Notes: generated by a model from the letters alone, not told the origin. A stretch of 64,000 bases of DNA from Halorubrum lacusprofundi ATCC 49239 (GCF_000022205.1 NC_012029.1:1736001-1800000), one strand, 5' to 3'. Shown: positions 1 through 64,000, counted from the stretch's first letter. Program-made: numbers and translations.

Positions 1-2433
1 CCCTCGCAGGTGATTCCCGACGACGGGCATCAGGAGATGCGCGACGCCGCGCTTGAAGTAATTCGGGATCTGGGCATTCAGGGCGGGTGTAACATCCAGT
101 TCGCGTGGCACGACGACGGGACGCCGGGCGGCGAGTACCGCGTGGTGGAAGTGAACCCGCGCGTCTCCCGCTCCTCCGCGCTCGCGTCGAAGGCGACCGG
201 CTACCCGATCGCTCGCGTCACCGCGAAGGTCGCGCTGGGCAAGCGGCTCCCCGAGATCGACAACGAGATCACCGGCGAGACCACTGCCGCCTTCGAGCCC
301 GCCATCGACTACGTAGTGACGAAGGTGCCACGCTGGCCCATCGACAAGTTCGACGACGTGGATTTCGAACTCGGCACCGCGATGAAGTCCACGGGCGAGG
401 CGATGGCGATCGGCCGGAACTTCGAGGAGAGCCTGCTGAAGTCGCTCCGCTCCTCCGAGTACGACCCCGCCGTCGATTGGCCCGCGATCGACGACGAGAC
501 CCTTGAGACCGAGTACCTCGAACGCCCCACGCCGGACCGCCCGTACGCGATCTTCGAGGCGTTCGACCGCGGCTACACCGTCGCGGACGTCGAGGACCTG
601 ACCGGGATCAAGCCGTGGTACCTCGAGCGGTTCAAGCGCGTCAGCGACTCCGCGCAGGCCGCGCAGAACGGCGAGTTCGCACAGGCGGCCACCGCGGGCC
701 ACACCAACGCCGACATCGCGGCCCTCGACGGCGGCGTCGACGTCGAGACCGTGGAGGAGGACGTTCCCGGCCGGACGTACAAACAGGTCGACACCTGTGC
801 CGGCGAGTTCGCCGCCGAGACCCCGTACTACTACTCCGCCCGTCAGTCCGAGTTCAACCGGGGACCGCTGAAGGGCGACGCCGCGGCCGGCGAGCTCGTC
901 GTCGACAAGAGCGTCGACAGCGTGGTCGTCGTCGGCGGCGGGCCGATCCGGATCGGGCAGGGCGTCGAGTTCGACTACTGCTCGGTCCACGCGATTCAGG
1001 CGCTTCGCGAGCTCGGTATCGAGGCGCACGTCGTCAACAACAACCCCGAGACCGTCTCGACCGACTACGACACCTCCGACGGGTTGTTCTTCGACCCGAT
1101 CACCGCCGAGGAGGTCGCCGACGTGGTCGAGGCGACCGGCGCCGACGGCGTGATGGTTCAGTTCGGCGGACAGACGTCGGTCAACATCGGCGAACCGCTC
1201 GAAGCGGAACTCCAGCGCCGCGGGCTTGACTGCGAGATAATGGGCACGAGCGTCGAGGCGATGGACTTAGCGGAGGACCGCGACCGGTTCAACGTCCTGA
1301 TGGACGAGATGGGGATCGCCCAGCCGAAGGGCGGCACCGCGACGAGCGAGAGTGAGGCGCTCGAACTCGCTCACGATCTCGGGTACCCCGTCCTCGTGCG
1401 CCCCTCCTACGTGCTGGGCGGGCGTGCGATGCGGGTCGTCGAGGACGACGCGGAACTCGAAGAGTACATCGAGGAGGCGGTCCGGGTCTCACCCGACAAG
1501 CCGATCTTAGTCGACCAGTTCCTCGACGACGCGGTCGAACTGGACGTCGACGCCGTAGCGGACGGGGATGACGTGCTGCTCGGCGGCGTGATGGAGCACG
1601 TCGAGAGCGCGGGCGTCCACTCGGGCGACTCCGCCTGTATGATTCCGCCGCGCTCGCTGGGCGAGGAGACGCTGGCTCGGGTCCGCGAGGTCACCGAGGA
1701 CATCGCCCGCGCGCTCGACACCGTCGGCCTGCTCAACGTCCAGCTCGCGGTAACGGGCGTCGGCGACGACGACGCCGAAAGCGAGGTGTACGTGCTGGAG
1801 GCGAACCCGCGCTCCTCGCGGACGGTCCCGTTCGTCTCGAAGTCGACGGGCGTCCCCATCGCGAAGCTGGCTGCGAAGGTGATGACCGACGACCTGACGC
1901 TCGCCGACCTCGACGTCGACGAGCAGATCCCCGAACACCGCAGCGTGAAGGAGGTCGTCCTCCCGTTCGACCGCCTGCCGGGATCGGACCCGCGGCTCGG
2001 CCCGGAGATGAAGTCGACCGGCGAAGTGATGGGGACGGCCCGCTCGTTCGGGAAGGCGTACGACAAGGCGCAGGACTCGACGAACAAGCCGATCCCCGAG
2101 TCCGGTACCGCCGTCGTCGACCTCTCGGCCGACGAGTTCCCGGACCCGGACACCGAGGCCGGCGAGTCCCTCGTCGCGGGGTACGCCGAGCACTTCGAGC
2201 TGAGCGAGGCGACGGACCTGATCGAGGCCGCGAAGCGCGGCGAGATCGACCTCATCGTCTCCCGGCAGCGCGAGCTGCTCGAAGTGGCGGTCGAAGAGGA
2301 GATCACCTACTTCTCGACGCACGCCTCCGCGAAGGCGGCGCTCGAAGCTATCGACCACAAGGGCGACGACCTCGACGTGATGGCCGTCTCCGACCGGCCG
2401 AAGCGCGTCGAGAACTGGGGCGCCGCAGAGTAG
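1..2433 (+). CDS. carB: Carbamoyl-phosphate synthase large subunit, C-terminal three quarters (partial)
   Basis: The large subunit makes carbamoyl phosphate from bicarbonate, ammonia and ATP for arginine and pyrimidine synthesis. The reading frame is open from base 1, so the true start lies outside the window. The first part ends the first ATP-grasp domain (EVNPRVSRSSALASKATGYP) and runs through the oligomerisation domain. The second carbamate domain follows, with a preATP-grasp loop (VVGGGPIRIGQG) and a second repeat of the metal-binding motif (LEANPRSSRTVPFVSKSTG). The last ~120 residues are the MGS-like allosteric domain. Length and order fit an intact archaeal CarB. Nothing looks broken. 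Confidence 0.96.
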   Translation, partial: PSQVIPDDGHQEMRDAALEVIRDLGIQGGCNIQFAWHDDGTPGGEYRVVEVNPRVSRSSALASKATGYPIARVTAKVALGKRLPEIDNEITGETTAAFEPAIDYVVTKVPRWPIDKFDDVDFELGTAMKSTGEAMAIGRNFEESLLKSLRSSEYDPAVDWPAIDDETLETEYLERPTPDRPYAIFEAFDRGYTVADVEDLTGIKPWYLERFKRVSDSAQAAQNGEFAQAATAGHTNADIAALDGGVDVETVEEDVPGRTYKQVDTCAGEFAAETPYYYSARQSEFNRGPLKGDAAAGELVVDKSVDSVVVVGGGPIRIGQGVEFDYCSVHAIQALRELGIEAHVVNNNPETVSTDYDTSDGLFFDPITAEEVADVVEATGADGVMVQFGGQTSVNIGEPLEAELQRRGLDCEIMGTSVEAMDLAEDRDRFNVLMDEMGIAQPKGGTATSESEALELAHDLGYPVLVRPSYVLGGRAMRVVEDDAELEEYIEEAVRVSPDKPILVDQFLDDAVELDVDAVADGDDVLLGGVMEHVESAGVHSGDSACMIPPRSLGEETLARVREVTEDIARALDTVGLLNVQLAVTGVGDDDAESEVYVLEANPRSSRTVPFVSKSTGVPIAKLAAKVMTDDLTLADLDVDEQIPEHRSVKEVVLPFDRLPGSDPRLGPEMKSTGEVMGTARSFGKAYDKAQDSTNKPIPESGTAVVDLSADEFPDPDTEAGESLVAGYAEHFELSEATDLIEAAKRGEIDLIVSRQRELLEVAVEEEITYFSTHASAKAALEAIDHKGDDLDVMAVSDRPKRVENWGAAE

Positions 2434-2472
2434 ACGGCGGCTCGACCTCCGGGCTCTCGACCTCGGACACTG

Positions 2473-2543
2473 TTTATAAGCGCCCTCGGGATCGCGGCGA
2501 TCGTTTATAAGCGATACGCGACCTGCGCTCGGCTATTTATAAG
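2473..2543. promoter_or_regulatory. Three evenly spaced TTTATAAG boxes
   Basis: The 8-mer tttataag occurs at 2473, 2504 and 2536, about 31-32 bases apart, in the gap between convergent carB and nosL; the last copy overlaps the nosL stop codon. The core (TTATAA) is palindromic, so it could act as a TATA box on either strand, yet no gene starts nearby in either direction. It may be a termination-linked or cryptic promoter array. The role is unknown. Confidence 0.4.
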
Positions 2544-3106
2544 GCTTCTAGCGTTCCGCGGTCCACGTCCTCGGCGGCCATCGGCTCGCCGCCGTACTCC
2601 TCGACGAACGACTCCACGTCTTCTTCCTCGCCGAACGAGATCAACTCTGGCCCCATCGCACCGACAACCTCGCTGCGCGCGACGACGGTGAGATCGATCA
2701 TCCGGGAGAACGCCTCGCGCTCGACGTGCGAGGAGAACATCGTGTCGGATCCCTCCTGAAACACCTCCTGATCGACGAGCGAGTAGTCGGTGAGGAACGC
2801 CGCCCGGACGGTTCGTCCCGCGTCCTCGGCGTCGAACCGGTAGGTGTACGTGCAGGTGCTGCTGCAGAACTGTCCCGGCCGCCCGCCCTCCGGCTCGTCG
2901 TCCTCGAAGTGGATCTGTCCGACCGGACCGGGGTGGTCCGCAATGATCATGCCGCACTGGTCGCAGGCCCGCTCGCCGTCGAGCGAGACGGGAGTGATCG
3001 ACGCGCTCTCGTCGCCCAGACAGCCGGCGGCGGCGAGCGAGAGACCCGCGCCGACCCCGGCCAGCAGGCGTCGACGCGACACCGACAGTGGTTCGGTTTC
3101 GGTCAT
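2537..3106 (-). CDS. nosL: NosL-family copper-binding lipoprotein
   Basis: NosL proteins bind Cu(I) outside the membrane and help load copper sites. The start at 3106 gives a twin-arginine signal (SRRRLLAGVGAG) ending in a lipobox-like AAAGC, so the product is probably a Tat-exported lipoprotein. The mature part has the family signature CDQCGMIIADH near residue 50 and a second cysteine/methionine-rich site (GQFCSSTC). It is about 189 residues, normal for the family. It is divergent from nosD across about 105 bases that must hold both promoters. In denitrifiers NosL serves nitrous oxide reductase. No nosZ is in this window, so here it may serve another cuproprotein. Confidence 0.9.
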   Translation of the reverse strand: MTETEPLSVSRRRLLAGVGAGLSLAAAGCLGDESASITPVSLDGERACDQCGMIIADHPGPVGQIHFEDDEPEGGRPGQFCSSTCTYTYRFDAEDAGRTVRAAFLTDYSLVDQEVFQEGSDTMFSSHVEREAFSRMIDLTVVARSEVVGAMGPELISFGEEEDVESFVEEYGGEPMAAEDVDRGTLEAL

Positions 3107-3211
3107 CAGCGGATATTCGAAGACGACCGTCTTAGGCCCTCGGGACCGATTCAGACGCCTGTTCGAGGAACGAACCAGATCCGCTAAACCCTCCGCGATC
3201 GAAGGTCCTCC

Positions 3212-5347
3212 GTGACGCGTTTCGATCCCTACGGCGACCTGCCTCGCGCGCTCCGAATCGCGCTCGTCGCGCTCCTCCTCGTTGCCGCCGTCGCGACGGC
3301 CGGGGCGTTCGCCGCCGACCCCGAGGCGACCGCGCCCTCGCCGGCCGCCTACGACGACGTGGTCGAACTCGGGCTCTCCTCGGAAACGGACGCGCTGATG
3401 GCGGGGTCGGCGAGGGTGCCGCGGACGCAGGTCTTCTACTCGCAGCTCCAGTACGTCGTCGGGTACAACGGCGTCGAATCGTTCGCGGCGACGCTGGACG
3501 ACGGTCGAACCGAACGCCAGTTCGGCTACCCGATCGCCGCCTACGTCGAGACGTTCGACGGCGCCCGACCGGGGACGATCGAGACCGGGCTGTTCGCAGC
3601 CGAGTCCGCCGGCGAGTGGACGCCGGCGGCGGAGGCGACCTACGTCGTCGGGAGCGACGCCCGGAGCCCGGCGGGCGAGACGGTCGTCCCGTTCCGCGAA
3701 CGGGGTGCCGCCGAGGCGTTCGCCGCCGACCACGGCGGACGAGCGGTCGACTGGGAGACGGTCCGAAGCCGGTCGTTCGATACGGACTCCGCGGCGACGG
3801 TGCGCGCGATGGCCCCCGAGCGCTGGGCCGGAGCAGACGGCCGGATCGCGGCCGCCGAGCGCCGCGCCGACAGACCGGTCTCGGTCGTCGTCGGGGAGGA
3901 CGCGCCGACGATCGAGGCGGCGGTCGCGGCCGCGCCGGCGAACACGACCGTCGTCGTCCCGCCGGGGACCTACGAGGAGACTCTGACGGTGAACGAGTCG
4001 GTCACGATCGCCGGTGAAGACGCACAGATCAGCGGTGACGGCGACGGGTCGGTGATCACGGTGCGGGCGCCGGACGTGGCGCTCACCGGACTCGCGGTCG
4101 ACGGGAGCGGAGGACAGACCCGCGATCCGGAGGCGGCGCGCGAGGGTCGCGCAGACGACGGTGGGGTCAACGGTTCGGACGACGGCGAGGTGTGGGACAC
4201 CAACATCCAACTCGGCTACGGTCACGGCGATGCCGGGATCCGCGCGATCGGCGCACCGGGACTCGTCGTCGACGACGTGACGGTCGAGGCGAACGCGAGC
4301 GGGCTGCTCCTCCGGGAGGGCTCTCACGCGGTCGTCCGCGACCTCCGAGTCGACGGGGCGGATAGCTGGCAGGACGGCTTCATGGGAATCGCGGGGATGG
4401 GGTCGCGAGTGACGGTGACCGACAGCGCGTTCGAGGGCGGCCGCGACGGGATCTACCTCCACCGTGCCGACGGCTCGGTCGTCCGGAACTCCACGTTCAC
4501 CGACAATCGGTACGGGACGCACCTCATGTACACGGGCGACGCGCTGATCGCCGACAACGCGTTCCGCAACGAGCTGTTCGGCGGGATCACGGTGATGACC
4601 CGTCCCTCGGGCAACGCGATCGTCGGCAACGACGTGCGGAACTCCAGCGCGGGGGTGCAGGCGTCTGGTACCCGGACGTACGTCGGGTACAACACGCTCG
4701 TCGGCAACGAACTCGGCTTCTCGACCAGCTCGCGCGGGTCGCTGTACGAGCGCAACGTGGCCGCGAACAACGAGCTGGGCGCACGAGCGACCACGGTCGT
4801 CCCGTCGAGCCGGATCGTCGCGAACGACTTCGTCGGCAACGCGGACCACGCGACCGCCGGGGCGGGCGCGCTCCGGGTCTGGGCCGACGGCGACCGCGGG
4901 AACTACTGGGAGGGGGCAAACGTCGGGGTCCACGAGCCCGGCGAGCGAGCGTACCGCCCGACCGCCCCGGTCGACGCTGCCCTCCACCGCGAGGTCGCCG
5001 CGGTCGCCGTGCGCGAGTCGCCCGCGGTCGCCCTCCTCGACCGACTCCGGGGGACCGTTCCCGGGGCGCGCTCGGGGAGCATCATCGATCCGGCGCCGGC
5101 GGCGGAGCCGTACTCGCCGGACCGGATCGACGCCGCGCTCGACCCGGACGCGGGACCGGTCCGTGCCGACTGGCGCGCCGAACTGGGCGACGGTAGCGGA
5201 GAGAGCGACGAGGACGCAGCAATGAACGCACACGATCGGAACGCGACGAGCGGGGGTATCGGGCCGAGACCGCAGCGATCTGACCGGACGACGGTGCCGA
5301 CTGTCGAGGGAGCGACCGCCTCGATTCGGGGTGTCAGCGATGCCTGA
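3212..5347 (+). CDS. nosD: NosD-like copper maturation protein with right-handed beta-helix
   Basis: NosD is an exported beta-helix (CASH domain) protein that works with the NosFY ABC transporter to build copper sites. The GTG start at 3212 gives a Sec-type signal (hydrophobic residues 15-33). Residues ~60-200 form a NosL-like or linker region. From about residue 225 the protein shows a periplasmic pectate-lyase-type repeat (AAPANTTVVVPPGTYEE, then many GN.v..N turns such as ADNAFRNELFGGI). At 711 residues it is longer than the ~400-470 residue bacterial NosD, mainly through the N-terminal region and an acidic C-terminal tail. It overlaps nosF by a few bases, so D-F-Y form one operon. Confidence 0.88.
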   Translation: MTRFDPYGDLPRALRIALVALLLVAAVATAGAFAADPEATAPSPAAYDDVVELGLSSETDALMAGSARVPRTQVFYSQLQYVVGYNGVESFAATLDDGRTERQFGYPIAAYVETFDGARPGTIETGLFAAESAGEWTPAAEATYVVGSDARSPAGETVVPFRERGAAEAFAADHGGRAVDWETVRSRSFDTDSAATVRAMAPERWAGADGRIAAAERRADRPVSVVVGEDAPTIEAAVAAAPANTTVVVPPGTYEETLTVNESVTIAGEDAQISGDGDGSVITVRAPDVALTGLAVDGSGGQTRDPEAAREGRADDGGVNGSDDGEVWDTNIQLGYGHGDAGIRAIGAPGLVVDDVTVEANASGLLLREGSHAVVRDLRVDGADSWQDGFMGIAGMGSRVTVTDSAFEGGRDGIYLHRADGSVVRNSTFTDNRYGTHLMYTGDALIADNAFRNELFGGITVMTRPSGNAIVGNDVRNSSAGVQASGTRTYVGYNTLVGNELGFSTSSRGSLYERNVAANNELGARATTVVPSSRIVANDFVGNADHATAGAGALRVWADGDRGNYWEGANVGVHEPGERAYRPTAPVDAALHREVAAVAVRESPAVALLDRLRGTVPGARSGSIIDPAPAAEPYSPDRIDAALDPDAGPVRADWRAELGDGSGESDEDAAMNAHDRNATSGGIGPRPQRSDRTTVPTVEGATASIRGVSDA

Positions 5348-6314
5348 CGAGACCGTCGCCGCCCTGTCGGATGTCACCCGGACGTACGGCGGCGTGCCGG
5401 TACTCGACTCGGTGTCGCTTACGGTCGAACCGGGTCTCACCGCCGTGATCGGCCCGAACGGATCTGGAAAGTCGACCCTCCTCGGAGTGCTCGTCGGCGC
5501 GACGGCGCCGACAGCGGGTGAGGTCCGCCACCCCGGCGCGACCGGGCCGAAGCCGATCGGGTACCTCCCGCAGCGGGTGCCATTCCGCGAGGGGTTCACG
5601 GCCCGCGAGACGCTCGCGTTCTACGCGCGCCTCGTCGGCGACGACCCGGACGCGGCGCTCGACCGGGTCGGGCTCGGCGACGCCGGCGATCGGCGCGTCG
5701 AGGCGCTCTCGGGCGGCATGCGTCGCCTGCTCGGCATCGCGCAGGCGGTCCTCGGCGACCCCTCGCTCGTGGTCCTCGACGAGCCGGCGAGCGGTCTCGA
5801 CCCGGGGATGCGCGAGCGCGCGTTCCGCGCGGCCGCCGATCAGGCCGACGGCGACACCGCGGTCGTGGTTTCCTCGCACGCGCTCGACCTCGTCGACGAC
5901 CACGCCGACCGCGTCGTGGTCCTCCGTCGCGGGGAGGTCGCCGCCGAAGGACCCCTCGACCGGCTGCTCGACGAGCACGGCGTCGCCAACGCGAGTGAGC
6001 TGTACCGCGTCGTGATTGGGGAACTGGGTGCGCCGGCAGGAGATGAAGGCGAGGGGCCCGACGACGAGGACGAGAGCGACGGAGAGAGTGACGACGGTGA
6101 CGATGAGGGCGAAAGCGACGGTGACGATGAGGGCGAAAGCGACGGCGACGATGAGGGCGAAAGCGACGGTGACGATGAGGGCGAAAGCGACGGTGACGAT
6201 GAGGGCGAAAGCGACGGTGACGATGAGGGCGAAAGCGACGGTGACGATGAGGGCGAAAGCGACGGCGACGAACCGGAGCCGACGGTCCACGTCACGGGGG
6301 TGTCGGACCGATGA
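5340..6314 (+). CDS. nosF: NosF-like ABC transporter ATPase with acidic repeat tail
   Basis: This is the ATP-binding subunit of the NosDFY system. It has Walker A (GPNGSGKST), the signature LSGGMRRLLG and Walker B (VVLDEPASGLDP). The ATG at 5340 overlaps the nosD stop; a GTG at 5331 is the alternative start. The catalytic domain ends near residue 235. A tail of about 90 acidic residues follows, built from seven copies of DDEGESDG, and is not part of the ABC family. The stop overlaps the nosY start (ATGA), so translation is coupled. The acidic tail may reflect the halophilic proteome or be a replication-slippage expansion. Confidence 0.9.
   Translation: MPDETVAALSDVTRTYGGVPVLDSVSLTVEPGLTAVIGPNGSGKSTLLGVLVGATAPTAGEVRHPGATGPKPIGYLPQRVPFREGFTARETLAFYARLVGDDPDAALDRVGLGDAGDRRVEALSGGMRRLLGIAQAVLGDPSLVVLDEPASGLDPGMRERAFRAAADQADGDTAVVVSSHALDLVDDHADRVVVLRRGEVAAEGPLDRLLDEHGVANASELYRVVIGELGAPAGDEGEGPDDEDESDGESDDGDDEGESDGDDEGESDGDDEGESDGDDEGESDGDDEGESDGDDEGESDGDDEGESDGDEPEPTVHVTGVSDR
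6099..6266 (+). repeat. Seven tandem 24-bp units in nosF
   Basis: The unit gacgatgagggcgaaagcga plus four bases repeats seven times without interruption, differing only at the wobble base of the last codon. It encodes DDEGESDG. Such exact copies suggest recent slippage, so copy number probably varies between strains. Confidence 0.95.
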
Positions 6315-7174
6315 GCGGCCCCCTCACCGGCGTCGCGACCGTGTTCCGACGCGAACTCGCGACGGTGGTCCGAACTCCGGGCTACGGCGTGCTGGCGGTC
6401 GGACTGCTCGTCGCCGTCGGCGGCCTCCTCGCGGCGGGCGGCGGGGGCGCCACCGGGTTCGTGCCGGCGGTCGTCGACCTGCTCCTCCCGACCGAGGCAC
6501 TCGTCCCGCTCGTCGGGGTGGTGTTGGGGTACCGCGCGCTGCTCTCCGACGGCGCGAGCGGGGAACTCGCGGTGATCCGGACGTACCCGGTTCGGGTCAG
6601 CGAGTACGTCGCCGGGGTGTTACTGGCGCGGACGGTTGCGCTCGTCGCCGTGGTGGGCGTTCCGTACGCGGTAGTCGGTGCCGGGGTCTGGCTGACCGTC
6701 GCGCCGGACACGGGGATCTTCGCGACTCACGCCGGGATCGACTCGCCGGTGTTGTACCTCCGGTTCCTCGCGTTCGTCCTCCTGTTGGGCGCGGCGTACG
6801 TGTCGCTCGCGGCCGCCGTCTCGGCGCTCGCCGCGAGTCGTCGGAGCGCGATCGCGCTCGGGGTCCTCGCGCTGGTCGCGGGCGTGCTCGGCGGTGACCT
6901 CCTTCTGCTCCGCTCGCTCGGCGGTGGGGCATCGCCAGCGACGATCTCCGGATCGCTCGCGCTGGCGCCGAACGGGGCGTTTCGCGGGCTCGTCTTCGAA
7001 CACGTGATCGGCGTCGCCTTCGCGCCGGAGGGTGGGTTCGTCTCGACGAACCGCGCGGTCGGATCGCTGGTCGGCTGGGCGCTTCTCGGCGCTGGCCTCG
7101 CGGGCGCGGCGCTGGCGTACGGCCGCCGCGTCGACGCGCTTCTCGAACGCGTCCGGAGCAGAATCGCCGGCTGA
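6311..7174 (+). CDS. nosY: NosY-like ABC permease
   Basis: This is the membrane subunit of the NosDFY transporter. The protein has about six hydrophobic segments (for example residues ~25-45, 60-80, 105-130, 150-175, 180-205 and 245-265) and the N-terminal cytoplasmic stretch FRRELATVVRTPGYG typical of ABC-2 permeases. At 287 residues it matches the family. The ATG at 6311 sits in an ATGA overlap with the nosF stop. The substrate of NosDFY is debated (copper or a sulfur species), so only the complex assignment is firm. Confidence 0.88.
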   Translation: MSGPLTGVATVFRRELATVVRTPGYGVLAVGLLVAVGGLLAAGGGGATGFVPAVVDLLLPTEALVPLVGVVLGYRALLSDGASGELAVIRTYPVRVSEYVAGVLLARTVALVAVVGVPYAVVGAGVWLTVAPDTGIFATHAGIDSPVLYLRFLAFVLLLGAAYVSLAAAVSALAASRRSAIALGVLALVAGVLGGDLLLLRSLGGGASPATISGSLALAPNGAFRGLVFEHVIGVAFAPEGGFVSTNRAVGSLVGWALLGAGLAGAALAYGRRVDALLERVRSRIAG

Positions 7175-7202
7175 GAGAGCCCGTGAATTGGATAGTCGTC
7201 GG

Positions 7203-7580
7203 TCAGTCCGAGGCCGCGTCGTCGCTCACCGTTCCCGGGGCGTAGGCGTACACCGCGTAGAGGACGACCGCGGCGATCAGGAAGTCGAGGCTGTGTTCGA
7301 GGAAGTGATGGACCGGCATGGGCACGACGCCGAGGACGGTGCCCGCGCCCACGATCGATCGGGTGAGGAGAGCGCCGACGGCGACGCTTATAAGGGCGTA
7401 CTGCGCGCTCCGGCGGCGGCGGTACGCGACGACGCTCACGAGAAAGAGCAGTCCCGTGCCGACGCCGGCGACGAACACGGTGGCGAGCAGCGGTAGCGAC
7501 CCCTCTACGCCCCACCCTCCGGCGGCTACGGTCGCGGGAATCGGAATCACGCTGTCGAGTCGTACTGCGGCGAGCGACAA
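7203..7580 (-). CDS. Small membrane protein, unknown function
   Basis: A 125-residue protein with four predicted membrane segments (around residues 28-50, 60-78, 80-100 and 98-115) and an RRRR cluster between the first two. It is convergent with the nos operon and lies just before a regulator gene. No family recognised; the hydrophobic pattern and normal haloarchaeal codon use make it a likely real gene. Confidence 0.7.
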   Translation of the reverse strand: MSLAAVRLDSVIPIPATVAAGGWGVEGSLPLLATVFVAGVGTGLLFLVSVVAYRRRRSAQYALISVAVGALLTRSIVGAGTVLGVVPMPVHHFLEHSLDFLIAAVVLYAVYAYAPGTVSDDAASD

Positions 7581-7664
7581 GAATACACTCCCCGTCCGCT
7601 CCCGCGCTGAGGGAACGCCCGCGCCCCTTTTAAATGCCGATCCGGTAGGTCACGACGAACACCC

Positions 7665-8168
7665 ATGCCGGACACCAGAGCCCGGATCCGCCGACACGTC
7701 CGCGAGACGCCGGGCGTCCACTTCAACCGGGTGGGCCGCGACCTCGACATCGCCACCGGACAGGCGCAGTACCACCTCCGTCGGCTCGTCCGCGACGGCG
7801 AGATCGCGGTCGAGCGGATCGGCGGACGCGCCCACTACTTCGACCCGGCCTTCGACCCGTGGGAGCGGCGGACCGTCGCCTTCCTCCGGCGGGAGACCGC
7901 CCGCGAGATCCTCGTTCGGCTCCACGCCGACGGCCCGACTCGGTCGACGACGCTCGCGGACGAGCTCGACCTCGCACGCAGCACCGTCTCCTGGCACGTC
8001 TCGAACCTGGTCGAGAGCGGGATCGTCGAGAAGTCCGACGAGCGACCCATGCACCTCTCGCTCGCGTTCCCCGAGCGGACCGCGACGCTCTTCGACGAGG
8101 TGTCGCCGTCGCTCCCGGACCGGATCGTCGACCGGTTCGTTCGGACCGTCGACAGCCTGTTCGAGTGA
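7665..8168 (+). CDS. Two-domain winged-helix transcriptional regulator
   Basis: A 167-residue protein with two winged helix-turn-helix units: residues ~5-55 (RDLDIATGQAQYHLRRLV) and ~80-135 (LADELDLARSTVSWHVSNLV). Both resemble ArsR/MarR-type readers, and the tandem layout is common among haloarchaeal regulators. The ATG follows a short TATA-like tttttaaa element (7625-7632). It lies between the nos genes and two other copper or respiratory maturation genes, so control of those genes is plausible but not shown. No cysteine-based metal site is visible. Confidence 0.85.
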   Translation: MPDTRARIRRHVRETPGVHFNRVGRDLDIATGQAQYHLRRLVRDGEIAVERIGGRAHYFDPAFDPWERRTVAFLRRETAREILVRLHADGPTRSTTLADELDLARSTVSWHVSNLVESGIVEKSDERPMHLSLAFPERTATLFDEVSPSLPDRIVDRFVRTVDSLFE

Positions 8169-8261
8169 GGGAGTTGCCCCCGCTCGCGGACTCCTCCTCT
8201 CGCCGTCGCGTTCGTCGATCGCACCAGATCCGTTAGGGCCGCCCCCGGCCACCGATCGACC

Positions 8262-9161
8262 ATGCGCGAACTCGGGGCCGGCGTCGACTCGCTGGCCCGT
8301 CAGACACTCGTCCCCGCGACGGCGACGTGTGAGCCAACCGGGACGATCCACTCCGCCGAACCGCTGAGTCTCGGCGTGTTCCTGCTCGTCGGGCTCCTCG
8401 GCGGCGCCCACTGTCTCGGAATGTGCGGGCCGCTGGTCTCGACGTACGCGGACCGGATGCGATCCGACGCCGCCGCCGACGGTAACGGCGGTAACGGCGG
8501 CCCAGAGAGGACCGCACGAGCCGGCGGAAGCGACGATCTCACCGTGCGACAGGTGCGCCAACACGCGCTGTTCAACCTCGGACGAACGGCGAGCTACGCC
8601 GCGATCGGCGGGCTGTTCGGCCTCGCGGGGAGCCTCGCGTTCGTCACCGGCCGGACGGTGACGACGGTCGCCGACGACGTCCACGCGCTCACGGGATTGG
8701 TCGTCGGTGCGGTCGTCATCGCGATCGGCGTGCGGTACGCCCTCCGACTGGAGCTCCAGCGTATTCCGGTTCCCGGGATCGAAGCCGCCTCGGGGGTCGT
8801 CACCGGCCGGATCGTCCCCCGAATTGATGCGTGGGTCGGCAACTGGCGGATCGTCGGGCTCGGCGCCGCGCACGGGCTCTTACCGTGTCCCTTGCTGTAC
8901 CCGGCGTTCCTGTACGCGTTCGTGCAGGGCAGCGCGCTCGGCGGCGCGGCCGCGCTCGCCGCGCTCGGGCTCGGTACCGTGCCGGCGCTGTTCCTCTTCG
9001 GAACCGTGTTCGGGTCCGTGAGCGTCGACACGCGGATGCGACTCCACCGCGCGCTGGGTGTCGCCTTCGTCGCGCTCGGGTACATCCCGCTTCAGCACGG
9101 CCTCGCGACGCTCGGCGTCCCGCTGCCGCACCCGCCGATCCCGTACTACTCGCCGTTATAA
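8262..9161 (+). CDS. TauE/UreH-like membrane protein (sulfite exporter or cytochrome-biogenesis type)
   Basis: A 299-residue membrane protein of the DsbD_2/UreH transmembrane family. The diagnostic inverted repeats are visible: HCLGMCGPLV near residue 50 and LLPCPLLYPA near residue 207, each with a Cys-Pro or Cys-x-x-Cys element inside a membrane helix. Relatives are annotated as sulfite exporters or as copper/cytochrome maturation proteins. The next gene, an SCO1-like protein, favours metal or thiol handling for respiratory enzymes over sulfite export. Confidence 0.82.
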   Translation: MRELGAGVDSLARQTLVPATATCEPTGTIHSAEPLSLGVFLLVGLLGGAHCLGMCGPLVSTYADRMRSDAAADGNGGNGGPERTARAGGSDDLTVRQVRQHALFNLGRTASYAAIGGLFGLAGSLAFVTGRTVTTVADDVHALTGLVVGAVVIAIGVRYALRLELQRIPVPGIEAASGVVTGRIVPRIDAWVGNWRIVGLGAAHGLLPCPLLYPAFLYAFVQGSALGGAAALAALGLGTVPALFLFGTVFGSVSVDTRMRLHRALGVAFVALGYIPLQHGLATLGVPLPHPPIPYYSPL

Positions 9162-9242
9162 GCATCCGGATACTCCGGTTGTGAGGAGCCGTTCGACGCC
9201 CGCACCAGACCGGTTATGCGCCCGCGGGCCGTCGTTTGTGGC

Positions 9243-9929
9243 ATGAAACGCCGGGCGCTGCTCGGAGGGATCGGCACGGCGACGATCGGCGCAGCCGCCG
9301 GATGCACGTCCGCGCTCGGCGGTGGGCCGGAGGGCGTCGTGCTCGATCCGCAGGAGGACCAGATCGCGGACAGCGAGGACCTCGCGTATCCCGCGTACGG
9401 CCAGTCGCTGCCGCCGTTCGAACTGCGGGACCCGATCGCCGGGATCACCATCGACAGCGAGGCCATCAATCGGACCGCGATCGTGACCGGGATCTTCACC
9501 TTCTGTCCCGCGGAGTGCGGGATCCTCCTCCGACGGCTCGTCGGGGTGCAACGCCGCGTCGCCGACGCGGGACTGACCGACGAGACGCTGTTCCTCCCGA
9601 TCACGTTCGACCCCGAGCGCGACGACGAGGCGGCGCTGCGCGACAACGCCGAGTCGATCGGCGCGGACCTCGAATCGGGCAACTGGCACTACCTCCGCCC
9701 GGAGAGCCCGGAGCGAGCGAAAGCCGTCGTGGAAGACCGGCTCGGAATCGGGTTTGAGCGGACGACAGAGAGCGATCGGGTGCGGGGGTACGACTTCACG
9801 CACGTCGTCGTCACCCTGCTCGTCAACCCCGACGGGGTCGTCGAGCGCGCCTACCGGGGCGAACGGATCGACCGCGACCGCGTCGCCGGCGACATCGAGG
9901 CGGTCGCCGAGGCGTTCGACGGCGAGTGA
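9243..9929 (+). CDS. SCO1/SenC-like copper chaperone, Tat lipoprotein
   Basis: SCO proteins deliver copper to the CuA site of cytochrome oxidase or reduce its cysteines. The ATG at 9243 gives KRRALLGGIG and the lipobox AAAGC, hence a Tat-exported lipoprotein. The thioredoxin-like fold carries the copper-binding motif FCPAEC and the distal histidine in DFTHVVVTLLVNPDG. Both metal ligands are present, so it should be functional. An upstream in-frame start at 9216 would put residues ahead of the signal and is less likely. Length (~228) is normal. Confidence 0.9.
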   Translation: MKRRALLGGIGTATIGAAAGCTSALGGGPEGVVLDPQEDQIADSEDLAYPAYGQSLPPFELRDPIAGITIDSEAINRTAIVTGIFTFCPAECGILLRRLVGVQRRVADAGLTDETLFLPITFDPERDDEAALRDNAESIGADLESGNWHYLRPESPERAKAVVEDRLGIGFERTTESDRVRGYDFTHVVVTLLVNPDGVVERAYRGERIDRDRVAGDIEAVAEAFDGE

Positions 9930-9937
9930 GTCGAGAA

Positions 9938-9986
9938 GGGAACGCACAGTTGCTGGGGGAACGCACAGCCACCGGGGGAACGCACA
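9938..9986. repeat. Three 19-bp-spaced copies of gggaacgcaca
   Basis: The 11-mer gggaacgcaca starts at 9938, 9957 and 9976, giving an exact 19-bp period in the gap before the DJ-1/PfpI gene. It is non-coding as far as I can see. It could be a set of regulator sites or a slippage product. Confidence 0.7.
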
Positions 9987-10014
9987 TGACGACCGAGCGC
10001 GTACGTCCCCGACA

Positions 10015-10698
10015 GTGAACATCGACATTCTGCTGTACGACGGGTTCGACGAGTTGGACGGGATCGGACCGTACGAGGTGTTCGACTACGCGTTAGGCTA
10101 CGCCGCGGAGAGGGCGAGCGACGGTGCGGACGACGGCGGGACCGACGTCACCGAGCGACCGGGCCGCGTCCGATACGTCACTCTCGACGAGCGCGAGTGG
10201 GTGACCGCAAGCCACGGGACGCGGGTCGGCGTCGACGGCGTCCTTCCGGGGCCGAACGCCGACGAGGCGTCCGACCTGCTCGTCGTCCCCGGCGGCGGCT
10301 GGACCGCGCGCGACGAGGACGCGAGCGCGTGGGCGGAGGCACAGAAGGGCGACGTGCCGCGCGCGCTCGGCGAGTACCACGCCGCCGGTGTTCGGACCGC
10401 GGCGGTCTGTACCGGTGCGATGCTGCTCGCGGAGGCCGGCGTCACCGACGGGCGGCGCGCGGTCACCCACGCTTCGGCGATCGACGAGCTCCGCGAGTCG
10501 GGCGCCGCGGTCGTGGACACGCGCGTCGTCGACGACGGCGACCTGCTCACCGCGGGTGGGGTGACCTCCGGGATCGACCTCGCGCTCTATCTCGTCGAAC
10601 AGGAGTTCGGCGAGGAGATAGCCGACCGCGTCGCGACCGTCATCGAGTACGAGCGTCGGTACGAGGTCGCCGGTGGGGAGGTGCGCAGCGAGGAATGA
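10015..10698 (+). CDS. DJ-1/PfpI family protein
   Basis: This is a class I glutamine-amidotransferase-like protein of the DJ-1/PfpI superfamily. The nucleophile elbow AVCTGAMLLAEAG holds the conserved cysteine, and the upstream LLVVPGGGW loop and the downstream GGVTSGIDLALYL motif match the AraC-regulator-type DJ-1 domain. The start is the GTG at 10015, giving MNIDILLYDGFDELD. There is no DNA-binding domain. Relatives are proteases, glyoxalases or isonitrile hydratases, and the sequence does not separate these. Confidence 0.87.
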   Translation: MNIDILLYDGFDELDGIGPYEVFDYALGYAAERASDGADDGGTDVTERPGRVRYVTLDEREWVTASHGTRVGVDGVLPGPNADEASDLLVVPGGGWTARDEDASAWAEAQKGDVPRALGEYHAAGVRTAAVCTGAMLLAEAGVTDGRRAVTHASAIDELRESGAAVVDTRVVDDGDLLTAGGVTSGIDLALYLVEQEFGEEIADRVATVIEYERRYEVAGGEVRSEE

Positions 10699-10770
10699 GA
10701 GAGTCGGAGCAGAGCGCGGCGAGAGCGAGGTCGTCGGGACGAATCGCGGCGTTCAACCGGTCGAGACCGG

Positions 10771-11250
10771 TCAGTTGCCAGCGCCGTCTTCGGGTAGGGG
10801 CGCGGTGTCCTCGGCGCCCTCACCGGCCTCGTTGGTCGTGGTGTCGCCAACGCCGTTGACCGTGATCACGGTGCAGTCGAGCTCGTCGCGAAGGTACGTG
10901 TCGATGTCGGGGTCGGAGAGGAGCTTCTGGACCATACGTCGCCAGCGTCCGGCCTGCTTCGAGCCGATGACGACCACGTCGGCGCCCTCGGCGACGATCT
11001 CCTCCAAGATGGTCTCCTCGACGAGGAACCCCCGGCGGACGACGTACCGCGCGCGGTCCAGCCGGCCGATTCGCTGTTCGACGGCGCGTTTCAGGTCGCC
11101 TCGGGAGACGCCGCCGGAGTTCTGGTACAGATCAACGTGGAGGACCGTAAGATCGGCATCCCGATCCTCGGCGACTTTCGCCGCCTCTCGCAGCGTCGCC
11201 TCGGAGTGCGACGACGGCGGGAACCGGACTGGAACCACAACGAGAGTCAT
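10771..11250 (-). CDS. Universal stress protein (UspA family)
   Basis: A 159-residue single-domain Usp protein. The N-terminal beta strand (LVVVPVRFP), the acidic middle and the nucleotide-loop region VVIGSKQAGRWRRM with CTVITV at the end follow the family plan, although the usual G-2x-G-9x-G(S/T) loop is degenerate, so ATP binding is doubtful. The start at 11250 matches the domain start. It lies 74 bases downstream of the DUF2589-like operon on the same strand and could be read with it. Confidence 0.85.
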   Translation of the reverse strand: MTLVVVPVRFPPSSHSEATLREAAKVAEDRDADLTVLHVDLYQNSGGVSRGDLKRAVEQRIGRLDRARYVVRRGFLVEETILEEIVAEGADVVVIGSKQAGRWRRMVQKLLSDPDIDTYLRDELDCTVITVNGVGDTTTNEAGEGAEDTAPLPEDGAGN

Positions 11251-11324
11251 GTCTCTACTATTGCATGCGGGGGATAAATACGCTATCGGTGCGAATAATC
11301 GAGTTGAGAATTGGGGCCTCTTCT

Positions 11325-11627
11325 TCACGCGACGGGAGCACCTGCGATCGCTGCGAACTGCTCCGGATCGAACCGGATGCCACCGACGGTGTCGACCCAC
11401 GGGAGCCGTCCCAGCCGCTGGGCGCGCCCGTGCGAAAGGCGAACAATGGCGAATCCCGACTGATGGTGGAGCACGAGCCGACCCGACGTCCCCACCAGTC
11501 CAAGCAGGCCGGTAACGAACGCGTCGTGGTCGACCGCGTCTCGCCGCTTCATGAAGAAGAACCCCTCCGTCTTGGGGTCCGGTCCGGCGACCTCGATGGA
11601 CGCGCCGAACCGCTCCGCGATGGTCAT
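11325..11627 (-). CDS. Small protein ending the DUF2589-like operon
   Basis: A protein of about 100 residues of unknown family. The sequence has a beta-rich look (GRLVLHHQSGFAIVRLSHG) with no cysteines and no membrane segment. The ATG at 11627 lies in a four-base ATGA overlap with the stop of the coiled-coil/PASTA gene, which fixes the start and argues for translation as part of the same operon. I do not recognise a domain; context suggests it works with the four upstream proteins. Confidence 0.75.
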   Translation of the reverse strand: MTIAERFGASIEVAGPDPKTEGFFFMKRRDAVDHDAFVTGLLGLVGTSGRLVLHHQSGFAIVRLSHGRAQRLGRLPWVDTVGGIRFDPEQFAAIAGAPVA

Positions 11628-12916
11628 CGGCCCGCCGCCATCTGCGTCGCCTGTTCGATCCACCTTTCGGCCCTGTTCGTCGACGCTTGCGTTATCTTGG
11701 CGACGGTGTCCGGATCGAGCGCCGCCAGTTGTGAGACGTTGCGAACGCCCTTTTCACGGAGTCGGCTCGCGTACGTCGGGCCGATTCCGGACACCGCTTC
11801 GAGCGCAATCGACTCGCCGTGGCCGCCGAGCCGTTTCTGGAGTGCGACGATCTGTTCGACCGGAAGCGACAGTTCAGCGGCGATCTTCTCGGGATCCAAT
11901 TTAATCAGAGAGTCGAGATCGGTGACGCCGGCGCGGCGGAGCCGTTCGACGACCGCCGCGCCGTTCTCGGGGTCGACGTCGACGATTGCCCGCCTGAACG
12001 CTTCCATGCGGGCTCGCTCGTCGTCGGCCTCGGGCTTCTTCGACTGGCTGGTGTCGTCGGCTTCGGGATCCTCTGACTGTCCGGTGTCGTCACTCTCGCT
12101 TCCCGCGTCGGCGTCAGATTCTGGAACCGGTTCCGCGGTCGGCTCGTTCGGCGTGTCCGGCTCGTTCGGTGTGTCCGGCTCGCTTTCCGGCGCCTCGGAA
12201 AGCACAAGATCGACCGGCGATCCGGGCTCGGTGACGGCGTAGGGCTCGGGGAACTGCTCGATGACGGTCCCCGGTGCAGTCTCCGGGTCGGTAGCGCGCT
12301 CGACCGTTCCGACAGCGAGGTTGGCCGCGGCGAGCCGGCGCGCCGCGACCTCGTGCGGCTGGCCCCGAAGATCCGGTACGTCAGTGTACGTCGGCCCGGC
12401 GTCCTCCGTCTCACCGCGCGGTGCGCGTAGCCGGAACGAGACCTCGCTGAGGTTCGCGGACACCGACGACTCGTCCAGCGACGGCAGATGCATCCGAATC
12501 CCCTCGTCGGTCTGAATCACGTTCGTCTTGAGCGTGAAGTCGACGTCGTCGACGCGGTAGCGCTCGCTCGCCAGATCGTCGTCGGCCTCTTGGAGCGCCG
12601 CACCGAGGTTCGCGAAGACCTGCTTCGGCTCCAACGCCGGCCGCTGTGCTTCCAGCTCTCCGACACGCTCTCGAAGCTCCTCGCGCTGCGCTTCCACCTT
12701 CGAGAGCTGGCGTTCGAGGGCGTTCCGCTCGCTTCGAACGTCCAGCACGTCTGTCTGCAGGCGAACGATCGACTCCTGTTGATCGGTGATCACCCGTTCG
12801 ACCGCCGCCCGCTCGACCGTCTCGAACTTGCCAACGTCGATCTGGGGGATCTCCTCTAGCTGAAACGTCTCGGCGTAGCGAGTCGTGTCGGCATCGAAGG
12901 CGTACCGATCGCTCAT
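11624..12916 (-). CDS. Coiled-coil, PASTA and helix-hairpin-helix protein
   Basis: A 430-residue multidomain protein. Residues ~45-95 form a coiled coil (QQESIVRLQTDV, then ERQLSKVEAQREELRERVGE). Residues ~115-165 carry a short beta segment (RYRVDDVDFTLKT) that resembles the core of the three neighbouring DUF2589-like proteins. Residues ~170-245 look like one PASTA domain (PDLRGQPHEVAARRL, TVIEQFPEPYAVTEPGSPV). An acidic, Pro/Glu-rich linker follows, then two helix-hairpin-helix units (SGIGPTYASRLREKGVRNV near residue 375). There is no kinase, signal peptide or membrane segment, so the PASTA domain is probably cytoplasmic, which is unusual. It overlaps both neighbours by four bases. Confidence 0.85.
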   Translation of the reverse strand: MSDRYAFDADTTRYAETFQLEEIPQIDVGKFETVERAAVERVITDQQESIVRLQTDVLDVRSERNALERQLSKVEAQREELRERVGELEAQRPALEPKQVFANLGAALQEADDDLASERYRVDDVDFTLKTNVIQTDEGIRMHLPSLDESSVSANLSEVSFRLRAPRGETEDAGPTYTDVPDLRGQPHEVAARRLAAANLAVGTVERATDPETAPGTVIEQFPEPYAVTEPGSPVDLVLSEAPESEPDTPNEPDTPNEPTAEPVPESDADAGSESDDTGQSEDPEADDTSQSKKPEADDERARMEAFRRAIVDVDPENGAAVVERLRRAGVTDLDSLIKLDPEKIAAELSLPVEQIVALQKRLGGHGESIALEAVSGIGPTYASRLREKGVRNVSQLAALDPDTVAKITQASTNRAERWIEQATQMAAGR

Positions 12917-13305
12917 GGGTTGCGAGACTCCGGTGGGACGGGAGCGATGCGGAGTCGCACTTCGCTGGCGATCTCGGCGTCTATATCGTACTCGTTCGCG
13001 GCGCGGTGATTCAGCGGGACGGCGCTCACGACCGGCTTGTAGGCACGGACCTCGTTGGTCTCCGGATCGCGGATCTCCTGCCCCTCGATCGACAGCGTCA
13101 TCTCTAGGTCCGCTTCGACGTCGGCGAACCGGAGCCACGACGCGTCGAGGTCGTACGCGAGGCTTCCGTCCTCGATATCGCGGTCGATCGCACGCTGGAC
13201 CTCCATCGAGCGGCGGTCCAGCTCCTCTTGGCCCTCGGCGACCGAGAACGCGACCGTCCGGATGAACTCCTTGAGCGGTCGCGCGAGCCACTCGTCAGTT
13301 GGCAT
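12913..13305 (-). CDS. DUF2589-like small protein, shortest paralogue
   Basis: A 130-residue protein. It keeps the layout of the two upstream paralogues: an N-terminal amphipathic helix ending in AEGQEELDRRSMEV and a beta segment LRFADVEADLEMTLSIEG corresponding to YQFSEAVIEVEMDIKT. It ends in EVRLRIAPVPP, like the family's Pro-rich C-terminus. The four-base overlap with the coiled-coil/PASTA gene places it firmly in the operon. The family match is by eye. Confidence 0.75.
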   Translation of the reverse strand: MPTDEWLARPLKEFIRTVAFSVAEGQEELDRRSMEVQRAIDRDIEDGSLAYDLDASWLRFADVEADLEMTLSIEGQEIRDPETNEVRAYKPVVSAVPLNHRAANEYDIDAEIASEVRLRIAPVPPESRNP

Positions 13306-13870
13306 GCTCGCCTCCGTCGCTGGCGGGGCTCGTCTCGCTCGCGTCTTCCGGTCCGACCGCGGCCGGCATCGGGGTCGGTTCGAGCCGCGCCGCGAGCCGA
13401 GCGTTCGCGCCGGCCTCGCGGTCGAACGTTCGCCGGTCGATCACGGACTGCGTGCCCGCTCGGAGGTCGAACGCCCGATCCGCGTGCTTGTCCTCCGGTC
13501 GGTCGTGTTCGGACTGGTCGCGTTCCGCGACACTCACATCCACCTCGACCTCGATGGTCGCGTCGCTGAATCGGTATCGGGCGGGCGTGAGCCCGAGTTC
13601 GAGCAGGGATCGGCGCTCCGTCGCCGCGGTGTCCGTCGTGACTGTCCCGTCCGACTCGATGGTACGAGTCAGCGTCGGGACGACATCGATCTCGGTCTCC
13701 GCGAGCGACGTGAGCGTCTCCGCGGCGTGCGCGTCGAGCGCGGTCTGGGCGTCAGCGACGCCCGCGGCCAGCAGGTAGACGAGGTCGTCGAACGGGACAG
13801 CCGCGACCGGTTGGGTCGGTCGAGCGGGGGCGGTACTGCGCGGTGGTAGGTGATGTGCTCGTAGTGGCAT
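13295..13870 (-). CDS. DUF2589-like protein, second paralogue
   Basis: A 191-residue protein clearly paralogous to the first gene of the operon. It shares GVADAQTALD, LAETEIDVVPTLTRTI and YRFSDATIEVEVDV with it, in the same order. The start at 13870 is chosen because the N-terminal Pro-rich stretch is followed directly by the conserved VPFDDL block; a start near the Val-Pro-Phe block is possible. The C-terminal half is charged and likely flexible. It overlaps the next gene by 11 bases. No function is known to me. Confidence 0.8.
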   Translation of the reverse strand: MPLRAHHLPPRSTAPARPTQPVAAVPFDDLVYLLAAGVADAQTALDAHAAETLTSLAETEIDVVPTLTRTIESDGTVTTDTAATERRSLLELGLTPARYRFSDATIEVEVDVSVAERDQSEHDRPEDKHADRAFDLRAGTQSVIDRRTFDREAGANARLAARLEPTPMPAAVGPEDASETSPASDGGEHAN

Positions 13871-13947
13871 GGGTCTCACTGTTGCCGCTCTCCGTCCGCC
13901 GTGTGGACGGGTGCGAAAACGCACGCGTGGAGTAGCGGCGGGGTCGA

Positions 13948-14472
13948 TCACTCCTCGTTGTCTTCGGGCTGTCGCTGGTCGATCGTCTCGACTTCGGGGA
14001 AGAGGTAGGGCGGTTCCGGAACCGGGACCATCGTGGTCTTCAGTTTGCTCGTTCCGTGGACCTCCTTGCCGAACTTCCGGTTGTGGCTCACGTCGGTCTG
14101 GATGCTCCCGCCCCACAGTCCGAATCCGGCGTGCGCCTCGGCGCTCACGTCGATGTCGGTCTCTCGTTCCGTGGTCGTCTTGATGTCCATCTCGACCTCG
14201 ATGACGGCCTCCGAGAACTGGTAGAAGGTCGGGAACAACCCGGCCTGCAGCAGCGAGACGTCGATCGGGGTCGCGGAGGAGTAGGTGACCTCGCCCTCCG
14301 AATCGATCGTCCGCGTGATCGCCGGGACGACCTCGATCTCCGTCTCGGCGAGGACCTTCGCGACCTCGACCGAGTTCATGTCCAACTGGTTCTGTGCGTC
14401 CGCGATACCCTGACCCATGCTCGCGATCATCTCAGGGAACGGTACGTCGAGTAGCTCTTGCCCTACGGACAT
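13948..14472 (-). CDS. DUF2589-like protein, first gene of the operon
   Basis: A 174-residue soluble protein. The N-terminal VPFPEMIASMGQGIADAQNQLD followed by ETEIEVVPAITRTI and FYQFSEAVIEVEMDIKT matches what I know of the DUF2589 pattern (a helical start, a mid-protein beta sandwich and a Val-Pro-rich tail, here TTMVPVPEPPYLFPE). That family is uncharacterised. The gene is preceded by an AT-rich promoter, so it leads the operon of five overlapping or closely spaced genes. The product is probably cytoplasmic. Confidence 0.82.
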   Translation of the reverse strand: MSVGQELLDVPFPEMIASMGQGIADAQNQLDMNSVEVAKVLAETEIEVVPAITRTIDSEGEVTYSSATPIDVSLLQAGLFPTFYQFSEAVIEVEMDIKTTTERETDIDVSAEAHAGFGLWGGSIQTDVSHNRKFGKEVHGTSKLKTTMVPVPEPPYLFPEVETIDQRQPEDNEE

Positions 14473-14510
14473 TCTTAATTAATTAACGTAATAGATATTA
14501 AATACGTATG
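14473..14510 (-). promoter_or_regulatory. Promoter of the DUF2589-like operon
   Basis: Read on the minus strand, a TATA-like tttaatat element lies about 25 bases ahead of the ATG at 14472, in a stretch that is far more AT-rich than the flanks (14473-14508). The spacing fits a leaderless or nearly leaderless transcript. Confidence 0.6.
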
Positions 14511-14723
14511 TCAGAAGTTGGAGAGCATGTTGCCGGTTTTGAGATGATCGGGTGTCCGCCAGCGATCGTCGAAAGCCCACCCTACTCGGTTACGAGAGGC
14601 TATCTGAGAATGTAATGGGACCTTACTTCGGTTCGGTGAGTCAAAAGCAACTAAATCTAATCTCATTCTGATCGACGTCTCTCCAACCCTCTGAATAGAG
14701 GAAAGATGTAAGCCTTCCGCGCA

Positions 14724-14742
14724 ACATACACGCGGTGTATGT
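14724..14742. promoter_or_regulatory. Perfect inverted repeat over a start codon
   Basis: acatacac-gcg-gtgtatgt is an exact 8-bp inverted repeat with a 3-base spacer. The ATG of the 78-residue gene (14739) lies inside the right arm. A dimeric regulator bound here would block initiation or the start of a leaderless mRNA. Autoregulation is possible. Confidence 0.6.
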
Positions 14743-14975
14743 CCCTGCTCGAAGCGTATCGCGCGGATCTACGAGAGCTAGTCGCCGCCCTCGACGATCG
14801 CGGGATCTTCCGACCGGGCGAGCGTGAGGCGTGGGACGAGGGGATCGACGACGCCGACGACGTGAGCGAGCTGCTGATGACTGCGGAGGCGCTGCACAAA
14901 GCGATACTCGATCGCGAGGGCGTCGACGAGGTCGTTAGTGAGCATACGAAGGAGCGGACGCGGGCGTTTGTATGA
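14739..14975 (+). CDS. Small acidic helical protein, unknown
   Basis: A 78-residue protein, strongly acidic and almost entirely helical by composition (YRADLRELVAALDDRG, DVSELLMTAEALHKAIL). The size, acidity and operator-like inverted repeat at its start suggest a small regulatory or antitoxin-like protein, but no domain is recognised and no toxin-like gene is adjacent in the same direction. It stops 20 bases before the end of the convergent HNH gene. Confidence 0.65.
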   Translation: MSLLEAYRADLRELVAALDDRGIFRPGEREAWDEGIDDADDVSELLMTAEALHKAILDREGVDEVVSEHTKERTRAFV

Positions 14976-14995
14976 CTCCTCAGATCGCTTCTAAA

Positions 14996-15913
14996 TTAGT
15001 TCGTGCTAGAGGTTTTTGATCTCTTTCTCCATATTTTATAACTACCATACAACCCGGCAAGAAGTAGGAGGATGAGCCAGTAAACACCGAGTCTGCTGAA
15101 GAATGGTTTGCGTACTTCCAACATCATCTCTTCAGTTTGACGATGTGTGGCCATCTCGTCATATTGAGAATTGAAAATTTGAGCTTCAGCATCAAACGTA
15201 ACAGTTCGTGGATCCAATCCTGAATCTGCAATGAATCTCCCACCAAGTATCGATATCTCCGCCACTTTGGACTCTCCCGGTGCAAGATCAAAATGAATTT
15301 CTGACAACTCTCCATGAAGAACGTAATTCGTCCTTGCGTTAACTGTTAGATCCCCTCTGAGATCGTTCTCGCTCGGGTTGGTTATTTTCACCCTCAGATG
15401 CATATCGTCCCTCTGTGAAATGACACTGTCAGCCAATTCATATTCAATGTTAAGCGGCAAACCCGGGTTGTAATCGTAACTTACGTCGCCATTATCCGGA
15501 TTTTCATTCATTGCCACATAATCAACAGAATATTCCTCAGTGACTGTTTGACCTGCGGGAAGAACTTGTCCGGCAGCTACGAAGGTGAAAACCAAAAAAA
15601 TGGTACAAGCTGCCAAAACGACACCTATGAGCGCCTCAGCATCATCATCATATCCATTTGAACTCCCAGATGTAGAAGGACTTTTCCCGCCTACTCCATG
15701 ACCGTGTATATTTTGATGACAGGACTTACAGACTGTCTTCAGATTACGGTATCTATGAGATCCCCCTTTTGAAATTGGTTTCTTATGATGAGCATGAAGC
15801 TCTGTGTTACCACGTTTGCCACCCAGCGAACCACACTTTTGGCATCGATAACTGTCGCGTTTATATACCTTTTTCCGGCGAGAATTCCAATCTGAGGGGT
15901 ACCGATCTCCCAT
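14996..15913 (-). CDS. Membrane-anchored HNH nuclease
   Basis: A 305-residue protein with an HNH endonuclease domain at residues 1-72: CQKC and CKSC zinc ligands, the catalytic-type HAHHKKPISKGG, and a terminal QNIHG. A linker and a membrane helix (residues ~93-115, LIGVVLAACTIFLVFTF) follow. Next comes a roughly 150-residue beta-rich domain that should lie outside the cell (VKITNPSENDLRGDL, FDLAPGESKVAEI, as in Ig-like folds), then a second helix (~275-293) and a basic tail. If the topology is right the nuclease faces the cytoplasm. Base composition is much more AT-rich than the neighbours, suggesting transfer. Role unknown; defence is a possibility. Confidence 0.8.
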   Translation of the reverse strand: MGDRYPSDWNSRRKKVYKRDSYRCQKCGSLGGKRGNTELHAHHKKPISKGGSHRYRNLKTVCKSCHQNIHGHGVGGKSPSTSGSSNGYDDDAEALIGVVLAACTIFLVFTFVAAGQVLPAGQTVTEEYSVDYVAMNENPDNGDVSYDYNPGLPLNIEYELADSVISQRDDMHLRVKITNPSENDLRGDLTVNARTNYVLHGELSEIHFDLAPGESKVAEISILGGRFIADSGLDPRTVTFDAEAQIFNSQYDEMATHRQTEEMMLEVRKPFFSRLGVYWLILLLLAGLYGSYKIWRKRSKTSSTN

Positions 15914-16027
15914 TCATAGTACCCAAAACATACTGTCTATTTAAGAACAGTGTCACCATACTTAGATGCAAAAACACCGTTATGACTGCTCTAAGGACCC
16001 AAAATATACAATATAAACATACTATAT

Positions 16028-16279
16028 TTATTCTATAATCTTTATTGCTGAAAAGATATCTCCCTTCCACACCTGATCGAGCGGCGTCGGGAAGCCGGCC
16101 ATATACTCGATCACGTCGTCGAGCGCGACCAGCAAGCCGATGAACGCGAAGCCGGCGCCGATCGCCGGGTAGTAGGGCCAGATCGACGCGAACCCGAACA
16201 GCGCCAGCGCCACGACGACGTAGAAGTGGTTCGGCGCAAGCGCGTCCCTCACGATCAACACCCGCTCGCTATCGCTCAC
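16028..16279 (-). CDS. Small membrane protein, possibly 3'-truncated
   Basis: An 83-residue protein with two membrane segments (residues ~20-38 and 40-58). Its first 70 codons are GC-rich like the chromosome, but the last ~15 codons (KGDIFSAIKIIE) run into the AT-rich island that carries the HNH gene. The original end may have been replaced when the island arrived. Family unknown. Confidence 0.6.
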   Translation of the reverse strand: MSDSERVLIVRDALAPNHFYVVVALALFGFASIWPYYPAIGAGFAFIGLLVALDDVIEYMAGFPTPLDQVWKGDIFSAIKIIE

Positions 16280-16293
16280 GAGTATGAAGAACC

Positions 16294-16316
16294 AGTCCGC
16301 CTTCCCCGAATTGAAC
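16294..16316. repeat. Duplicated 3' end of tRNA-Tyr (att-like)
   Basis: agtccgccttccccgaattg at 16294 onward repeats the tRNA-Tyr 3' end and its flank at 16429-16451 with a single mismatch over about 22 bases. Copies of a tRNA 3' end are what tyrosine-integrase elements leave behind. The two copies are only 135 bases apart, so any element between them is gone. Confidence 0.7.
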
Positions 16317-16430
16317 TCGCCGAGACAGTCGGGGCGTGCGGCTCGCTTCGCTCGCCGGTCCGGGCTGTGACTCGTCTGCTCAATTCGGGCCGGTTAGACG
16401 TTTGACTGCTCACGTTGTTCGCAGCAGAAG

Positions 16431-16504
16431 TCCGCCCTCCCCGAATTGAACGGGGGACAAGTCGATCTACAGTCGACTGCTCTACCAGGCTGAGCTAAGG
16501 GCGG
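16431..16504 (-). tRNA. tRNA-Tyr (GTA)
   Basis: On the minus strand the sequence folds into a full cloverleaf: acceptor CCGCCCT/AGGGCGG, D arm TAGCTCAGCCTGGTAGAGC, anticodon stem GTCGA/TCGAC with loop CTGTAGA (anticodon GTA), and T loop TTCAATTC. Discriminator base A. CCA is not encoded. Confidence 0.96.
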
Positions 16505-16605
16505 TTACCGTATTCTACCCGCTGGATCCGACTTAAGGGTTCCCTTTCAAACGCGGTGTGATCCGCTGTACCGCGGACAGCTTGGGACCCCTCACCGCAC
16601 CCACC

Positions 16606-16726
16606 GCGCGCGGTTTTTAAGTCGCTCGCGGCGGCAGCGCGGGGGTATGGCCGACGGCGACGATCGACAGGCGACGTTCGGGTCGGACGAAAGCTTGGAG
16701 ATCGACACGACACCGAGGACTTGAAT
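16606..16726 (+). repeat. Direct repeat of the 5' region of the gene at 18088
   Basis: About 120 bases here match 18047-18166 closely, including the TATA-like tttttaagtcgctcgcggcg stretch, the ATG and the first ~22 codons. The repeat flanks the sugar isomerase-like gene on both sides. Confidence 0.85.
16647..16724 (+). pseudogene. Truncated 5' copy of the MgsA-tail-like gene
   Basis: The ATG at 16647 opens a 25-codon reading frame whose first ~22 codons (MADGDDRQATFGSD...) are nearly identical to the start of the full gene at 18088. It then diverges and stops. It keeps the promoter-like region of the parent gene, so it may still be transcribed. Confidence 0.75.
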
Positions 16727-16852
16727 CGGGTGACGACCGCGCTCCGCAAGAACCCGATTCCGCTCTTGATCGCGGACCACCGTATCGCGGGCGGACCGTA
16801 CGCAACGACTCAGGAGGTTCGGGGGGCCGTACGGCGCGTCGAGGGGATCTGA
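16715..16852 (+). pseudogene. C-terminal fragment of an unknown protein
   Basis: A 45-codon open stretch without its own start (ALRKNPIPLLIADHRIAGG, then TTQEVRGAVRRVEGI) ends at a stop at 16850-16852. It reads like the end of a folded domain and has normal codon use, but the rest of the gene is missing; it sits at the junction with the duplicated gene start. Family not recognised. Confidence 0.4.
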
Positions 16853-16905
16853 GGCGACTAATAAAAGCCACCATCGGGTGGCCCGGTCACTCGGACGTTC
16901 TCCCG

Positions 16906-17835
16906 TCAGTTACGGCCGCGGCGCGGGCCGTTCCACCGACCGAGGAACTCGCCGCCGATGTTCATCGACTCGATCGGCTGGGGCGCTCGGTCGTACTCGT
17001 AGATCAGGTAATCGACGTCGGCGGCCGCCCGCGCGACGTTGGCAACGGCTTTCATGTTGACGTCGCCCTCGTCGATCTCGACGAAGCCACCGTCCTCCAT
17101 GTTCTTCATGTGGATGGAACTGATCTTGTCTTTGTACCGGCTGATGTACTCGGTGGGGTTCGCGCCGCCGGTCTCGACCCAGCCGACGTCGAGCTGCAGG
17201 TGCACGTGGTCTTCGACCGCCTCCGCGAAGACGTCGTAGCCGGTCTCGTCGGCGTCGTCGAGCTGCTGGAACTCGTGATTGTGGTTGTGATAACCGAACT
17301 CGAGTCCGTGATCGGCCATGTGGTCCGCGGCCGTGTTGACATCGTGGGCTAGGTCGAGGACGCTCGACTCGGTGCTCCACGTGTCGGGGCCGATGTACGG
17401 CTCGATGAGGGCGGGTTCGCCGTACTGGAGGTATCGTTCGGCGACGGCCTCAGGATCGTCGAGCGTCTCGTCGAGTCCCTGGTGGGCACTACTCATCCCC
17501 ACGCCAGTCTCGTCGATCGCGTCGGTGATCGCGTCGACATCCGAGTCGTCGCTGATCGTGAACGGTTCGAAGTAGTCGTAGCCCGCTGCCTCCATCTCGT
17601 AGATCAGCTCCGCCGTCGAGAGGCCCGACTGGGTAAAGGAATAGAACTGAGCGGATGTCGGAACCGACTCCGCCGCGGATCCGGAATTGGCCTGATCCGG
17701 ACGGGCCTGTACGCTCCCCATCCCGGCGGCACCGAGTCCGAGCGCACCGATCCCCCGGAGCACGTTCCGGCGCCCAGTCGAGAGTGTTTCATTTGCGAGA
17801 CGATCTCCGTCTGTCGTTCGATTATCATGTGACAT
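16906..17835 (-). CDS. Tat-exported sugar phosphate isomerase/epimerase-like TIM barrel
   Basis: A xylose-isomerase-like TIM-barrel protein. The start at 17835 gives MSHDNR and a twin-arginine signal (GRRNVLRGIGALGLGAAG), so it should act outside the membrane. The barrel shows the family's metal-ligand blocks: FGYHNHNHEF, HLQLDVGWVETGG, SSIHMKNM and a final LIYEYDRAP with the last acidic ligand. Length (~309) is normal. A sugar or inositol derivative is a likely substrate, but none can be named. The gene sits between two copies of a 120-bp direct repeat, so it was probably inserted here. Confidence 0.85.
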   Translation of the reverse strand: MSHDNRTTDGDRLANETLSTGRRNVLRGIGALGLGAAGMGSVQARPDQANSGSAAESVPTSAQFYSFTQSGLSTAELIYEMEAAGYDYFEPFTISDDSDVDAITDAIDETGVGMSSAHQGLDETLDDPEAVAERYLQYGEPALIEPYIGPDTWSTESSVLDLAHDVNTAADHMADHGLEFGYHNHNHEFQQLDDADETGYDVFAEAVEDHVHLQLDVGWVETGGANPTEYISRYKDKISSIHMKNMEDGGFVEIDEGDVNMKAVANVARAAADVDYLIYEYDRAPQPIESMNIGGEFLGRWNGPRRGRN

Positions 17836-17913
17836 ACCGTTTACCTCTTGCCGCACCATCTGCCCGGCCGTTCCGGATGGTGCAAGTTGTCATGTGCCAG
17901 TATTGATATATAA

Positions 17914-17941
17914 ATCATTATATTTATATCATTATATTTAT
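17914..17941 (-). promoter_or_regulatory. AT-rich promoter with a 14-bp tandem repeat
   Basis: atcattatatttat occurs twice head to tail (17914-17927 and 17928-17941) in an AT-rich tract upstream of the sugar isomerase-like gene. It includes TATA-like sequence on both strands. Because the tract lies about 80 bases from the start at 17835, either a leader exists or the translation start is upstream. Confidence 0.5.
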
Positions 17942-18087
17942 GTTAAGAGTCTCATACTCGATGACACACCGATCTGCAAAGGAGCGTCCGAACCCCACAT
18001 ATCGACCGCCTAAGCGGTTGTGGACGACCGGTGTGACCGGCAGACGCCGCGCGGGGTTTTTAAGTCGCTCGCGGCGGGAGCGGAGGT

Positions 18088-18993
18088 ATGGCCGACGGCG
18101 ACGATCGACAGGCGACGTTCGGGTCGGATGGGAGCTTGGAGACCGACACGACGCCGGACGCGACCGGCGACAACGACTTCGGCGAGGCGAAGGAGCCGAA
18201 CGAGACCGACGGCGGGTACAGCCGGTACGTCGTCTCCAGCCTCCTCCAGAAGGCGGTGCGCCGCTCCGACGAGGAGATCGCCGCGTGGGCCGCGTGGGAG
18301 CTGGCCCGCTCCGGCTACGCCTGGAACCTCTGGGACCGCCTGAACCTCTACGTCGTCGAAGACCTCCGGGCTGGCAGCGACGTGGCCCTCACGATCGAGC
18401 GCTACGAGGAGCTGGCCACCGAGCGCTGGGAGCCCGCCGAGTGGAAGGGTCGACTCTGTGCGATCCACGCCGCGCTGGCGGCCGCCCGCGCGCGCTCGAC
18501 CCGCGAGGCCTCGAACGCCGACGCGTACTTCTCCGCCGTCGCCGAGGTGCGCGCCGAGGCGCACGAGCGCGACGAGGAGCCTGCTCACGACTTCCCCGTC
18601 GGCGACCTCGAACCGGAAGGACAGTTCGACGCCATCTTCGACGGCCACACCGGTGAGGGCGCGCGGCGCGACCGCGGAACGCACTTCTTCAAGACCCACG
18701 GCGCCCGAGTCGGGCCGGAGGGTGAAGACGACCAGAGCGCCCGCTGGGAGCGCCTCGCATTGCTGTTAGACGACGAGACCGACTACTCGCCGGCCGACCT
18801 CGACCGCGCGCTCGAACCGGTGGACCCCGAAGACCCGTGGGGCGAGCCGGCGACGGAGTCCGGACGGGACTACACCGACGAGACGACTGGTGCGGACACC
18901 GACACCGAGACGACTGAGGGCGACGCGGACACAGCCCCCCACGACGACGACGATTCCGATCGGAGCGGTTCGCTCTCCGACTTCTCTGAGTAG
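18088..18993 (+). CDS. Protein with MgsA/RarA C-terminal-like helical domain
   Basis: A 301-residue protein. Residues ~45-160 (LLQKAVRRSDEEIAAWAAWELARSG, LWDRLNLYVVEDLRAGS) resemble the clamp-loader-like helical domain found after the AAA+ ATPase in MgsA/RarA proteins. No Walker motifs are present, so only the non-ATPase part is there. The C-terminus is a long acidic, Asp/Thr-rich tail. Proteins of this type are widespread and uncharacterised in haloarchaea. The domain call is by eye and moderate. Its promoter and first codons are duplicated at 16606. Confidence 0.7.
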   Translation: MADGDDRQATFGSDGSLETDTTPDATGDNDFGEAKEPNETDGGYSRYVVSSLLQKAVRRSDEEIAAWAAWELARSGYAWNLWDRLNLYVVEDLRAGSDVALTIERYEELATERWEPAEWKGRLCAIHAALAAARARSTREASNADAYFSAVAEVRAEAHERDEEPAHDFPVGDLEPEGQFDAIFDGHTGEGARRDRGTHFFKTHGARVGPEGEDDQSARWERLALLLDDETDYSPADLDRALEPVDPEDPWGEPATESGRDYTDETTGADTDTETTEGDADTAPHDDDDSDRSGSLSDFSE

Positions 18994-19209
18994 CCTCGGG
19001 GCGCTCACCCCGGCGTCACCTCACTGCCTATCCGATCCTCGAACCGCCAGCAGCGCGGCCGCAACGAGCGCGACGAGCACGACGCGAGCGCCCTCGATCG
19101 TGGGCAGCCCCGACGCACGGGCGGCGGGGTGGAGAGCCGTCGTTCGTCGACGATGTGTCGATACCCGCTTTCGCTAGCCCTTATCAGCGTCCCTCCCGTA
19201 ATGTTGCTC

Positions 19210-19794
19210 ATGGTGAACGTAGCAATCGTCGGCGGCGGACCGGCCGGGCTCAGCGCGGGACTGTTCACGGGCAAAAATGGGCTCGACACGGTCTTGTTCG
19301 ACACGGACGGGACGTGGATGCACAAGGCACACCTGTTCAACTACCCCGGAATCGGCTCGGTCGGCGGCAGTGAGTTCCTCGCGACCGCTCGTCAGCAGGC
19401 TGACGACTTCGGGGTCGACCGCTATCAGGGCGAGGAGGTCACCGCGGTCGAGGCGGCCGGCGACGGCTTCGTCGTGACCACCGAGGCGGACGAGTACGAG
19501 GCCGATTACGTCGTGCTGGCGACAGGCGCGAGCCGCGACCTCGCCGAGTCGCTCGGCTGTGAGTTCGACGGCGACCTCGTCGACGTCGGCGTCTCGATGG
19601 AAACGAGCGTCGAGGGCGCGTACGCGACGGGCGCGATGGTCCGCGCCGAGGAGTGGCAGGCGGTCATCTCGGCCGGCGACGGCGCCGCCGCGGCCCTCCA
19701 CATCCTCTCGAACGAGAAGGGCGAGCACTACCACGACTTCGACGTGCCCGACACCGCGACCTCGGTGTTCGGCGGCCTGATCGACGACGAGTAA
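19210..19794 (+). CDS. FAD-dependent thioredoxin-reductase-like protein, no redox CxxC
   Basis: A 194-residue flavoprotein with an N-terminal Rossmann motif (VAIVGGGPAGLSAG) and the second FAD motif (VYATGAMV variant: EGAYATGAMVRAEEW). It is much shorter than thioredoxin reductase (~310) because the central NAD(P)H domain and its CxxC active site are missing. Electron transfer to thioredoxin by the usual mechanism is therefore unlikely. Start at 19210 gives MVNVAIVGGG; an ATG nine bases earlier is possible. Such short forms are seen in haloarchaea; function unknown. Confidence 0.82.
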   Translation: MVNVAIVGGGPAGLSAGLFTGKNGLDTVLFDTDGTWMHKAHLFNYPGIGSVGGSEFLATARQQADDFGVDRYQGEEVTAVEAAGDGFVVTTEADEYEADYVVLATGASRDLAESLGCEFDGDLVDVGVSMETSVEGAYATGAMVRAEEWQAVISAGDGAAAALHILSNEKGEHYHDFDVPDTATSVFGGLIDDE

Positions 19795-19833
19795 GCGCCT
19801 GACTGCGGCTTTTCTACCGCTTTCGCCGCCGGT

Positions 19834-20430
19834 TCACGACTCGTACTCGGCCCAGACGTACCGCGTCCCGTAGCTCCGGTAGGGTCGCCACGCGTCCCCG
19901 ATATTGCGCATCTCCGCGCGGGTCAGCTCCGCGCCGTCGTTGTACACCTGCTCGATCCCCTTCCGCACCGCGAGGTCGCCAAGCGGGAGCACGTCCTCGC
20001 GGCCCAGCGCGAAGATGAGGTACATCCGGGCGGTCCACTCGCCGACGCCGCGTATCTCGGTGAGCGCGGCCACGACCGCCTCGTCGCTCGCGTCCCCGAA
20101 CCCCTCGCGCGTGAGGTCGCGGTCGCCGTCGCGGAACGCCGCAGCGGCCTCGCGCAGGTACTCGACTTTGGTGCCGCTGAGGCCGGCCTCGCGCAGAGCC
20201 ACCTCGTCGGCGGCGAGCACGTCGTCGGGTGTCGGAGCGCCGCCGAGCACGTCCACGAACCGCTCGTGGATGGCCGCGGCGGAGGCGGTCGAGAGCTGCT
20301 GGTTCACGATGGAGGTACAGAGGCGCGCGAACTCGTCGGCAGCGGGCTCGATCGTAAGCCGGCCGTGCCGGTCGATTAGCCGCGCCATGGTCGAGTCCTC
20401 GCGCAGGGTCGCCGCGACTCGCTCGTTCAT
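19834..20430 (-). CDS. DNA-3-methyladenine glycosylase (AlkA/HhH-GPD family)
   Basis: A base-excision repair enzyme that removes alkylated purines. The helix-hairpin-helix and Gly/Pro-rich loop (TEIRGVGEWTARMYLIFALG) is followed by the catalytic aspartate in LPLGDLAVRKG. The N-terminal SIVNQQLSTASA block is typical of the AlkA branch. About 198 residues: the N-terminal beta domain of bacterial AlkA is absent, as in compact archaeal forms. Start at 20430 (MNERVAATL) is chosen for fit to the domain start. Confidence 0.9.
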   Translation of the reverse strand: MNERVAATLREDSTMARLIDRHGRLTIEPAADEFARLCTSIVNQQLSTASAAAIHERFVDVLGGAPTPDDVLAADEVALREAGLSGTKVEYLREAAAAFRDGDRDLTREGFGDASDEAVVAALTEIRGVGEWTARMYLIFALGREDVLPLGDLAVRKGIEQVYNDGAELTRAEMRNIGDAWRPYRSYGTRYVWAEYES

Positions 20431-20556
20431 CGGAGAGCGATTGGGACCGGAGACGGGAGTCAGTTTCTCCTGTGAGACGCACGTCGATAAACTTACGGCT
20501 CGTTTTTCGTTTGGAAGATGGAAACGTTCAACCATGACGGTTCCGACCCCTTTGGT

Positions 20557-22548
20557 ATGCAGCTCGAAGACGTCCAGCGTGTAACGGTTCTCGGCGCCGG
20601 AAACATGGGCCACGGCATCGCGGAGGTGGCCGCGCTCGCCGGCTACGACGTGGCGCTGCGGGACATCGAAGAGGAGTTCGTACAGGGTGGCTACGACCAG
20701 ATCGAGTGGTCGCTCGGCAAGCTCGCCGAGAAAGACCGGATTGGCGAAGATGAGGCAGACGCCGCGCTCGACCGCGTGGAGGCCTTCGTCGACCTCGAAG
20801 ACTCGCTCGCCGACGCCGACGTGGTGGTCGAAGTCGTCCCTGAGAAGATGGCGATCAAAAAGGACGTGTACGACGAAGTCGTCGAGTACGCGCCCGAGGA
20901 GGCCGTCTTCGTCACCAACACCTCCAGCCTCTCGATCACTGAACTCTCCGAGGTCACTGACCGGCCCGAGCGCTTCTGCGGCATGCACTTTTTCAACCCG
21001 CCGGTGCGGATGGACTTGGTCGAGGTCATCTCCGGGAAACACACCTCCGAAGACACCCTCGAACTGATCGAGGGGCTTGCGGAGTCGATGGGAAAAACTC
21101 CGGTCCGCGTCCGGAAGGACAGCCCCGGGTTCATCGTCAACCGCATCCTCGTCCCCCTGATGAACGAGGCCGCGTGGATCGTCGAGTCCGGCGACGCGAC
21201 GATCGAGACGGTCGACTCCACGACGAAGTTCGACATGGGGCTCCCGATGGGCTCGTTCGAGCTCGCGGACCAGGTCGGTATCGACGTGGGGTACCACGTC
21301 CTCGAATATATGCACGAGGTGCTCGGCGAGGCGTACCGACCCTGCCCACTGCTCGTCGAGAAGGTCGAAGCCGAAGAGCTGGGGAAGAAGACCGGCTCGG
21401 GGTTCTACGACTACGAGAACGGCGGCGCGGAGATCCCCACGGACGCGATCGACGCCGATGTCCGCAAACGCCTGCTCGCGGTGATGGCCAACGAGGTCGC
21501 CGGACTCGCCGGCAACGACGTGGCCGACGCGCCCGCGATCGATCGTGCCGTGATGCTCGGCGCCGGATTCCCGGACGGTCCCGCAAAGCTCGCCGATAGC
21601 GAGGGGCTCGCCGAACTCGTCGACGTCCTCGACGACCTTCACGAGGAGACGGGCGAGAAGCGCTACGAGGCGACCGACTTCCTCCGCGAGGCCGCCGAGG
21701 CGGGGAGCTTCCACGGTGACGAGAGCGCCGACACCGACGGAGAGACCGACGGCGACGCACTCGCCGCTTACGACACCCTCAACGTCGCCGTCGAGGACCG
21801 CATCGGCCACGTCGAGATCGACCGCCCGCATCGGATGAACACGATCAGCGGCGAGCTACTCGACGAGCTTTCCGACGCCATCGACCGCCTCGACGCCGAC
21901 GACGATGTGCGGGCGATCCTGCTCTCCGGAGCCGGCGACCGCGCGTTCTCCGCGGGCGCCGACGTGCAGAGCATGGCGGCCGGCGGCGCAGACCCGATCA
22001 CCGCGGTCGAACTCTCGCGGCAGGGCCAGCAGACGTTCGGCAAGCTCGAAGAGTCGGACAAGCCGGTCGTCGCCGCCATCGACGGTTACTGTCTCGGCGG
22101 CGGGATGGAGCTCGCGACCGCGACGGATCTCCGGGTCGCCTCCGAGCGCTCGGAGCTCGGCCAGCCGGAGCACAACCTCGGGCTGCTCCCGGGGTGGGGC
22201 GGCACCCAGCGGCTCGCCCGCATCGTCGGCGAGGGGCGCGCGAAGGAGATCATCTTCACCGCCGACCGCTACGAGGCGGAGACGCTGGCGGACTACGGCT
22301 TCATCAACGAAGTCGTCCCCGACGACGAGCTCGACGAGCGCGCGCGAGAGCTGGTCGAGTCGCTCGCCGCCGGCCCGCCGATCGCACAGAAGTACACGAA
22401 ACGCGCGATGCACGCCGGTCGCACCGACGGCGAGGCCGGCCTCGAAGTGGAGGCGATGGGCTTCGGCCACGTGATGAACACCGACGACCTCATGGAGGGC
22501 GTCACGGCGTTCATGGGCGACGGCGAGCCCGAGTTCGAAGGGAAGTAA
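20557..22548 (+). CDS. 3-hydroxyacyl-CoA dehydrogenase/enoyl-CoA hydratase fusion
   Basis: A two-domain beta-oxidation enzyme. Residues ~5-390 form the dehydrogenase (NAD motif VLGAGNMGHGIAEVAA, catalytic region FFNPPVRMDLVEVI, then the C-terminal HCDH part). Residues ~405-660 are the crotonase/hydratase domain (FSAGADVQSMA and DGYCLGGGMELATATDL oxyanion-hole segments). The order dehydrogenase-first is the reverse of bacterial FadB but is the usual haloarchaeal arrangement. I prefer the ATG at 20557 (MQLEDVQRVTVLG); an in-frame ATG at 20518 adds 13 residues. Confidence 0.93.
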   Translation: MQLEDVQRVTVLGAGNMGHGIAEVAALAGYDVALRDIEEEFVQGGYDQIEWSLGKLAEKDRIGEDEADAALDRVEAFVDLEDSLADADVVVEVVPEKMAIKKDVYDEVVEYAPEEAVFVTNTSSLSITELSEVTDRPERFCGMHFFNPPVRMDLVEVISGKHTSEDTLELIEGLAESMGKTPVRVRKDSPGFIVNRILVPLMNEAAWIVESGDATIETVDSTTKFDMGLPMGSFELADQVGIDVGYHVLEYMHEVLGEAYRPCPLLVEKVEAEELGKKTGSGFYDYENGGAEIPTDAIDADVRKRLLAVMANEVAGLAGNDVADAPAIDRAVMLGAGFPDGPAKLADSEGLAELVDVLDDLHEETGEKRYEATDFLREAAEAGSFHGDESADTDGETDGDALAAYDTLNVAVEDRIGHVEIDRPHRMNTISGELLDELSDAIDRLDADDDVRAILLSGAGDRAFSAGADVQSMAAGGADPITAVELSRQGQQTFGKLEESDKPVVAAIDGYCLGGGMELATATDLRVASERSELGQPEHNLGLLPGWGGTQRLARIVGEGRAKEIIFTADRYEAETLADYGFINEVVPDDELDERARELVESLAAGPPIAQKYTKRAMHAGRTDGEAGLEVEAMGFGHVMNTDDLMEGVTAFMGDGEPEFEGK

Positions 22549-22572
22549 GGAAGTAAGGAAGTAAGGAAGTAA
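22541..22572 (+). repeat. Four tandem 8-bp units at a gene end
   Basis: ggaagtaa repeats four times without error, the first copy containing the last codons and TAA stop of the fusion gene. Each unit carries a taa, giving stops in all three frames across the run. Likely slippage. Confidence 0.9.
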
Positions 22573-22594
22573 GGAAATAGCGGTCCCCGGCGAT

Positions 22595-23221
22595 TTACTC
22601 CTCCAACCGCGCCGCGAAGAACGTCCAGTTCGCGTCGTCGCCCTCGGCGAGCGAGTCGTCGGTCCTCCATTCTCGTTCGACGGTAAATCCGGCGTTTCGG
22701 AGATGGTCTCGGGTCGCCTCGACGCCCGCGATGTGCCACTGCATCTCGACGCCCGTGTCGAGCCAGTCCGGGTTCGTCCCGCTCCACTCGTCCGGCCCCT
22801 CCGAGCAGAGCAGCCGCCCGCCGTCAGCGAGGACGCGAGCAAACTCGTCGACGGCTTCTTGATGTTGCTCGCGCGGGACGTGGATCAGCGAGTGGTACGC
22901 GGTCACCGCGTCGAAGGACCCGTTGCGGAAGGGGAGCCCCACCATGTCTCCTTGCGCGAGCGCCACGTCGGGGACGTTCTCGGCGGCCAGCTCCAGTTGC
23001 GAACGCGAGATGTCGGTCCCGACGGCGGTCGCCGCCGAGTCCAGATCTCGAAGCACCGGCGTCCCCTGTCCGCAACCGGCGTCGAGGACGCGCGCCGATT
23101 CGGAAACCCCGTCGAGAAACCGAGAGAGGACTTCTCGCCCGTGACCGTCTTCGTTCCGGTCCGCGGCGTACGCCTCCGCGAGTTCGTCGTAGCCGCGGCG
23201 CACGGCGTCCTTGTCGACCAT
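22595..23221 (-). CDS. SAM-dependent methyltransferase
   Basis: A class I methyltransferase of the UbiE/Methyltransf_11 type. Motif I is VLDAGCGQGT, the acidic residue after strand 2 is in GTDISRSQL, and post-motif VALAQGDMVGLPFRNGSFDAVTAYHSLIH is clear. About 208 residues. Start at 23221 (MVDKDAVRRGYDELAEAY) is preferred over one 30 bases upstream because it begins at the conserved block. The substrate cannot be read from the sequence. Confidence 0.88.
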   Translation of the reverse strand: MVDKDAVRRGYDELAEAYAADRNEDGHGREVLSRFLDGVSESARVLDAGCGQGTPVLRDLDSAATAVGTDISRSQLELAAENVPDVALAQGDMVGLPFRNGSFDAVTAYHSLIHVPREQHQEAVDEFARVLADGGRLLCSEGPDEWSGTNPDWLDTGVEMQWHIAGVEATRDHLRNAGFTVEREWRTDDSLAEGDDANWTFFAARLEE

Positions 23222-23290
23222 GCGGAGAGATACCGGGGCTCCACTATTCAAACTGCGGGAAAGACGGGCACGGCCGCCGGAGCCGTCGTC

Positions 23291-24337
23291 TTAGACGTAC
23301 CCTTCCTCGACGAGCAGCTCGCCGTTGAGCAGCGAGGCGCCCGCCGCGCCGCGGATCGTGTTGTGCGCGAGGCAGTTGTACTTCATGCCGGCGTTCGTCG
23401 CCTGCACGCCGCCGGCGACGATGCCCATCCCGCCCGCGTACGTGCGGTCGAGGCGGGGCTGGGGGCGCTCCGGCTCGTCCTCGCCGAACACCTTGATGAG
23501 CTGGTCGGGCGAGCTGGGGAGCGCGGCGGCGCCCTCGAACGAGCGCATTGCCTCGCGGAGGTCAGCGGGCGACGGGTCCTCGGCGAACTCGGCGAAGACG
23601 TTCTCAAGATGACCGTCGAGCGTCGGGATCCGGTTACAGGAGGCGGCCACGTCGGCGCCGTGGAGGTGGACCTCCGCGCCGTCGAATTCGCCGAGAAGCT
23701 TGCGCGACTCCGTCTCCATCTTCTCCTCCTCGCCGCCGATGTGCGGGATGGCGTTGTCGATGATCTCCATCGAGGTAACGCCGGAGTAGCCGGCGCCGGA
23801 GACCGCCTGCAGGGTCGAGACCCGGACGCTCTCCAAGCCGAACTCGTCGATCGCTGCGAGGGTGGGGACCATCGTGATCGTCGAGCAGTTCGGGTTCTTC
23901 ACGAGGGCGCCGTCCCAGCCGCGCTCGTCGCGCTGGACCTCGATCAGGTCGAGGTGACCGGGGTTGATCTCGGGGATCGTCAGCGGCACGTCGGCCGCCA
24001 TGCGATCGTTCGATGAGTTCGAGGAGACGACGTATCCCTCCTCCAAGAACGCGGGCTCGACCTCGCTCGCGACACCCGAGGGGAGCGACGAGAAGAGGAG
24101 GTCCACGTCGGCGTCCGCGATTCCCGCGGGCGTCGTCTCCGTGACCTCCATCTCGGCGACGTCGTCCGGGATGGGTGTGTCCACGCGCCACTTGGCGGCC
24201 TCGCGGTAGGTCTTGCCCGCGCTGTCCGCGCTGGCGGTGACCGCGGCGAGGTCAAAGGTCGGGTGGTCGTCGAGCAACTGGATGAACCGCTGTCCCACGG
24301 CGCCGGTGGCGCCAAGGATGCCGACTCGTACTGACAT
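23291..24337 (-). CDS. asd: Aspartate-semialdehyde dehydrogenase
   Basis: This enzyme reduces aspartyl phosphate to aspartate semialdehyde for lysine, threonine and methionine synthesis. The NADP-binding GATGAVGQRFI, the nucleophilic cysteine in KNPNCSTITM and the later HLHGADVAASCNRIP block match the archaeal type. About 348 residues, normal. The ATG at 24337 starts directly at the Rossmann fold. It stands alone, with its neighbours on either side in other pathways. Confidence 0.94.
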   Translation of the reverse strand: MSVRVGILGATGAVGQRFIQLLDDHPTFDLAAVTASADSAGKTYREAAKWRVDTPIPDDVAEMEVTETTPAGIADADVDLLFSSLPSGVASEVEPAFLEEGYVVSSNSSNDRMAADVPLTIPEINPGHLDLIEVQRDERGWDGALVKNPNCSTITMVPTLAAIDEFGLESVRVSTLQAVSGAGYSGVTSMEIIDNAIPHIGGEEEKMETESRKLLGEFDGAEVHLHGADVAASCNRIPTLDGHLENVFAEFAEDPSPADLREAMRSFEGAAALPSSPDQLIKVFGEDEPERPQPRLDRTYAGGMGIVAGGVQATNAGMKYNCLAHNTIRGAAGASLLNGELLVEEGYV

Positions 24338-24592
24338 TGCGCGTGGGTCAGTCACAGGGACGTAAGTGCGTTCGGATACGCGCCGATTCCGCCGGTCGAA
24401 GGCGCGGTGTGAGGTGCTCACGTCCGGATATCGGACCGTTAGATCGTCGCCGATCGCGGGCTTCACGCAACGAACAGTCGGCGTCGGTCGAGCGCCCCAG
24501 CGATCGTGTCGGGATCGAGGCCGATCCCGGTAGATCGGTCAGTTCTCGGTCGTGGTGAGGTATTATATACTCCGGCGTGTCAATAAGTAGCA

Positions 24593-26278
24593 ATGACCAA
24601 CTTCGGAGTACTGTCCATCGCTCCGCCGCTGCTCGCTATCGCGCTGGCGATCGTCACCCGCAAGGCGATCCTCTCGCTGTTCCTCGGCATCTGGTCGGGG
24701 GCGGTGATCTACACGGGCGGGCTCGGAATCGTCCAGACGTTCGACTGGATCGTCGCGGCGATCGTCGCTGACGATGGGTTTCAGGCGACAATTCTCGTGT
24801 TCACGCTGCTGCTCGGCTCCGGCGTGGCGATGGTGTGGAACCTCGGCGGAACCTACGCCATCCGCGACTGGGCGATCGAACGCCTCGACACGCAGCGCAA
24901 GGCGGGACTGGCGGCATGGGTTCTCGGGGTGATCCTCTTTTTCGACGACTACGCCAACACCGCTATCGTCGGCTCGGCGATGAAGGACGTCTCCGACCAG
25001 CTCCGGATCTCCCGCGAGAAGCTCTCGTACATCGTTGACTCCACCGCCGCGCCCGTCGCCACGCTGGGTATCTCCTCGTGGGTCGCGTTCCAGCTGTCGC
25101 TGATCGAGGAGGGGTACTCGGAGGCAGGCGTCGCCGAGGCGAACAGGCCCAGCACCTTCGAGGTGTTCCTGTCTTCGATCCCGTTCAACATGTACGCGAT
25201 CCTCGCGATCGCGATGGTCGCCATCGTGGTGCTGTGGGGTCGCGACTACGGGGAGATGCTGACGGCCGAACACCGGTCGTGGACGACCGGGAAGGTCACC
25301 CGTGACGAGGCGGCGCCGATGCAGGACGTAGCCGGCGAACTGGGCGAGCCGCCGGCGTCGACGCCGCGGCTGATCAACTTCTTCGCGCCGGTCGCCGTCC
25401 TGATCGCCGTCACGGTCGCGACCGCGTTCTGGTCGGGCGGCTTCGCGCCGACGGGCTTTCTGTCCGATCTCCTCGCGACCGAGTTCGGGAACGCGGGCGA
25501 CCGCCTGTGGAGCGCGGTCATCGGGGCCGACTTCGCGACCGCGCTGATGATCGGTGCGTTCGGCATGGTGCTGTCCGGGTTCGTACTCGGGAAGGTCTAC
25601 CGGATCTTCGGGTTCGGCGAGGCGACGGAGTACACGGTCGACGGGTTCGGGATCATGCTCACCGCGGTGTCAATCCTCGTGCTCGCGTGGGGGATCGGCG
25701 AGGTCATCTCCGCGCTGGGGACGGGCCAGTACGTTGCCGAGGCGACGGTCGGGACGGTCCCCGCAGCCGTCCTCCCAGCGCTCGTGATGGTCGTCGCCGG
25801 CTTCATCGCCTTCTCGACGGGGACCTCTTGGGGAACGATGGGAATCATGACGCCCATCGCGGTCCCCATCGCCTGGGAGATCACCGGGGGCGGCGCGGAG
25901 GGCCACACCCTCGTCGCGGTCATGGTCGGCGTTATCTTCTCGGGGGCGATCTTCGGGGACCACAGCTCTCCCATCTCCGACACGACGGTGCTGTCTGCGA
26001 CGTTCACCGGCGCGGACCTCATCGACCACGTCCGCACCCAGATCTACTACGCAGCCACCGTCGGGCTGGTCTCGGTGGCGCTGCTGCTCGTGTGGGGATT
26101 CGTCGGAATTTCGCCGTTCGTGTTGCTCCCGATCGGCGTCCTGACGCTCGTCGCGCTCGTGTATCTCCTCTCCGAGTTCGACGCCCGCCGCCGCGGGATC
26201 GATCCCGTGTCGGTCTCGGAGCCGCAGGTAGACGACGGCGACGGCGTGATCGTGGGCGGGGTCGAGCAGGACGATTGA
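24593..26278 (+). CDS. Na+/H+ antiporter, NhaC family
   Basis: A 561-residue membrane transporter with about twelve hydrophobic segments. The family blocks LFFDDYANTAIVGSAM, GTSWGTMGIMTP and FSGAIFGDHSSPISDTTVLSAT are all present. It should exchange Na+ for protons across the membrane, a central task in haloarchaea. A TATA-like gtattatatac element about 35 bases upstream suits a short or absent leader. The gene looks intact. Confidence 0.92.
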   Translation: MTNFGVLSIAPPLLAIALAIVTRKAILSLFLGIWSGAVIYTGGLGIVQTFDWIVAAIVADDGFQATILVFTLLLGSGVAMVWNLGGTYAIRDWAIERLDTQRKAGLAAWVLGVILFFDDYANTAIVGSAMKDVSDQLRISREKLSYIVDSTAAPVATLGISSWVAFQLSLIEEGYSEAGVAEANRPSTFEVFLSSIPFNMYAILAIAMVAIVVLWGRDYGEMLTAEHRSWTTGKVTRDEAAPMQDVAGELGEPPASTPRLINFFAPVAVLIAVTVATAFWSGGFAPTGFLSDLLATEFGNAGDRLWSAVIGADFATALMIGAFGMVLSGFVLGKVYRIFGFGEATEYTVDGFGIMLTAVSILVLAWGIGEVISALGTGQYVAEATVGTVPAAVLPALVMVVAGFIAFSTGTSWGTMGIMTPIAVPIAWEITGGGAEGHTLVAVMVGVIFSGAIFGDHSSPISDTTVLSATFTGADLIDHVRTQIYYAATVGLVSVALLLVWGFVGISPFVLLPIGVLTLVALVYLLSEFDARRRGIDPVSVSEPQVDDGDGVIVGGVEQDD

Positions 26279-26683
26279 ACGGCCTGCGACCCGTCTCATC
26301 GACACAGCGCGCGCAGCGGTCCTTTTAAACCCGGCGGGCGGCTATCTGCAGACGCGCGCCCTCAGTCCCCGCCCGAGTACTCCCCGATGGGAGCGATGAC
26401 AGTGCGGAGAACCCAGGCGCGTCACATGTGGTCGCTGACGCGACCCGCCCGTCGCCGCGCAGGCGATCGCCCGCCACGAGGGTTTCCCGGTTGACGCGGC
26501 ACGCCGCCGGAGATGAGACCGGTCGTTAGTGTCGCGGGCGACATTTCGAATACCACAGATACGTCTCTCGATCATCGCCGATACATACCCCGAGAATTCC
26601 GCACCTCCGGTACGAGAGCTACTCCCGTGAGTGTCAGCAATCGGCATGGGGTATTAGGCTTGGACCGGACGTAGAAACGAACA
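26279..26683. other. 405-base intergenic region, nothing convincing
   Basis: Only a poor minus-strand reading frame (26342-26647) with Arg/Ser-rich composition and no neighbours of its own is present. Near the right end a tattaggc-containing stretch about 30 bases before the next ATG may be the promoter of the monooxygenase gene. Confidence 0.5.
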
Positions 26684-27943
26684 ATGACAGCGAGAACTGA
26701 AACCGCGGCGGTCGTCGTCGTCGGCTGCGGTCCCGGTGGCGCAGTCCTCGCGTACCTCCTAGCCCGGAGCGGGATTGACGTCGCGCTCGTTGAGCGTGCC
26801 GCCACGTTCGAGCGTGAATACCGAGGATTTGGCTGGAATCCCGGTGTGGTTCGTCTGTTCGACGAGATGGACCTCCTTGACGATGTGCTTGCTCTGGCTC
26901 ACGAGACGGTCACAGAGGGTTCGTTCTCGCTGTACGGCGAGGAGAGTACGGTTCTCGACTTCGATCTGCTCGATACCGACTATCCGTATGCGCTGCTGAT
27001 GGAGCAGCCAGCGCTGCTCGACTGTCTCGTCGACCGCGCCAACTCCTCCGACAACTTCACGTTTCACCCTGCGACTACCGTCACGGACATCTGTACGAAC
27101 ACCGCAGATGGAATTCGGGGGGTAACAGCCCGAGACCGAGACGCCGACGAGGATGTCGAGTTCAAAACGCAGTGCGTTGTCGGAGCCGATGGTCGCTACT
27201 CGACAGTTCGCGCCAGCGCCGGCATCGATCCAGGGCTGTTCGAGTCGCCGATCGATCTCGTGTGGTTCAAGCTCCCTCGCGGCGCTATCAATGCGACGAC
27301 GCAGGGTCGAATCGACCGCAACGGTGTCCTCCTATACTTCGGTCTGGGTGGCGGCGATCTCCAAATTGGATACCTCATCCGAAGCGGTGAGTGGCCCTCG
27401 ATCAGGCAAGCGGGGTTCGACGCGTTCCGGGAGCGGGTCGCAGAGATCGACCCGCGAGTCGGCTCAACCATGGCTGTGCAGTTGGATGGGTTTCGTGATA
27501 CCAGTCTCCTCGACGTTGCTCCGGGAATCGCGGACAGTTGGAGTCGGGACGGGCTTCTTCTCATCGGTGACGCCGCGCACACTGCAAGTCCCATCGGTGC
27601 ACAGGGAAACCCGCTCGCCGTCGAGGACGCCGTCGTCGCGCACAGTCTTCTCGTCGAGAAACTCACTGGCACGGACGGAATTCTCGAACGCAAAACCCTC
27701 CACGAATTCGAGGTTCGACGACGTGCGCACGTCGAACAGGTTATTTCGCTCCAGCGGCGCGCCGCGACCAATCTCGCGTACTGGCTCGAGTACGGTCGCT
27801 ATGTCCCTCCACGCCTCGTTCGTGGGATGACGAAGGCGGCCAGGGTGATTGTCCCTCGTTCGAGGTCGGTGCGGAACACGATCGAAACGTTCGCACTCGG
27901 TCAACGTTCGGTTTCGGTCGACCGATCTCACTTCATTGACTAA
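26684..27943 (+). CDS. FAD-dependent monooxygenase/oxidoreductase (UbiH-like)
   Basis: A 419-residue flavoprotein of the aromatic hydroxylase type. The dinucleotide motif VVVGCGPGGAVLAYLLARSG is at the start, a DG motif (VVGADGRYSTVR) near residue 168 and the GD motif LLIGDAAHTASPIGAQG near residue 290. All three key sites are intact. Family members hydroxylate aromatic or isoprenoid rings or reduce isoprenoid chains; the substrate is unknown. Codon use is slightly less GC-rich than in the upstream block and the accessory region starts here. Confidence 0.88.
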   Translation: MTARTETAAVVVVGCGPGGAVLAYLLARSGIDVALVERAATFEREYRGFGWNPGVVRLFDEMDLLDDVLALAHETVTEGSFSLYGEESTVLDFDLLDTDYPYALLMEQPALLDCLVDRANSSDNFTFHPATTVTDICTNTADGIRGVTARDRDADEDVEFKTQCVVGADGRYSTVRASAGIDPGLFESPIDLVWFKLPRGAINATTQGRIDRNGVLLYFGLGGGDLQIGYLIRSGEWPSIRQAGFDAFRERVAEIDPRVGSTMAVQLDGFRDTSLLDVAPGIADSWSRDGLLLIGDAAHTASPIGAQGNPLAVEDAVVAHSLLVEKLTGTDGILERKTLHEFEVRRRAHVEQVISLQRRAATNLAYWLEYGRYVPPRLVRGMTKAARVIVPRSRSVRNTIETFALGQRSVSVDRSHFID

Positions 27944-28176
27944 CCCGTGTCGAACGGGCTGTTGTCTGAGGCCTCGGAGCAGTCAGGATCGTCGACGAAC
28001 AGTTTCAGACGCCTCCGCGCAACTCACGAACGGCGTCGACGAATCGATATCTGGAGCGTCTTCGACGGCGAACTCCGCGAGCGCGTCGAGGGCGAGTGAC
28101 TAACTGACTCGGCAACGAAAAGACCGTCACGAGCGATAACCCACTCAACAACCTCGACCGCCGCATTCTGCATCTG

Positions 28177-28644
28177 TTGCAGATAGACGCTCGCGGAGCC
28201 TCCGACACGAACATCGCGGAGGAGACGGACGTAACCGGGACGACCATCCACAACCGAATCGAGCAACTGGAGGAGAAGGGCATTATCACCGGCTACAATC
28301 CGGAAATCGACTACGAGCAGGCGGGGTATCCGATGCAAGTGTTGTTCATCTGCTCGACGGACCTCTCCCGCCGGTCGGAGATGGCGGAGAAAGCTCTCGA
28401 AGTTCGGGGTGTCGTCAACGTCCGGGAGATGCTGTCCGGCGAGGAGAACCTCCACATCGAGGTCGTCGCCGAATCGACATCCGAGATTGAGGAGAGTACC
28501 GACCAGTTAGACGAGCTCGGCCTGCGAATCGTGAGTAGCAACATTCTGGCAGAAGAACACATTCAGCCGTGGAACCACTTCCATCAGGAGTTCGCCGGCG
28601 AGGACGCCGATGCGCCCGAGGAGATCGGTTCGTCCGAAGAATAG
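28177..28644 (+). CDS. Lrp/AsnC-family regulator, start codon missing or non-standard
   Basis: An Lrp-type regulator: helix-turn-helix (DTNIAEETDVTGTTIHNRIEQLEEKG) followed by the RAM ligand-binding domain (PMQVLFICSTDLSRR onward). The first usable codon is a TTG at 28177, but the frame is open back to 28108 and the 5' part encodes NPLNNLDRRILHLLQIDARG, the normal first helix of the family. No ATG, GTG or TTG exists there; a GTC at 28126 stands where a start would be expected. Either a non-standard start is used or a point mutation has damaged the gene. Confidence 0.75.
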   Translation: MQIDARGASDTNIAEETDVTGTTIHNRIEQLEEKGIITGYNPEIDYEQAGYPMQVLFICSTDLSRRSEMAEKALEVRGVVNVREMLSGEENLHIEVVAESTSEIEESTDQLDELGLRIVSSNILAEEHIQPWNHFHQEFAGEDADAPEEIGSSEE

Positions 28645-28820
28645 CCGCTCGCCGAACTGACGGCAGTAGTTGGAGTATCGAACTCATCCCCGCGCTCTCC
28701 AGTTTCCTGACCTTCCCTTCTTGGAGAAGTCAAGCAAACGCCCGACTTCGCCCGATATTATCAATTGTGTAGAATTATATTAAAAAAGACATCAAGTCGG
28801 TTCGGCCCAAACGGCAGGTA

Positions 28821-29177
28821 ATGGCGCAAACGCCCACAGCGAGTTTGGACGAGACATTCGACGCGTTGACACATTCTCATCGACGCTACGTGTTGTACTA
28901 CCTGCGAACGCACTCCGGGGCAGCCACCATCGATACCCTCTCAGCGATGCTCGCCAACGAACTAGAAGGTCCATCCGCGACGCCTGGTACCGACACGACC
29001 GAACACATTGAGGTCGACCTCCATCACACGCACCTCCCGAAACTCGTCGATGCTGGCCTCATCACGTTCGCCCGAGATAGGCAATCGATTGAACTCGACG
29101 GCATAAATGGTCACGACCAGTTCATCGACCAAGCGGCACGTGTCGACGGCTATGTACCGCCCACCGCGGGCGATTAA
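28821..29177 (+). CDS. DUF7344-type helix-turn-helix protein
   Basis: A 118-residue winged-helix protein with the haloarchaeal pattern ETFDALTHSHRRYVLYYLRTH at the start, a short variable part and VDLHHTHLPKLVDAGLITFAR at the recognition-wing end. Proteins of this kind are probably DNA-binding and usually sit beside a HalOD1 protein, as here. An AT-rich tract (28759-28800) supplies a promoter. Targets unknown. Confidence 0.82.
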   Translation: MAQTPTASLDETFDALTHSHRRYVLYYLRTHSGAATIDTLSAMLANELEGPSATPGTDTTEHIEVDLHHTHLPKLVDAGLITFARDRQSIELDGINGHDQFIDQAARVDGYVPPTAGD

Positions 29178-29232
29178 GAACAGTGTCTCGATCACATCCA
29201 TACCGTCCGCGACGCCGAACGAGAGCGATACT

Positions 29233-29503
29233 ATGACCAAAACTCACGACGACGAAATCGTTCACCGGGAATTGAACACTGACAGAGAGGAGCCGGCTGT
29301 TGCGGTAGCGGAAATTGTGGCTGAGCTTGAAGGAAAGCACGCAGACGAATTGACAACGACGTACGCCTGCATCGACGGGATGATCTCGGAGTTGTATTCG
29401 AATCCGCCGTCACCAGAGGCAGATGACGGTCGAATTCACGTACAGCGGCTACCGCATTACCATCGAACAGAGCGGCACCGCGGAGTTCGTCAAAGTTACG
29501 TAA
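29233..29503 (+). pseudogene. HalOD1-domain protein, frameshifted
   Basis: The ATG at 29233 opens MTKTHDDEIVHRELN and continues with a typical HalOD1 start (AVAVAEIVAELEGKHADEL, ACIDGMISELY). Around 29420 the family sequence moves to the next frame, where EFTYSGYRITIEQSGTAEF gives the expected HalOD1 ending up to a stop at 29501-29503. In the original frame the remainder is nonsense. A single-base indel explains this. HalOD1 is an output domain of haloarchaeal signalling proteins. Confidence 0.8.
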
Positions 29504-29718
29504 CCGCTGTCGGCCGAATCCCAGACCACGGTAGTGTATCCACGCTCGATTGAACGAGGCCATCGGTCAACTCACACCTTCGGCGACCGGCTGTTTCATT
29601 CTCTGCTGTGTCTGAAGAACAGGATTTCAATAGGGCCTAGAGATTGTATCCGACGAATCGCATGACCGCACCGACCCCCTGTGATGAATCAGACCAAACT
29701 CTCTCGTAGAGCGGGTTC

Positions 29719-29752
29719 TTTATAAACAATCGTACGCCGTCTGTTGGATTCG
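29719..29752 (+). repeat. 34-bp TATA-containing repeat, left copy
   Basis: The stretch beginning tttataaacaatcgtacgcc matches 41770-41803 at 29 of 34 positions without gaps and in the same orientation. The two copies bracket the 12-kb region with the P-type ATPase and the provirus remnants. It begins with a TATA box, so it could be a shared promoter and leader or an element end. Confidence 0.7.
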
Positions 29753-30014
29753 GAGCGTGCAAGAGATCAGTGCACCAGTCGGCGTCGACGACGGCCGCCT
29801 ACTCGCCGATATCATCGAACGACACGATATCCACCACAGAGAGCGACTCGGTACGAGAGAGCAACAACGACATAAACACGACCTGCGTACCGATCGATAA
29901 GCGATTGGCACTCTACCACCTGATCGCTTTGGAAAACAAACTGAGGGTGTACCACCATCTCTGTTCAGGCCAGTCTGATATCGGTCAGACAGAAGGACTC
30001 ACCGCTACGAATAC

Positions 30015-32516
30015 ATGACTACTAACTGTTATTTATGTGGCCGAGAGGTTCAATCACCCACATTGGAGACTGTTGATGAACGGTCATTCTGTTCGAGCGG
30101 GTGCCACGATGTGTACACGACGCTCGGAGATGCCGATTCTCCCGGTGTAACCCGTACATCAACTGAGAACGAGGTCGACCAAGAGGAAGACGCGGCTCCT
30201 CCCGATCAGCATCGTTCTCGGACGTTCCTCCGGATCGACGGCATGTATTCCGCGACGTGCGAGGCGTATCTCGAATCGCTCGCCGAGGATCGAGAGGGGG
30301 TGCTCGATGCTGAGGCGAGTTACGTCACGGAGACGATCCGAGTTGAACACGACCCAGACACTGTTTCGAAGGAATCGCTGCGTGACGTGTTGAGCACGCT
30401 TGGGTACACGGCATACCTCCGTGAAGATGCCTCATCAGATGGGGCTGAGGCTGGTGGCACGACGCGCCGCGCACGGGAGATGGGCGGCATTCGCAAGCGT
30501 CGAGACGACCAGCTTTTGGGAATGCGATACTCGGTTGGGTTCCTCTTCGGTGCGTTTCTGCTCGTGCCGTACGTCGCAATTCTGTATCCCGCGCACCTCG
30601 CGTCGATATTCGACTGGCAAGCGCTCGAAATATTTGAGGGCGCGTTCCAGCTGGACAGTCAGGGAGCGTTCGTCTTCCTCCGGCTGTATTTCGTGATGAC
30701 CGGGATCATTCTCGTCTTCACCGGTCTCCCGGTGCTGCGTGGCGCATATATTAGTCTCAAAATGCGGCGCCCGAATACCGACCTGTTGGTCGCGATCACC
30801 GCGGTTAGCGCGTACGCGTACAGTACGGCCGCCGTCGTCCTCGGGCAAAATGACATTTTCTACGATCTCGCAATCGTCGTCACGGCCGCGGTCACCGCGA
30901 TGGTGTTCTACGAGTCGTCGATCAAACAGCGTGCACTTAATCGCCTGACCGAGCTCACGATATCACAGGTTGAGCACGCACGGACGTACGACTCCGACGG
31001 AAAGACGCAGGAGGTTCGCGTTGCGGATCTCACTTCGGGCGATATTGTACTCGTTCGACAGGGCGAACGAGTGCCGGTTGACGGAGAACTGGTCGAAGAC
31101 AGCTGTACCGTCGACGAAGCGATCGTCACGGGCGAGTCGCTTCCGGTGCTAAAACGCGCCGGCGACGAGATCATTGGGGGATCGATCGTCACTGACGGCG
31201 CGGCCTTGGTTCGTGTCGGCCCGGACGTGACGAGTAGTATCGATCGGATAACGACCGCCGTCTGGGACCTTCAGAGCGCGACTCACGGTGTCCAACGCCA
31301 CGCCGACCAACTCGCGTCGTACGCGGTGCTTCTCGTGGTCGGAGCCGCCGTTGCGATCGGCGGTGCTGGTGTGATCGCGTTCGGCATGGGCATCCCGGAC
31401 GCGGTCCTCCTCGCGCTATTGATTCTCCTCGCCGGATCGCCGTGGGCTCTCGGACTCGCGACGCCGCTCTCGGTAGCGAAGAGCCTCGAAAGTGCGCTCC
31501 GTCGAGGGATCATTATCTTCGACGAGACAGTCTTCGAGCGTCTCAGAGACGTCGACATCGTCGTCTTCGACAAGACGGGGACCCTCACGACCGGAGAGAT
31601 GGAGGTGATCGAAGCGGACGCGCCTGCGGACCTCCTTGACGCCGTCGCAGCGCTCGAACAACGGGCGTCACACCCCGCTGCAAACGCCATCACGACGGCT
31701 TTCGCTGACGAGAATGCGCCCCGCGGTCTCGACGATCAGTCGGACTCAGAGGGTAACGGCAACCACACGGAGAACACCCACCGGGTAACCAAGTTCACGA
31801 ATCACCGGTCCGGTATCGAGGGGACGATCGACGGAACCTCGTATCTCGTCGGAAATCTCGATCTCTTCGCGGAACGAGGATGGACCGTGGACGACGATAT
31901 CCGGTCCCGCGTCGCCGACGCTCGGGGCTTCGGTCAGCTCCCGGTGATCGTCGGTCGCGACGGGACAACAGAGGGACTGATCGTTGTGGGCGATGAGCCT
32001 CGGGACGGCTGGGACGACACGATCTCTCGGCTCGGTGCGCGAGACGCGGATATCGTTGTCCTGACTGGCGACGACGAGGAAGCGACGGACTTCTTCAAGC
32101 AGCACGAGGACGTGACGCACGTCTTCGCGACGGTCCCGCCGGAAGGAAAGACGGCGACGATCCGGCGACTCAAATCAGATGGTCAGGTCGCGATGGTCGG
32201 GGACGGCACCAACGACGCTCCGGCGCTCGCGGCCGCCGACCTCGGCATTTCGCTGGGCGGCGGCACGGCGTTAGCTGCCGACGCCGCCGATCTCGCGATC
32301 GTCGACAACGACATTCGCTCCGTCGAAACCGCCTTCGACCTTGCGGGTGCGGCTCGTCGTCGCGTGAAACAGAACAACCTCCTCGCGTTCTCCTACAACG
32401 GAATCGCGCTCTTGGCATTGGCCGTCGGGTTCTTCAATCCGCTGTCAGCAGCCATCGCAGTCATTGCCGGCGGCGGTCTCGTCGCTGTGAACGCTCGGCG
32501 GAAGTTGCTCCGGTAG
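30015..32516 (+). CDS. Heavy-metal P1B-type ATPase with degenerate metal sites
   Basis: An 833-residue metal-pumping P-type ATPase. Residues 1-45 form a TRASH-like zinc-binding start (NCYLCGREV, SFCSSGCHDVY). Residues ~73-135 form an HMA-like domain in which the usual GMxCxxC reads GMYSATC. The pump core is intact: TGES, the phosphorylated aspartate in DKTGTLTTGE and GDGTNDAPALAAADLG. The membrane motif that is normally CPC reads GSPWALGLATP, so both transport-site cysteines are missing. The ion is therefore uncertain and may not be Cu+. The gene stands alone after a regulator cluster. Confidence 0.9.
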   Translation: MTTNCYLCGREVQSPTLETVDERSFCSSGCHDVYTTLGDADSPGVTRTSTENEVDQEEDAAPPDQHRSRTFLRIDGMYSATCEAYLESLAEDREGVLDAEASYVTETIRVEHDPDTVSKESLRDVLSTLGYTAYLREDASSDGAEAGGTTRRAREMGGIRKRRDDQLLGMRYSVGFLFGAFLLVPYVAILYPAHLASIFDWQALEIFEGAFQLDSQGAFVFLRLYFVMTGIILVFTGLPVLRGAYISLKMRRPNTDLLVAITAVSAYAYSTAAVVLGQNDIFYDLAIVVTAAVTAMVFYESSIKQRALNRLTELTISQVEHARTYDSDGKTQEVRVADLTSGDIVLVRQGERVPVDGELVEDSCTVDEAIVTGESLPVLKRAGDEIIGGSIVTDGAALVRVGPDVTSSIDRITTAVWDLQSATHGVQRHADQLASYAVLLVVGAAVAIGGAGVIAFGMGIPDAVLLALLILLAGSPWALGLATPLSVAKSLESALRRGIIIFDETVFERLRDVDIVVFDKTGTLTTGEMEVIEADAPADLLDAVAALEQRASHPAANAITTAFADENAPRGLDDQSDSEGNGNHTENTHRVTKFTNHRSGIEGTIDGTSYLVGNLDLFAERGWTVDDDIRSRVADARGFGQLPVIVGRDGTTEGLIVVGDEPRDGWDDTISRLGARDADIVVLTGDDEEATDFFKQHEDVTHVFATVPPEGKTATIRRLKSDGQVAMVGDGTNDAPALAAADLGISLGGGTALAADAADLAIVDNDIRSVETAFDLAGAARRRVKQNNLLAFSYNGIALLALAVGFFNPLSAAIAVIAGGGLVAVNARRKLLR

Positions 32517-32689
32517 TACGTCACGAGACCCAAACCGAGAACAGGGTTGAGTCGCTCTGGTGAAGTCCTCAAAAAGCGATCACTGCTCAAATTATGCTCG
32601 TCCTTGGTGAGACAGCAGCCACGCGGCTGGCTCGAAACATCGGCTGAAATTGTACGTGCCGTTGCCGAGCAAGCCTCGCTTATCGCGTC

Positions 32690-33073
32690 TCAGAATGGAG
32701 ATCTATCTTTGACCGACTGGAACGCGAGTCGCCCAAGCAACTGGGCGGGACCACGCTTCGGCAGGTCGCGGGTGATGTTCAACGTACTCGGCGGCTCGCT
32801 CCCCCCAATTCCCAGTTCCCAGTCCGTCTCCAACTCGAAGCGGTCGATAGCGGTCTCGACGCGGTCGCGCACTGCGTCGGCGTCCATCGTCTTCACGTTG
32901 CCATCATGCATCAGCACGTCGCCGTCGACGATAACGACCCCCACGTCAGCGGGCGTCGCGTTATTAACGACCTGTGCCGGAATGTTGGTCAACGGCGTGA
33001 ACTTGGGTTGTTCGACGTCGAGCAGGATAATGTCGGCTCGCTTGCCGGGTTCGAGACTGCCGATTTCGTCGCC
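32690..33073 (-). pseudogene. Amidohydrolase C-terminal fragment
   Basis: About 127 codons encode the end of an amidohydrolase/chlorohydrolase (GDEIGSLEPGKRADIILLDV, then ADVGVVIVDGDVLMHDGN). The whole metal-binding barrel is absent. The fragment is joined in frame to a Tat signal region from an unrelated gene (33074-33217), giving one continuous 176-codon reading frame that is probably a deletion product. Confidence 0.75.
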
Positions 33074-33217
33074 GACGCCGACAGAGCCGGCGACGATCGC
33101 GCCAGCGACAAGCGGGGCGATCGCGTCAGCGTTCTGTGCGAAGCCGCGTTCGTGGGACAGGCCAGCGGCGGCGACGGCGGTCGCGCCGATGCCCTTCACG
33201 AAGGTGCGGCGCCCCAC
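33074..33217 (-). pseudogene. N-terminus of a Tat-exported protein (spike-like), fused to an amidohydrolase tail
   Basis: The GTG at 33217 gives GRRTFVKGIGATAVAAAGL, a Tat signal, followed by ~30 residues (NADAIAPLVAGAIVAGSVGV) before the sequence switches to amidohydrolase. Position directly after a four-helix membrane protein and a small membrane peptide is that of the Tat-exported spike gene in pleolipoviruses. The virus link is inferred from gene order; the remaining sequence is too short to prove it. Confidence 0.55.
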
Positions 33218-33309
33218 ACGAGAGCCAGACCGAGCAGGAGCATCGTCAGCGCCCACGCGATCCCGAGCAGCAGGGCGGTCAGAGGCGTTACAGCTAGTCG
33301 GTGTGTCAT
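33196..33309 (-). CDS. 37-residue membrane peptide
   Basis: The ATG at 33309 opens a 37-codon gene made of two short hydrophobic stretches (TALLLGIAWALTMLLLGLAL). It overlaps the start of the Tat protein by 22 bases and follows the four-helix membrane protein by 34, as expected for a compact viral or plasmid operon. Confidence 0.6.
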   Translation of the reverse strand: MTHRLAVTPLTALLLGIAWALTMLLLGLALVWGAAPS

Positions 33310-33343
33310 GGTTTGAACTCATAAGATGAGGTTCGAGGGAGGG

Positions 33344-33745
33344 TTACCGAACAGCGACGCCCCAGGCGACGACTGTCGCGAGGAAGGCGACGATCGGGCC
33401 GAGGTTACTGCTCGTGTTGATCAGGTCGGCGAGCTGGGGAACATACTGGTAGCCGGCGATGATGATCGGGCCGAGGGCGATCGCGACCTGTTCCCACTGC
33501 TCGTACGATTCGAACTGTTTGGTCTCACTACTCGCGAAGGCGATCGCGTACGCGGCCAGCGAGATGAACGTGGCGTGTTCCGCGGTGAGCGTGTAGTCGA
33601 TCCACGTCAGCATCACCTCGGAAATCCCCCCGAACTGGTAGAGTCCGGCGAGGATGAACACGACCGACAGCAGCGCGGGAAGCGTCCGCAGGTGGGTGTA
33701 GTCCGAGAGCGCGTCGCCCATCGAGTTCGAGTAGGACGACGCCAT
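33344..33745 (-). CDS. Four-helix membrane protein, pleolipovirus VP3-like
   Basis: A 133-residue protein with four membrane segments (residues ~22-42, 58-75, 85-105 and 113-131) and a short polar N-terminus. Size, four-helix topology and position between a small soluble protein and a Tat-exported protein match the internal membrane protein (VP3) of pleolipoviruses and pHK2-like plasmids. The match is by layout, not by alignment. The start overlaps the upstream stop by one base (TGATG). Confidence 0.65.
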   Translation of the reverse strand: MASSYSNSMGDALSDYTHLRTLPALLSVVFILAGLYQFGGISEVMLTWIDYTLTAEHATFISLAAYAIAFASSETKQFESYEQWEQVAIALGPIIIAGYQYVPQLADLINTSSNLGPIVAFLATVVAWGVAVR

Positions 33746-34107
33746 CAGTCACCACCCGGGAACGCGACCATCGTCGGGTTGTAGTCGTGCGTCGAGCCGT
33801 CGTCGCGTTCCAGCGTCACCTCATCGGTGTCCATCGCGACCCAGATCTGTTCACCGACCTCGATGCTGTCGGACGCAGCTGCGCGCTTCACCTCGTCTTT
33901 CGCGAAGTACCGCACGACTCCGCGACTTTCGTCCTTGATCTTCAGACGGTACCAGGGCCCGTACTCTCCTTCCCCTTCGGTGAGATCGAGAACGAGTCCC
34001 TCCAGCACGTCGCCGGGACCGAGTTCAACGGTCGGCACGTCGCTGTCGGGGTCTTCGCTTTCAAACTGTTCGTAACCGTCAGGCGGCGTCGGTCTTTCAG
34101 TCGACAT
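33745..34107 (-). CDS. Small soluble protein of the provirus remnant
   Basis: A ~120-residue acidic protein. The middle (DVLEGLVLDLTEGEGEYGPWYRLKIK) has the alternating pattern of a beta-barrel, possibly an OB-fold, followed by FAKDEVKRAAASDSIEVGEQIWVAM. In pleolipoviruses a small gene lies between rep and VP3, which is its position here. Start at 34107 (MSTERPTPPDG); a TTG six bases upstream is possible. Function unknown. Confidence 0.65.
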   Translation of the reverse strand: MSTERPTPPDGYEQFESEDPDSDVPTVELGPGDVLEGLVLDLTEGEGEYGPWYRLKIKDESRGVVRYFAKDEVKRAAASDSIEVGEQIWVAMDTDEVTLERDDGSTHDYNPTMVAFPGGD

Positions 34108-34322
34108 CTCCAACTGTTAGTGGAAGAAGGAGTACCGTATAGTATCAGCCTAGGCTCGGTGAAAGTATTTGGACAGCAGCCACTATCCTAATTCATCAAC
34201 CACTATCTTGTTTTATACAAAATAAAGAACTACAGATCGGGAAGGTAGGTTGAAGCAGAAATTAGATCACCTGAGGCAATAAATACACAAATCAATACAT
34301 AATTCGAGGATCATTTCTGATT

Positions 34323-35552
34323 TCAACAATAATGAAGAGAGCAATGGTACTCAAATTCTTCAGAGTCTAAGTATTGAGTGAATACCCTATATTTTGCGTA
34401 AGTAAAAGTATGTGTAAGTGCTGAGGTGAGATCTTCGAGCTGATTGAGTGTATTAACGACCTCTTCAAAACTCATTTCTTTTTCTATACTAGGGTCTGAA
34501 TCATTCCTGTCATAAATTACAACATTATTCTCATCAACGTCTATTTTCATACTAGAATGCGCATGACCGTGACGAATCTGAGGTTCGATTGCTAATCTTA
34601 GGAATGAACAATCTGTCCCAGATAATTTCTCTCTGATTTTACCCAAACTGGTTAACTCATTTCTATTTATTTCTGGGTCGATTGACACCAATAGATCCTT
34701 CAAAAGTGGTTTGATACTTTCTGATATAGAAGCATATTCACCTGCTATTTCTCTCATTCCCATTTCTGGACCCATCTCACCAAGGTGTGACTCACCGTCC
34801 AAACCCAGCAGCTCGATGGTCGGTCCATCTACATTAATATCATCCTCAGCTACTCTACGGGCCCTTTCGCGATGGTGCTTGATATTTGAGCCTACCTGTT
34901 CTCCGGAATGAATTAGATCGTTCTCACAGTAACGCAGCCACCGATTTATGCCTAAATCTGGTGGAGTCGACATATATCTTGAGTTGAATACTTTTAATAT
35001 CGCCTTCACGTAGCTGCTATATCTCAAAGTATTATTGGCATTTTCTTTGTATTCCTCTGTCAATTCGCCAATTTGACTTGTTCGTTTGTTTGCGATAACT
35101 CTCGCTACATATGTGTTATTTACAATATAATCTGCGTGATTATTACTAAAATTACAATCGATTATACACTCTACGCCTTCTATTGGATCGAATCCCTCCG
35201 GCATTCCCGCAGACTCGTTATTCACCCGTTTTACAGCCTTCTCGTATGGATTATCATTGGTTGTCTCAAACAGTTCCAGATTCTTTGAAAACGACTCCTT
35301 ATTCCCTACCGGATATTCTCTCACATCAACATATTTGTACTTTCCATTCTCATTTATTTCAACCATAAAATACAATATATCTAAAAATTCTTGATCACTA
35401 CCGCCCACCTTCAGATCACCGTCGTCCGTGTTGAAAATACAATAGCCGCTTGTATCGTCAATATTGAGGTCAACAACCTCGTAGTCCTCTCCAAAATACA
35501 GATACTTGAACTGTTTATGCGGCGGTAGATCCCCGTTTGGATTACTAGACAT
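34323..35552 (-). CDS. AT-rich gene with HEPN-like motif, possible defence protein
   Basis: A 409-residue protein of unknown family in a strongly AT-rich stretch, unlike the surrounding GC-rich DNA. Near residue 325 it has EPQIRHGHAHSSMKID, an R-x4-H arrangement like the active site of HEPN ribonucleases, followed by a helical C-terminus (EEVVNTLNQLEDLTSALTHTF). The N-terminal ~130 residues are mixed alpha/beta (YLYFGEDYEVVDLNID). No membrane segments and few cysteines. Codon use, isolation and position beside virus remnants suit a mobile defence gene. The HEPN call is by motif only. Confidence 0.7.
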   Translation of the reverse strand: MSSNPNGDLPPHKQFKYLYFGEDYEVVDLNIDDTSGYCIFNTDDGDLKVGGSDQEFLDILYFMVEINENGKYKYVDVREYPVGNKESFSKNLELFETTNDNPYEKAVKRVNNESAGMPEGFDPIEGVECIIDCNFSNNHADYIVNNTYVARVIANKRTSQIGELTEEYKENANNTLRYSSYVKAILKVFNSRYMSTPPDLGINRWLRYCENDLIHSGEQVGSNIKHHRERARRVAEDDINVDGPTIELLGLDGESHLGEMGPEMGMREIAGEYASISESIKPLLKDLLVSIDPEINRNELTSLGKIREKLSGTDCSFLRLAIEPQIRHGHAHSSMKIDVDENNVVIYDRNDSDPSIEKEMSFEEVVNTLNQLEDLTSALTHTFTYAKYRVFTQYLDSEEFEYHCSLHYC

Positions 35553-35940
35553 TAATTCGTAAAGTACCAGTAGTCCAAGAGAATATCAAACTTAACTTGT
35601 TACTGAATCGGCTGGCATGAGTTTCAGAATCATGGTGGCACGATCATCTCTCACTCGGGTGAACCATACACCGGCGTCGCTCATCTCGCCCTGACGAGGG
35701 ATTGGAGACTTGGTAGTCCTCAACAATCGTTACTTCCCGAACGAGTCGAGAGGGTGCTGCCTGAACGCCACAAAATAGTCACTTTCTGTATAATTTGACG
35801 GTCAGTCTCGGCTGCTCCCACGAAGTAGATCGAGGAAGTTCCAATTCACCGCTTTGGACAGACGATGTTACCCGGATTTCGACGGTATCTGCCGAAAGCT
35901 GTCGCTCACCGCCAACTGACAGGCCGTGGGCTGACCCCGG
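35553..35940. other. 388-base intergenic region, probable IS flank
   Basis: No convincing gene. The right part probably holds the left end of the old transposon whose transposase begins at 35941, as expected for a 1.4-kb element, but I could not identify its terminal inverted repeats. A small inverted repeat lies at 35934-35947 (ctgaccccggtcag). Confidence 0.4.
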
Positions 35941-36970
35941 TCAGCCCGCGGCCGTTGCCTGTGATGCTGGCACTCCAACCCCGTTCGCTTTGATCTTCCA
36001 CCGGCGGCGTAACTCCTCTTCCAGCTCATGACGAATCCAGTCACAGAACGTCTTGAACGTGAACTCCTCGGGCAGGTCGCGCCCGCCCCGCCGTGGGCGG
36101 GCGACGACCGCCCACCGTAGCACCAGCCACAGGTTCTCCAGCAATGCCGCGACCAACATGATGGCAAACCGCACGACGGGATCACGCGTCGTCGTGATCC
36201 CGCGTGCTTGCCGAAGTAAGCGATAGGTCGTTTCGATGCCTGAACGCTTCCTGTAGCGGTGTTCGACCTGCTTCGCTGAGCGATCAGTAACGCCACACGC
36301 CACGTAGCCACGAACGACCTCGCCGTGCTTGCCTCGATCTCCGTTCTGGTAGGAGACAGCGACCGCGAGCGGGAAGCGCAGTTCCCGCTCGCTGTCCTTG
36401 TACATGCGATAGGTCGTCATGTACGACTTGTGAGTTTCGAGTTTGTCCTTCATGCGCTCGCCCTTCTTGGGCACGTGAACGACCGTTGGGGCGATATCAC
36501 GAGCGCGGCGGATGACGCGCTCGTTGTAGAATCCGCTGTCGGCAAGCAAGAGATCGATCTCGAAGGGATAGTTTTCGACGCGGGCGAGCACGCGCTCGAC
36601 CGCGTCAGCCTCATCTTCGTCACTGCGGACGTAAGTCATCGCCAGCGTCACCGGCTTCCCGTTCGAGACGACGTACGCCGTGCAGTAGCGGTGGCAGGTC
36701 GTAGTCCCGTCCTTAGGAGCCATCGAACAGAGTTCGCCTTTCTCAGCATGGTGCTCGCCGTGGTAGGGATTGTCGATGAAGTCGATGGAGACGGTTCTCG
36801 ACCGGTCAGGGTCGAAAATCGTCATGGCGAGCCGTGCGAGCAGAAGGTTGGCAACGACCTCAAGCCACTGACGGTTGAGTGTGTGGAGCCACCTCAAGAC
36901 AGTGTCGTCACACGGCGTTCCCTCGGTATCGTTGCAGGTGTCCCAAATCGAGTTCTGGTTAGTGCAGGCT

Positions 36971-38369
36971 CAGTACTTCACAAAGCCGCTTAGTTAGAAC
37001 GTCTGCTTGCTGAAGGTGTGTCTAAAACCAAACAAGCAGACGGTGAGATCCACGAGGACCAGCTTCTTAACTTTCTCGTCAACCGCCTTGACGAGGAAGT
37101 TTCGCTCTCGTTAGCCAATAACGCTGAAATCACTGCTGAAGACATCTATGAGGTCCTCGTCGGCGCTTGCGCCGACGGGACCTCTGTCTCTACGCTCTGT
37201 GCGTCGAGCCAGAACTCACCCGCTGGGAACACGGTCCTCTACCATCTTCGGACGAAGTTCGAGCCGGAACGGCTCGAACGAGTCGCTAACACGCTCCTGC
37301 GAAAGGATCTCGATGAATTGCTCCCCGAACAGGTGGAGGTCTGCGCAGACCTCCACCTGCGGCCCTACTACGGTGACGAAGACGACACAGACGGCCTCTA
37401 TCACTCGGTAGCGAAGCGTGGAACCACTGCGTTCCACGCCTATGCCACACTCTACGCGCGTGTGAAGAACAAACGCTACACGCTGGCGGTACGCCGTCTC
37501 AAAGACGGCGATACCGCAAGTAGTGTCCTCGCTGAGTTCTTCGGTGTCCTCGACGGCCTTGACGCCGGGGTCAAGGCCGTCTACCTTGATCGCGGATTCT
37601 ACGACAGTAAGTGTCTCACGCTGCTTCAGGCGCACAATTACGCGTACGTGATCCCGATCATCCGGTGGGGTGAGGCGATTCAGCAAGAGCTCTCGGAAGG
37701 ATGGAGTCGCGTCATTCAGCATGATCTGACGGGGAAACTCGACGGTCACAGCTGGACCGTCGATTTTCCCGTCTACATCGACTGTACGTACCTAAATGGG
37801 AAGTATGACGAGAACGGTGTGGCGCGTCACGGCTACGCCGCTGACGCGCCGTTCATCGACTCACCACGGGACGCTCGATACCACTACTCGAAACGCTTCG
37901 GTATCGAGTCAAGCTATCGCTTGTTTGAGCAAGCGATAGCGACAACGACAACGCGAGATCCAACGGTACGGCTGCTGTACGTGGTGGTGAGTCTCCTCTT
38001 ACAGAACGTCTGGCGGTACCTTCACTACGAGTATGTGGCGACGCCCCGCCGAGGCGGGCGTCGCCTCTGGTGGTGGCCGTACAAGGAGTTCGTCAATATG
38101 ATTCGACGAGCTGCGTGGACGGCCCTCGCGGTGCGTCGGGCCGTCCCCGCGAATCGGCCACCTGACGACCGATTCCACCGCTAACCACCGACCGAGCAAG
38201 CCAGCGGAGTGAGTGGCGACGCTGTCGCGTCGGCGGCTGACCGCCGCCGACAGCGACAGCTCTCCGTCGATCCGTCCGTAATTCTCTCGTCGAGACCGTC
38301 AGTACAACCGCTTCGACACAGAACTCAGGCCGCAGAAACAGCTAGCCGAGGATGCTTTGTGAGGTACTG
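36971..38369 (+). mobile_element. ISH3-type insertion sequence, copy 1
   Basis: 1399 bp. Its ends form imperfect terminal inverted repeats: cagtacttcacaaag at the left and the complement of cagtacctcacaaag at the right. It is flanked by a 5-bp target duplication aggct (36966-36970 and 38370-38374). It encodes one 388-residue transposase and is the same length as copy 2, whose encoded transposase is identical. Confidence 0.96.
37018..38184 (+). CDS. ISH3-family transposase, copy 1
   Basis: A 388-residue DDE transposase that cuts and pastes its own element. The GTG at 37018 gives MSKTKQADGEIHEDQ. Catalytic residues are visible as D in CADLHLRPYYGD, D in AVYLDRGFYDSK and E in KRFGIESSYRLF, the last inside a Y..R..E motif. 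The length is typical of the ISH3 family. Intact and identical to the copy at 39488-40654, so it is probably active or was until recently. Confidence 0.96.
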   Translation: MSKTKQADGEIHEDQLLNFLVNRLDEEVSLSLANNAEITAEDIYEVLVGACADGTSVSTLCASSQNSPAGNTVLYHLRTKFEPERLERVANTLLRKDLDELLPEQVEVCADLHLRPYYGDEDDTDGLYHSVAKRGTTAFHAYATLYARVKNKRYTLAVRRLKDGDTASSVLAEFFGVLDGLDAGVKAVYLDRGFYDSKCLTLLQAHNYAYVIPIIRWGEAIQQELSEGWSRVIQHDLTGKLDGHSWTVDFPVYIDCTYLNGKYDENGVARHGYAADAPFIDSPRDARYHYSKRFGIESSYRLFEQAIATTTTRDPTVRLLYVVVSLLLQNVWRYLHYEYVATPRRGGRRLWWWPYKEFVNMIRRAAWTALAVRRAVPANRPPDDRFHR

Positions 38370-39302
38370 AGGCTAGGATGACGACGAGCCAGATGTCGCC
38401 GGGGTCGAGGGGGCTCCCCTCGACACCCGGCAACGGGAGTGGCGTAATGACCTCTTCCGCTACGTCTTTGACATCCGACGCCGAAAGGTACTCGTCTGGA
38501 TCAGGTATGGTGAACACATCCAGATCCAGACACTTTCTTGTGGTTAATTTAGCGATTCAATTCAGCTGATTACGCTGCTTGGGAAGTACCGACAATAAGG
38601 AAACGTTCGACAACTCTAGGATCGGTTATACCATCCTCGACAAATCTGGCGGCGATCATTTTCTGGTTGTGACTCGCAACTTCAGTCCGAGCATCGCGGT
38701 ATATCTCTCCCTCACTGAGGTCGTTTCCAAGCCGAGTGTTTTGGATAATGTTCTTAATCGGTGATTCTAGAGACACCATGTCGACACCACCACCTCCGGG
38801 CTGGTGTTCGTTGCCGTCGGCGTCGACGATCGCTTTCAGCTCGTAGCCGAACTGTGGTTCACGTCGGCGTCGATCGACGGACTCGAACTCGGGTTGTTCG
38901 GTTCCGTTCAGTATCTCGCCGACGAACTCCTTGTACGACGGGTCGATGTTCAGATGCGCCAGGAGTGAGGGGAGCGATACGTCTCGACCATGAACGTCGA
39001 GGTAGTCGAGAACACGCTCGCGGATGAGCGCTTTTCGAGGGGACTCACCATAAGACCACGCGCTATCGGCGCTCGGCCACCTGTCGGCAAGCGATCGACC
39101 CGGCTCAGTCTCCGGCGGCGAGGTCACCGCGTCAGCTGCCCATCGAAGATCGTCGTCGAGCGCGGTCTCTCGTTCAGGCGGCCCATCGAGACGGTCTTGT
39201 TCGATAGTCCAGGGCGACCCGCAGCACGAGCAAACCACGTCGGCACCGTGGCCGTCGTCCCATCGGACGCGCTCGCCGTGCGAGTCGACTTGTCCCGATT
39301 CT

Positions 39303-40701
39303 CAGTACCTCACAAAGCATCCTCGGCTAGCTGTTTCTGCGGCCTGAGTTCTGTGTCGAAGCGGTTGTACTGACGGTCTCGACGAGAGAATTACGGACGG
39401 ATCGACGGAGAGCTGTCGCTGTCGGCGGCGGTCAGCCGCCGACGCGACAGCGTCGCCACTCACTCCGCTGGCTTGCTCGGTCGGTGGTTAGCGGTGGAAT
39501 CGGTCGTCAGGTGGCCGATTCGCGGGGACGGCCCGACGCACCGCGAGGGCCGTCCACGCAGCTCGTCGAATCATATTGACGAACTCCTTGTACGGCCACC
39601 ACCAGAGGCGACGCCCGCCTCGGCGGGGCGTCGCCACATACTCGTAGTGAAGGTACCGCCAGACGTTCTGTAAGAGGAGACTCACCACCACGTACAGCAG
39701 CCGTACCGTTGGATCTCGTGTTGTCGTTGTCGCTATCGCTTGCTCAAACAAGCGATAGCTTGACTCGATACCGAAGCGTTTCGAGTAGTGGTATCGAGCG
39801 TCCCGTGGTGAGTCGATGAACGGCGCGTCAGCGGCGTAGCCGTGACGCGCCACACCGTTCTCGTCATACTTCCCATTTAGGTACGTACAGTCGATGTAGA
39901 CGGGAAAATCGACGGTCCAGCTGTGACCGTCGAGTTTCCCCGTCAGATCATGCTGAATGACGCGACTCCATCCTTCCGAGAGCTCTTGCTGAATCGCCTC
40001 ACCCCACCGGATGATCGGGATCACGTACGCGTAATTGTGCGCCTGAAGCAGCGTGAGACACTTACTGTCGTAGAATCCGCGATCAAGGTAGACGGCCTTG
40101 ACCCCGGCGTCAAGGCCGTCGAGGACACCGAAGAACTCAGCGAGGACACTACTTGCGGTATCGCCGTCTTTGAGACGGCGTACCGCCAGCGTGTAGCGTT
40201 TGTTCTTCACACGCGCGTAGAGTGTGGCATAGGCGTGGAACGCAGTGGTTCCACGCTTCGCTACCGAGTGATAGAGGCCGTCTGTGTCGTCTTCGTCACC
40301 GTAGTAGGGCCGCAGGTGGAGGTCTGCGCAGACCTCCACCTGTTCGGGGAGCAATTCATCGAGATCCTTTCGCAGGAGCGTGTTAGCGACTCGTTCGAGC
40401 CGTTCCGGCTCGAACTTCGTCCGAAGATGGTAGAGGACCGTGTTCCCAGCGGGTGAGTTCTGGCTCGACGCACAGAGCGTAGAGACAGAGGTCCCGTCGG
40501 CGCAAGCGCCGACGAGGACCTCATAGATGTCTTCAGCAGTGATTTCAGCGTTATTGGCTAACGAGAGCGAAACTTCCTCGTCAAGGCGGTTGACGAGAAA
40601 GTTAAGAAGCTGGTCCTCGTGGATCTCACCGTCTGCTTGTTTGGTTTTAGACACACCTTCAGCAAGCAGACGTTCTAACTAAGCGGCTTTGTGAAGTACT
40701 G
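39303..40701 (-). mobile_element. ISH3-type insertion sequence, copy 2 (inverted)
   Basis: 1399 bp, same length and same encoded protein as copy 1 but in the opposite orientation. Ends cagtacctcacaaag and the complement of cagtacttcacaaag; 5-bp target duplication attct (39298-39302 and 40702-40706). It sits inside the Rep gene. With copy 1 it brackets a 933-bp segment that could invert by recombination. Confidence 0.96.
39488..40654 (-). CDS. ISH3-family transposase, copy 2
   Basis: 388 residues, identical in sequence to the transposase of copy 1 (see 37018-38184) with the same GTG start and catalytic triad. Identity over the whole protein shows that the two insertions are recent relative to each other or have been kept alike by gene conversion. 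Confidence 0.96.
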   Translation of the reverse strand: MSKTKQADGEIHEDQLLNFLVNRLDEEVSLSLANNAEITAEDIYEVLVGACADGTSVSTLCASSQNSPAGNTVLYHLRTKFEPERLERVANTLLRKDLDELLPEQVEVCADLHLRPYYGDEDDTDGLYHSVAKRGTTAFHAYATLYARVKNKRYTLAVRRLKDGDTASSVLAEFFGVLDGLDAGVKAVYLDRGFYDSKCLTLLQAHNYAYVIPIIRWGEAIQQELSEGWSRVIQHDLTGKLDGHSWTVDFPVYIDCTYLNGKYDENGVARHGYAADAPFIDSPRDARYHYSKRFGIESSYRLFEQAIATTTTRDPTVRLLYVVVSLLLQNVWRYLHYEYVATPRRGGRRLWWWPYKEFVNMIRRAAWTALAVRRAVPANRPPDDRFHR

Positions 40702-41396
40702 ATTCTTCGTTTTCCGCGCGCTGTTCGCACCGATCAGCGCGGATCGCCTGATTCACGGTTTGGGACCGAGAGGTTCGTCTCCGAGCTGCCGACCAGTAGA
40801 CGGCACCCCATGCGATATACTCGATCGGCTTGTCGAGCAGGTCCTCGGTGTAGCCACCCATGTACGCCGCGAGGTAGGATCCAAGGTTCCCGACGTCTGC
40901 GTTCATCGAGATGCAGCCGTTGTCTTCGTGGAGATAGTCGTCGATCGCGTCGTAGTTGTGCGCCGACCAGCCGGCCGGGTCACACACTTCGAGGTGTTTG
41001 TCGATCACTCGCTCGAACTCGGAAGCGACGGGTCGGAGATCGTCGAAGCGACCGCCGTCGAAGTAGACGCCAACGTGAATATGAGTGTAACAGGCATTGA
41101 GGCCGGCGTCTTCGTCGGATTTCGAGGCGGCTCCCATTCCGTGCGGTTCCGCTTGGAGCCAGTAGCCCCACTGGTCGGGGTCGAGGTCGAGGTGATACTC
41201 CATCACGTTGCGGAGGGTATCGCGAACGCCGCCGTAGCTGAAGGCGTCGTGAATCGCGTCCATCTGGTCGCCCGGGGGTCACGAAGGGTATCCCCCATGC
41301 CGACGCTGGTGCTCCGTTACCCGGGGTGATCTGTGCAGGTTTGACCTTCTACCGGACCTGCCGTCGTCGATTCGGAGGCTGACCGTTTATATGGCC

Positions 41397-41633
41397 TCAC
41401 AGTGCCGCCAAGGCGATCAGGTTCCCGGCGACGACCAGACCCAGTTGGATGGGCAACGGGATTTGGGTCCGCAGTGTTTCGCTGCAACGCGCAATGCCGA
41501 CGAAGCTGACGGTAGCGAGGCCCACGAGCGCCCCGCTGAGTGGACTGAGCATGAGTGAGAGTAGGACTGTCAAATTAAACAGTATCGCCCCCAGCACGCA
41601 GTCCGGCGCCGATTCGTTGTCCAGGAGCGTCAA
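41397..41633 (-). CDS. Small membrane protein beside tRNA-Arg, uncertain
   Basis: A possible 78-residue protein with two or three hydrophobic segments (AILFNLTVLLSLMLSPLSGALVG, QLGLVVAGNLIALAAL). It lies between the Rep remnant and tRNA-Arg on the element side. The hydrophobic pattern supports a real gene. No family is recognised and it may be part of the old element. Confidence 0.45.
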   Translation of the reverse strand: MTLLDNESAPDCVLGAILFNLTVLLSLMLSPLSGALVGLATVSFVGIARCSETLRTQIPLPIQLGLVVAGNLIALAAL

Positions 41634-41769
41634 GAGCGGGATTCGTGCTGAATGTCTCCGGGCCGCTACCTACTTCGCACTCCGACGCGTATTGGCTCTT
41701 GCAAATCGACCGAAGGCGTCGGGTGAAAGCAGTTGCGTGTTCAACTCAATCGTCAGGATAGCGAGGGTA

Positions 41770-41803
41770 TTTATAAGCATCCCTACGCCGTCTATTGGAT
41801 TCG
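41770..41803 (+). repeat. 34-bp TATA-containing repeat, right copy
   Basis: Partner of 29719-29752 (29 of 34 identical). It starts with the TATA box tttataag and lies 18 bases beyond the 3' end of tRNA-Arg, on the side where an integrated element would be. Confidence 0.7.
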
Positions 41804-41821
41804 AAACGAGCCGCGAAGGAA

Positions 41822-41896
41822 TGGGCGCTGCAGGATTTGAACCCGCGACAGCTTGGTCCGAAGCCAAGCACTCTATCCAGACTGAGCTAAGCGCCC
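41822..41896 (-). tRNA. tRNA-Arg (TCG)
   Basis: Minus-strand cloverleaf: acceptor GGGCGCT/AGCGCCC, D arm TAGCTCAGTCTGGATAGAGT, anticodon stem CTTGG/CCAAG with loop CTTCGGA (anticodon TCG), T loop TTCAAAT. Discriminator A. CCA is not encoded. It forms the right edge of the accessory region. Confidence 0.95.
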
Positions 41897-42110
41897 GTAC
41901 GCCTCGATACTTCGGTGAGGATGTTAAGTCCCGCGATTTGAAATCGGTTCGAACCGTATCGAGTCGACGGCAGCGATTCCCGCGCCACGGGCGATCAAAA
42001 AGAATATTATCGGGACCGGGCATGGTTTCCGTAGTAGATGTGTCCTGGTCGCACGGCGTCACAGCCGAACGAGTGGCGCGAGCCGGTCTCGTCGTCGCTG
42101 AGGTACGTCC

Positions 42111-42713
42111 ATGTATGACCTGAGGCCACACTTCGACGAGGAGGTCGAACCCGGAACAAACCTCCTTCTCACTGGACCCCCGCTCACCGGCAAGCGGTCG
42201 CTCATGATGGACGTGTTGGCGGCCGGGACCGAGCGCGGCGACGGCGCGATCGTCGTCACCACGAAGGACGGCGCCGAGCGCGTCCTGAAAGACTACCAGA
42301 AGCGGACCGCCTACGAGGGGAAGCCGGTCGCCGTCGTCGACTGCGTCACTCGACAGCAGGGCGTCAACGACGTCCGCGAGTCCGACCGGATCAAGTACGC
42401 CTCCTCGCCCGTGGACATGACGGGCATCGGGATCAAGCTCTCGGAGTTCCTGCAGGCGTTCGGCGATCGGGGGATCGAGCAAAACCGCGTGATGGTCCAT
42501 TCGCTGTCCACGCTGTTGATGTACTCGGATCTCCAGACCGTGTTCCGATTCCTCCACGTGTTCACGGGACGGATCCAGAGCGTGAACGGCCTCGGGCTGT
42601 TCAGTATCGACTCGACCTCTCACGACGAGCAGGCGATGAACACGCTCAAACAACTCTTCGACGGCGTCATCACGGTTCCCGAGGACGAGGAGCCGAAAAT
42701 TCGGCTGGCTTGA
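42111..42713 (+). CDS. RecA-superfamily ATPase-like protein (KaiC/DUF7504 type)
   Basis: A 200-residue protein with a RecA-like start: LLLTGPPLTGKRSLMMDVLAAG is the Walker A region and GAIVVTTKDGAERVLKDY the following strand. Later blocks (NRVMVHSLSTLLMYSDLQTVFRFLHVFTGRI) match haloarchaeal proteins related to KaiC that are found near signalling genes. A clear Walker B Asp-Asp pair is not seen, so ATP hydrolysis is uncertain. Function unknown. Confidence 0.82.
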   Translation: MYDLRPHFDEEVEPGTNLLLTGPPLTGKRSLMMDVLAAGTERGDGAIVVTTKDGAERVLKDYQKRTAYEGKPVAVVDCVTRQQGVNDVRESDRIKYASSPVDMTGIGIKLSEFLQAFGDRGIEQNRVMVHSLSTLLMYSDLQTVFRFLHVFTGRIQSVNGLGLFSIDSTSHDEQAMNTLKQLFDGVITVPEDEEPKIRLA

Positions 42714-42773
42714 GATCGCCGGCTGGCCTGAGCCGTCGGGCGTTTTAATCCGCGTGACCGCGTACGCACGGCT

Positions 42774-43196
42774 ATGCCTATCACCGACGACGAGGGACTC
42801 GACCGACTGCTCGACGCCGACACCGTCGCCGTGATCGGCTGTTCGACGACGCCCGGGAAGGCCGCCCACGACGTGCCGGCGTACCTCCAGCGACACGGGT
42901 ACCGCGTGATTCCGGTGAACCCCTTCGCCGACGAGGTGCTCGGCGAGCCGGCGTACGACGAACTCGCCGACGTGGAGGCCGACGTGGACCTCGTGAACGT
43001 GTTCCGCCCGAGCGAGGAGATCCCGGAGATCCTCGGCGCGGTTCGCGAGCGACACGCGGAGCGCGGTGACGCGGGCGCGGCGTGGATCCAACTGGGGATC
43101 AGCCACGACGAGGCGGCCGCGGACGCGGAGTCAGACGGGATCGAGGTCGTTCAGGACCGCTGTATGAAGGTCGAACACAAGCGGCTACGCGGGTAG
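42774..43196 (+). CDS. CoA-binding domain protein (YccU-like)
   Basis: A 140-residue single-domain Rossmann protein: TVAVIGCSTTPGKAAHDVPAYLQRHGYRVIPVNPF is the diagnostic CoA-binding segment and WIQLGISHDEAAADAESDGIEVVQDRCMKVEH the typical end. The catalytic domains of succinyl-CoA synthetase are absent. Relatives are uncharacterised CoA- or nucleotide-binding proteins. Intact, with a leaderless-type start. Confidence 0.9.
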   Translation: MPITDDEGLDRLLDADTVAVIGCSTTPGKAAHDVPAYLQRHGYRVIPVNPFADEVLGEPAYDELADVEADVDLVNVFRPSEEIPEILGAVRERHAERGDAGAAWIQLGISHDEAAADAESDGIEVVQDRCMKVEHKRLRG

Positions 43197-43259
43197 TCGG
43201 CCTCGGTTATCCCGCCTCTCCGACCTCTGCCTCTTCTCGCCTCTCCCGCGGGACCTACC

Positions 43260-44240
43260 CTACCCTTCCCACTCCTCGAAGGACCGGTACACGCCCTTCG
43301 AGAGGTACCGCTCCGAGGAGTCCGGAAACGCGGTGGCGACCGTGTCGTACGGGGCGTCTATCTCGCCGTCGCGAATCGCCCGAGCGACTCGCTTGGCCGC
43401 GATCGCGTTCGCGGCCGCGGAGGAGGCGACGAGCTGTCCCTCCTCGGCCGCGAGCCGCCCCATCTCCTCGTGGACCTCACGGTCGGGGACGGCCTGGATG
43501 TCGTCGACGAGGGCCGGGTCGAACAGCTCGTTGGTGTCGATGTCGTGGGTGCCGATCCCCTCCGTCTTGTACTCCTCGTGGGCGACCTCCTCGCCGAGGA
43601 ACTCGCGGTACGCGGAGCCGGCGGGCTCCACGGCGACGACGTAGGTATCGGGGTCGCGCTCGCGGAAGTAGCGAGCCATCCCCATCAGCGTCCCGCCGGT
43701 GCCGCAGCCGGCGACCACGGCGCCCACCTCCCCGTCGAGCGCCTCGTCGATCTCGGGGGCGGTCGTCTCGTAGTGGGCCTCGGCGTTGAGCGGGTTCGAG
43801 AACTGCTGGGGGACGACCGCGTCGTCGAGCTCGTCGGCGATCTCGTGGGCACGGTCGATGGCGAACCCCATTCCGTCCTCGCTCGGGGTGTTGACCACCT
43901 CCGCGCCGAGCGCGCGCATGAGCTGCTGTTTCTCCACCGAGAATCGCTCTGGAACGACGAACACCGCGTTCAGCCCTAACTGCTTGGCCGCGACCGCGAG
44001 CCCGATCCCGGTGTTGCCCGCGGTCGGCTCGACGACGGTGCCACCCTCCCCCACGTCGCCGCGTTCGAGCATGCGTTCGAGCATGTACTTCCCGATGCGG
44101 TCCTTGATGCTCGCACCGGGGTTGAACGACTCCAACTTCGCGTACACCGGCACCGCGTCCGGGGAGTCGTGTACCCGAACGAGCGGCGTCTCCCCGATCG
44201 TCTCCAACACCGACGACAGGGGCTCCCGATGGGTCGTCAT
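43260..44240 (-). CDS. Cysteine synthase family protein (PLP-dependent)
   Basis: A fold-type II PLP enzyme that makes cysteine from O-acetylserine (or O-phosphoserine) and sulfide. The cofactor lysine lies in [15 protein letters not shown], the substrate loop in [12 protein letters not shown] and the phosphate-binding glycine loop in [15 protein letters not shown]. Start at 44240 ([16 protein letters not shown]) is preferred over 44279 because it begins at the conserved block. It could also be a cystathionine beta-synthase relative; no CBS or heme domain is attached. Confidence 0.9.
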
Positions 44241-44410
44241 GTTGCCGCAATCGTTGCCGGCTCCTTTGTGTGTTTCCATGGCTGCGTCGGCCTCCCCTTG
44301 TCGCCGTTTGCGGTGATTATTGCCGGGACTCTCGACGCGTCGTTTCCGAATTCGTCGTCGGGTGCCGGGGATCGAACAAACTTATGCCCCTCGTCCGGTT
44401 CCGAAGAGGT

Positions 44411-46360
44411 ATGAGCGAGACCGATGCGCAGGCCGACGTGACGGTCGTCCTTCCGGACGGAGCAGAGCTCGACGTGCCGGCGGGGGCGACAGTCGAAGAC
44501 GTTGCCTTCGAGATCGGCCCCGGGCTCGGTCGCGACACGGTCGCGGGGAAGATCGACGGCGAACTCGTCGAAAAGTACGCGACGGTCCACGACGGCGCAC
44601 GGATCGAGATCGTCACGGATCAGTCCGACGAGTACCTCACGGTGTTGCGCCACTCCGCCGCCCACGTGTTCGCGCAGGCCCTCCAGCGGCTCCATCCCGA
44701 AGCGACGCTCACGATCGGCCCCCCGACCGACGAGGGGTTCTACTACGACGTGACCGACGTCGACCTCGACGAGGACGACCTCGACGCCATCGAGGAGGAG
44801 ATGGACGAGATCATCGCGGCCGACTACGACATTGAGCGCGAGGTCCGGTCCCGTGAGGAGGCCAAAGAGATCTACGCCGACAACGAGTACAAACTGCAGA
44901 TACTCGACGAGGAAGCCGACGACGAGGAGGTCACCTTCTACGTGCAGGACGACTGGCAGGACCTCTGTCAGGGCCCCCACGTCGAGTCGACGGGCGAGAT
45001 CGGGGCGACGACCCTCTTGGAGGTCTCGGCGGCCTACTGGCGCGGTGACGAGGACAACGACACGCTGACGCGCGTGTACGGGACGGCGTTCGCCTCTGAA
45101 TCGGATCTGAAAGAGCATCTCGAACTGCGCGAGGAGGCGTTAGAGCGCGACCACCGGAAGATCGGACAGGAGATGAACCTCTTCTCGATCCCGACGGTGA
45201 CCGGTCCCGGCCTCCCGCTGTACCACCCGCCGGGCAAGACCGTGCTCCGTGAACTCTCGAACTTCGCGAACGAGCTCAACCGCGAGAACGGCTACGAGGA
45301 GGTCGAGACCCCGCACGTGTTCCGGACGGAGCTGTGGAAGAAGTCCGGCCACTACGAGAACTACAAAGACGACATGTTCCTCCTCGACGTCAACGACGAG
45401 GAGTACGGGCTCAAGCCGATGAACTGTCCGGGCCACGCGACCATCTTCGACCAGCAGTCGTGGTCGTACCGCGACCTGCCGCAGCGCTACTTCGAGAACG
45501 GGAAGGTGTACCGGAAAGAGCAGCGCGGCGAGCTCTCCGGGCTCTCGCGCGTCTGGTCGTTCACCATCGACGACGGGCACCTGTTCGTCCGGCCCGACCA
45601 GATCCGTCAGGAGATCGAGTCGGTCATCGAGATGATCTTCGAGGTCGTCGAGACGCTGGATCTGGACGTCGAGGTCGCGCTGGCGACCCGCCCCGACAAA
45701 TCCGTCGGCGGCGACGAGATCTGGGAGTCCGCGGAAGAGCAGCTCCGCGACGTGCTCGAATCGGGCGGCTACGAGTACGACGTCGAGCCCGGCGACGGCG
45801 CCTTCTACGGCCCGAAGATCGACTTCGGCTTTGAGGACGCGCTGGGTCGCGTCTGGGACGGCCCCACCGTCCAGCTCGACTTCAACATGCCCGACCGGTT
45901 CGACCTGACCTACACGGGCGAGGACAACGAAGACCACCAGCCGGTGATGATCCACCGCGCGCTGTACGGGAGCTACGAGCGCTTCTTCATGGTGCTCATC
46001 GAGCACTTCGACGGCGACTTCCCGCTGTGGCTCGCGCCCGAACAGGTCCGCATCCTCCCCGTCTCCGACGAGACGCTCGGCTACGCCCACCGCGTGAAAA
46101 ACGAACTGGAGGACGCCGGCTTCCGCGTCGAGGTCGAGGACCGCGACTGGACGGTCGGTCGCAAGATCCGCGCCGGTCACGACGACCGGCTCCCGTACAT
46201 GGTCATCGTCGGCGAGGACGAGCAGGAGGCGGGCACCGTCTCGGTCCGTGACCGCTTCGAGAACCAACGCGGCGATGTCGACCTCGACGCGTTCGTCGAC
46301 CACCTCGTCGCCGAGCGCGACGAGAAGCGTACTGAGCCGGAGTTCGTCGACGCGGAGTGA
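44411..46360 (+). CDS. thrS: Threonyl-tRNA synthetase
   Basis: It charges tRNA-Thr. The domain order is complete: TGS (residues ~8-70), the editing-like [11 protein letters not shown] domain, the class II catalytic core (motif 2 [18 protein letters not shown] and zinc site MNCPGHA), and the C-terminal anticodon-binding domain ([14 protein letters not shown]). At 649 residues it is the bacterial-type enzyme, which some archaea including haloarchaea use. Start at 44411. Confidence 0.95.
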
Positions 46361-46438
46361 GCGCCCGGGAGGCCAGACTCTCCGTTCCGGCGCTCGTTTT
46401 TCGTCGTATTTTTGACGCTGCTCTGGGTAGGTTGTCAT

Positions 46439-47605
46439 ATGAGCGACGCATCTGCGCTGACCAAGCAAGAGGACGACGCACCAGACGTAGGGGAGCTGAC
46501 GCCACCGGACCGGACGCTGATGGGACCGGGGCCGAGCGACGTCCATCCCCGCGTGCTCAAGGGAATGAGCACGCCGCTCGTCGGCCACCTCGACCCCTCG
46601 TTCGTCGAGATCATGGACGAGGTTCAGGAGCTGCTGCGCTACACGTTCCGGACGGACAACCAGTGGACGATTCCGGTCTCGGGAACGGGATCGGCGTCGA
46701 TGGAAGCGGCCATCGGCAACCTCGTCGAGCCGGGCGACACGATGTTAGTCCCGACGAACGGCTACTTCGGCGGGCGGATGAAGTCGATGGCCGAGCGCGC
46801 GGGCGGCGAGGTTGTCGAGGTATCGGCGCCGTGGGGCGAACCCCTCGACCCGGTCGATGTTGAGCGCGCGTTCGACGAACACCAGCCGGACGTGTTCGGG
46901 TTCGTTCACGCGGAGACCTCGACCGGGGTCCTCCAGCCGAACGTCCCCGAACTGACCGACATCGCGCACGACCACGACGCGCTCGTGATCGCCGACTCCG
47001 TCACCTCGCTGGGCGGCGTCGAGCTGCGCGTCGACGAGTGGGACATCGACGTGGCCTACTCCGGCCCGCAGAAGTGCCTCTCGTGTCCGCCCGGTGCGAG
47101 CCCGCTCACGCTCAACGACCGCGCGATGGACAAGGTGCTCGGCCGCGAGGAGCGGCCCCGCTCGTGGTACCTCGACCTCTCGCTTTTGGAGGGGTACTGG
47201 GGCGACGACCGCTCGTACCATCACACTGCGCCGATCTCCAACGTGTACGCGCTTCGCGAGGCGCTCCGCCTCGTCGCCGAGGAGGGGATCGAAGCGCGCT
47301 GGGCGCGCCATCGCGCCGTCGCCGGCGATCTGAAGGCGGGTCTTCAGGATCTGGGCCTCGAGATGAACGCCCCCGACGAGTACTGGCTCCCGAGCCTGAA
47401 CGCGGTGCGAGTCCCTGACGGGATCGACGACGGCGCCGTCATCGACCACCTCCTCGAGGAGTACGATCTGGAGATCGCGTCCGGACTGGGCGATCTGGAG
47501 GGCGATATCTGGCGGATCGGCTGTATGGGCTACTCGGCCCGCCCGAAAAACGTCGAGTACGTCCTCGCGGCGCTGGAGGACGCGCTGGGCCAGCAGGGGT
47601 TCTAA
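46439..47605 (+). CDS. Class V aminotransferase (alanine-glyoxylate/serine-pyruvate type)
   Basis: A PLP enzyme transferring an amino group from alanine or serine to glyoxylate or a similar keto acid. GPGPSDVHPRVL opens the fold, GTGSASMEAAIGNLV binds the cofactor, ADSVTSLGGVELRVDEW carries the aspartate and SGPQKCLSCPPG the Schiff-base lysine. 388 residues, standard. The exact substrate pair cannot be told apart by sequence. Confidence 0.9.
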   Translation: MSDASALTKQEDDAPDVGELTPPDRTLMGPGPSDVHPRVLKGMSTPLVGHLDPSFVEIMDEVQELLRYTFRTDNQWTIPVSGTGSASMEAAIGNLVEPGDTMLVPTNGYFGGRMKSMAERAGGEVVEVSAPWGEPLDPVDVERAFDEHQPDVFGFVHAETSTGVLQPNVPELTDIAHDHDALVIADSVTSLGGVELRVDEWDIDVAYSGPQKCLSCPPGASPLTLNDRAMDKVLGREERPRSWYLDLSLLEGYWGDDRSYHHTAPISNVYALREALRLVAEEGIEARWARHRAVAGDLKAGLQDLGLEMNAPDEYWLPSLNAVRVPDGIDDGAVIDHLLEEYDLEIASGLGDLEGDIWRIGCMGYSARPKNVEYVLAALEDALGQQGF

Positions 47606-47686
47606 GGGGTCGGGAACGACCCAAGCGCGATCGCTGGCCGACCGCCGAGAGATTTTTGTGTGTGCATCTCTCCCCTCGGTAGGGGT

Positions 47687-48796
47687 ATGAACGATCTACG
47701 AACCGGATTGAGCTACGGGGACGTGCTGCTCGTCCCGCAGCGATCGCCGGTCGACAGTCGGAGCGATGTGGATCTCTCGACGCGGCTCACGCCGAGCGTC
47801 GAACTAGCGTCGCCGCTCGTCTCGGCGGCGATGGACACCGTCACGGAGGCGGAACTGGCGATCGAACTCGCGCGCGCCGGCGGGATGGGTGTGCTTCACC
47901 GCTTCCTCACTGTCGACGAGCAGGCGACGCAGGTTGAACAGGTAGCCGCGACCGGCTCGCCGGTCGCCGCCGCGGTGGGAATCAACGAGGACTACATTGC
48001 TCGGAGCGCCGCACTAGCCGCGGCCGGCGTGGACGCGCTCGTCGTCGACGTCGCGCACGGACACCTCGAACGGACTATCACGGCGGTCGAGACCATCGCC
48101 GACGAGTTCCCGGACGTCGATATCGTCGCGGGCAACGTCGCGACGCCCGCGGGCGTCGAAGATCTTGCGGCCGCCGGCGCCGACTGCGTGAAGGTCGGCA
48201 TCGGCCCGGGCTCGCACTGTACCACGCGGAAGGTCGCCGGGGCGGGCGTCCCGCAGCTCACCGCCGTCGACGACTGCGCGACCGCGGCCGAGGAACTGGA
48301 CGTGACGATCTGTGCCGACGGCGGGATCCGCACCTCCGGCGATGCGGTGAAGGCGCTGATGGCGGGTGCCGACACCGTGATGCTCGGGAGCCTCTTTGCC
48401 GGCACCGAAGAGGCGCCCGGCGCGGTCGTCAAGGTCGACGGGACGCAGTACAAGCGGTCGCGCGGGATGGCGACGACCGCCGCCGCCGAGGACCGCGACG
48501 ACAAGGGGGCAGATGTGGGCGCCGACGAGGGCGTCGAGGCGTTGACGCCGTATAAGGGGCCGGTGGCGATCGTCGCCGAGGAGTTCTGTCAGGGGATTCG
48601 CTCGGGGCTGTCGTACTGTGGCGGCCACACGATCGAACGCGCTCGCGACCGGGCAGAATTCATCCGCGTCGCACCCGGCGCGAAGGAGCGCGAGGGGTTC
48701 CACACCGACGACGACTGGGAGGGGATCAGCGTGGACAGCGAGACGAAGCGAGTCTCCGACTCGGACGGCGAAACGGCGGCCGAAAGCGGCGACTGA
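47687..48796 (+). CDS. GuaB-like IMP dehydrogenase/GMP reductase without CBS domains
   Basis: A TIM-barrel enzyme of purine metabolism, GuaB family. Start at 47687 ([15 protein letters not shown]). Active-site cysteine is in [15 protein letters not shown] and the phosphate-binding loops in [19 protein letters not shown]. Residues 370 total; the tandem CBS pair that sits in the middle of bacterial IMPDH is missing, as in GMP reductase. The final ~60 residues are an acidic tail. The choice between IMP dehydrogenase and GMP reductase is open. Confidence 0.85.
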
Positions 48797-48913
48797 CTAC
48801 AGAGCGGGAGCCGAAAGGCGGATTCGCCTCGACGACAGGCCCGCGGCTGCGAGCGTGTGACTGTGTGTCGATCCCACGGGGCGCTTTTGACGCCGTCAGG
48901 ACACCCTCTGCGC

Positions 48914-49633
48914 ATGCCTGACGCCTTCGGACGCGCGATCCGCGATCATCACCGTGGTGACCGGACTACCCCTCTCCGACAGGGCGACGGCGAGGAGACG
49001 CGTGAACACCCGATCGGGGCGTTCTACTTCGACGCGTTCGACGCCGAGAGCAACGCGGGTTCGTGGCTCACATCGCGGCTTTCGGGCCCGCTCGTCGACC
49101 TCGGAGCGGGGGCGGGCCGGCACGCGCTGCGGTTTCAAGGGCGGTTCGAGACAGTTGCGGTCGAGACCAGCCCAGCACTCGTCGAGGCGATGCGCGACCG
49201 CGGCGTCGTGGATGTCCGCGAGGGCGACATGTTCGCCCTCCGAGACGCGTTCGAGCGGGATCGGTTCGCGTCGGCGCTCGCGATCGGCACGCAGATCGGA
49301 CTGGCGGGCTCGATGCGAGGGCTCTCGGCATTTCTCGGCGACCTCGCGTTCGTGACGACGCCCGGCGCGACGGCCGTGATCGATTCTTACGACCCGGATC
49401 ACCCCGGAGCCGCTGACCTCCTCGGGTACCGCGAGGACCCGACGCCGGGGCTCGCGCATCGCGTCATGTGGTTCGCGTACGACGGGGAGACGGACCCGAC
49501 GCTCCATTTCAGGCTGTTCGCCCCCGACCGGCTCCGCGAAGCGGCGATCGGGACGGGATGGGAGGTCGAGGCGGTGGACCGCGAGGGGACCGGAGACGGG
49601 CCCCACTACCGGGCCGCGCTCCGGAAGCGGTAG
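48914..49633 (+). CDS. SAM-dependent methyltransferase
   Basis: A class I methyltransferase of ~239 residues with motif I LVDLGAGAGRHALRF, strand 2 VAVETSPALVEAM and REGDMFALRD. Post-motif TPGATAVIDSYDPDHPG and a C-terminal TGWEVEAVDREGTGDGPHY. It reads like a small-molecule methyltransferase; no substrate can be named. The ATG at 48914 (MPDAFGRAIRD) is preferred over an upstream one at 48857. Confidence 0.82.
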   Translation: MPDAFGRAIRDHHRGDRTTPLRQGDGEETREHPIGAFYFDAFDAESNAGSWLTSRLSGPLVDLGAGAGRHALRFQGRFETVAVETSPALVEAMRDRGVVDVREGDMFALRDAFERDRFASALAIGTQIGLAGSMRGLSAFLGDLAFVTTPGATAVIDSYDPDHPGAADLLGYREDPTPGLAHRVMWFAYDGETDPTLHFRLFAPDRLREAAIGTGWEVEAVDREGTGDGPHYRAALRKR

Positions 49634-49671
49634 GGGTGCGGAGCGGGCTCCGGATCGAGGGATCGCCCGCC

Positions 49672-50970
49672 CTACCACGCCGTCAGCGCCGCGCGGCCGT
49701 GGTCGTGCGCGAGGATCGCGAGGAACGCGAGGACGCCGGTGATCGCGAACGCGCCGCCGACGTAGAAGACGGACGCCATGTTCACCTCGATCATCAGCCA
49801 GCCGGCGATGAGCGGTCCCGCCACCGAGCCCGGCCGCCAGACGAGTTCGCGGATGCCGAAGCTGGAGGCGACCCCGCCGTCGTCGGTCCCCTCGTCCGCG
49901 AACAGCGCCATACTGGCCGGCTCACGGAAGGAGTCGGCGATACCGAGCAGTCCCGAGAAGGCGACGAGCGGCAGGTACGCGGCCGGCAGTTCGCCCAGAA
50001 TCGGGAGCGTCACCCCGGCTCCGAGCGCGGTTCCGATGACGGCCGAGAACGGGATCGCCATCGCGATCAGCCCGTAGGCGCCGCCGCCGGCGAAGACGAA
50101 CAGGGACCGACCGTAGTCGTCCGAGAGACGACCGGTGAACAGCTGGCCGACCATGTTGGTCGCCTTCTCGGCGGTGACGGTGACCCCGATGGCGATGCCG
50201 GTGACGCCGAGGCCGCCCGCGGCCATCTCCGTGCTGACGTAGATCGGGACCCACGTCCGCACCATCGTCACGGCGAAGGCGTACTGGGCGCGGAAGCTCG
50301 TCATCGTGAGGATCCGCCGGTTCACAGCGAGATCCGAGAAGGGGAAGCCCTCGACGCGAGTGTCGTCGTCGTCGAGGACGAGCCACGTGATGACCCACGC
50401 GGCGACCATCAGCAACGCGATGATCATGAAGATGGGATCGAAGCCGACCGCGTCGTATATCGCTCCGGCCGACAGCGACCCGACGATGGACGCTGCGAAG
50501 GAGGCGGCGTTGGCCTTGCCAATCTTGTCGGCGCGCGTCCCGACATCCGCGATCTGTCCGACCAGCGACAGCGTCATCAGCCCCGCACCGGTGACCACGA
50601 GTCCCTGCAGGGCGCGGACGAGGATGAACGAGGCGGAGGAGTCGACGAGCGGGAACAGCGCGTAGACGCCGGCACCGATCGCGAGTACGCCCAGCAGGAC
50701 GGTTCGCTTGTCGAACCGGTCGCCGGCCCACGCCAGCGGCACCACGGCAACCGTCTGCGCGAGGGTGAATCCCGTGGTGTACATCCCGATGATGAGTCCG
50801 GCCGAGATAGACACGCCGAGGACCGTCGTCGCCTGCGGGTCGAGCGTGTTGATGTACGTCCCCAACAGGGTGATGAGCGTGATGAAGCCGAACCCCTCAG
50901 CGAAGCGCGTGAGATAGAGCGCCCAGAACTGCGATCGCTTTGCCCCGTTGCCTGCGTCCGCGTTGCTCAC
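49672..50970 (-). CDS. MFS transporter
   Basis: A 432-residue major facilitator with about twelve hydrophobic segments. The cytoplasmic loop motif appears as AWAGDRFDKRTVLLG after the second helix and again as GRLSDDYGRSLFVFAGG in the second half. GTG start at 50970. It resembles sugar or drug efflux types; substrate unknown. Confidence 0.88.
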   Translation of the reverse strand: MSNADAGNGAKRSQFWALYLTRFAEGFGFITLITLLGTYINTLDPQATTVLGVSISAGLIIGMYTTGFTLAQTVAVVPLAWAGDRFDKRTVLLGVLAIGAGVYALFPLVDSSASFILVRALQGLVVTGAGLMTLSLVGQIADVGTRADKIGKANAASFAASIVGSLSAGAIYDAVGFDPIFMIIALLMVAAWVITWLVLDDDDTRVEGFPFSDLAVNRRILTMTSFRAQYAFAVTMVRTWVPIYVSTEMAAGGLGVTGIAIGVTVTAEKATNMVGQLFTGRLSDDYGRSLFVFAGGGAYGLIAMAIPFSAVIGTALGAGVTLPILGELPAAYLPLVAFSGLLGIADSFREPASMALFADEGTDDGGVASSFGIRELVWRPGSVAGPLIAGWLMIEVNMASVFYVGGAFAITGVLAFLAILAHDHGRAALTAW

Positions 50971-51055
50971 ACCGGATCGGTGCGCACCGGTTCAAAAGGG
51001 GTTTCGGTTCGAAGTGTGCGCCGGATCGGATCGAGTTGGAGCCGCCGTCGGACTT

Positions 51056-51196
51056 ATGAATCATCCGGGCGGACACATGGGCATGGGCGATCAAGCCTGC
51101 GACCGCCGGTTCTGTCCGGAGTGTGACCTCGCGGTGTCGTGTGCCGATGAGGTCTGTCCGGAGTGCGGTGCGCGGATCGAAGGCGTCGACGTCTGA
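51056..51196 (+). CDS. Small double-CxxC zinc-ribbon protein
   Basis: A ~46-residue protein with two knuckles, FCPECDLAVSC and VCPECGARIEG. The spacing of four or five cysteines is that of a zinc ribbon. Start at 51056 (MNHPGGHMGMG) or at the internal ATG 51077. Small proteins like this are frequent in haloarchaea. Partner unknown. Confidence 0.75.
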   Translation: MNHPGGHMGMGDQACDRRFCPECDLAVSCADEVCPECGARIEGVDV

Positions 51197-51424
51197 GTAC
51201 AGGGTGCGGATCGGGAACGTCCCGTCGAGCATCGTCTACTCATATAGCTGCGCGAGTTGCTTCGCTCGTCACGAAGTGCTCCTCGCAGAGGCAGTTCGAG
51301 GGCAATTGTAAACTACAAGAAGACGATTCTTCGCTCCGCTCGCGCTGTAACGTCTCTCCTTCAACAGAGTTCGTCGGCGCTGAGCGCATCTGCTCGCGGT
51401 CGTCGCTCCGCATCCCTCGATTTG

Positions 51425-51750
51425 ACATCCTCCCCGCGCTGAAGCGCGAGGATTCCCACGGCACCGCACCGCTGGGTTGGGATGGTTACGGTTTGTAGCG
51501 ACCACATTGGGCGGCTACTGGCTGTGCCAATCAGCCGTTACTCCTATCCCGGCATGGGATTCGGAGATACTTTTGTTGACTGCACCCGATTCCGACACAG
51601 AAGGGGTGCCTTCTGCTTGGAACCGTCGAATCCCGATATTGTCCGATTGATTGGGCGGGCAGGCCGCCTCGGTTTATCGTTAAGACAACAAGCGGCTAAT
51701 TAAATCCTTGCAATGTCGGATTCATCCCCGCGCTGAAGCGCGAGGCTTTC
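51425..51750. mobile_element. Hairpin-bounded IS200/IS605-type relic or MITE
   Basis: The same hairpin, cgcgc-tgaa-gcgcg followed by agg, occurs at 51435-51448 and 51729-51742 inside catcc...ccgcgctgaagcgcgagg. The two are direct repeats 294 bp apart. Such hairpins close IS200/IS605 and IS1341-type elements in haloarchaea. The DNA between is partly coding-looking but has no intact transposase, so this is a relic or miniature element. The flanking 51197-51424 holds nothing I can support, so 51197-51820 contains no gene. Confidence 0.5.
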
Positions 51751-51826
51751 TCCTTGATTCTCCGTAAGGCTATCTTAATCTCCCTTGAGTGTACATTACA
51801 ATGACTTTCGGTCGGCTTGAGTGCCC

Positions 51827-54034
51827 ATGTCCAGCCGCAAGGGTACCGTCATCTGGGTCTGTACTGTGGTGATCCTTGTCGTGCTAACCCTCTCAGGTAT
51901 CGGTATCGGAGCCTCAACTGCTGCGGACAGCGCCGAGTTTCAGGTAGTGGATGCCGCTCTCGAGGAGGGAGACGATGTCATCGATACCAGGGACGTTGAG
52001 GCTGGACCAAACGAGATAAAAATCATCGAGTCGATCGAACCGTTCGCGGCGGGAACTCACGATTTCAGCGTTACCAACGTGTCGATAGCAACACTCATCG
52101 GCCTGGATCCTGGCTCTCCCGGTCAGGTGTCAGACTCGGATGAGGACGATGAGGAGGACGAGGAAGAGGACAATGAGGAGGACGAGGATGAGGACGAGGA
52201 AGAGGACAATGAGGAGGACGAGGATGAGGACGAGGAAGAGGACAATGAGGAGGACGAGGATGAGGACGAGGAAGAGGACAATGAGGAGGACGAGGATGAG
52301 GACGAGGAAGAGGACAATGAGGAGGACGAGGAAGAGGACAATGAGGAGGACGAGGAAGAGGACAATGAGGAGGACGAGGAAGAGGACAATGAGGAGGACG
52401 AGGAAGAGGACAATGAGGAGGACGAGGATGAGACCGACTCGGATGAAGCGGAGCTCGACCCTCCCGGTCAGCAACCCAATCCTCCCGGTCAGCAACCCAA
52501 TCCTCCCGGTCAGCAACCCAATCCTCCCGGTCAGCAACCCAATCCTCCCGGTCAGCAACCCAATCCTCCCGGTCAGCAACCCAATCCTCCCGGTCAGCAA
52601 CCCAATCCTCCCGGTCAGCAACCCAATCCTCCCGGTCAGCAACCCAATCCTCCCGGTCAGCAACCCAATCCTCCCGGTCAAGATCTTGATTCGGATGAGC
52701 CAGACTCTGAGGAGACCGAATCTGAGGAGGAGGAGGATGATGAGGAAGAGGACGAGGAGGAGGAGGATGATGAGGAGGAGGATGATGAGGAGGAGGATGA
52801 TGAGGAGGAGGATGATGAGGAGGAGGATGAGGACGAGGAGGATGAGGACGAGGAGGACGAGGATGAGGAAGAGGACGAGGAGACTGACTCTGAGGAGACG
52901 GAGTCCGACTCTAGTACAGAGACGGGCTCTCCAGAGACGGAGACCGACTCCAGCGATACGGAAACAGACACTACCGAGACTGAGACAAACTCTTCCAGCA
53001 CTGAGCCTGAATCGAGTCCGGAGACCGACTCTCCCGGGACAGATCCCGACTCGAACGGAAACACCAACTCCGATGGCGGAGGCGGGCCGTCCGGATCTTC
53101 TGGATCCTCGGGGTCCACTGATTCGTCAGGCTCATCCCGCTCGTCAGGCTCGGCCACGGCGGGCGACGAGGAGCCGACCGTGGTTCGGTCGGAGTCGAAC
53201 GAGTCGATCACCGTCGAGATCGACGGCGCAACCGGCGAGCGCTACGATATCGCAGTGAACCTCGCTGGCCCGTCGAACTCGGATCCCGCCGTGTCGGTGA
53301 CCTCGGTCGCGGTGGATCCGGCCGGTGACCGAGCGGCGTTCGAAACGACGATCGGGCGGCCGACGGCCGAGCCGAGCGGTCGCGATCCCGTCCCCCACGG
53401 AGTAGCGTTAGGGCACATTGAGTTCGATTCGACGCTCGATGCGGACGGCACGAGCGCGGCGACGCTCCAATTCGACATCGACGAGGAGACGATTCCGGGT
53501 GGGCTGGGGCCAGAGAACGTTGCAGTGCTTCGGTACGCCGACGGCGCGTGGACGACGGAGAACGTCGGCCACGACGTTGAGGGGGACACCCACACGGTGA
53601 CACTCTCGTACGCGACGCCCGTGGCCGTCGTCGCGCTCGAACCCGGACGCGTCGAGGTCGTCGAGAGTGTCGTGCCGGCGGATCAGGTTCGGGTGGGCCA
53701 CGAGACGGCGCTCCGGGCAACGGTCGAGAACCCCGGTGACCGCCCGACAACCCGAAACCTCACTGTCAGTATGAATGGCGAGTCCGTTGCCGAACGGGAG
53801 GTGGCACTCGACCCCGGTGAGAATGCGACCGTCCAGATCAGGTTCCGACCACGCGAGAGCGGAACGGTGTCGCTCGAGGGGAACGAGGTCGGCGCGATCA
53901 CGCTGTTCGATGACGACGATGGCGCGACGTCGACTGACGCCGAAACAAACGAGGACATTCCCGGATTTGGCGTGATCGTCGCGGTGCTCGCGCTCCTCGT
54001 GACAGCGTTCGGTGCCCGGGTTCGACGGTCGTGA
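51827..54034 (+). CDS. Repetitive surface protein with PGF-CTERM anchor
   Basis: A ~735-residue exported protein. Residues ~8-32 are a signal peptide (VIWVCTVVILVVLTLSGIGIG). After a ~70-residue beta region come an acidic low-complexity block of Glu/Asp/Asn repeats, ten PPGQQPN heptads, another Glu/Asp block, a Ser/Thr-rich section likely to be glycosylated, and a folded C-terminal part (residues ~460-700, VEIDGATGERYDIAVNL and VRVGHETALRATVENPGDRP, CARDB-like). The end DIPGFGVIVAVLALLVTAFG plus RVRRS is a PGF-CTERM sorting signal for archaeosortase A. Its role is likely in the cell surface layer or adhesion. Confidence 0.85.
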   Translation: MSSRKGTVIWVCTVVILVVLTLSGIGIGASTAADSAEFQVVDAALEEGDDVIDTRDVEAGPNEIKIIESIEPFAAGTHDFSVTNVSIATLIGLDPGSPGQVSDSDEDDEEDEEEDNEEDEDEDEEEDNEEDEDEDEEEDNEEDEDEDEEEDNEEDEDEDEEEDNEEDEEEDNEEDEEEDNEEDEEEDNEEDEEEDNEEDEDETDSDEAELDPPGQQPNPPGQQPNPPGQQPNPPGQQPNPPGQQPNPPGQQPNPPGQQPNPPGQQPNPPGQQPNPPGQQPNPPGQDLDSDEPDSEETESEEEEDDEEEDEEEEDDEEEDDEEEDDEEEDDEEEDEDEEDEDEEDEDEEEDEETDSEETESDSSTETGSPETETDSSDTETDTTETETNSSSTEPESSPETDSPGTDPDSNGNTNSDGGGGPSGSSGSSGSTDSSGSSRSSGSATAGDEEPTVVRSESNESITVEIDGATGERYDIAVNLAGPSNSDPAVSVTSVAVDPAGDRAAFETTIGRPTAEPSGRDPVPHGVALGHIEFDSTLDADGTSAATLQFDIDEETIPGGLGPENVAVLRYADGAWTTENVGHDVEGDTHTVTLSYATPVAVVALEPGRVEVVESVVPADQVRVGHETALRATVENPGDRPTTRNLTVSMNGESVAEREVALDPGENATVQIRFRPRESGTVSLEGNEVGAITLFDDDDGATSTDAETNEDIPGFGVIVAVLALLVTAFGARVRRS
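52150..52436 (+). repeat. Acidic tandem repeats in the surface protein
   Basis: 36-bp units coding for Glu-Asp-Asn-Glu-Glu-Asp-type sequence recur several times and give way to 24-bp versions. Copies are near-identical at DNA level. A second irregular Glu/Asp run lies at 52725-52880. Confidence 0.9.
52460..52669 (+). repeat. Ten 21-bp units encoding PPGQQPN
   Basis: The unit cctcccggtcagcaacccaa plus one base is repeated ten times without mismatch, followed by a partial eleventh. It encodes a Pro/Gly/Gln spacer between the two acidic blocks. Confidence 0.95.
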
Positions 54035-54127
54035 CTACCGCTGCGGCTCTGTTGAACCCATCAGCAACTGAAGAGTTTGAAGACAGGTGACTGAGAGAAG
54101 GGTACGCGAGAGCGACTGTTGGTTCCG

Positions 54128-54796
54128 CTATCTGTCCGAATTTCGTCGAAACAAGACCGCGAGAGAGATTGTTACCCCCGGAAACGTAATTGCCCACAAG
54201 GCGGCGATCCAAATCAACGGGTGGTAGTAGATTTGAAGTGCGAGGAACGGGAGGAGGAGGCCATTTGCAATCATGAACCATCGAACGGTTCGTTCGATAC
54301 CCTTGCCGGTGAACGCAAACGCTGCAAACAGCGTAGCGAGACTCATGAAACTGTAGCCGAGGATGTCAACGGAATACAGGAACGAATCGAAGGGAACGAA
54401 CAGGAACGGCTGGAGTGAGATACTATCCACATCTCCCTGAAGCAGGCGGGGCACGACGAACGTGAGTTGGACGTAGTAGTTGATGCTGATCAACACGGCA
54501 TAGATGGTTGCAAATACGAGACCGATGTGGCTCCAAATCTTTCGTTCCTCGGACGTGTTGTAGTGGACGCTGACCATCAGGATCGCGAACGCTGTTCCGA
54601 GGAACAACGACGGGGTGAGCAGTACGATGAGACCGAACGGGGTGCTGGAACTCTCCGGGCCGCCAGCCGACCCTAAGAGTCCAAGCCATTCGCCGACCTG
54701 TGCTACGATGTAGGTGACGCTGAACAGGGTAGCGAAGATCGCTGCCCAAAAACCAATCCTACGGACTGTTCTTGAACTTGAGTCGATATTCTCCAT
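54128..54796 (-). CDS. Multi-spanning membrane protein, unknown
   Basis: A ~222-residue protein with about seven hydrophobic segments (for example AAIFATLFSVTYIVAQV and GLIVLLTPSLFLGTAFAILM) and aromatic residues in the loops. Start at 54796 (MENIDSSSRTVRRIGFW). It is convergent with the surface-protein gene. Base composition is more AT-rich than the core genes. No family recognised. Confidence 0.75.
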   Translation of the reverse strand: MENIDSSSRTVRRIGFWAAIFATLFSVTYIVAQVGEWLGLLGSAGGPESSSTPFGLIVLLTPSLFLGTAFAILMVSVHYNTSEERKIWSHIGLVFATIYAVLISINYYVQLTFVVPRLLQGDVDSISLQPFLFVPFDSFLYSVDILGYSFMSLATLFAAFAFTGKGIERTVRWFMIANGLLLPFLALQIYYHPLIWIAALWAITFPGVTISLAVLFRRNSDR

Positions 54797-55005
54797 AACA
54801 GTCGATGAGATGCGGTATATCTGAATATAGTTGGCTGGTGATTGTCGATTCTGTGGAGTCACAGTTGCTAGCTACGCGCCCTGTATGCAGCACGGATCCG
54901 AATCCGATGATGTATGAGGTGACTGAGATCGACTACTGGCCCTAATGCGTAGGTAGAGGTAGTTCAGCCGCTAACAGTCTGACTTGGTATCCGTCCTTCA
55001 AAAAG

Positions 55006-55079
55006 CGGGCCGGGCGCGATTTGAACACGCGACCGACGGATTAAGAGTCCGTCGCTCTCCCTAACTGAGCTACCGGCCC
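55006..55079 (-). tRNA. tRNA-Lys (CTT)
   Basis: Minus-strand cloverleaf: acceptor GGGCCGG/CCGGCCC, D arm TAGCTCAGTTAGGGAGAGC, anticodon stem GACGG-A/T-CCGTC with loop CTCTTAA (anticodon CTT), T loop TTCAAAT. Discriminator G. CCA is not encoded. Confidence 0.94.
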
Positions 55080-55171
55080 TCATCCAATCGTATCCGTGTC
55101 GACGTAAAAGGCCTTTTCATTCGACGGCGAGCGACTCGTGTTGCTCGACCGAAAAATCGGTGGAAGGAACC

Positions 55172-55494
55172 GTGGAACCCGTGATCGTGGCGGCAGTCCC
55201 CGTGGGAAACCATTATCTCGAGGCGATCGACAACCGACGCTCGCTCACGGGGGTTGCGCTCGTCGCTGCCGCAGTGTGCTGTCGGTGCCCGGAATGGTGC
55301 TGCTCCCGGTCAGCGCCGGGTTCGGGATCGCGGGCGTCGACATCGCGCTCTACTCGGTCACGAACGAGCTCGTTGCTCGCGTCGTCGGCGCAGCGATGCT
55401 CGTCGTCGGTCTCGTCCGGAACCGGCGGCGCGCGGACGGCGGGACGGCTGACCCGACGACTGCAGAGGAGTCGCCCGACGCCGTGACGCAGTAA
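55172..55494 (+). pseudogene. Small membrane protein broken by a TG duplication
   Basis: The frame from 55172 encodes MEPVIVAAVPVGNHYLEAIDN and a helix start (TGVALVAAAV); after a gtgtgctg run near 55277 the sense moves to another frame, which gives LSVPGMVLLPVSAGFGIAG, a second helix (VARVVGAAMLVVGLV) and a charged tail to the stop at 55494. Removing one TG dinucleotide would join them into a ~106-residue two- or three-helix protein. A real mutation or a sequencing error are both possible. Confidence 0.6.
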
Positions 55495-55619
55495 GGTCGC
55501 GCTCACCGTCCGCCCCGATCGGCGTTCGTCTCTCCCGATTCACTTCTCGCTCGGTTCCCTTCTCCCGTCCCGCGAGGAGAGCGCACTCGTTAAGTGTCGT
55601 CCCGCGGAAATCACGGGCA

Positions 55620-57083
55620 ATGAGTAGTGGGGTATCCGGATCGGCGAGAACGCGATACGCGATCCTCGGTTGCGGGAGCGTCGGGCACGCCGTCGCGGAG
55701 GACCTGACCGGCCGCGGCAAGGACGTGCTCATCCTCGATCGCGACGAGAGCCGGGTCGAGGCGCTCCGCGACCAAGACCTCAACGCCCGCGTGCAGGATA
55801 TCGCCGACCCGGACGTGGTCGAGGCGATCGACGACCGGGACATCGTGTTGATCTTGGCGAGTGACGTCGAGGCGAACAAGGCGGCCGTCTCGGCGGTGCG
55901 CGACACCGGTGGCGACCACTACGTCGTCGTCCGCGCCTCGGACCCCGTCAGCGAAGACGAACTGCGCGAGCGCGGCGCCGACGTGGTGATAAACCCCTCG
56001 ACGGTGATCGCCGACAGCGCGCTCCAGTCACTGGAGACCGGCGAGCTGGAGTACATGGCGCGTCAGCTCGCGGAGATTATCGAGGACGGGGATGGGCGGA
56101 TGGCGATCTTGACCCACGACAACCCGGAGCCGGACTCAATCGCGTCGGCGACCGCGCTGCAGGCCATCGCCGGCGCGTTCGGCGTCGAGGCGGACATCCT
56201 CTACACCGGAGACGTCGGCCACCAGGAGAACCGCGCGTTCGTCAACCTCCTTGGGATCGACCTAGTGGCCCGCTCGGAGGCACCCGACCTCTCGGAGTAC
56301 GGGACGGTCGCTGCAGTCGACCTCGCAAAGTCGGCCGAGGACAGCTTCGACTTCGAGACCGATATCGACATTTATCTCGATCACCTCGAAGCCGACGTCC
56401 CCTTCGACGCCCGGTTCGTCGACGTACGGACCAACGTCTCCTCGACCTCGACGATCCTCACGAAGTACCTCCAAGAGTTCGACCAGTCGCCGACGGAGGC
56501 GGTTGCGACCGCCCTCCTCTACGGGATCCGCGCCGAGACGCTCGACTTCAAGCGGGACACGACACCCGCGGACCTGACCGCCGCCGCGTATCTCCACCCG
56601 TTCGCGAACCACGACACGCTCGAACAGGTGGAGTCGCCGTCGATGAGCCCCGAGACGCTGGACGTACTCGCGGAGGCGATCCAGAACCGCGAGGTACAGG
56701 GGAGCCACCTGTTCTCGACGGCCGGGTTCATCCGCGATCGTGAGGCGCTCGCGCAGGCGGCCCAACATCTCCTCAACTTAGAGGGGATCACGACGACCGC
56801 CGTCTTGGGAATCGCTGACGACACGATCTACCTCGCGGCTCGCTCGAAGGATATCCGGCTGAATATCGGTAACGTCCTCGACGAGGCATTTTCCGAGATG
56901 GGCGACGCCGCCGGTCACTCAACACAGGGCTCGTTAGAGATTCCGCTCGGCATCTTTACCGGGATCGAGTCGAGCGGCGACAACCGAGACACCCTGCTCA
57001 ACCTCACCGAGGAGGCCGTCCGCCGAAAGCTGTTCGACGCGCTCGGCGTCGAGGGCGGGAGCGAGAGCGGGAACACCTCGTGA
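55620..57083 (+). CDS. TrkA-N/DHH phosphoesterase family protein
   Basis: A 487-residue two-part protein. Residues ~12-130 are a Rossmann/TrkA-N nucleotide-sensing domain (RYAILGCGSVGHAVAEDL). Residues ~155-330 form a DHH phosphoesterase domain with metal ligands in ILTHDNPEPDSIASATAL, YTGDVGHQENRAF, AAVDLAKS and IYLDHLEADVP; the rest is the DHHA1 part. The HNPDxD-type sites are conserved, so hydrolysis of cyclic or oligo-nucleotides is plausible, with the N-terminal domain as ligand sensor. In archaea the substrate is not established. Confidence 0.88.
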   Translation: MSSGVSGSARTRYAILGCGSVGHAVAEDLTGRGKDVLILDRDESRVEALRDQDLNARVQDIADPDVVEAIDDRDIVLILASDVEANKAAVSAVRDTGGDHYVVVRASDPVSEDELRERGADVVINPSTVIADSALQSLETGELEYMARQLAEIIEDGDGRMAILTHDNPEPDSIASATALQAIAGAFGVEADILYTGDVGHQENRAFVNLLGIDLVARSEAPDLSEYGTVAAVDLAKSAEDSFDFETDIDIYLDHLEADVPFDARFVDVRTNVSSTSTILTKYLQEFDQSPTEAVATALLYGIRAETLDFKRDTTPADLTAAAYLHPFANHDTLEQVESPSMSPETLDVLAEAIQNREVQGSHLFSTAGFIRDREALAQAAQHLLNLEGITTTAVLGIADDTIYLAARSKDIRLNIGNVLDEAFSEMGDAAGHSTQGSLEIPLGIFTGIESSGDNRDTLLNLTEEAVRRKLFDALGVEGGSESGNTS

Positions 57084-57142
57084 GACCGCCAGAGCGATTT
57101 TCTTCTTCCGGTCCGTAACGGGAGCCGACTGCGGTTCCCACT

Positions 57143-57385
57143 ATGTACGTCCCCGAGGACCCGCCCGAAACCTGTCCCGCCTGTGGCGATCCGTACGCGT
57201 CGGTGTCGCGACACGATGGTGGGTTCGTCGTCAACCTCCTCGACAACGAGCGGTATCGACGAGTGTGCTTCTATCCGGTCAACGCGGACGCCAATGCGAA
57301 CGCCGACGCGGACATCGACGCTGACGCCGCATTCGACTGTTTCCACCACACGCATCGGCAGACCGGTAGCTCTGCGGGGGAGTAG
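57143..57385 (+). CDS. Small zinc-binding protein, unknown
   Basis: An 80-residue protein with ETCPACGDPYASVSRHDGG at the start and CFHHTHR near the end, giving Cys/His ligands for one zinc. Ala/Asp/Asn repeats in the middle (ADANANADADIDADA) look like a low-complexity spacer. It follows the DHH gene by 59 bases and may be co-transcribed. Confidence 0.65.
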   Translation: MYVPEDPPETCPACGDPYASVSRHDGGFVVNLLDNERYRRVCFYPVNADANANADADIDADAAFDCFHHTHRQTGSSAGE

Positions 57386-57428
57386 CGGACGAGAAAACCG
57401 GCGCCGATCCTGCGAGCGACGACCGGGC

Positions 57429-58403
57429 TTAGAAGTCGTCGCCTTCGGTGATCGAGGTGTGCGAGCCGATCAGCGCGCCGGACAGGTCCACTCCCTCCAG
57501 CGTGGCGCCCTCGTCGATCACGGAGTTGCGGATCTCCGAGTCAGTGATCGTTACGTTCGGGAAGACGACGGCGCGTTCGAGCGTCGAGTCGGTGACGGTG
57601 GCGCCCGACATGACGTGGACCACGTCGCCGAGATCGGAGTTCTCGACGATCGCGTCGTCGGCAACGAGCGTTCCACCGTCGAGCGCGTACTCCACCGCGT
57701 CGAGGTAGCTGTCGGCGGTGCCGATGTCGAACCACGCGCCGTCGAAGGTGTACGCGTGGACCGCGCCGCGCTTCTGGAGCCACTGGAGGAACCACCCCGG
57801 CTCGTCGGGGTTGTTGCCGTCTTCAAGGTACGTCGAGAGGTCGGGCAGCGTCTCCGCGGGGAACGCGTAACACGCGATGGAGACGAGCGTCGTCTTCGGG
57901 TCGTCGGGCTTCTCCTGGAAGTCGATGACCTCGTCGCCGTCGAGATCGACGAGCCCGTAGGACTTGGCGCGCTCGCGGTCCCCCACGTCGTAGGCGGCCA
58001 GCGTCGGCGTTCCCTTACTCTCGAAGAAGTCGGCGAAGTCGCTCAGATCGAAGCTGATCATGTTGTCGCCGGCGACGACGATGAGATCGTCGTCGACGTT
58101 CTCGCGCTCGACCAGCTGGGCGAGCGCCCCGACGACGCCGAACTTCTCGTCTTCCTCGACGGTCTCCTCGACCGAGAGGGTGGGCTTCTTGAACGGGCTA
58201 TCGGTGAGATAGTCGGCGAACGCGTCGGCGAAGCGCTCGTTCGTCGAGACGAACACCTCGTCGATGCGGTCATCAGCCTCGAAATCCTCGAAGATCTCGT
58301 CGATGACGGTGTTCTCGCCGACCGGGAGGAACATCTTCGGTCGGGTCTCGGTGATCGGCCAGAGTCTCGTCGCGTAACCCCCAGCGAGTACGACAGCTTT
58401 CAT
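57429..58403 (-). CDS. Sugar-phosphate nucleotidyltransferase with beta-helix domain
   Basis: An NTP-transferase of the glucose-1-phosphate thymidylyl/uridylyltransferase type, making NDP-sugars for glycan synthesis. The activating motif LAGGYATRLWPITETRPKMFLP is at the very start, VVAGDNMISFDLSDF carries the metal aspartate, and the last ~80 residues (LVADDAIVENSDLGDVVHV, TLERAVVFPNVTI) are left-handed beta-helix repeats. 324 residues, intact. The precise sugar is unknown. Confidence 0.9.
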   Translation of the reverse strand: MKAVVLAGGYATRLWPITETRPKMFLPVGENTVIDEIFEDFEADDRIDEVFVSTNERFADAFADYLTDSPFKKPTLSVEETVEEDEKFGVVGALAQLVERENVDDDLIVVAGDNMISFDLSDFADFFESKGTPTLAAYDVGDRERAKSYGLVDLDGDEVIDFQEKPDDPKTTLVSIACYAFPAETLPDLSTYLEDGNNPDEPGWFLQWLQKRGAVHAYTFDGAWFDIGTADSYLDAVEYALDGGTLVADDAIVENSDLGDVVHVMSGATVTDSTLERAVVFPNVTITDSEIRNSVIDEGATLEGVDLSGALIGSHTSITEGDDF

Positions 58404-58507
58404 ATCCCGCCCGTCTCACCCCGGTGGCATACTTCTTTTGCTCTTGTCAACAGTCAAAAATCCGGGCGGGAGGGCGGTCGCGGTGATCTCGGATGGCGGA
58501 TGCGGTC

Positions 58508-58804
58508 CTACTCGCTCAGTCGGTCGGTGTCGATGGTGACGCCGGGCGGCGTGACGACGAGGAAGCCGCGGAAATGCATCAGCTCGCCGCCCATATCCTT
58601 GACCTCGCGTGCGAACCCCGCGGCGAGTTCGTTGAGGTCGCCGTCGACGGACAACACGAGGGTGTTGCCGTAGTCGATGCTGCGGACCCACTCGTCGGGG
58701 TCGGTCGTCCCGTCGAGGACGCCGAGGACGACATCGCCGGCGGCCGCGAACGCCTCGTCCATCTGCTCTTCGGCGTCGCGCAGGTCGAGGTCCCAGTCGC
58801 TCAT
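58508..58804 (-). CDS. DUF5779-like small protein
   Basis: A 98-residue acidic protein (MSDWDLDLRDAEEQMDEAF) with a beta-rich centre (GNTLVLSVDGDLNELAAGF) and a GFLVVTPPG end. It matches my memory of a conserved haloarchaeal family, possibly DUF5779. No catalytic motif. Start at 58804. Function unknown. Confidence 0.75.
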   Translation of the reverse strand: MSDWDLDLRDAEEQMDEAFAAAGDVVLGVLDGTTDPDEWVRSIDYGNTLVLSVDGDLNELAAGFAREVKDMGGELMHFRGFLVVTPPGVTIDTDRLSE

Positions 58805-58900
58805 ACCACAGGGTTGCGAGGCGGCGGCAAAAACGTTCGGACGCGAGAGTTCGCTGCCAGTCGCGGAGCCATTAAGTGCGCGCCGACCCCAGCAGGCGTC

Positions 58901-59608
58901 ATGGAACGCACGCGGCGGTCCCTGCTCGCAGGTACGATGTCGATCGGCGTCGTCGGCGCGGCGGGGTGTCTCGGCGGTGGAAGCGATGGGAACGACGGGG
59001 GAAATGACGGCGGGAACGACGGCTCCGACAGCAGCGGTGTCGACCTCGATCTTGGCCAGTACGATTGCGATCTGACCGAACCGGAGAACCCGGACCTCGA
59101 CTACCGGCCGGTCATCGTCGACCCGGAGGCCGACGTCGTCGTGCAGGCGTTCGAGGACTTCACCTGCGGTCACTGCGCCACCTACAAGCTGGAGCACTTC
59201 CCGACGATCCGCGAGGAGTACATCGATCCCGGCGAGGTGCGCTACGAACACTGGGACTTCCCGATCCCCGTCAACGAGACGTGGGCAGTCCCCGTCGCCA
59301 GCGCGGCTCGCGGGGTCGGCGCGCGGCAGGGCGCCGAGGCGTTCTTCTCGTTCGCCTCGACGGCCTACGAGTCACAAGGGAACTACAGCGGGGAGGCGAT
59401 CGGTGCCGCCGCGGAGGCCGCTGGCGCGGATCCCTGCGCCGCCATCGCCGACGCGCAGTTCTCGGCCTACGAGGAGGCGTCGATGAGCGACCGGAGCGAA
59501 GGCGAGTCGATGGGCCTCGCGGGGACGCCGACAATCTTCGTGAACGGCGAGGCGGTCGCCGATTACCAGGCGGAGACGATCGCGGCGGCGATCGACGAGG
59601 CGCTGTAG
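58901..59608 (+). CDS. DsbA-like thiol-disulfide lipoprotein
   Basis: A thioredoxin-fold protein of the DsbA/DsbG type exported as a lipoprotein (RRSLLAGTMSIG, then GAAGC). A Gly/Asp/Asn linker follows, then the active site FTCGHCATYKL (CGHC), and the cis-proline loop GLAGTPTIFVNGE. All essential residues are present. It may oxidise or isomerise exported proteins such as cuproproteins. The ATG at 58901 gives a short charged start before the signal. Confidence 0.9.
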   Translation: MERTRRSLLAGTMSIGVVGAAGCLGGGSDGNDGGNDGGNDGSDSSGVDLDLGQYDCDLTEPENPDLDYRPVIVDPEADVVVQAFEDFTCGHCATYKLEHFPTIREEYIDPGEVRYEHWDFPIPVNETWAVPVASAARGVGARQGAEAFFSFASTAYESQGNYSGEAIGAAAEAAGADPCAAIADAQFSAYEEASMSDRSEGESMGLAGTPTIFVNGEAVADYQAETIAAAIDEAL

Positions 59609-59682
59609 CACGGTTGCGCCGCCTCGTGTTTCGACACTCCCGAGCGTCGGTCTTTTGAGCGTTCGGCACGTTTTATAAGTAG

Positions 59683-60936
59683 ATGACGGAGGACGACCAT
59701 GGCGAGCGGCGACGGCTGGGCGCCGTCGTGCTCGCCGTGTTGATCTCGCAGGTACTCTTGTACCCCGGGGTTCCGAACCTGGTGGTCGCGCTCGGGGCGC
59801 CCGCGGGTATCGACGCCGGGATGTGGTTCCTCGTCGCGGAGTTCGGTGCGTTCGTTACTTTCGCGGTCGTCTGGGGCGCCGCGAGCGACGCGCTCGGTCG
59901 ACGGGCACCGCTGATCGTCGCCGGCGCGCTCGGAGGCGCGGCCTCGTACATCGCGCTCGCCGCAGTCCCCGAGTTCGAATTCGGCTTCCGGGCGGCGCTC
60001 GCGGTCCGGGTCGTCGGCGGCGCGCTCACCATCGGCGCCTTCTCGCTGGCGATCACTTCGCTGATGGACCTCCGCGGCGGCAACGGGCGCAACATGGGAA
60101 CCGCCGGGGTCGCTATCGGGCTTGGCGCGGCGGTCGGCTCGGTCGTCGGCGGTGCGCTCGCCGACCTGAACGCCTTTTACCCCGTCTATGCCGGCGCCGC
60201 GGTGCTCGCGGGGGCAGGGCTACTCGCGGCTACCGTCGACGACAAGGTCGTCACCGATCGGCCGGCCGACGCGAGCGGCGCCCAGAACGACGTGGGCTTC
60301 CGCGACGTGCTCGCTCAGGCGCGGACGACCCACGGGCTCTTCGTCCCACTCGCGTTCGGTTTCGTCGACCGACTCACGGCCGGGTTCTTCGCGCTCGTCG
60401 GAGTTTACTACTTCCAGGACCCCGAGACGTTCGGCCTCTCGGCGGGGGCGGCGGGAGCGACGCTCGCGCTCTTCTTCGTCCCCTTCGCGGTGCTGCAGGC
60501 CCCGTTCGGCTCGCTTTCGGACCGAGTGGGGCGCTTCCTCCCCGTCGTGCTCGGGTCGATCGCGTACGGGATCGTCACTATCGGCGTCGGTGTGGCGCCG
60601 GTCTACCCCGTCGCCGCCGCACTCATGGTGCTTGTCGGTGTCTGCGGCGCGCTGATGGCGCCGGCGACGATGGCGCTCGTCACGGATCTGGTCGAGCCCG
60701 AGGCCCGCGGCGCGGCGATGGGACTGTTCAACGTGTTCGGCTCGCTCGGGTTCCTCGCCGGCTTCCTCATCGGCGGGAGCGCCACCGATCTGTTCGGCTA
60801 CACGCCCGCGTTCCTCGCGGTCGGCGGGCTCGAACTCGCCATCGCGCTGGCGCTGTTCCCGGCCGTGAGATCGATCGCGCCGGGCGACGGTCTCCTCGGA
60901 CTCGGCGGCGGGACTGGGCGGTCGCCCTCGGAGTGA
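59683..60936 (+). CDS. MFS transporter
   Basis: A 417-residue major facilitator with twelve hydrophobic segments. Motif A appears as GAASDALGRRAPLIVAGAL after helix 2 and again as GSLSDRVGRFLPVVLGS in the second half. Substrate unknown; it resembles multidrug-efflux types. A ttttataag box sits only nine bases before the start, so a slightly different start or a short leader is possible. Confidence 0.88.
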   Translation: MTEDDHGERRRLGAVVLAVLISQVLLYPGVPNLVVALGAPAGIDAGMWFLVAEFGAFVTFAVVWGAASDALGRRAPLIVAGALGGAASYIALAAVPEFEFGFRAALAVRVVGGALTIGAFSLAITSLMDLRGGNGRNMGTAGVAIGLGAAVGSVVGGALADLNAFYPVYAGAAVLAGAGLLAATVDDKVVTDRPADASGAQNDVGFRDVLAQARTTHGLFVPLAFGFVDRLTAGFFALVGVYYFQDPETFGLSAGAAGATLALFFVPFAVLQAPFGSLSDRVGRFLPVVLGSIAYGIVTIGVGVAPVYPVAAALMVLVGVCGALMAPATMALVTDLVEPEARGAAMGLFNVFGSLGFLAGFLIGGSATDLFGYTPAFLAVGGLELAIALALFPAVRSIAPGDGLLGLGGGTGRSPSE

Positions 60937-61019
60937 CTCTCCCTCCACCCGACATGAGATGGTGCGGCCGCCCGAGTCGAGCCCTTTTAAGGCGCCCGTC
61001 CCTTCCGTACGGACGACAG

Positions 61020-61793
61020 ATGGACATCCTCGTGGTGGGCGCGGGCGAGATCGGCCGCTGGATCGCCGACACCGTGTTGGCCGACGAGTCGCCGATCGAC
61101 GCGACCGTGGCGTTCACGGACCGCGATCCCGCAGTCGCTGACGACGCGGCCGCCGGACGTGACGCAGAGGCGATCCCGGTCGATAGCGACACCACCCACG
61201 ACGCGGTGTGTCTCGCGGTGCCGATGTCGGCGGTCCCAGCCGCCGTCGAGGCATACGCGTCCCGCGCAGAGCGGGCGATCCTCGACGTCTCCGGAGAGAT
61301 GACCGACGCGATCGCGGCGATGCGCGAACACGCGCCGGACCGCGAGCGCGCGAGCTACCACCCGCTGTTCGCGCCGCCGCGCGTCCCCGGCAACGTCGCC
61401 GCGGTCGTCGACGAGGGCGGCCCGGTCGTCGAGGAGATTACCGCCGCGATCGAGGCCGGCGGCAACGAGGTGTTCGAGACGACGCCCGCTGAACACGACG
61501 AGGCGATGGAGACGGTGCAGGCCGGCGCACACGCGGCCGTGCTCGCGTGGCGGCTCGCGGGCGACGACGTGCGCGAGGAGTTCCACACTCCCGTCTCGGC
61601 CGCGCTCGACGAGGTCGCCGACACCGTTACCGAGGGGTCGCCCGAGGTGTACGCCGAGATCCAGCGCGCCTTCGACGGTGCCGACGACGTGGCCGCGGCG
61701 GCCCGCGAGATCGCCGATTCCGACTCGGAGGCGTTCGCGGCCCTCTACGAGCGCGCCCGCGGCGACCGCGAGGGACGGGAGCGACACGAGTGA
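61020..61793 (+). CDS. Prephenate dehydrogenase-like protein
   Basis: An NAD-dependent dehydrogenase of the TyrA type: VVGAGEIGRWIADTVL Rossmann start, HDAVCLAVPMSAVPAAVEAY and a SYHPLFAPP loop with the catalytic histidine. About 257 residues, so there is no chorismate mutase or ACT domain. It should convert prephenate to 4-hydroxyphenylpyruvate in tyrosine synthesis. The start at 61020 begins directly at the Rossmann fold. Confidence 0.85.
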   Translation: MDILVVGAGEIGRWIADTVLADESPIDATVAFTDRDPAVADDAAAGRDAEAIPVDSDTTHDAVCLAVPMSAVPAAVEAYASRAERAILDVSGEMTDAIAAMREHAPDRERASYHPLFAPPRVPGNVAAVVDEGGPVVEEITAAIEAGGNEVFETTPAEHDEAMETVQAGAHAAVLAWRLAGDDVREEFHTPVSAALDEVADTVTEGSPEVYAEIQRAFDGADDVAAAAREIADSDSEAFAALYERARGDREGRERHE

Positions 61794-61795
61794 CG

Positions 61796-61858
61796 CGACC
61801 GCAACCGACGACGCCACGACTGCGACCGACGACACCACGACCGCAACCGACGACGCCG
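61796..61858 (+). repeat. Three 21-bp units between tyrA and the Rsm22-like gene
   Basis: Three 21-bp units (cgaccgcaaccgacgacgcc and variants) run between the tyrA stop and the next ATG. In one frame they read as Ala/Thr/Asp repeats continuous with the downstream gene, but no start codon is upstream, so they are probably non-coding or a remnant of an N-terminal tail. Confidence 0.7.
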
Positions 61859-61878
61859 CGACTGAGACGAGAACCAAC

Positions 61879-63324
61879 ATGATAGACAGAGAGGCCGTCC
61901 GGAACAACGCCAACTACCTGCGCAACGTCAGACCGATCGACCCCGAGGAGATCGCGGAGTACATCGAGGGAAGCCCCCACCCGGCGGTCGTCCGCGAGAC
62001 CCTCCGCGAGGAGGCGTTCGACCTCCGGCTCCGCGAGCGCGAGGACGGCGCTTTCGAGCCCGTTTCCGAGGAGCCCGTCCCGGCGCCCGGCTGGGCGCCG
62101 ACGGCACTGCCCGAGAACTACTCGTTCGCCTTAGAAGACCTGCTCGTCCGCGAGTTCGGCGCGAACTGGCACCGCGAGGAGTCGGGAGACAAACTGCGCG
62201 AGGCGGTGCGTCGGCTGAAGGACGACTACCTCTACGGCAACGACGTGGCGTACGACCGGGTCGCGGCGCTCGGCTACGCGATCTACCACCTGCCCGCCTA
62301 CTACGCGACGATCGGCTACGTCCTCGACGACCTCACCGAGAACGGGCTGCTCGACCGGACCCTCCGCGTCCTCGACGTGGGTGCGGGTGTCGGCGGTCCC
62401 GCGCTCGGACTCCACGACTACCTCCCCGATGACGCCGTCGTCGACTACCACGCCGTCGAGCCGAGCGCAGCCGCCGACGTGCTCGACCGGATGCTCGACG
62501 AGACGGGGCGGAACTTCCGGCCGACGATCCACGAGGAGACGGCGGAGTCCTTCTTTGGGATCGACGGCGGGGCAAAAAGCGGTGACAACGACCCCGACGA
62601 GTTCGATCTGGTCGTGTTCGGGAACGTCCTCTCGGAGCTGGACGACCCGGTCGCAGTCGTCGAGGCGGCGCTCGGGCGGCTCGCGGACGACGGGAGCGTC
62701 GTCGCGTTCGCGCCCGCCGACCGCAACACCGCCATGGGACTCCGAGAGGTGGAGCGCGCGGTCGCGACCCCCGAGACCGGCGTCGAGACGTACTCGCCCA
62801 CGCTCCGGCTCTGGCCGGACGCGACCCCCTCGGACGGTGGGTGGTCATTCGACGTGGCCGACGACCTCGATATCCCGCCGTTCCAGCGCCGGCTCGACGA
62901 GACCGCCGAGCGCGGCTCGACTGACGAGCCGGGCGAGTTCGTCAACGTCGACGTCCAGTTTGCGTACGCGATTCTCCGCCCGGACGGAAAACGACGGGTG
63001 GACGTGCAGGCGAACGACGGTCGCTGTGCGCGCATGGCCGACTCGGAGGAGCACGTCACCGACCGTGTGAACTACCTCGCCGTGAAGCTGAGTCACGACC
63101 TCAGCGACGGCGACAACGCCCTCTACCGCGTCGGTGACGGCTCGCAGACGGTGGATCACTACCTCGTCTGCACACGCGAGACCGTCCTCAACGACGACCT
63201 TCGAACCGCCGACTACGGCTCGGTCGTCTTCGTCGAGAACGGGCTCGTGCTCTGGAACGACGACGAGGGCGCGTACAACGTGGTCGTCGACGACGAGACG
63301 GTCGTCGATCTGGTTGCGCCCTGA
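61879..63324 (+). CDS. Rsm22-like SAM-dependent methyltransferase
   Basis: A ~481-residue methyltransferase related to Rsm22/METTL17-type ribosome-associated proteins. The N-terminal helical part (YRNVRP-type start, LKDDYLYGNDVAYDRVAALGYA, YHLPAYYATIGYVL) is followed by motif I RVLDVGAGVGGPALGL, AVEPSAAAADVL-like strand 2 (YHAVEPSAAADVL) and VFGNVLSELDDPVAVVEAAL. The C-terminal ~150 residues are beta-rich. The family's target is small-subunit rRNA assembly in mitochondria; in archaea it is not tested. Start at 61879. Confidence 0.8.
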   Translation: MIDREAVRNNANYLRNVRPIDPEEIAEYIEGSPHPAVVRETLREEAFDLRLREREDGAFEPVSEEPVPAPGWAPTALPENYSFALEDLLVREFGANWHREESGDKLREAVRRLKDDYLYGNDVAYDRVAALGYAIYHLPAYYATIGYVLDDLTENGLLDRTLRVLDVGAGVGGPALGLHDYLPDDAVVDYHAVEPSAAADVLDRMLDETGRNFRPTIHEETAESFFGIDGGAKSGDNDPDEFDLVVFGNVLSELDDPVAVVEAALGRLADDGSVVAFAPADRNTAMGLREVERAVATPETGVETYSPTLRLWPDATPSDGGWSFDVADDLDIPPFQRRLDETAERGSTDEPGEFVNVDVQFAYAILRPDGKRRVDVQANDGRCARMADSEEHVTDRVNYLAVKLSHDLSDGDNALYRVGDGSQTVDHYLVCTRETVLNDDLRTADYGSVVFVENGLVLWNDDEGAYNVVVDDETVVDLVAP

Positions 63325-63555
63325 GGGGGCCGCGAACATCACCGGGACGGCCACACTGCAACGAGGAAGCGGACGACGAGCAGTGCTGGACCGCCGGGAA
63401 GGTCGACTTGGAGGACAGAGGGCATTTAAATCCTGTTCAGACAACAGGAACAAAAAGATTGCTTCGAACGCGCACGTTGTGGTCTCACCTCTACTGCTAA
63501 TTCGGGCTGTACCAATGTGCATACTTATAAGCACTATATCATTCAAAGGCAAGCA

Positions 63556-64000
63556 ATGACGCTTGAGCTTACGGAGATGTTTATCCAAGTCGTCGGGACA
63601 TCCCCGGTGATACAGGCACTCGCTGGGGGTATCATCATTGCCCTAATGAATCTCTTCGGTGCGTCGCTCATTCTCGTCTGGCGAGATCCGTCTGAACGGG
63701 CCCTCAATGGTCTGCTTGGATTCGCGGCCGGTGTAATGCTCGCAGCAGCCTTTACCAGCCTCATAATCCCTGGTATCGAAGAGTATTCTGGAGGGAACCC
63801 GGTTCCGACGCTTATCGGTGTGGGGATCGGCGCACTATTTCTCGATCGGGCGGACGCACTGGTTCCCCACGCACACTATCTTCTGACTGGCGCTCGTCGA
63901 ACGGACGCAGCGAAACCGAAGGAGACGCTCCCAGTCACTGACCAGCGGTTGGCCGGCGTCGTCCTGTTCATTTTAGCCATCACGCTGCATAACATCCCTG
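63556..64000 (+). CDS. ZIP family metal transporter, N-terminal part (partial)
   Basis: The frame from the ATG at 63556 is open to the window end. It encodes membrane helices (LAGGIIIALMNLFGASLILV, LLGFAAGVMLAAAFTSLIIPG) and a His-containing loop (VPHAHYLLTGARR), and the last residues read ITLHNIP, the start of the ZIP metal-binding helix. It should import zinc or a similar cation. An actgcttataag-type TATA element lies about 25 bases upstream (63525-63534). Base composition is lower in GC than the genes before it. Confidence 0.85.
   Translation, partial: MTLELTEMFIQVVGTSPVIQALAGGIIIALMNLFGASLILVWRDPSERALNGLLGFAAGVMLAAAFTSLIIPGIEEYSGGNPVPTLIGVGIGALFLDRADALVPHAHYLLTGARRTDAAKPKETLPVTDQRLAGVVLFILAITLHNIP

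Follow-up and report, generated by a model that had tools for sequence, protein, structure and literature searches.

A five-gene module of DUF2589-like paralogues and a PASTA/HhH coiled-coil protein in Halorubrum lacusprofundi recurs in archaea and bacteria and may encode a soluble protein assembly

A set of five neighbouring genes in Halorubrum lacusprofundi ATCC 49239, here called A to E, recurs across archaea and bacteria far beyond chance. Three of its products (A, B and C) are homologous to one another, a fourth (D) joins a coiled coil to a PASTA and an HhH domain, and the set is conserved and patchily distributed. We infer, with about even confidence, that the module encodes a soluble hetero-oligomeric assembly, in which beta-hairpin subunits of the DUF2589 type would be accompanied by D as a decorated coiled-coil arm; the complex itself, its shape and the roles given to D and E below all belong to this proposal.

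The window analysed is a stretch of 64,000 nucleotides (NC_012029.1:1736001-1800000), with positions counted from its first letter. The five genes in one direction described by the initial annotation were all recovered as open reading frames on the minus strand: A at 13948-14472 (174 aa), B at 13295-13870 (191 aa), C at 12913-13305 (130 aa), D at 11624-12916 (430 aa) and E at 11325-11627 (100 aa). The overlaps it had listed are likewise present, 11 bases between B and C (13295-13305) and ATGA both between C and D (12913-12916) and between D and E (11624-11627); the C/D overlap, ATGAGC, is preserved in four other Halorubrum genomes. Between A and B lie 77 bases that contain a short hairpin, GTGCG-TTTT-CGCAC (13911-13924, minus strand), which from its sequence may be an attenuator. 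Upstream of A lies an AT-rich, promoter-like region (14473-14502, minus strand), and a TTTAATA box starting 30 bases 5' of the A start codon (ATG) suggests a leaderless transcript. All five products are soluble, hydropathy analysis giving neither transmembrane segments nor export signals for any of them, and Pfam found no match for A, B, C or E and no enzyme domain in the five-gene set. The same strand carries, just beyond the 3' end of E, a gene resembling universal stress proteins (10771-11251), and in four other Halorubrum loci the DNA downstream of the module encodes a protein cluster of similar size. The H. lacusprofundi literature, in those portions that carry nearby locus tags and were available, does not report these five genes.

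The relationship of A, B and C rests on profile comparisons. A and B, of which B is the faster-evolving paralogue, share 40% identity (E 3e-27 in a search with A), and hhalign gave 100% for A against B, 96% for B against C, the shorter relative of both, and 94% for A against C, with 99% between archaeal and bacterial C; control profiles of PASTA, HhH and E remained below 5%. Against the DUF2589 profile, A reached 96% (E 2.9e-9 and 2.1e-9 over 158-162 columns) and B 49%. These links identify A, B and C as related, DUF2589-like proteins, and they occur as tandem paralogues in one operon, as DUF2589 proteins do. No match to the Pfam DUF2589 model (PF11655, gathering cut-off 23 bits) was obtained with A, B or C; since no protein alone reaches the curated model, they are distant relatives and not members by that test. 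The initial reading of the locus as an operon of DUF2589-like paralogues is thus upheld by its conservation and by profile-profile homology, but not by the Pfam models, among which D passes that of PASTA and no protein passes that of DUF2589. The helix and strand core that it had described as shared is strong across A, B and C, but weak in D, where it is reached through intermediates. In a tree of 84 A and B proteins, A forms a clade of 47 and B a clade of 37, among whose members is one broken Halobaculum sequence labelled A; support is full for each clade. A and B being two clades of one tree, their duplication is older than the archaeal and bacterial spread of the module, and both copies were kept.

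The shape of these subunits can only be approached through models. A, the most conserved member, is predicted to consist of a helix (residues 12-43), short strands and a long beta-hairpin (83-114/121-151). Its AF2 model, built with 37 homologues, shows, at low confidence (mean pLDDT 62.9, below 50 in the hairpin), a helix of 32 residues and a hairpin whose strands each span about 30 residues. The alternation of hydrophobic and charged residues in strand 83-114 was equalled in 8 of 5000 shuffles, and that in strand 121-151 was not significant (417 of 5000). Foldseek against the PDB returned nothing significant for A (best E 0.018) and VIA-align no Z above 3.3, and no solved structure matched A by sequence. 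Among the weak structural hits, long-hairpin proteins that form rings come first (anthrax PA, the iota and CDTb pores, the phage P68 tail, the FliF ring), with other beta proteins mixed in; the hits are too weak for homology to pore proteins, the FliF ring or phage tail parts, which we rejected. With such a model and such scores, a ring or tube would be a guess.

Clusters with DUF2589 (PF11655) itself, for example in Archaeoglobi, other Halorubrum and Vibrio plasmids, likewise combine tandem paralogues with a short third member. Canonical DUF2589 operons are parallel sets of several paralogues, one of these operons having an HhH tail: in a haloarchaeal case (L053:8483-11071) two DUF2589 genes are joined by a third gene whose product bears a pair of HhH domains, in parallel to the system of the window. 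The two systems differ in the arm of coiled coil and PASTA, which was absent from the eight DUF2589 neighbourhoods read. Among 52 Halorubrum genomes the module is present in 11, canonical DUF2589 in nine and both in two, about the overlap expected from 11 and nine; the two occur independently, and mutual exclusion was rejected. The sole mention of DUF2589 in the portions of the literature available to us concerns AF0414-AF0417, described there as up-regulated in Archaeoglobus fulgidus growing with lactate.

A pattern-based scan that took a single genome for each of 84,980 species placed homologues of A at 48 loci in haloarchaea, a methanogen and 12 bacterial phyla; the count is a lower bound. 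Archaeal loci belong to Halorubrum, Natronomonas, Halococcaceae, Salinarchaeum, Salinigranum, Halobaculum and Methanocalculus; Halorubrum species can be grown in culture. Most loci are bacterial, and the module is not confined to haloarchaea; the phyla are Gemmatimonadota, Pseudomonadota, Thermodesulfobacteriota, Cyanobacteriota, Chloroflexota, Thermomicrobiota, Kiritimatiellota, Actinomycetota, Bacillota, Acidobacteriota, Campylobacterota and Bacteroidota, and a plasmid of Sphaerotilus sulfidivorans also bears the module. E. coli gave no match. The co-occurrence on which the initial annotation depended is conserved in archaea and bacteria alike, all five genes standing together in 22 of the 30 loci with sufficient flank, in varying order (ABCDE, EABCD, CDEAB, AEBCD). 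Beyond close relatives, blast clusters of neighbouring proteins held the module genes alone, save a few small clusters in three to four loci, and no Pfam family occurred in more than two of 121 neighbouring proteins. Conserved extra partner genes were accordingly rejected, and with no other shared neighbour the module is a closed unit. A viral origin was also rejected, relatives of A being absent from viral contigs and phage records; a viral structure library gave one match to A (A0A516MP19, E 3.9e-5), and one DUF2589 relative was present in a fecal phage record that is short and carries no annotation.

Within its lineages the module is patchy and under constraint. A is present in 7 of 146 genomes of the order and, every time together with B, in 11 of 52 of the genus. 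The A/B tree places, for example, Acidobacteria beside Cyanobacteria, and such cross-phylum groupings suggest horizontal transfer, although caution is due given the long branches; contamination is possible in some bins (copies from Gemmatimonadales and Gammaproteobacteria are very close), so that placements of single MAGs were not relied upon. In comparisons with four Halorubrum species all five genes are under purifying selection, with dN/dS of 0.11-0.18 for A, 0.08-0.26 for C, 0.13-0.37 for E, 0.23-0.32 for D (three intact comparisons, a fourth, with L059, being omitted because D is broken there) and 0.35-0.48 for B, the most relaxed. The Halorubrum persicum D (L059:3862-5164) and the Halobaculum litoreum A (L098:9612-10182) appear broken by frame changes, through sequencing error or decay.

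Such a distribution also fits the main rival to an assembly, a module for biological conflict (defence or competition) in which Trypco2-like adaptors and a scaffold would serve an unlinked effector and be spread horizontally. Trypco2 is characterized in PMC7159879 and PMC10907252 as an adaptor of VMAP conflict systems, where it neighbours trypsin-like peptidases. It resembles the proteins considered here in being a short domain of a helix plus strands; one bacterial C, from an actinomycete, passes its cut-off (PF19631, 27.6 bits against 24.2) and a second matches weakly (13.5 bits); C and D of the window remain below the cut-off. The patchy and cross-phylum occurrence and a dN/dS of B about three times that of A point in the same direction. 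However, hhalign of Trypco2 against archaeal C gave 9%. Neither trypsin-like peptidases nor MoxR/vWA genes recur near the module, in contrast to VMAP systems, and no peptidase, NTPase or effector is recurrent in or beside it. PADLOC on the 121 neighbours returned scattered single matches without pattern, by which a defence island was rejected; A to E match no defence model beyond PASTA and coiled-coil, and dN/dS is below 0.5 for all five genes. We therefore consider a conflict module unlikely.

D is the most composite product. Coiled-coil models match residues 37-99 weakly (12620-12808, minus strand, as are all features of D), and a small core beta domain follows at residues 94-167 (12416-12637), which is common to bacterial D (92% between archaeal and bacterial D in hhalign). 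A direct hhalign link of this core to A or B is absent. The third protein of Archaeoglobi DUF2589 operons aligns with both bacterial D (75%) and bacterial C (82%), and bacterial C reaches 31% against archaeal D and 12% against bacterial D; through these intermediates the beta domain is probably related to A, B and C. The PASTA domain (PF03793) occupies residues 179-240 (12197-12382) with 42.6 bits against a cut-off of 23.2 (E 6e-11). In 146 haloarchaeal genomes PASTA was found solely in the seven that hold A, once in each and always inside D, and PASTA tails reappear in Bacteroidota, Kiritimatiellota and Methanocalculus, on C or on D: the Methanocalculus D has three PASTA and no HhH, that of Salinigranum PASTA without HhH, C of Pontiellaceae PASTA plus HhH, and in Cryomorphaceae both C and D bear PASTA. 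Three other bacterial D proteins scanned had neither domain. The Cryomorphaceae cluster (L105:5195-13954) encodes four proteins resembling A, of which one has an OmpA domain inserted, and its C- and D-like proteins each end in PASTA; an acidobacterial D (L089:11589-13202) has another variable tail, a long repeat-like C-terminal extension.

PASTA is normally an outside sensor of the cell wall, and PASTA, OmpA and peptidoglycan-binding domains are usually extracytoplasmic. They might point to a released or surface-located particle or complex that binds wall polymers through these tails, an explanation favoured by the recurrence of PASTA on C and D, by the OmpA insertion and by genes labelled as peptidoglycan-binding near DUF2589 pairs on two plasmids. 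Those plasmid neighbours, however, are on the opposite strand or several genes away, many D homologues lack such a tail, A to E lack export signals, and haloarchaea, to our knowledge, have no peptidoglycan. A surface complex thus seems quite improbable. D shares its PASTA domain with kinases of the PknB/PrkC type but differs from them as the initial annotation had observed, the domain standing here without kinase or signal peptide; a membrane segment is also lacking, and PASTA rides on a coiled-coil scaffold protein.

Gene E had not been discussed in the initial annotation beyond its place in the gene row. Its AF2 model (34 homologues) is confident (mean pLDDT 87.6) and, with the order beta-alpha-beta-beta-alpha-beta, is an alpha/beta-plait (ferredoxin-like), the fold of subtilisin propeptides and I9 inhibitors. 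Subtilisin propeptides were the top Foldseek matches (best E 4.4e-3), and VIA-align gave Z 8.8 to the inhibitor POIA1 (69 residues, rmsd 2.7). A conserved protein of about 90 residues follows DUF2589 on Vibrio and deltaproteobacterial plasmids (L117:5926-6201, L118:5951-6214, L119:5833-6108) and is a possible counterpart of E. The fold raises the explanation that the module controls a protease, with E as a stand-alone I9-type inhibitor or propeptide-like subtilase chaperone and A to D as its scaffold, and the sole match of the E profile among PDB sequences was indeed the propeptide of Tk-subtilisin. That match is not significant (E 0.5-1.1, best 0.49), Pfam I9 gave none, and the plait is very common, an unrelated enzyme domain (1vr6_A) scoring even higher (Z 9.2). 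E thus differs from these inhibitors in lacking both significant sequence similarity and a module-linked subtilase, and we regard protease control as very unlikely.

D ends in what had been annotated as two HhH units of a DNA-binding type. The second is a Pfam HHH_5 domain (PF14520, residues 371-423, 11648-11806) with 48.2 bits against a cut-off of 27 (E 1.5e-12), but the first (residues 320/321-361, 11834-11959) is weaker, its matches to RAD51D_N (24.1 bits) and DUF4332 (20.8 bits) remaining under cut-off. HhH was also absent from the cyanobacterial, betaproteobacterial and Gemmatimonadales D copies examined; missing from many D homologues, it is optional, and DNA binding is unlikely to be a core function. 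HHH_5 is present on D, on the Pontiellaceae C and, in two copies, on the third protein of the haloarchaeal DUF2589 operon, which might indicate a DNA-associated complex holding chromosomal or foreign DNA through the HhH tail of D. This is the least probable explanation and a very improbable one: HhH is missing from D in Methanocalculus and Salinigranum as well, and tails like HHH_5 are also borne by proteins that are not known to bind DNA (NCBIfam L21, S2, phasin). The optional and recurrent tails fit an exchangeable binding surface carried by a constant scaffold.

The absence of enzymes and export signals, four related or small beta-domain proteins, a coiled coil and a tight unit lead us, with confidence evenly divided, to a structural assembly. 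The mobile, self-contained module would encode one soluble hetero-oligomer, in which A and B, together with C, would be DUF2589-type subunits, each with an N-terminal amphipathic helix and a long amphipathic beta-hairpin. The hairpins probably pair between subunits to build the body, perhaps a ring, tube or filament. D, with its long coiled coil and a small beta domain that is probably a relative of C, would be the adaptor arm, and its optional PASTA and HhH tails would provide the binding surfaces, whereas E may be a small plait partner acting as cap, assembly chaperone or inhibitor. We tentatively suggest an undescribed class of cytoplasmic assembly in archaea and bacteria, with a body of long beta-hairpins and a coiled-coil arm carrying intracellular PASTA and HhH. 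Here PASTA is part of a soluble scaffold protein in organisms that lack peptidoglycan, and a compact, enzyme-less gene set retained from haloarchaea to cyanobacteria makes a strong candidate for a cellular structure not yet recognised.
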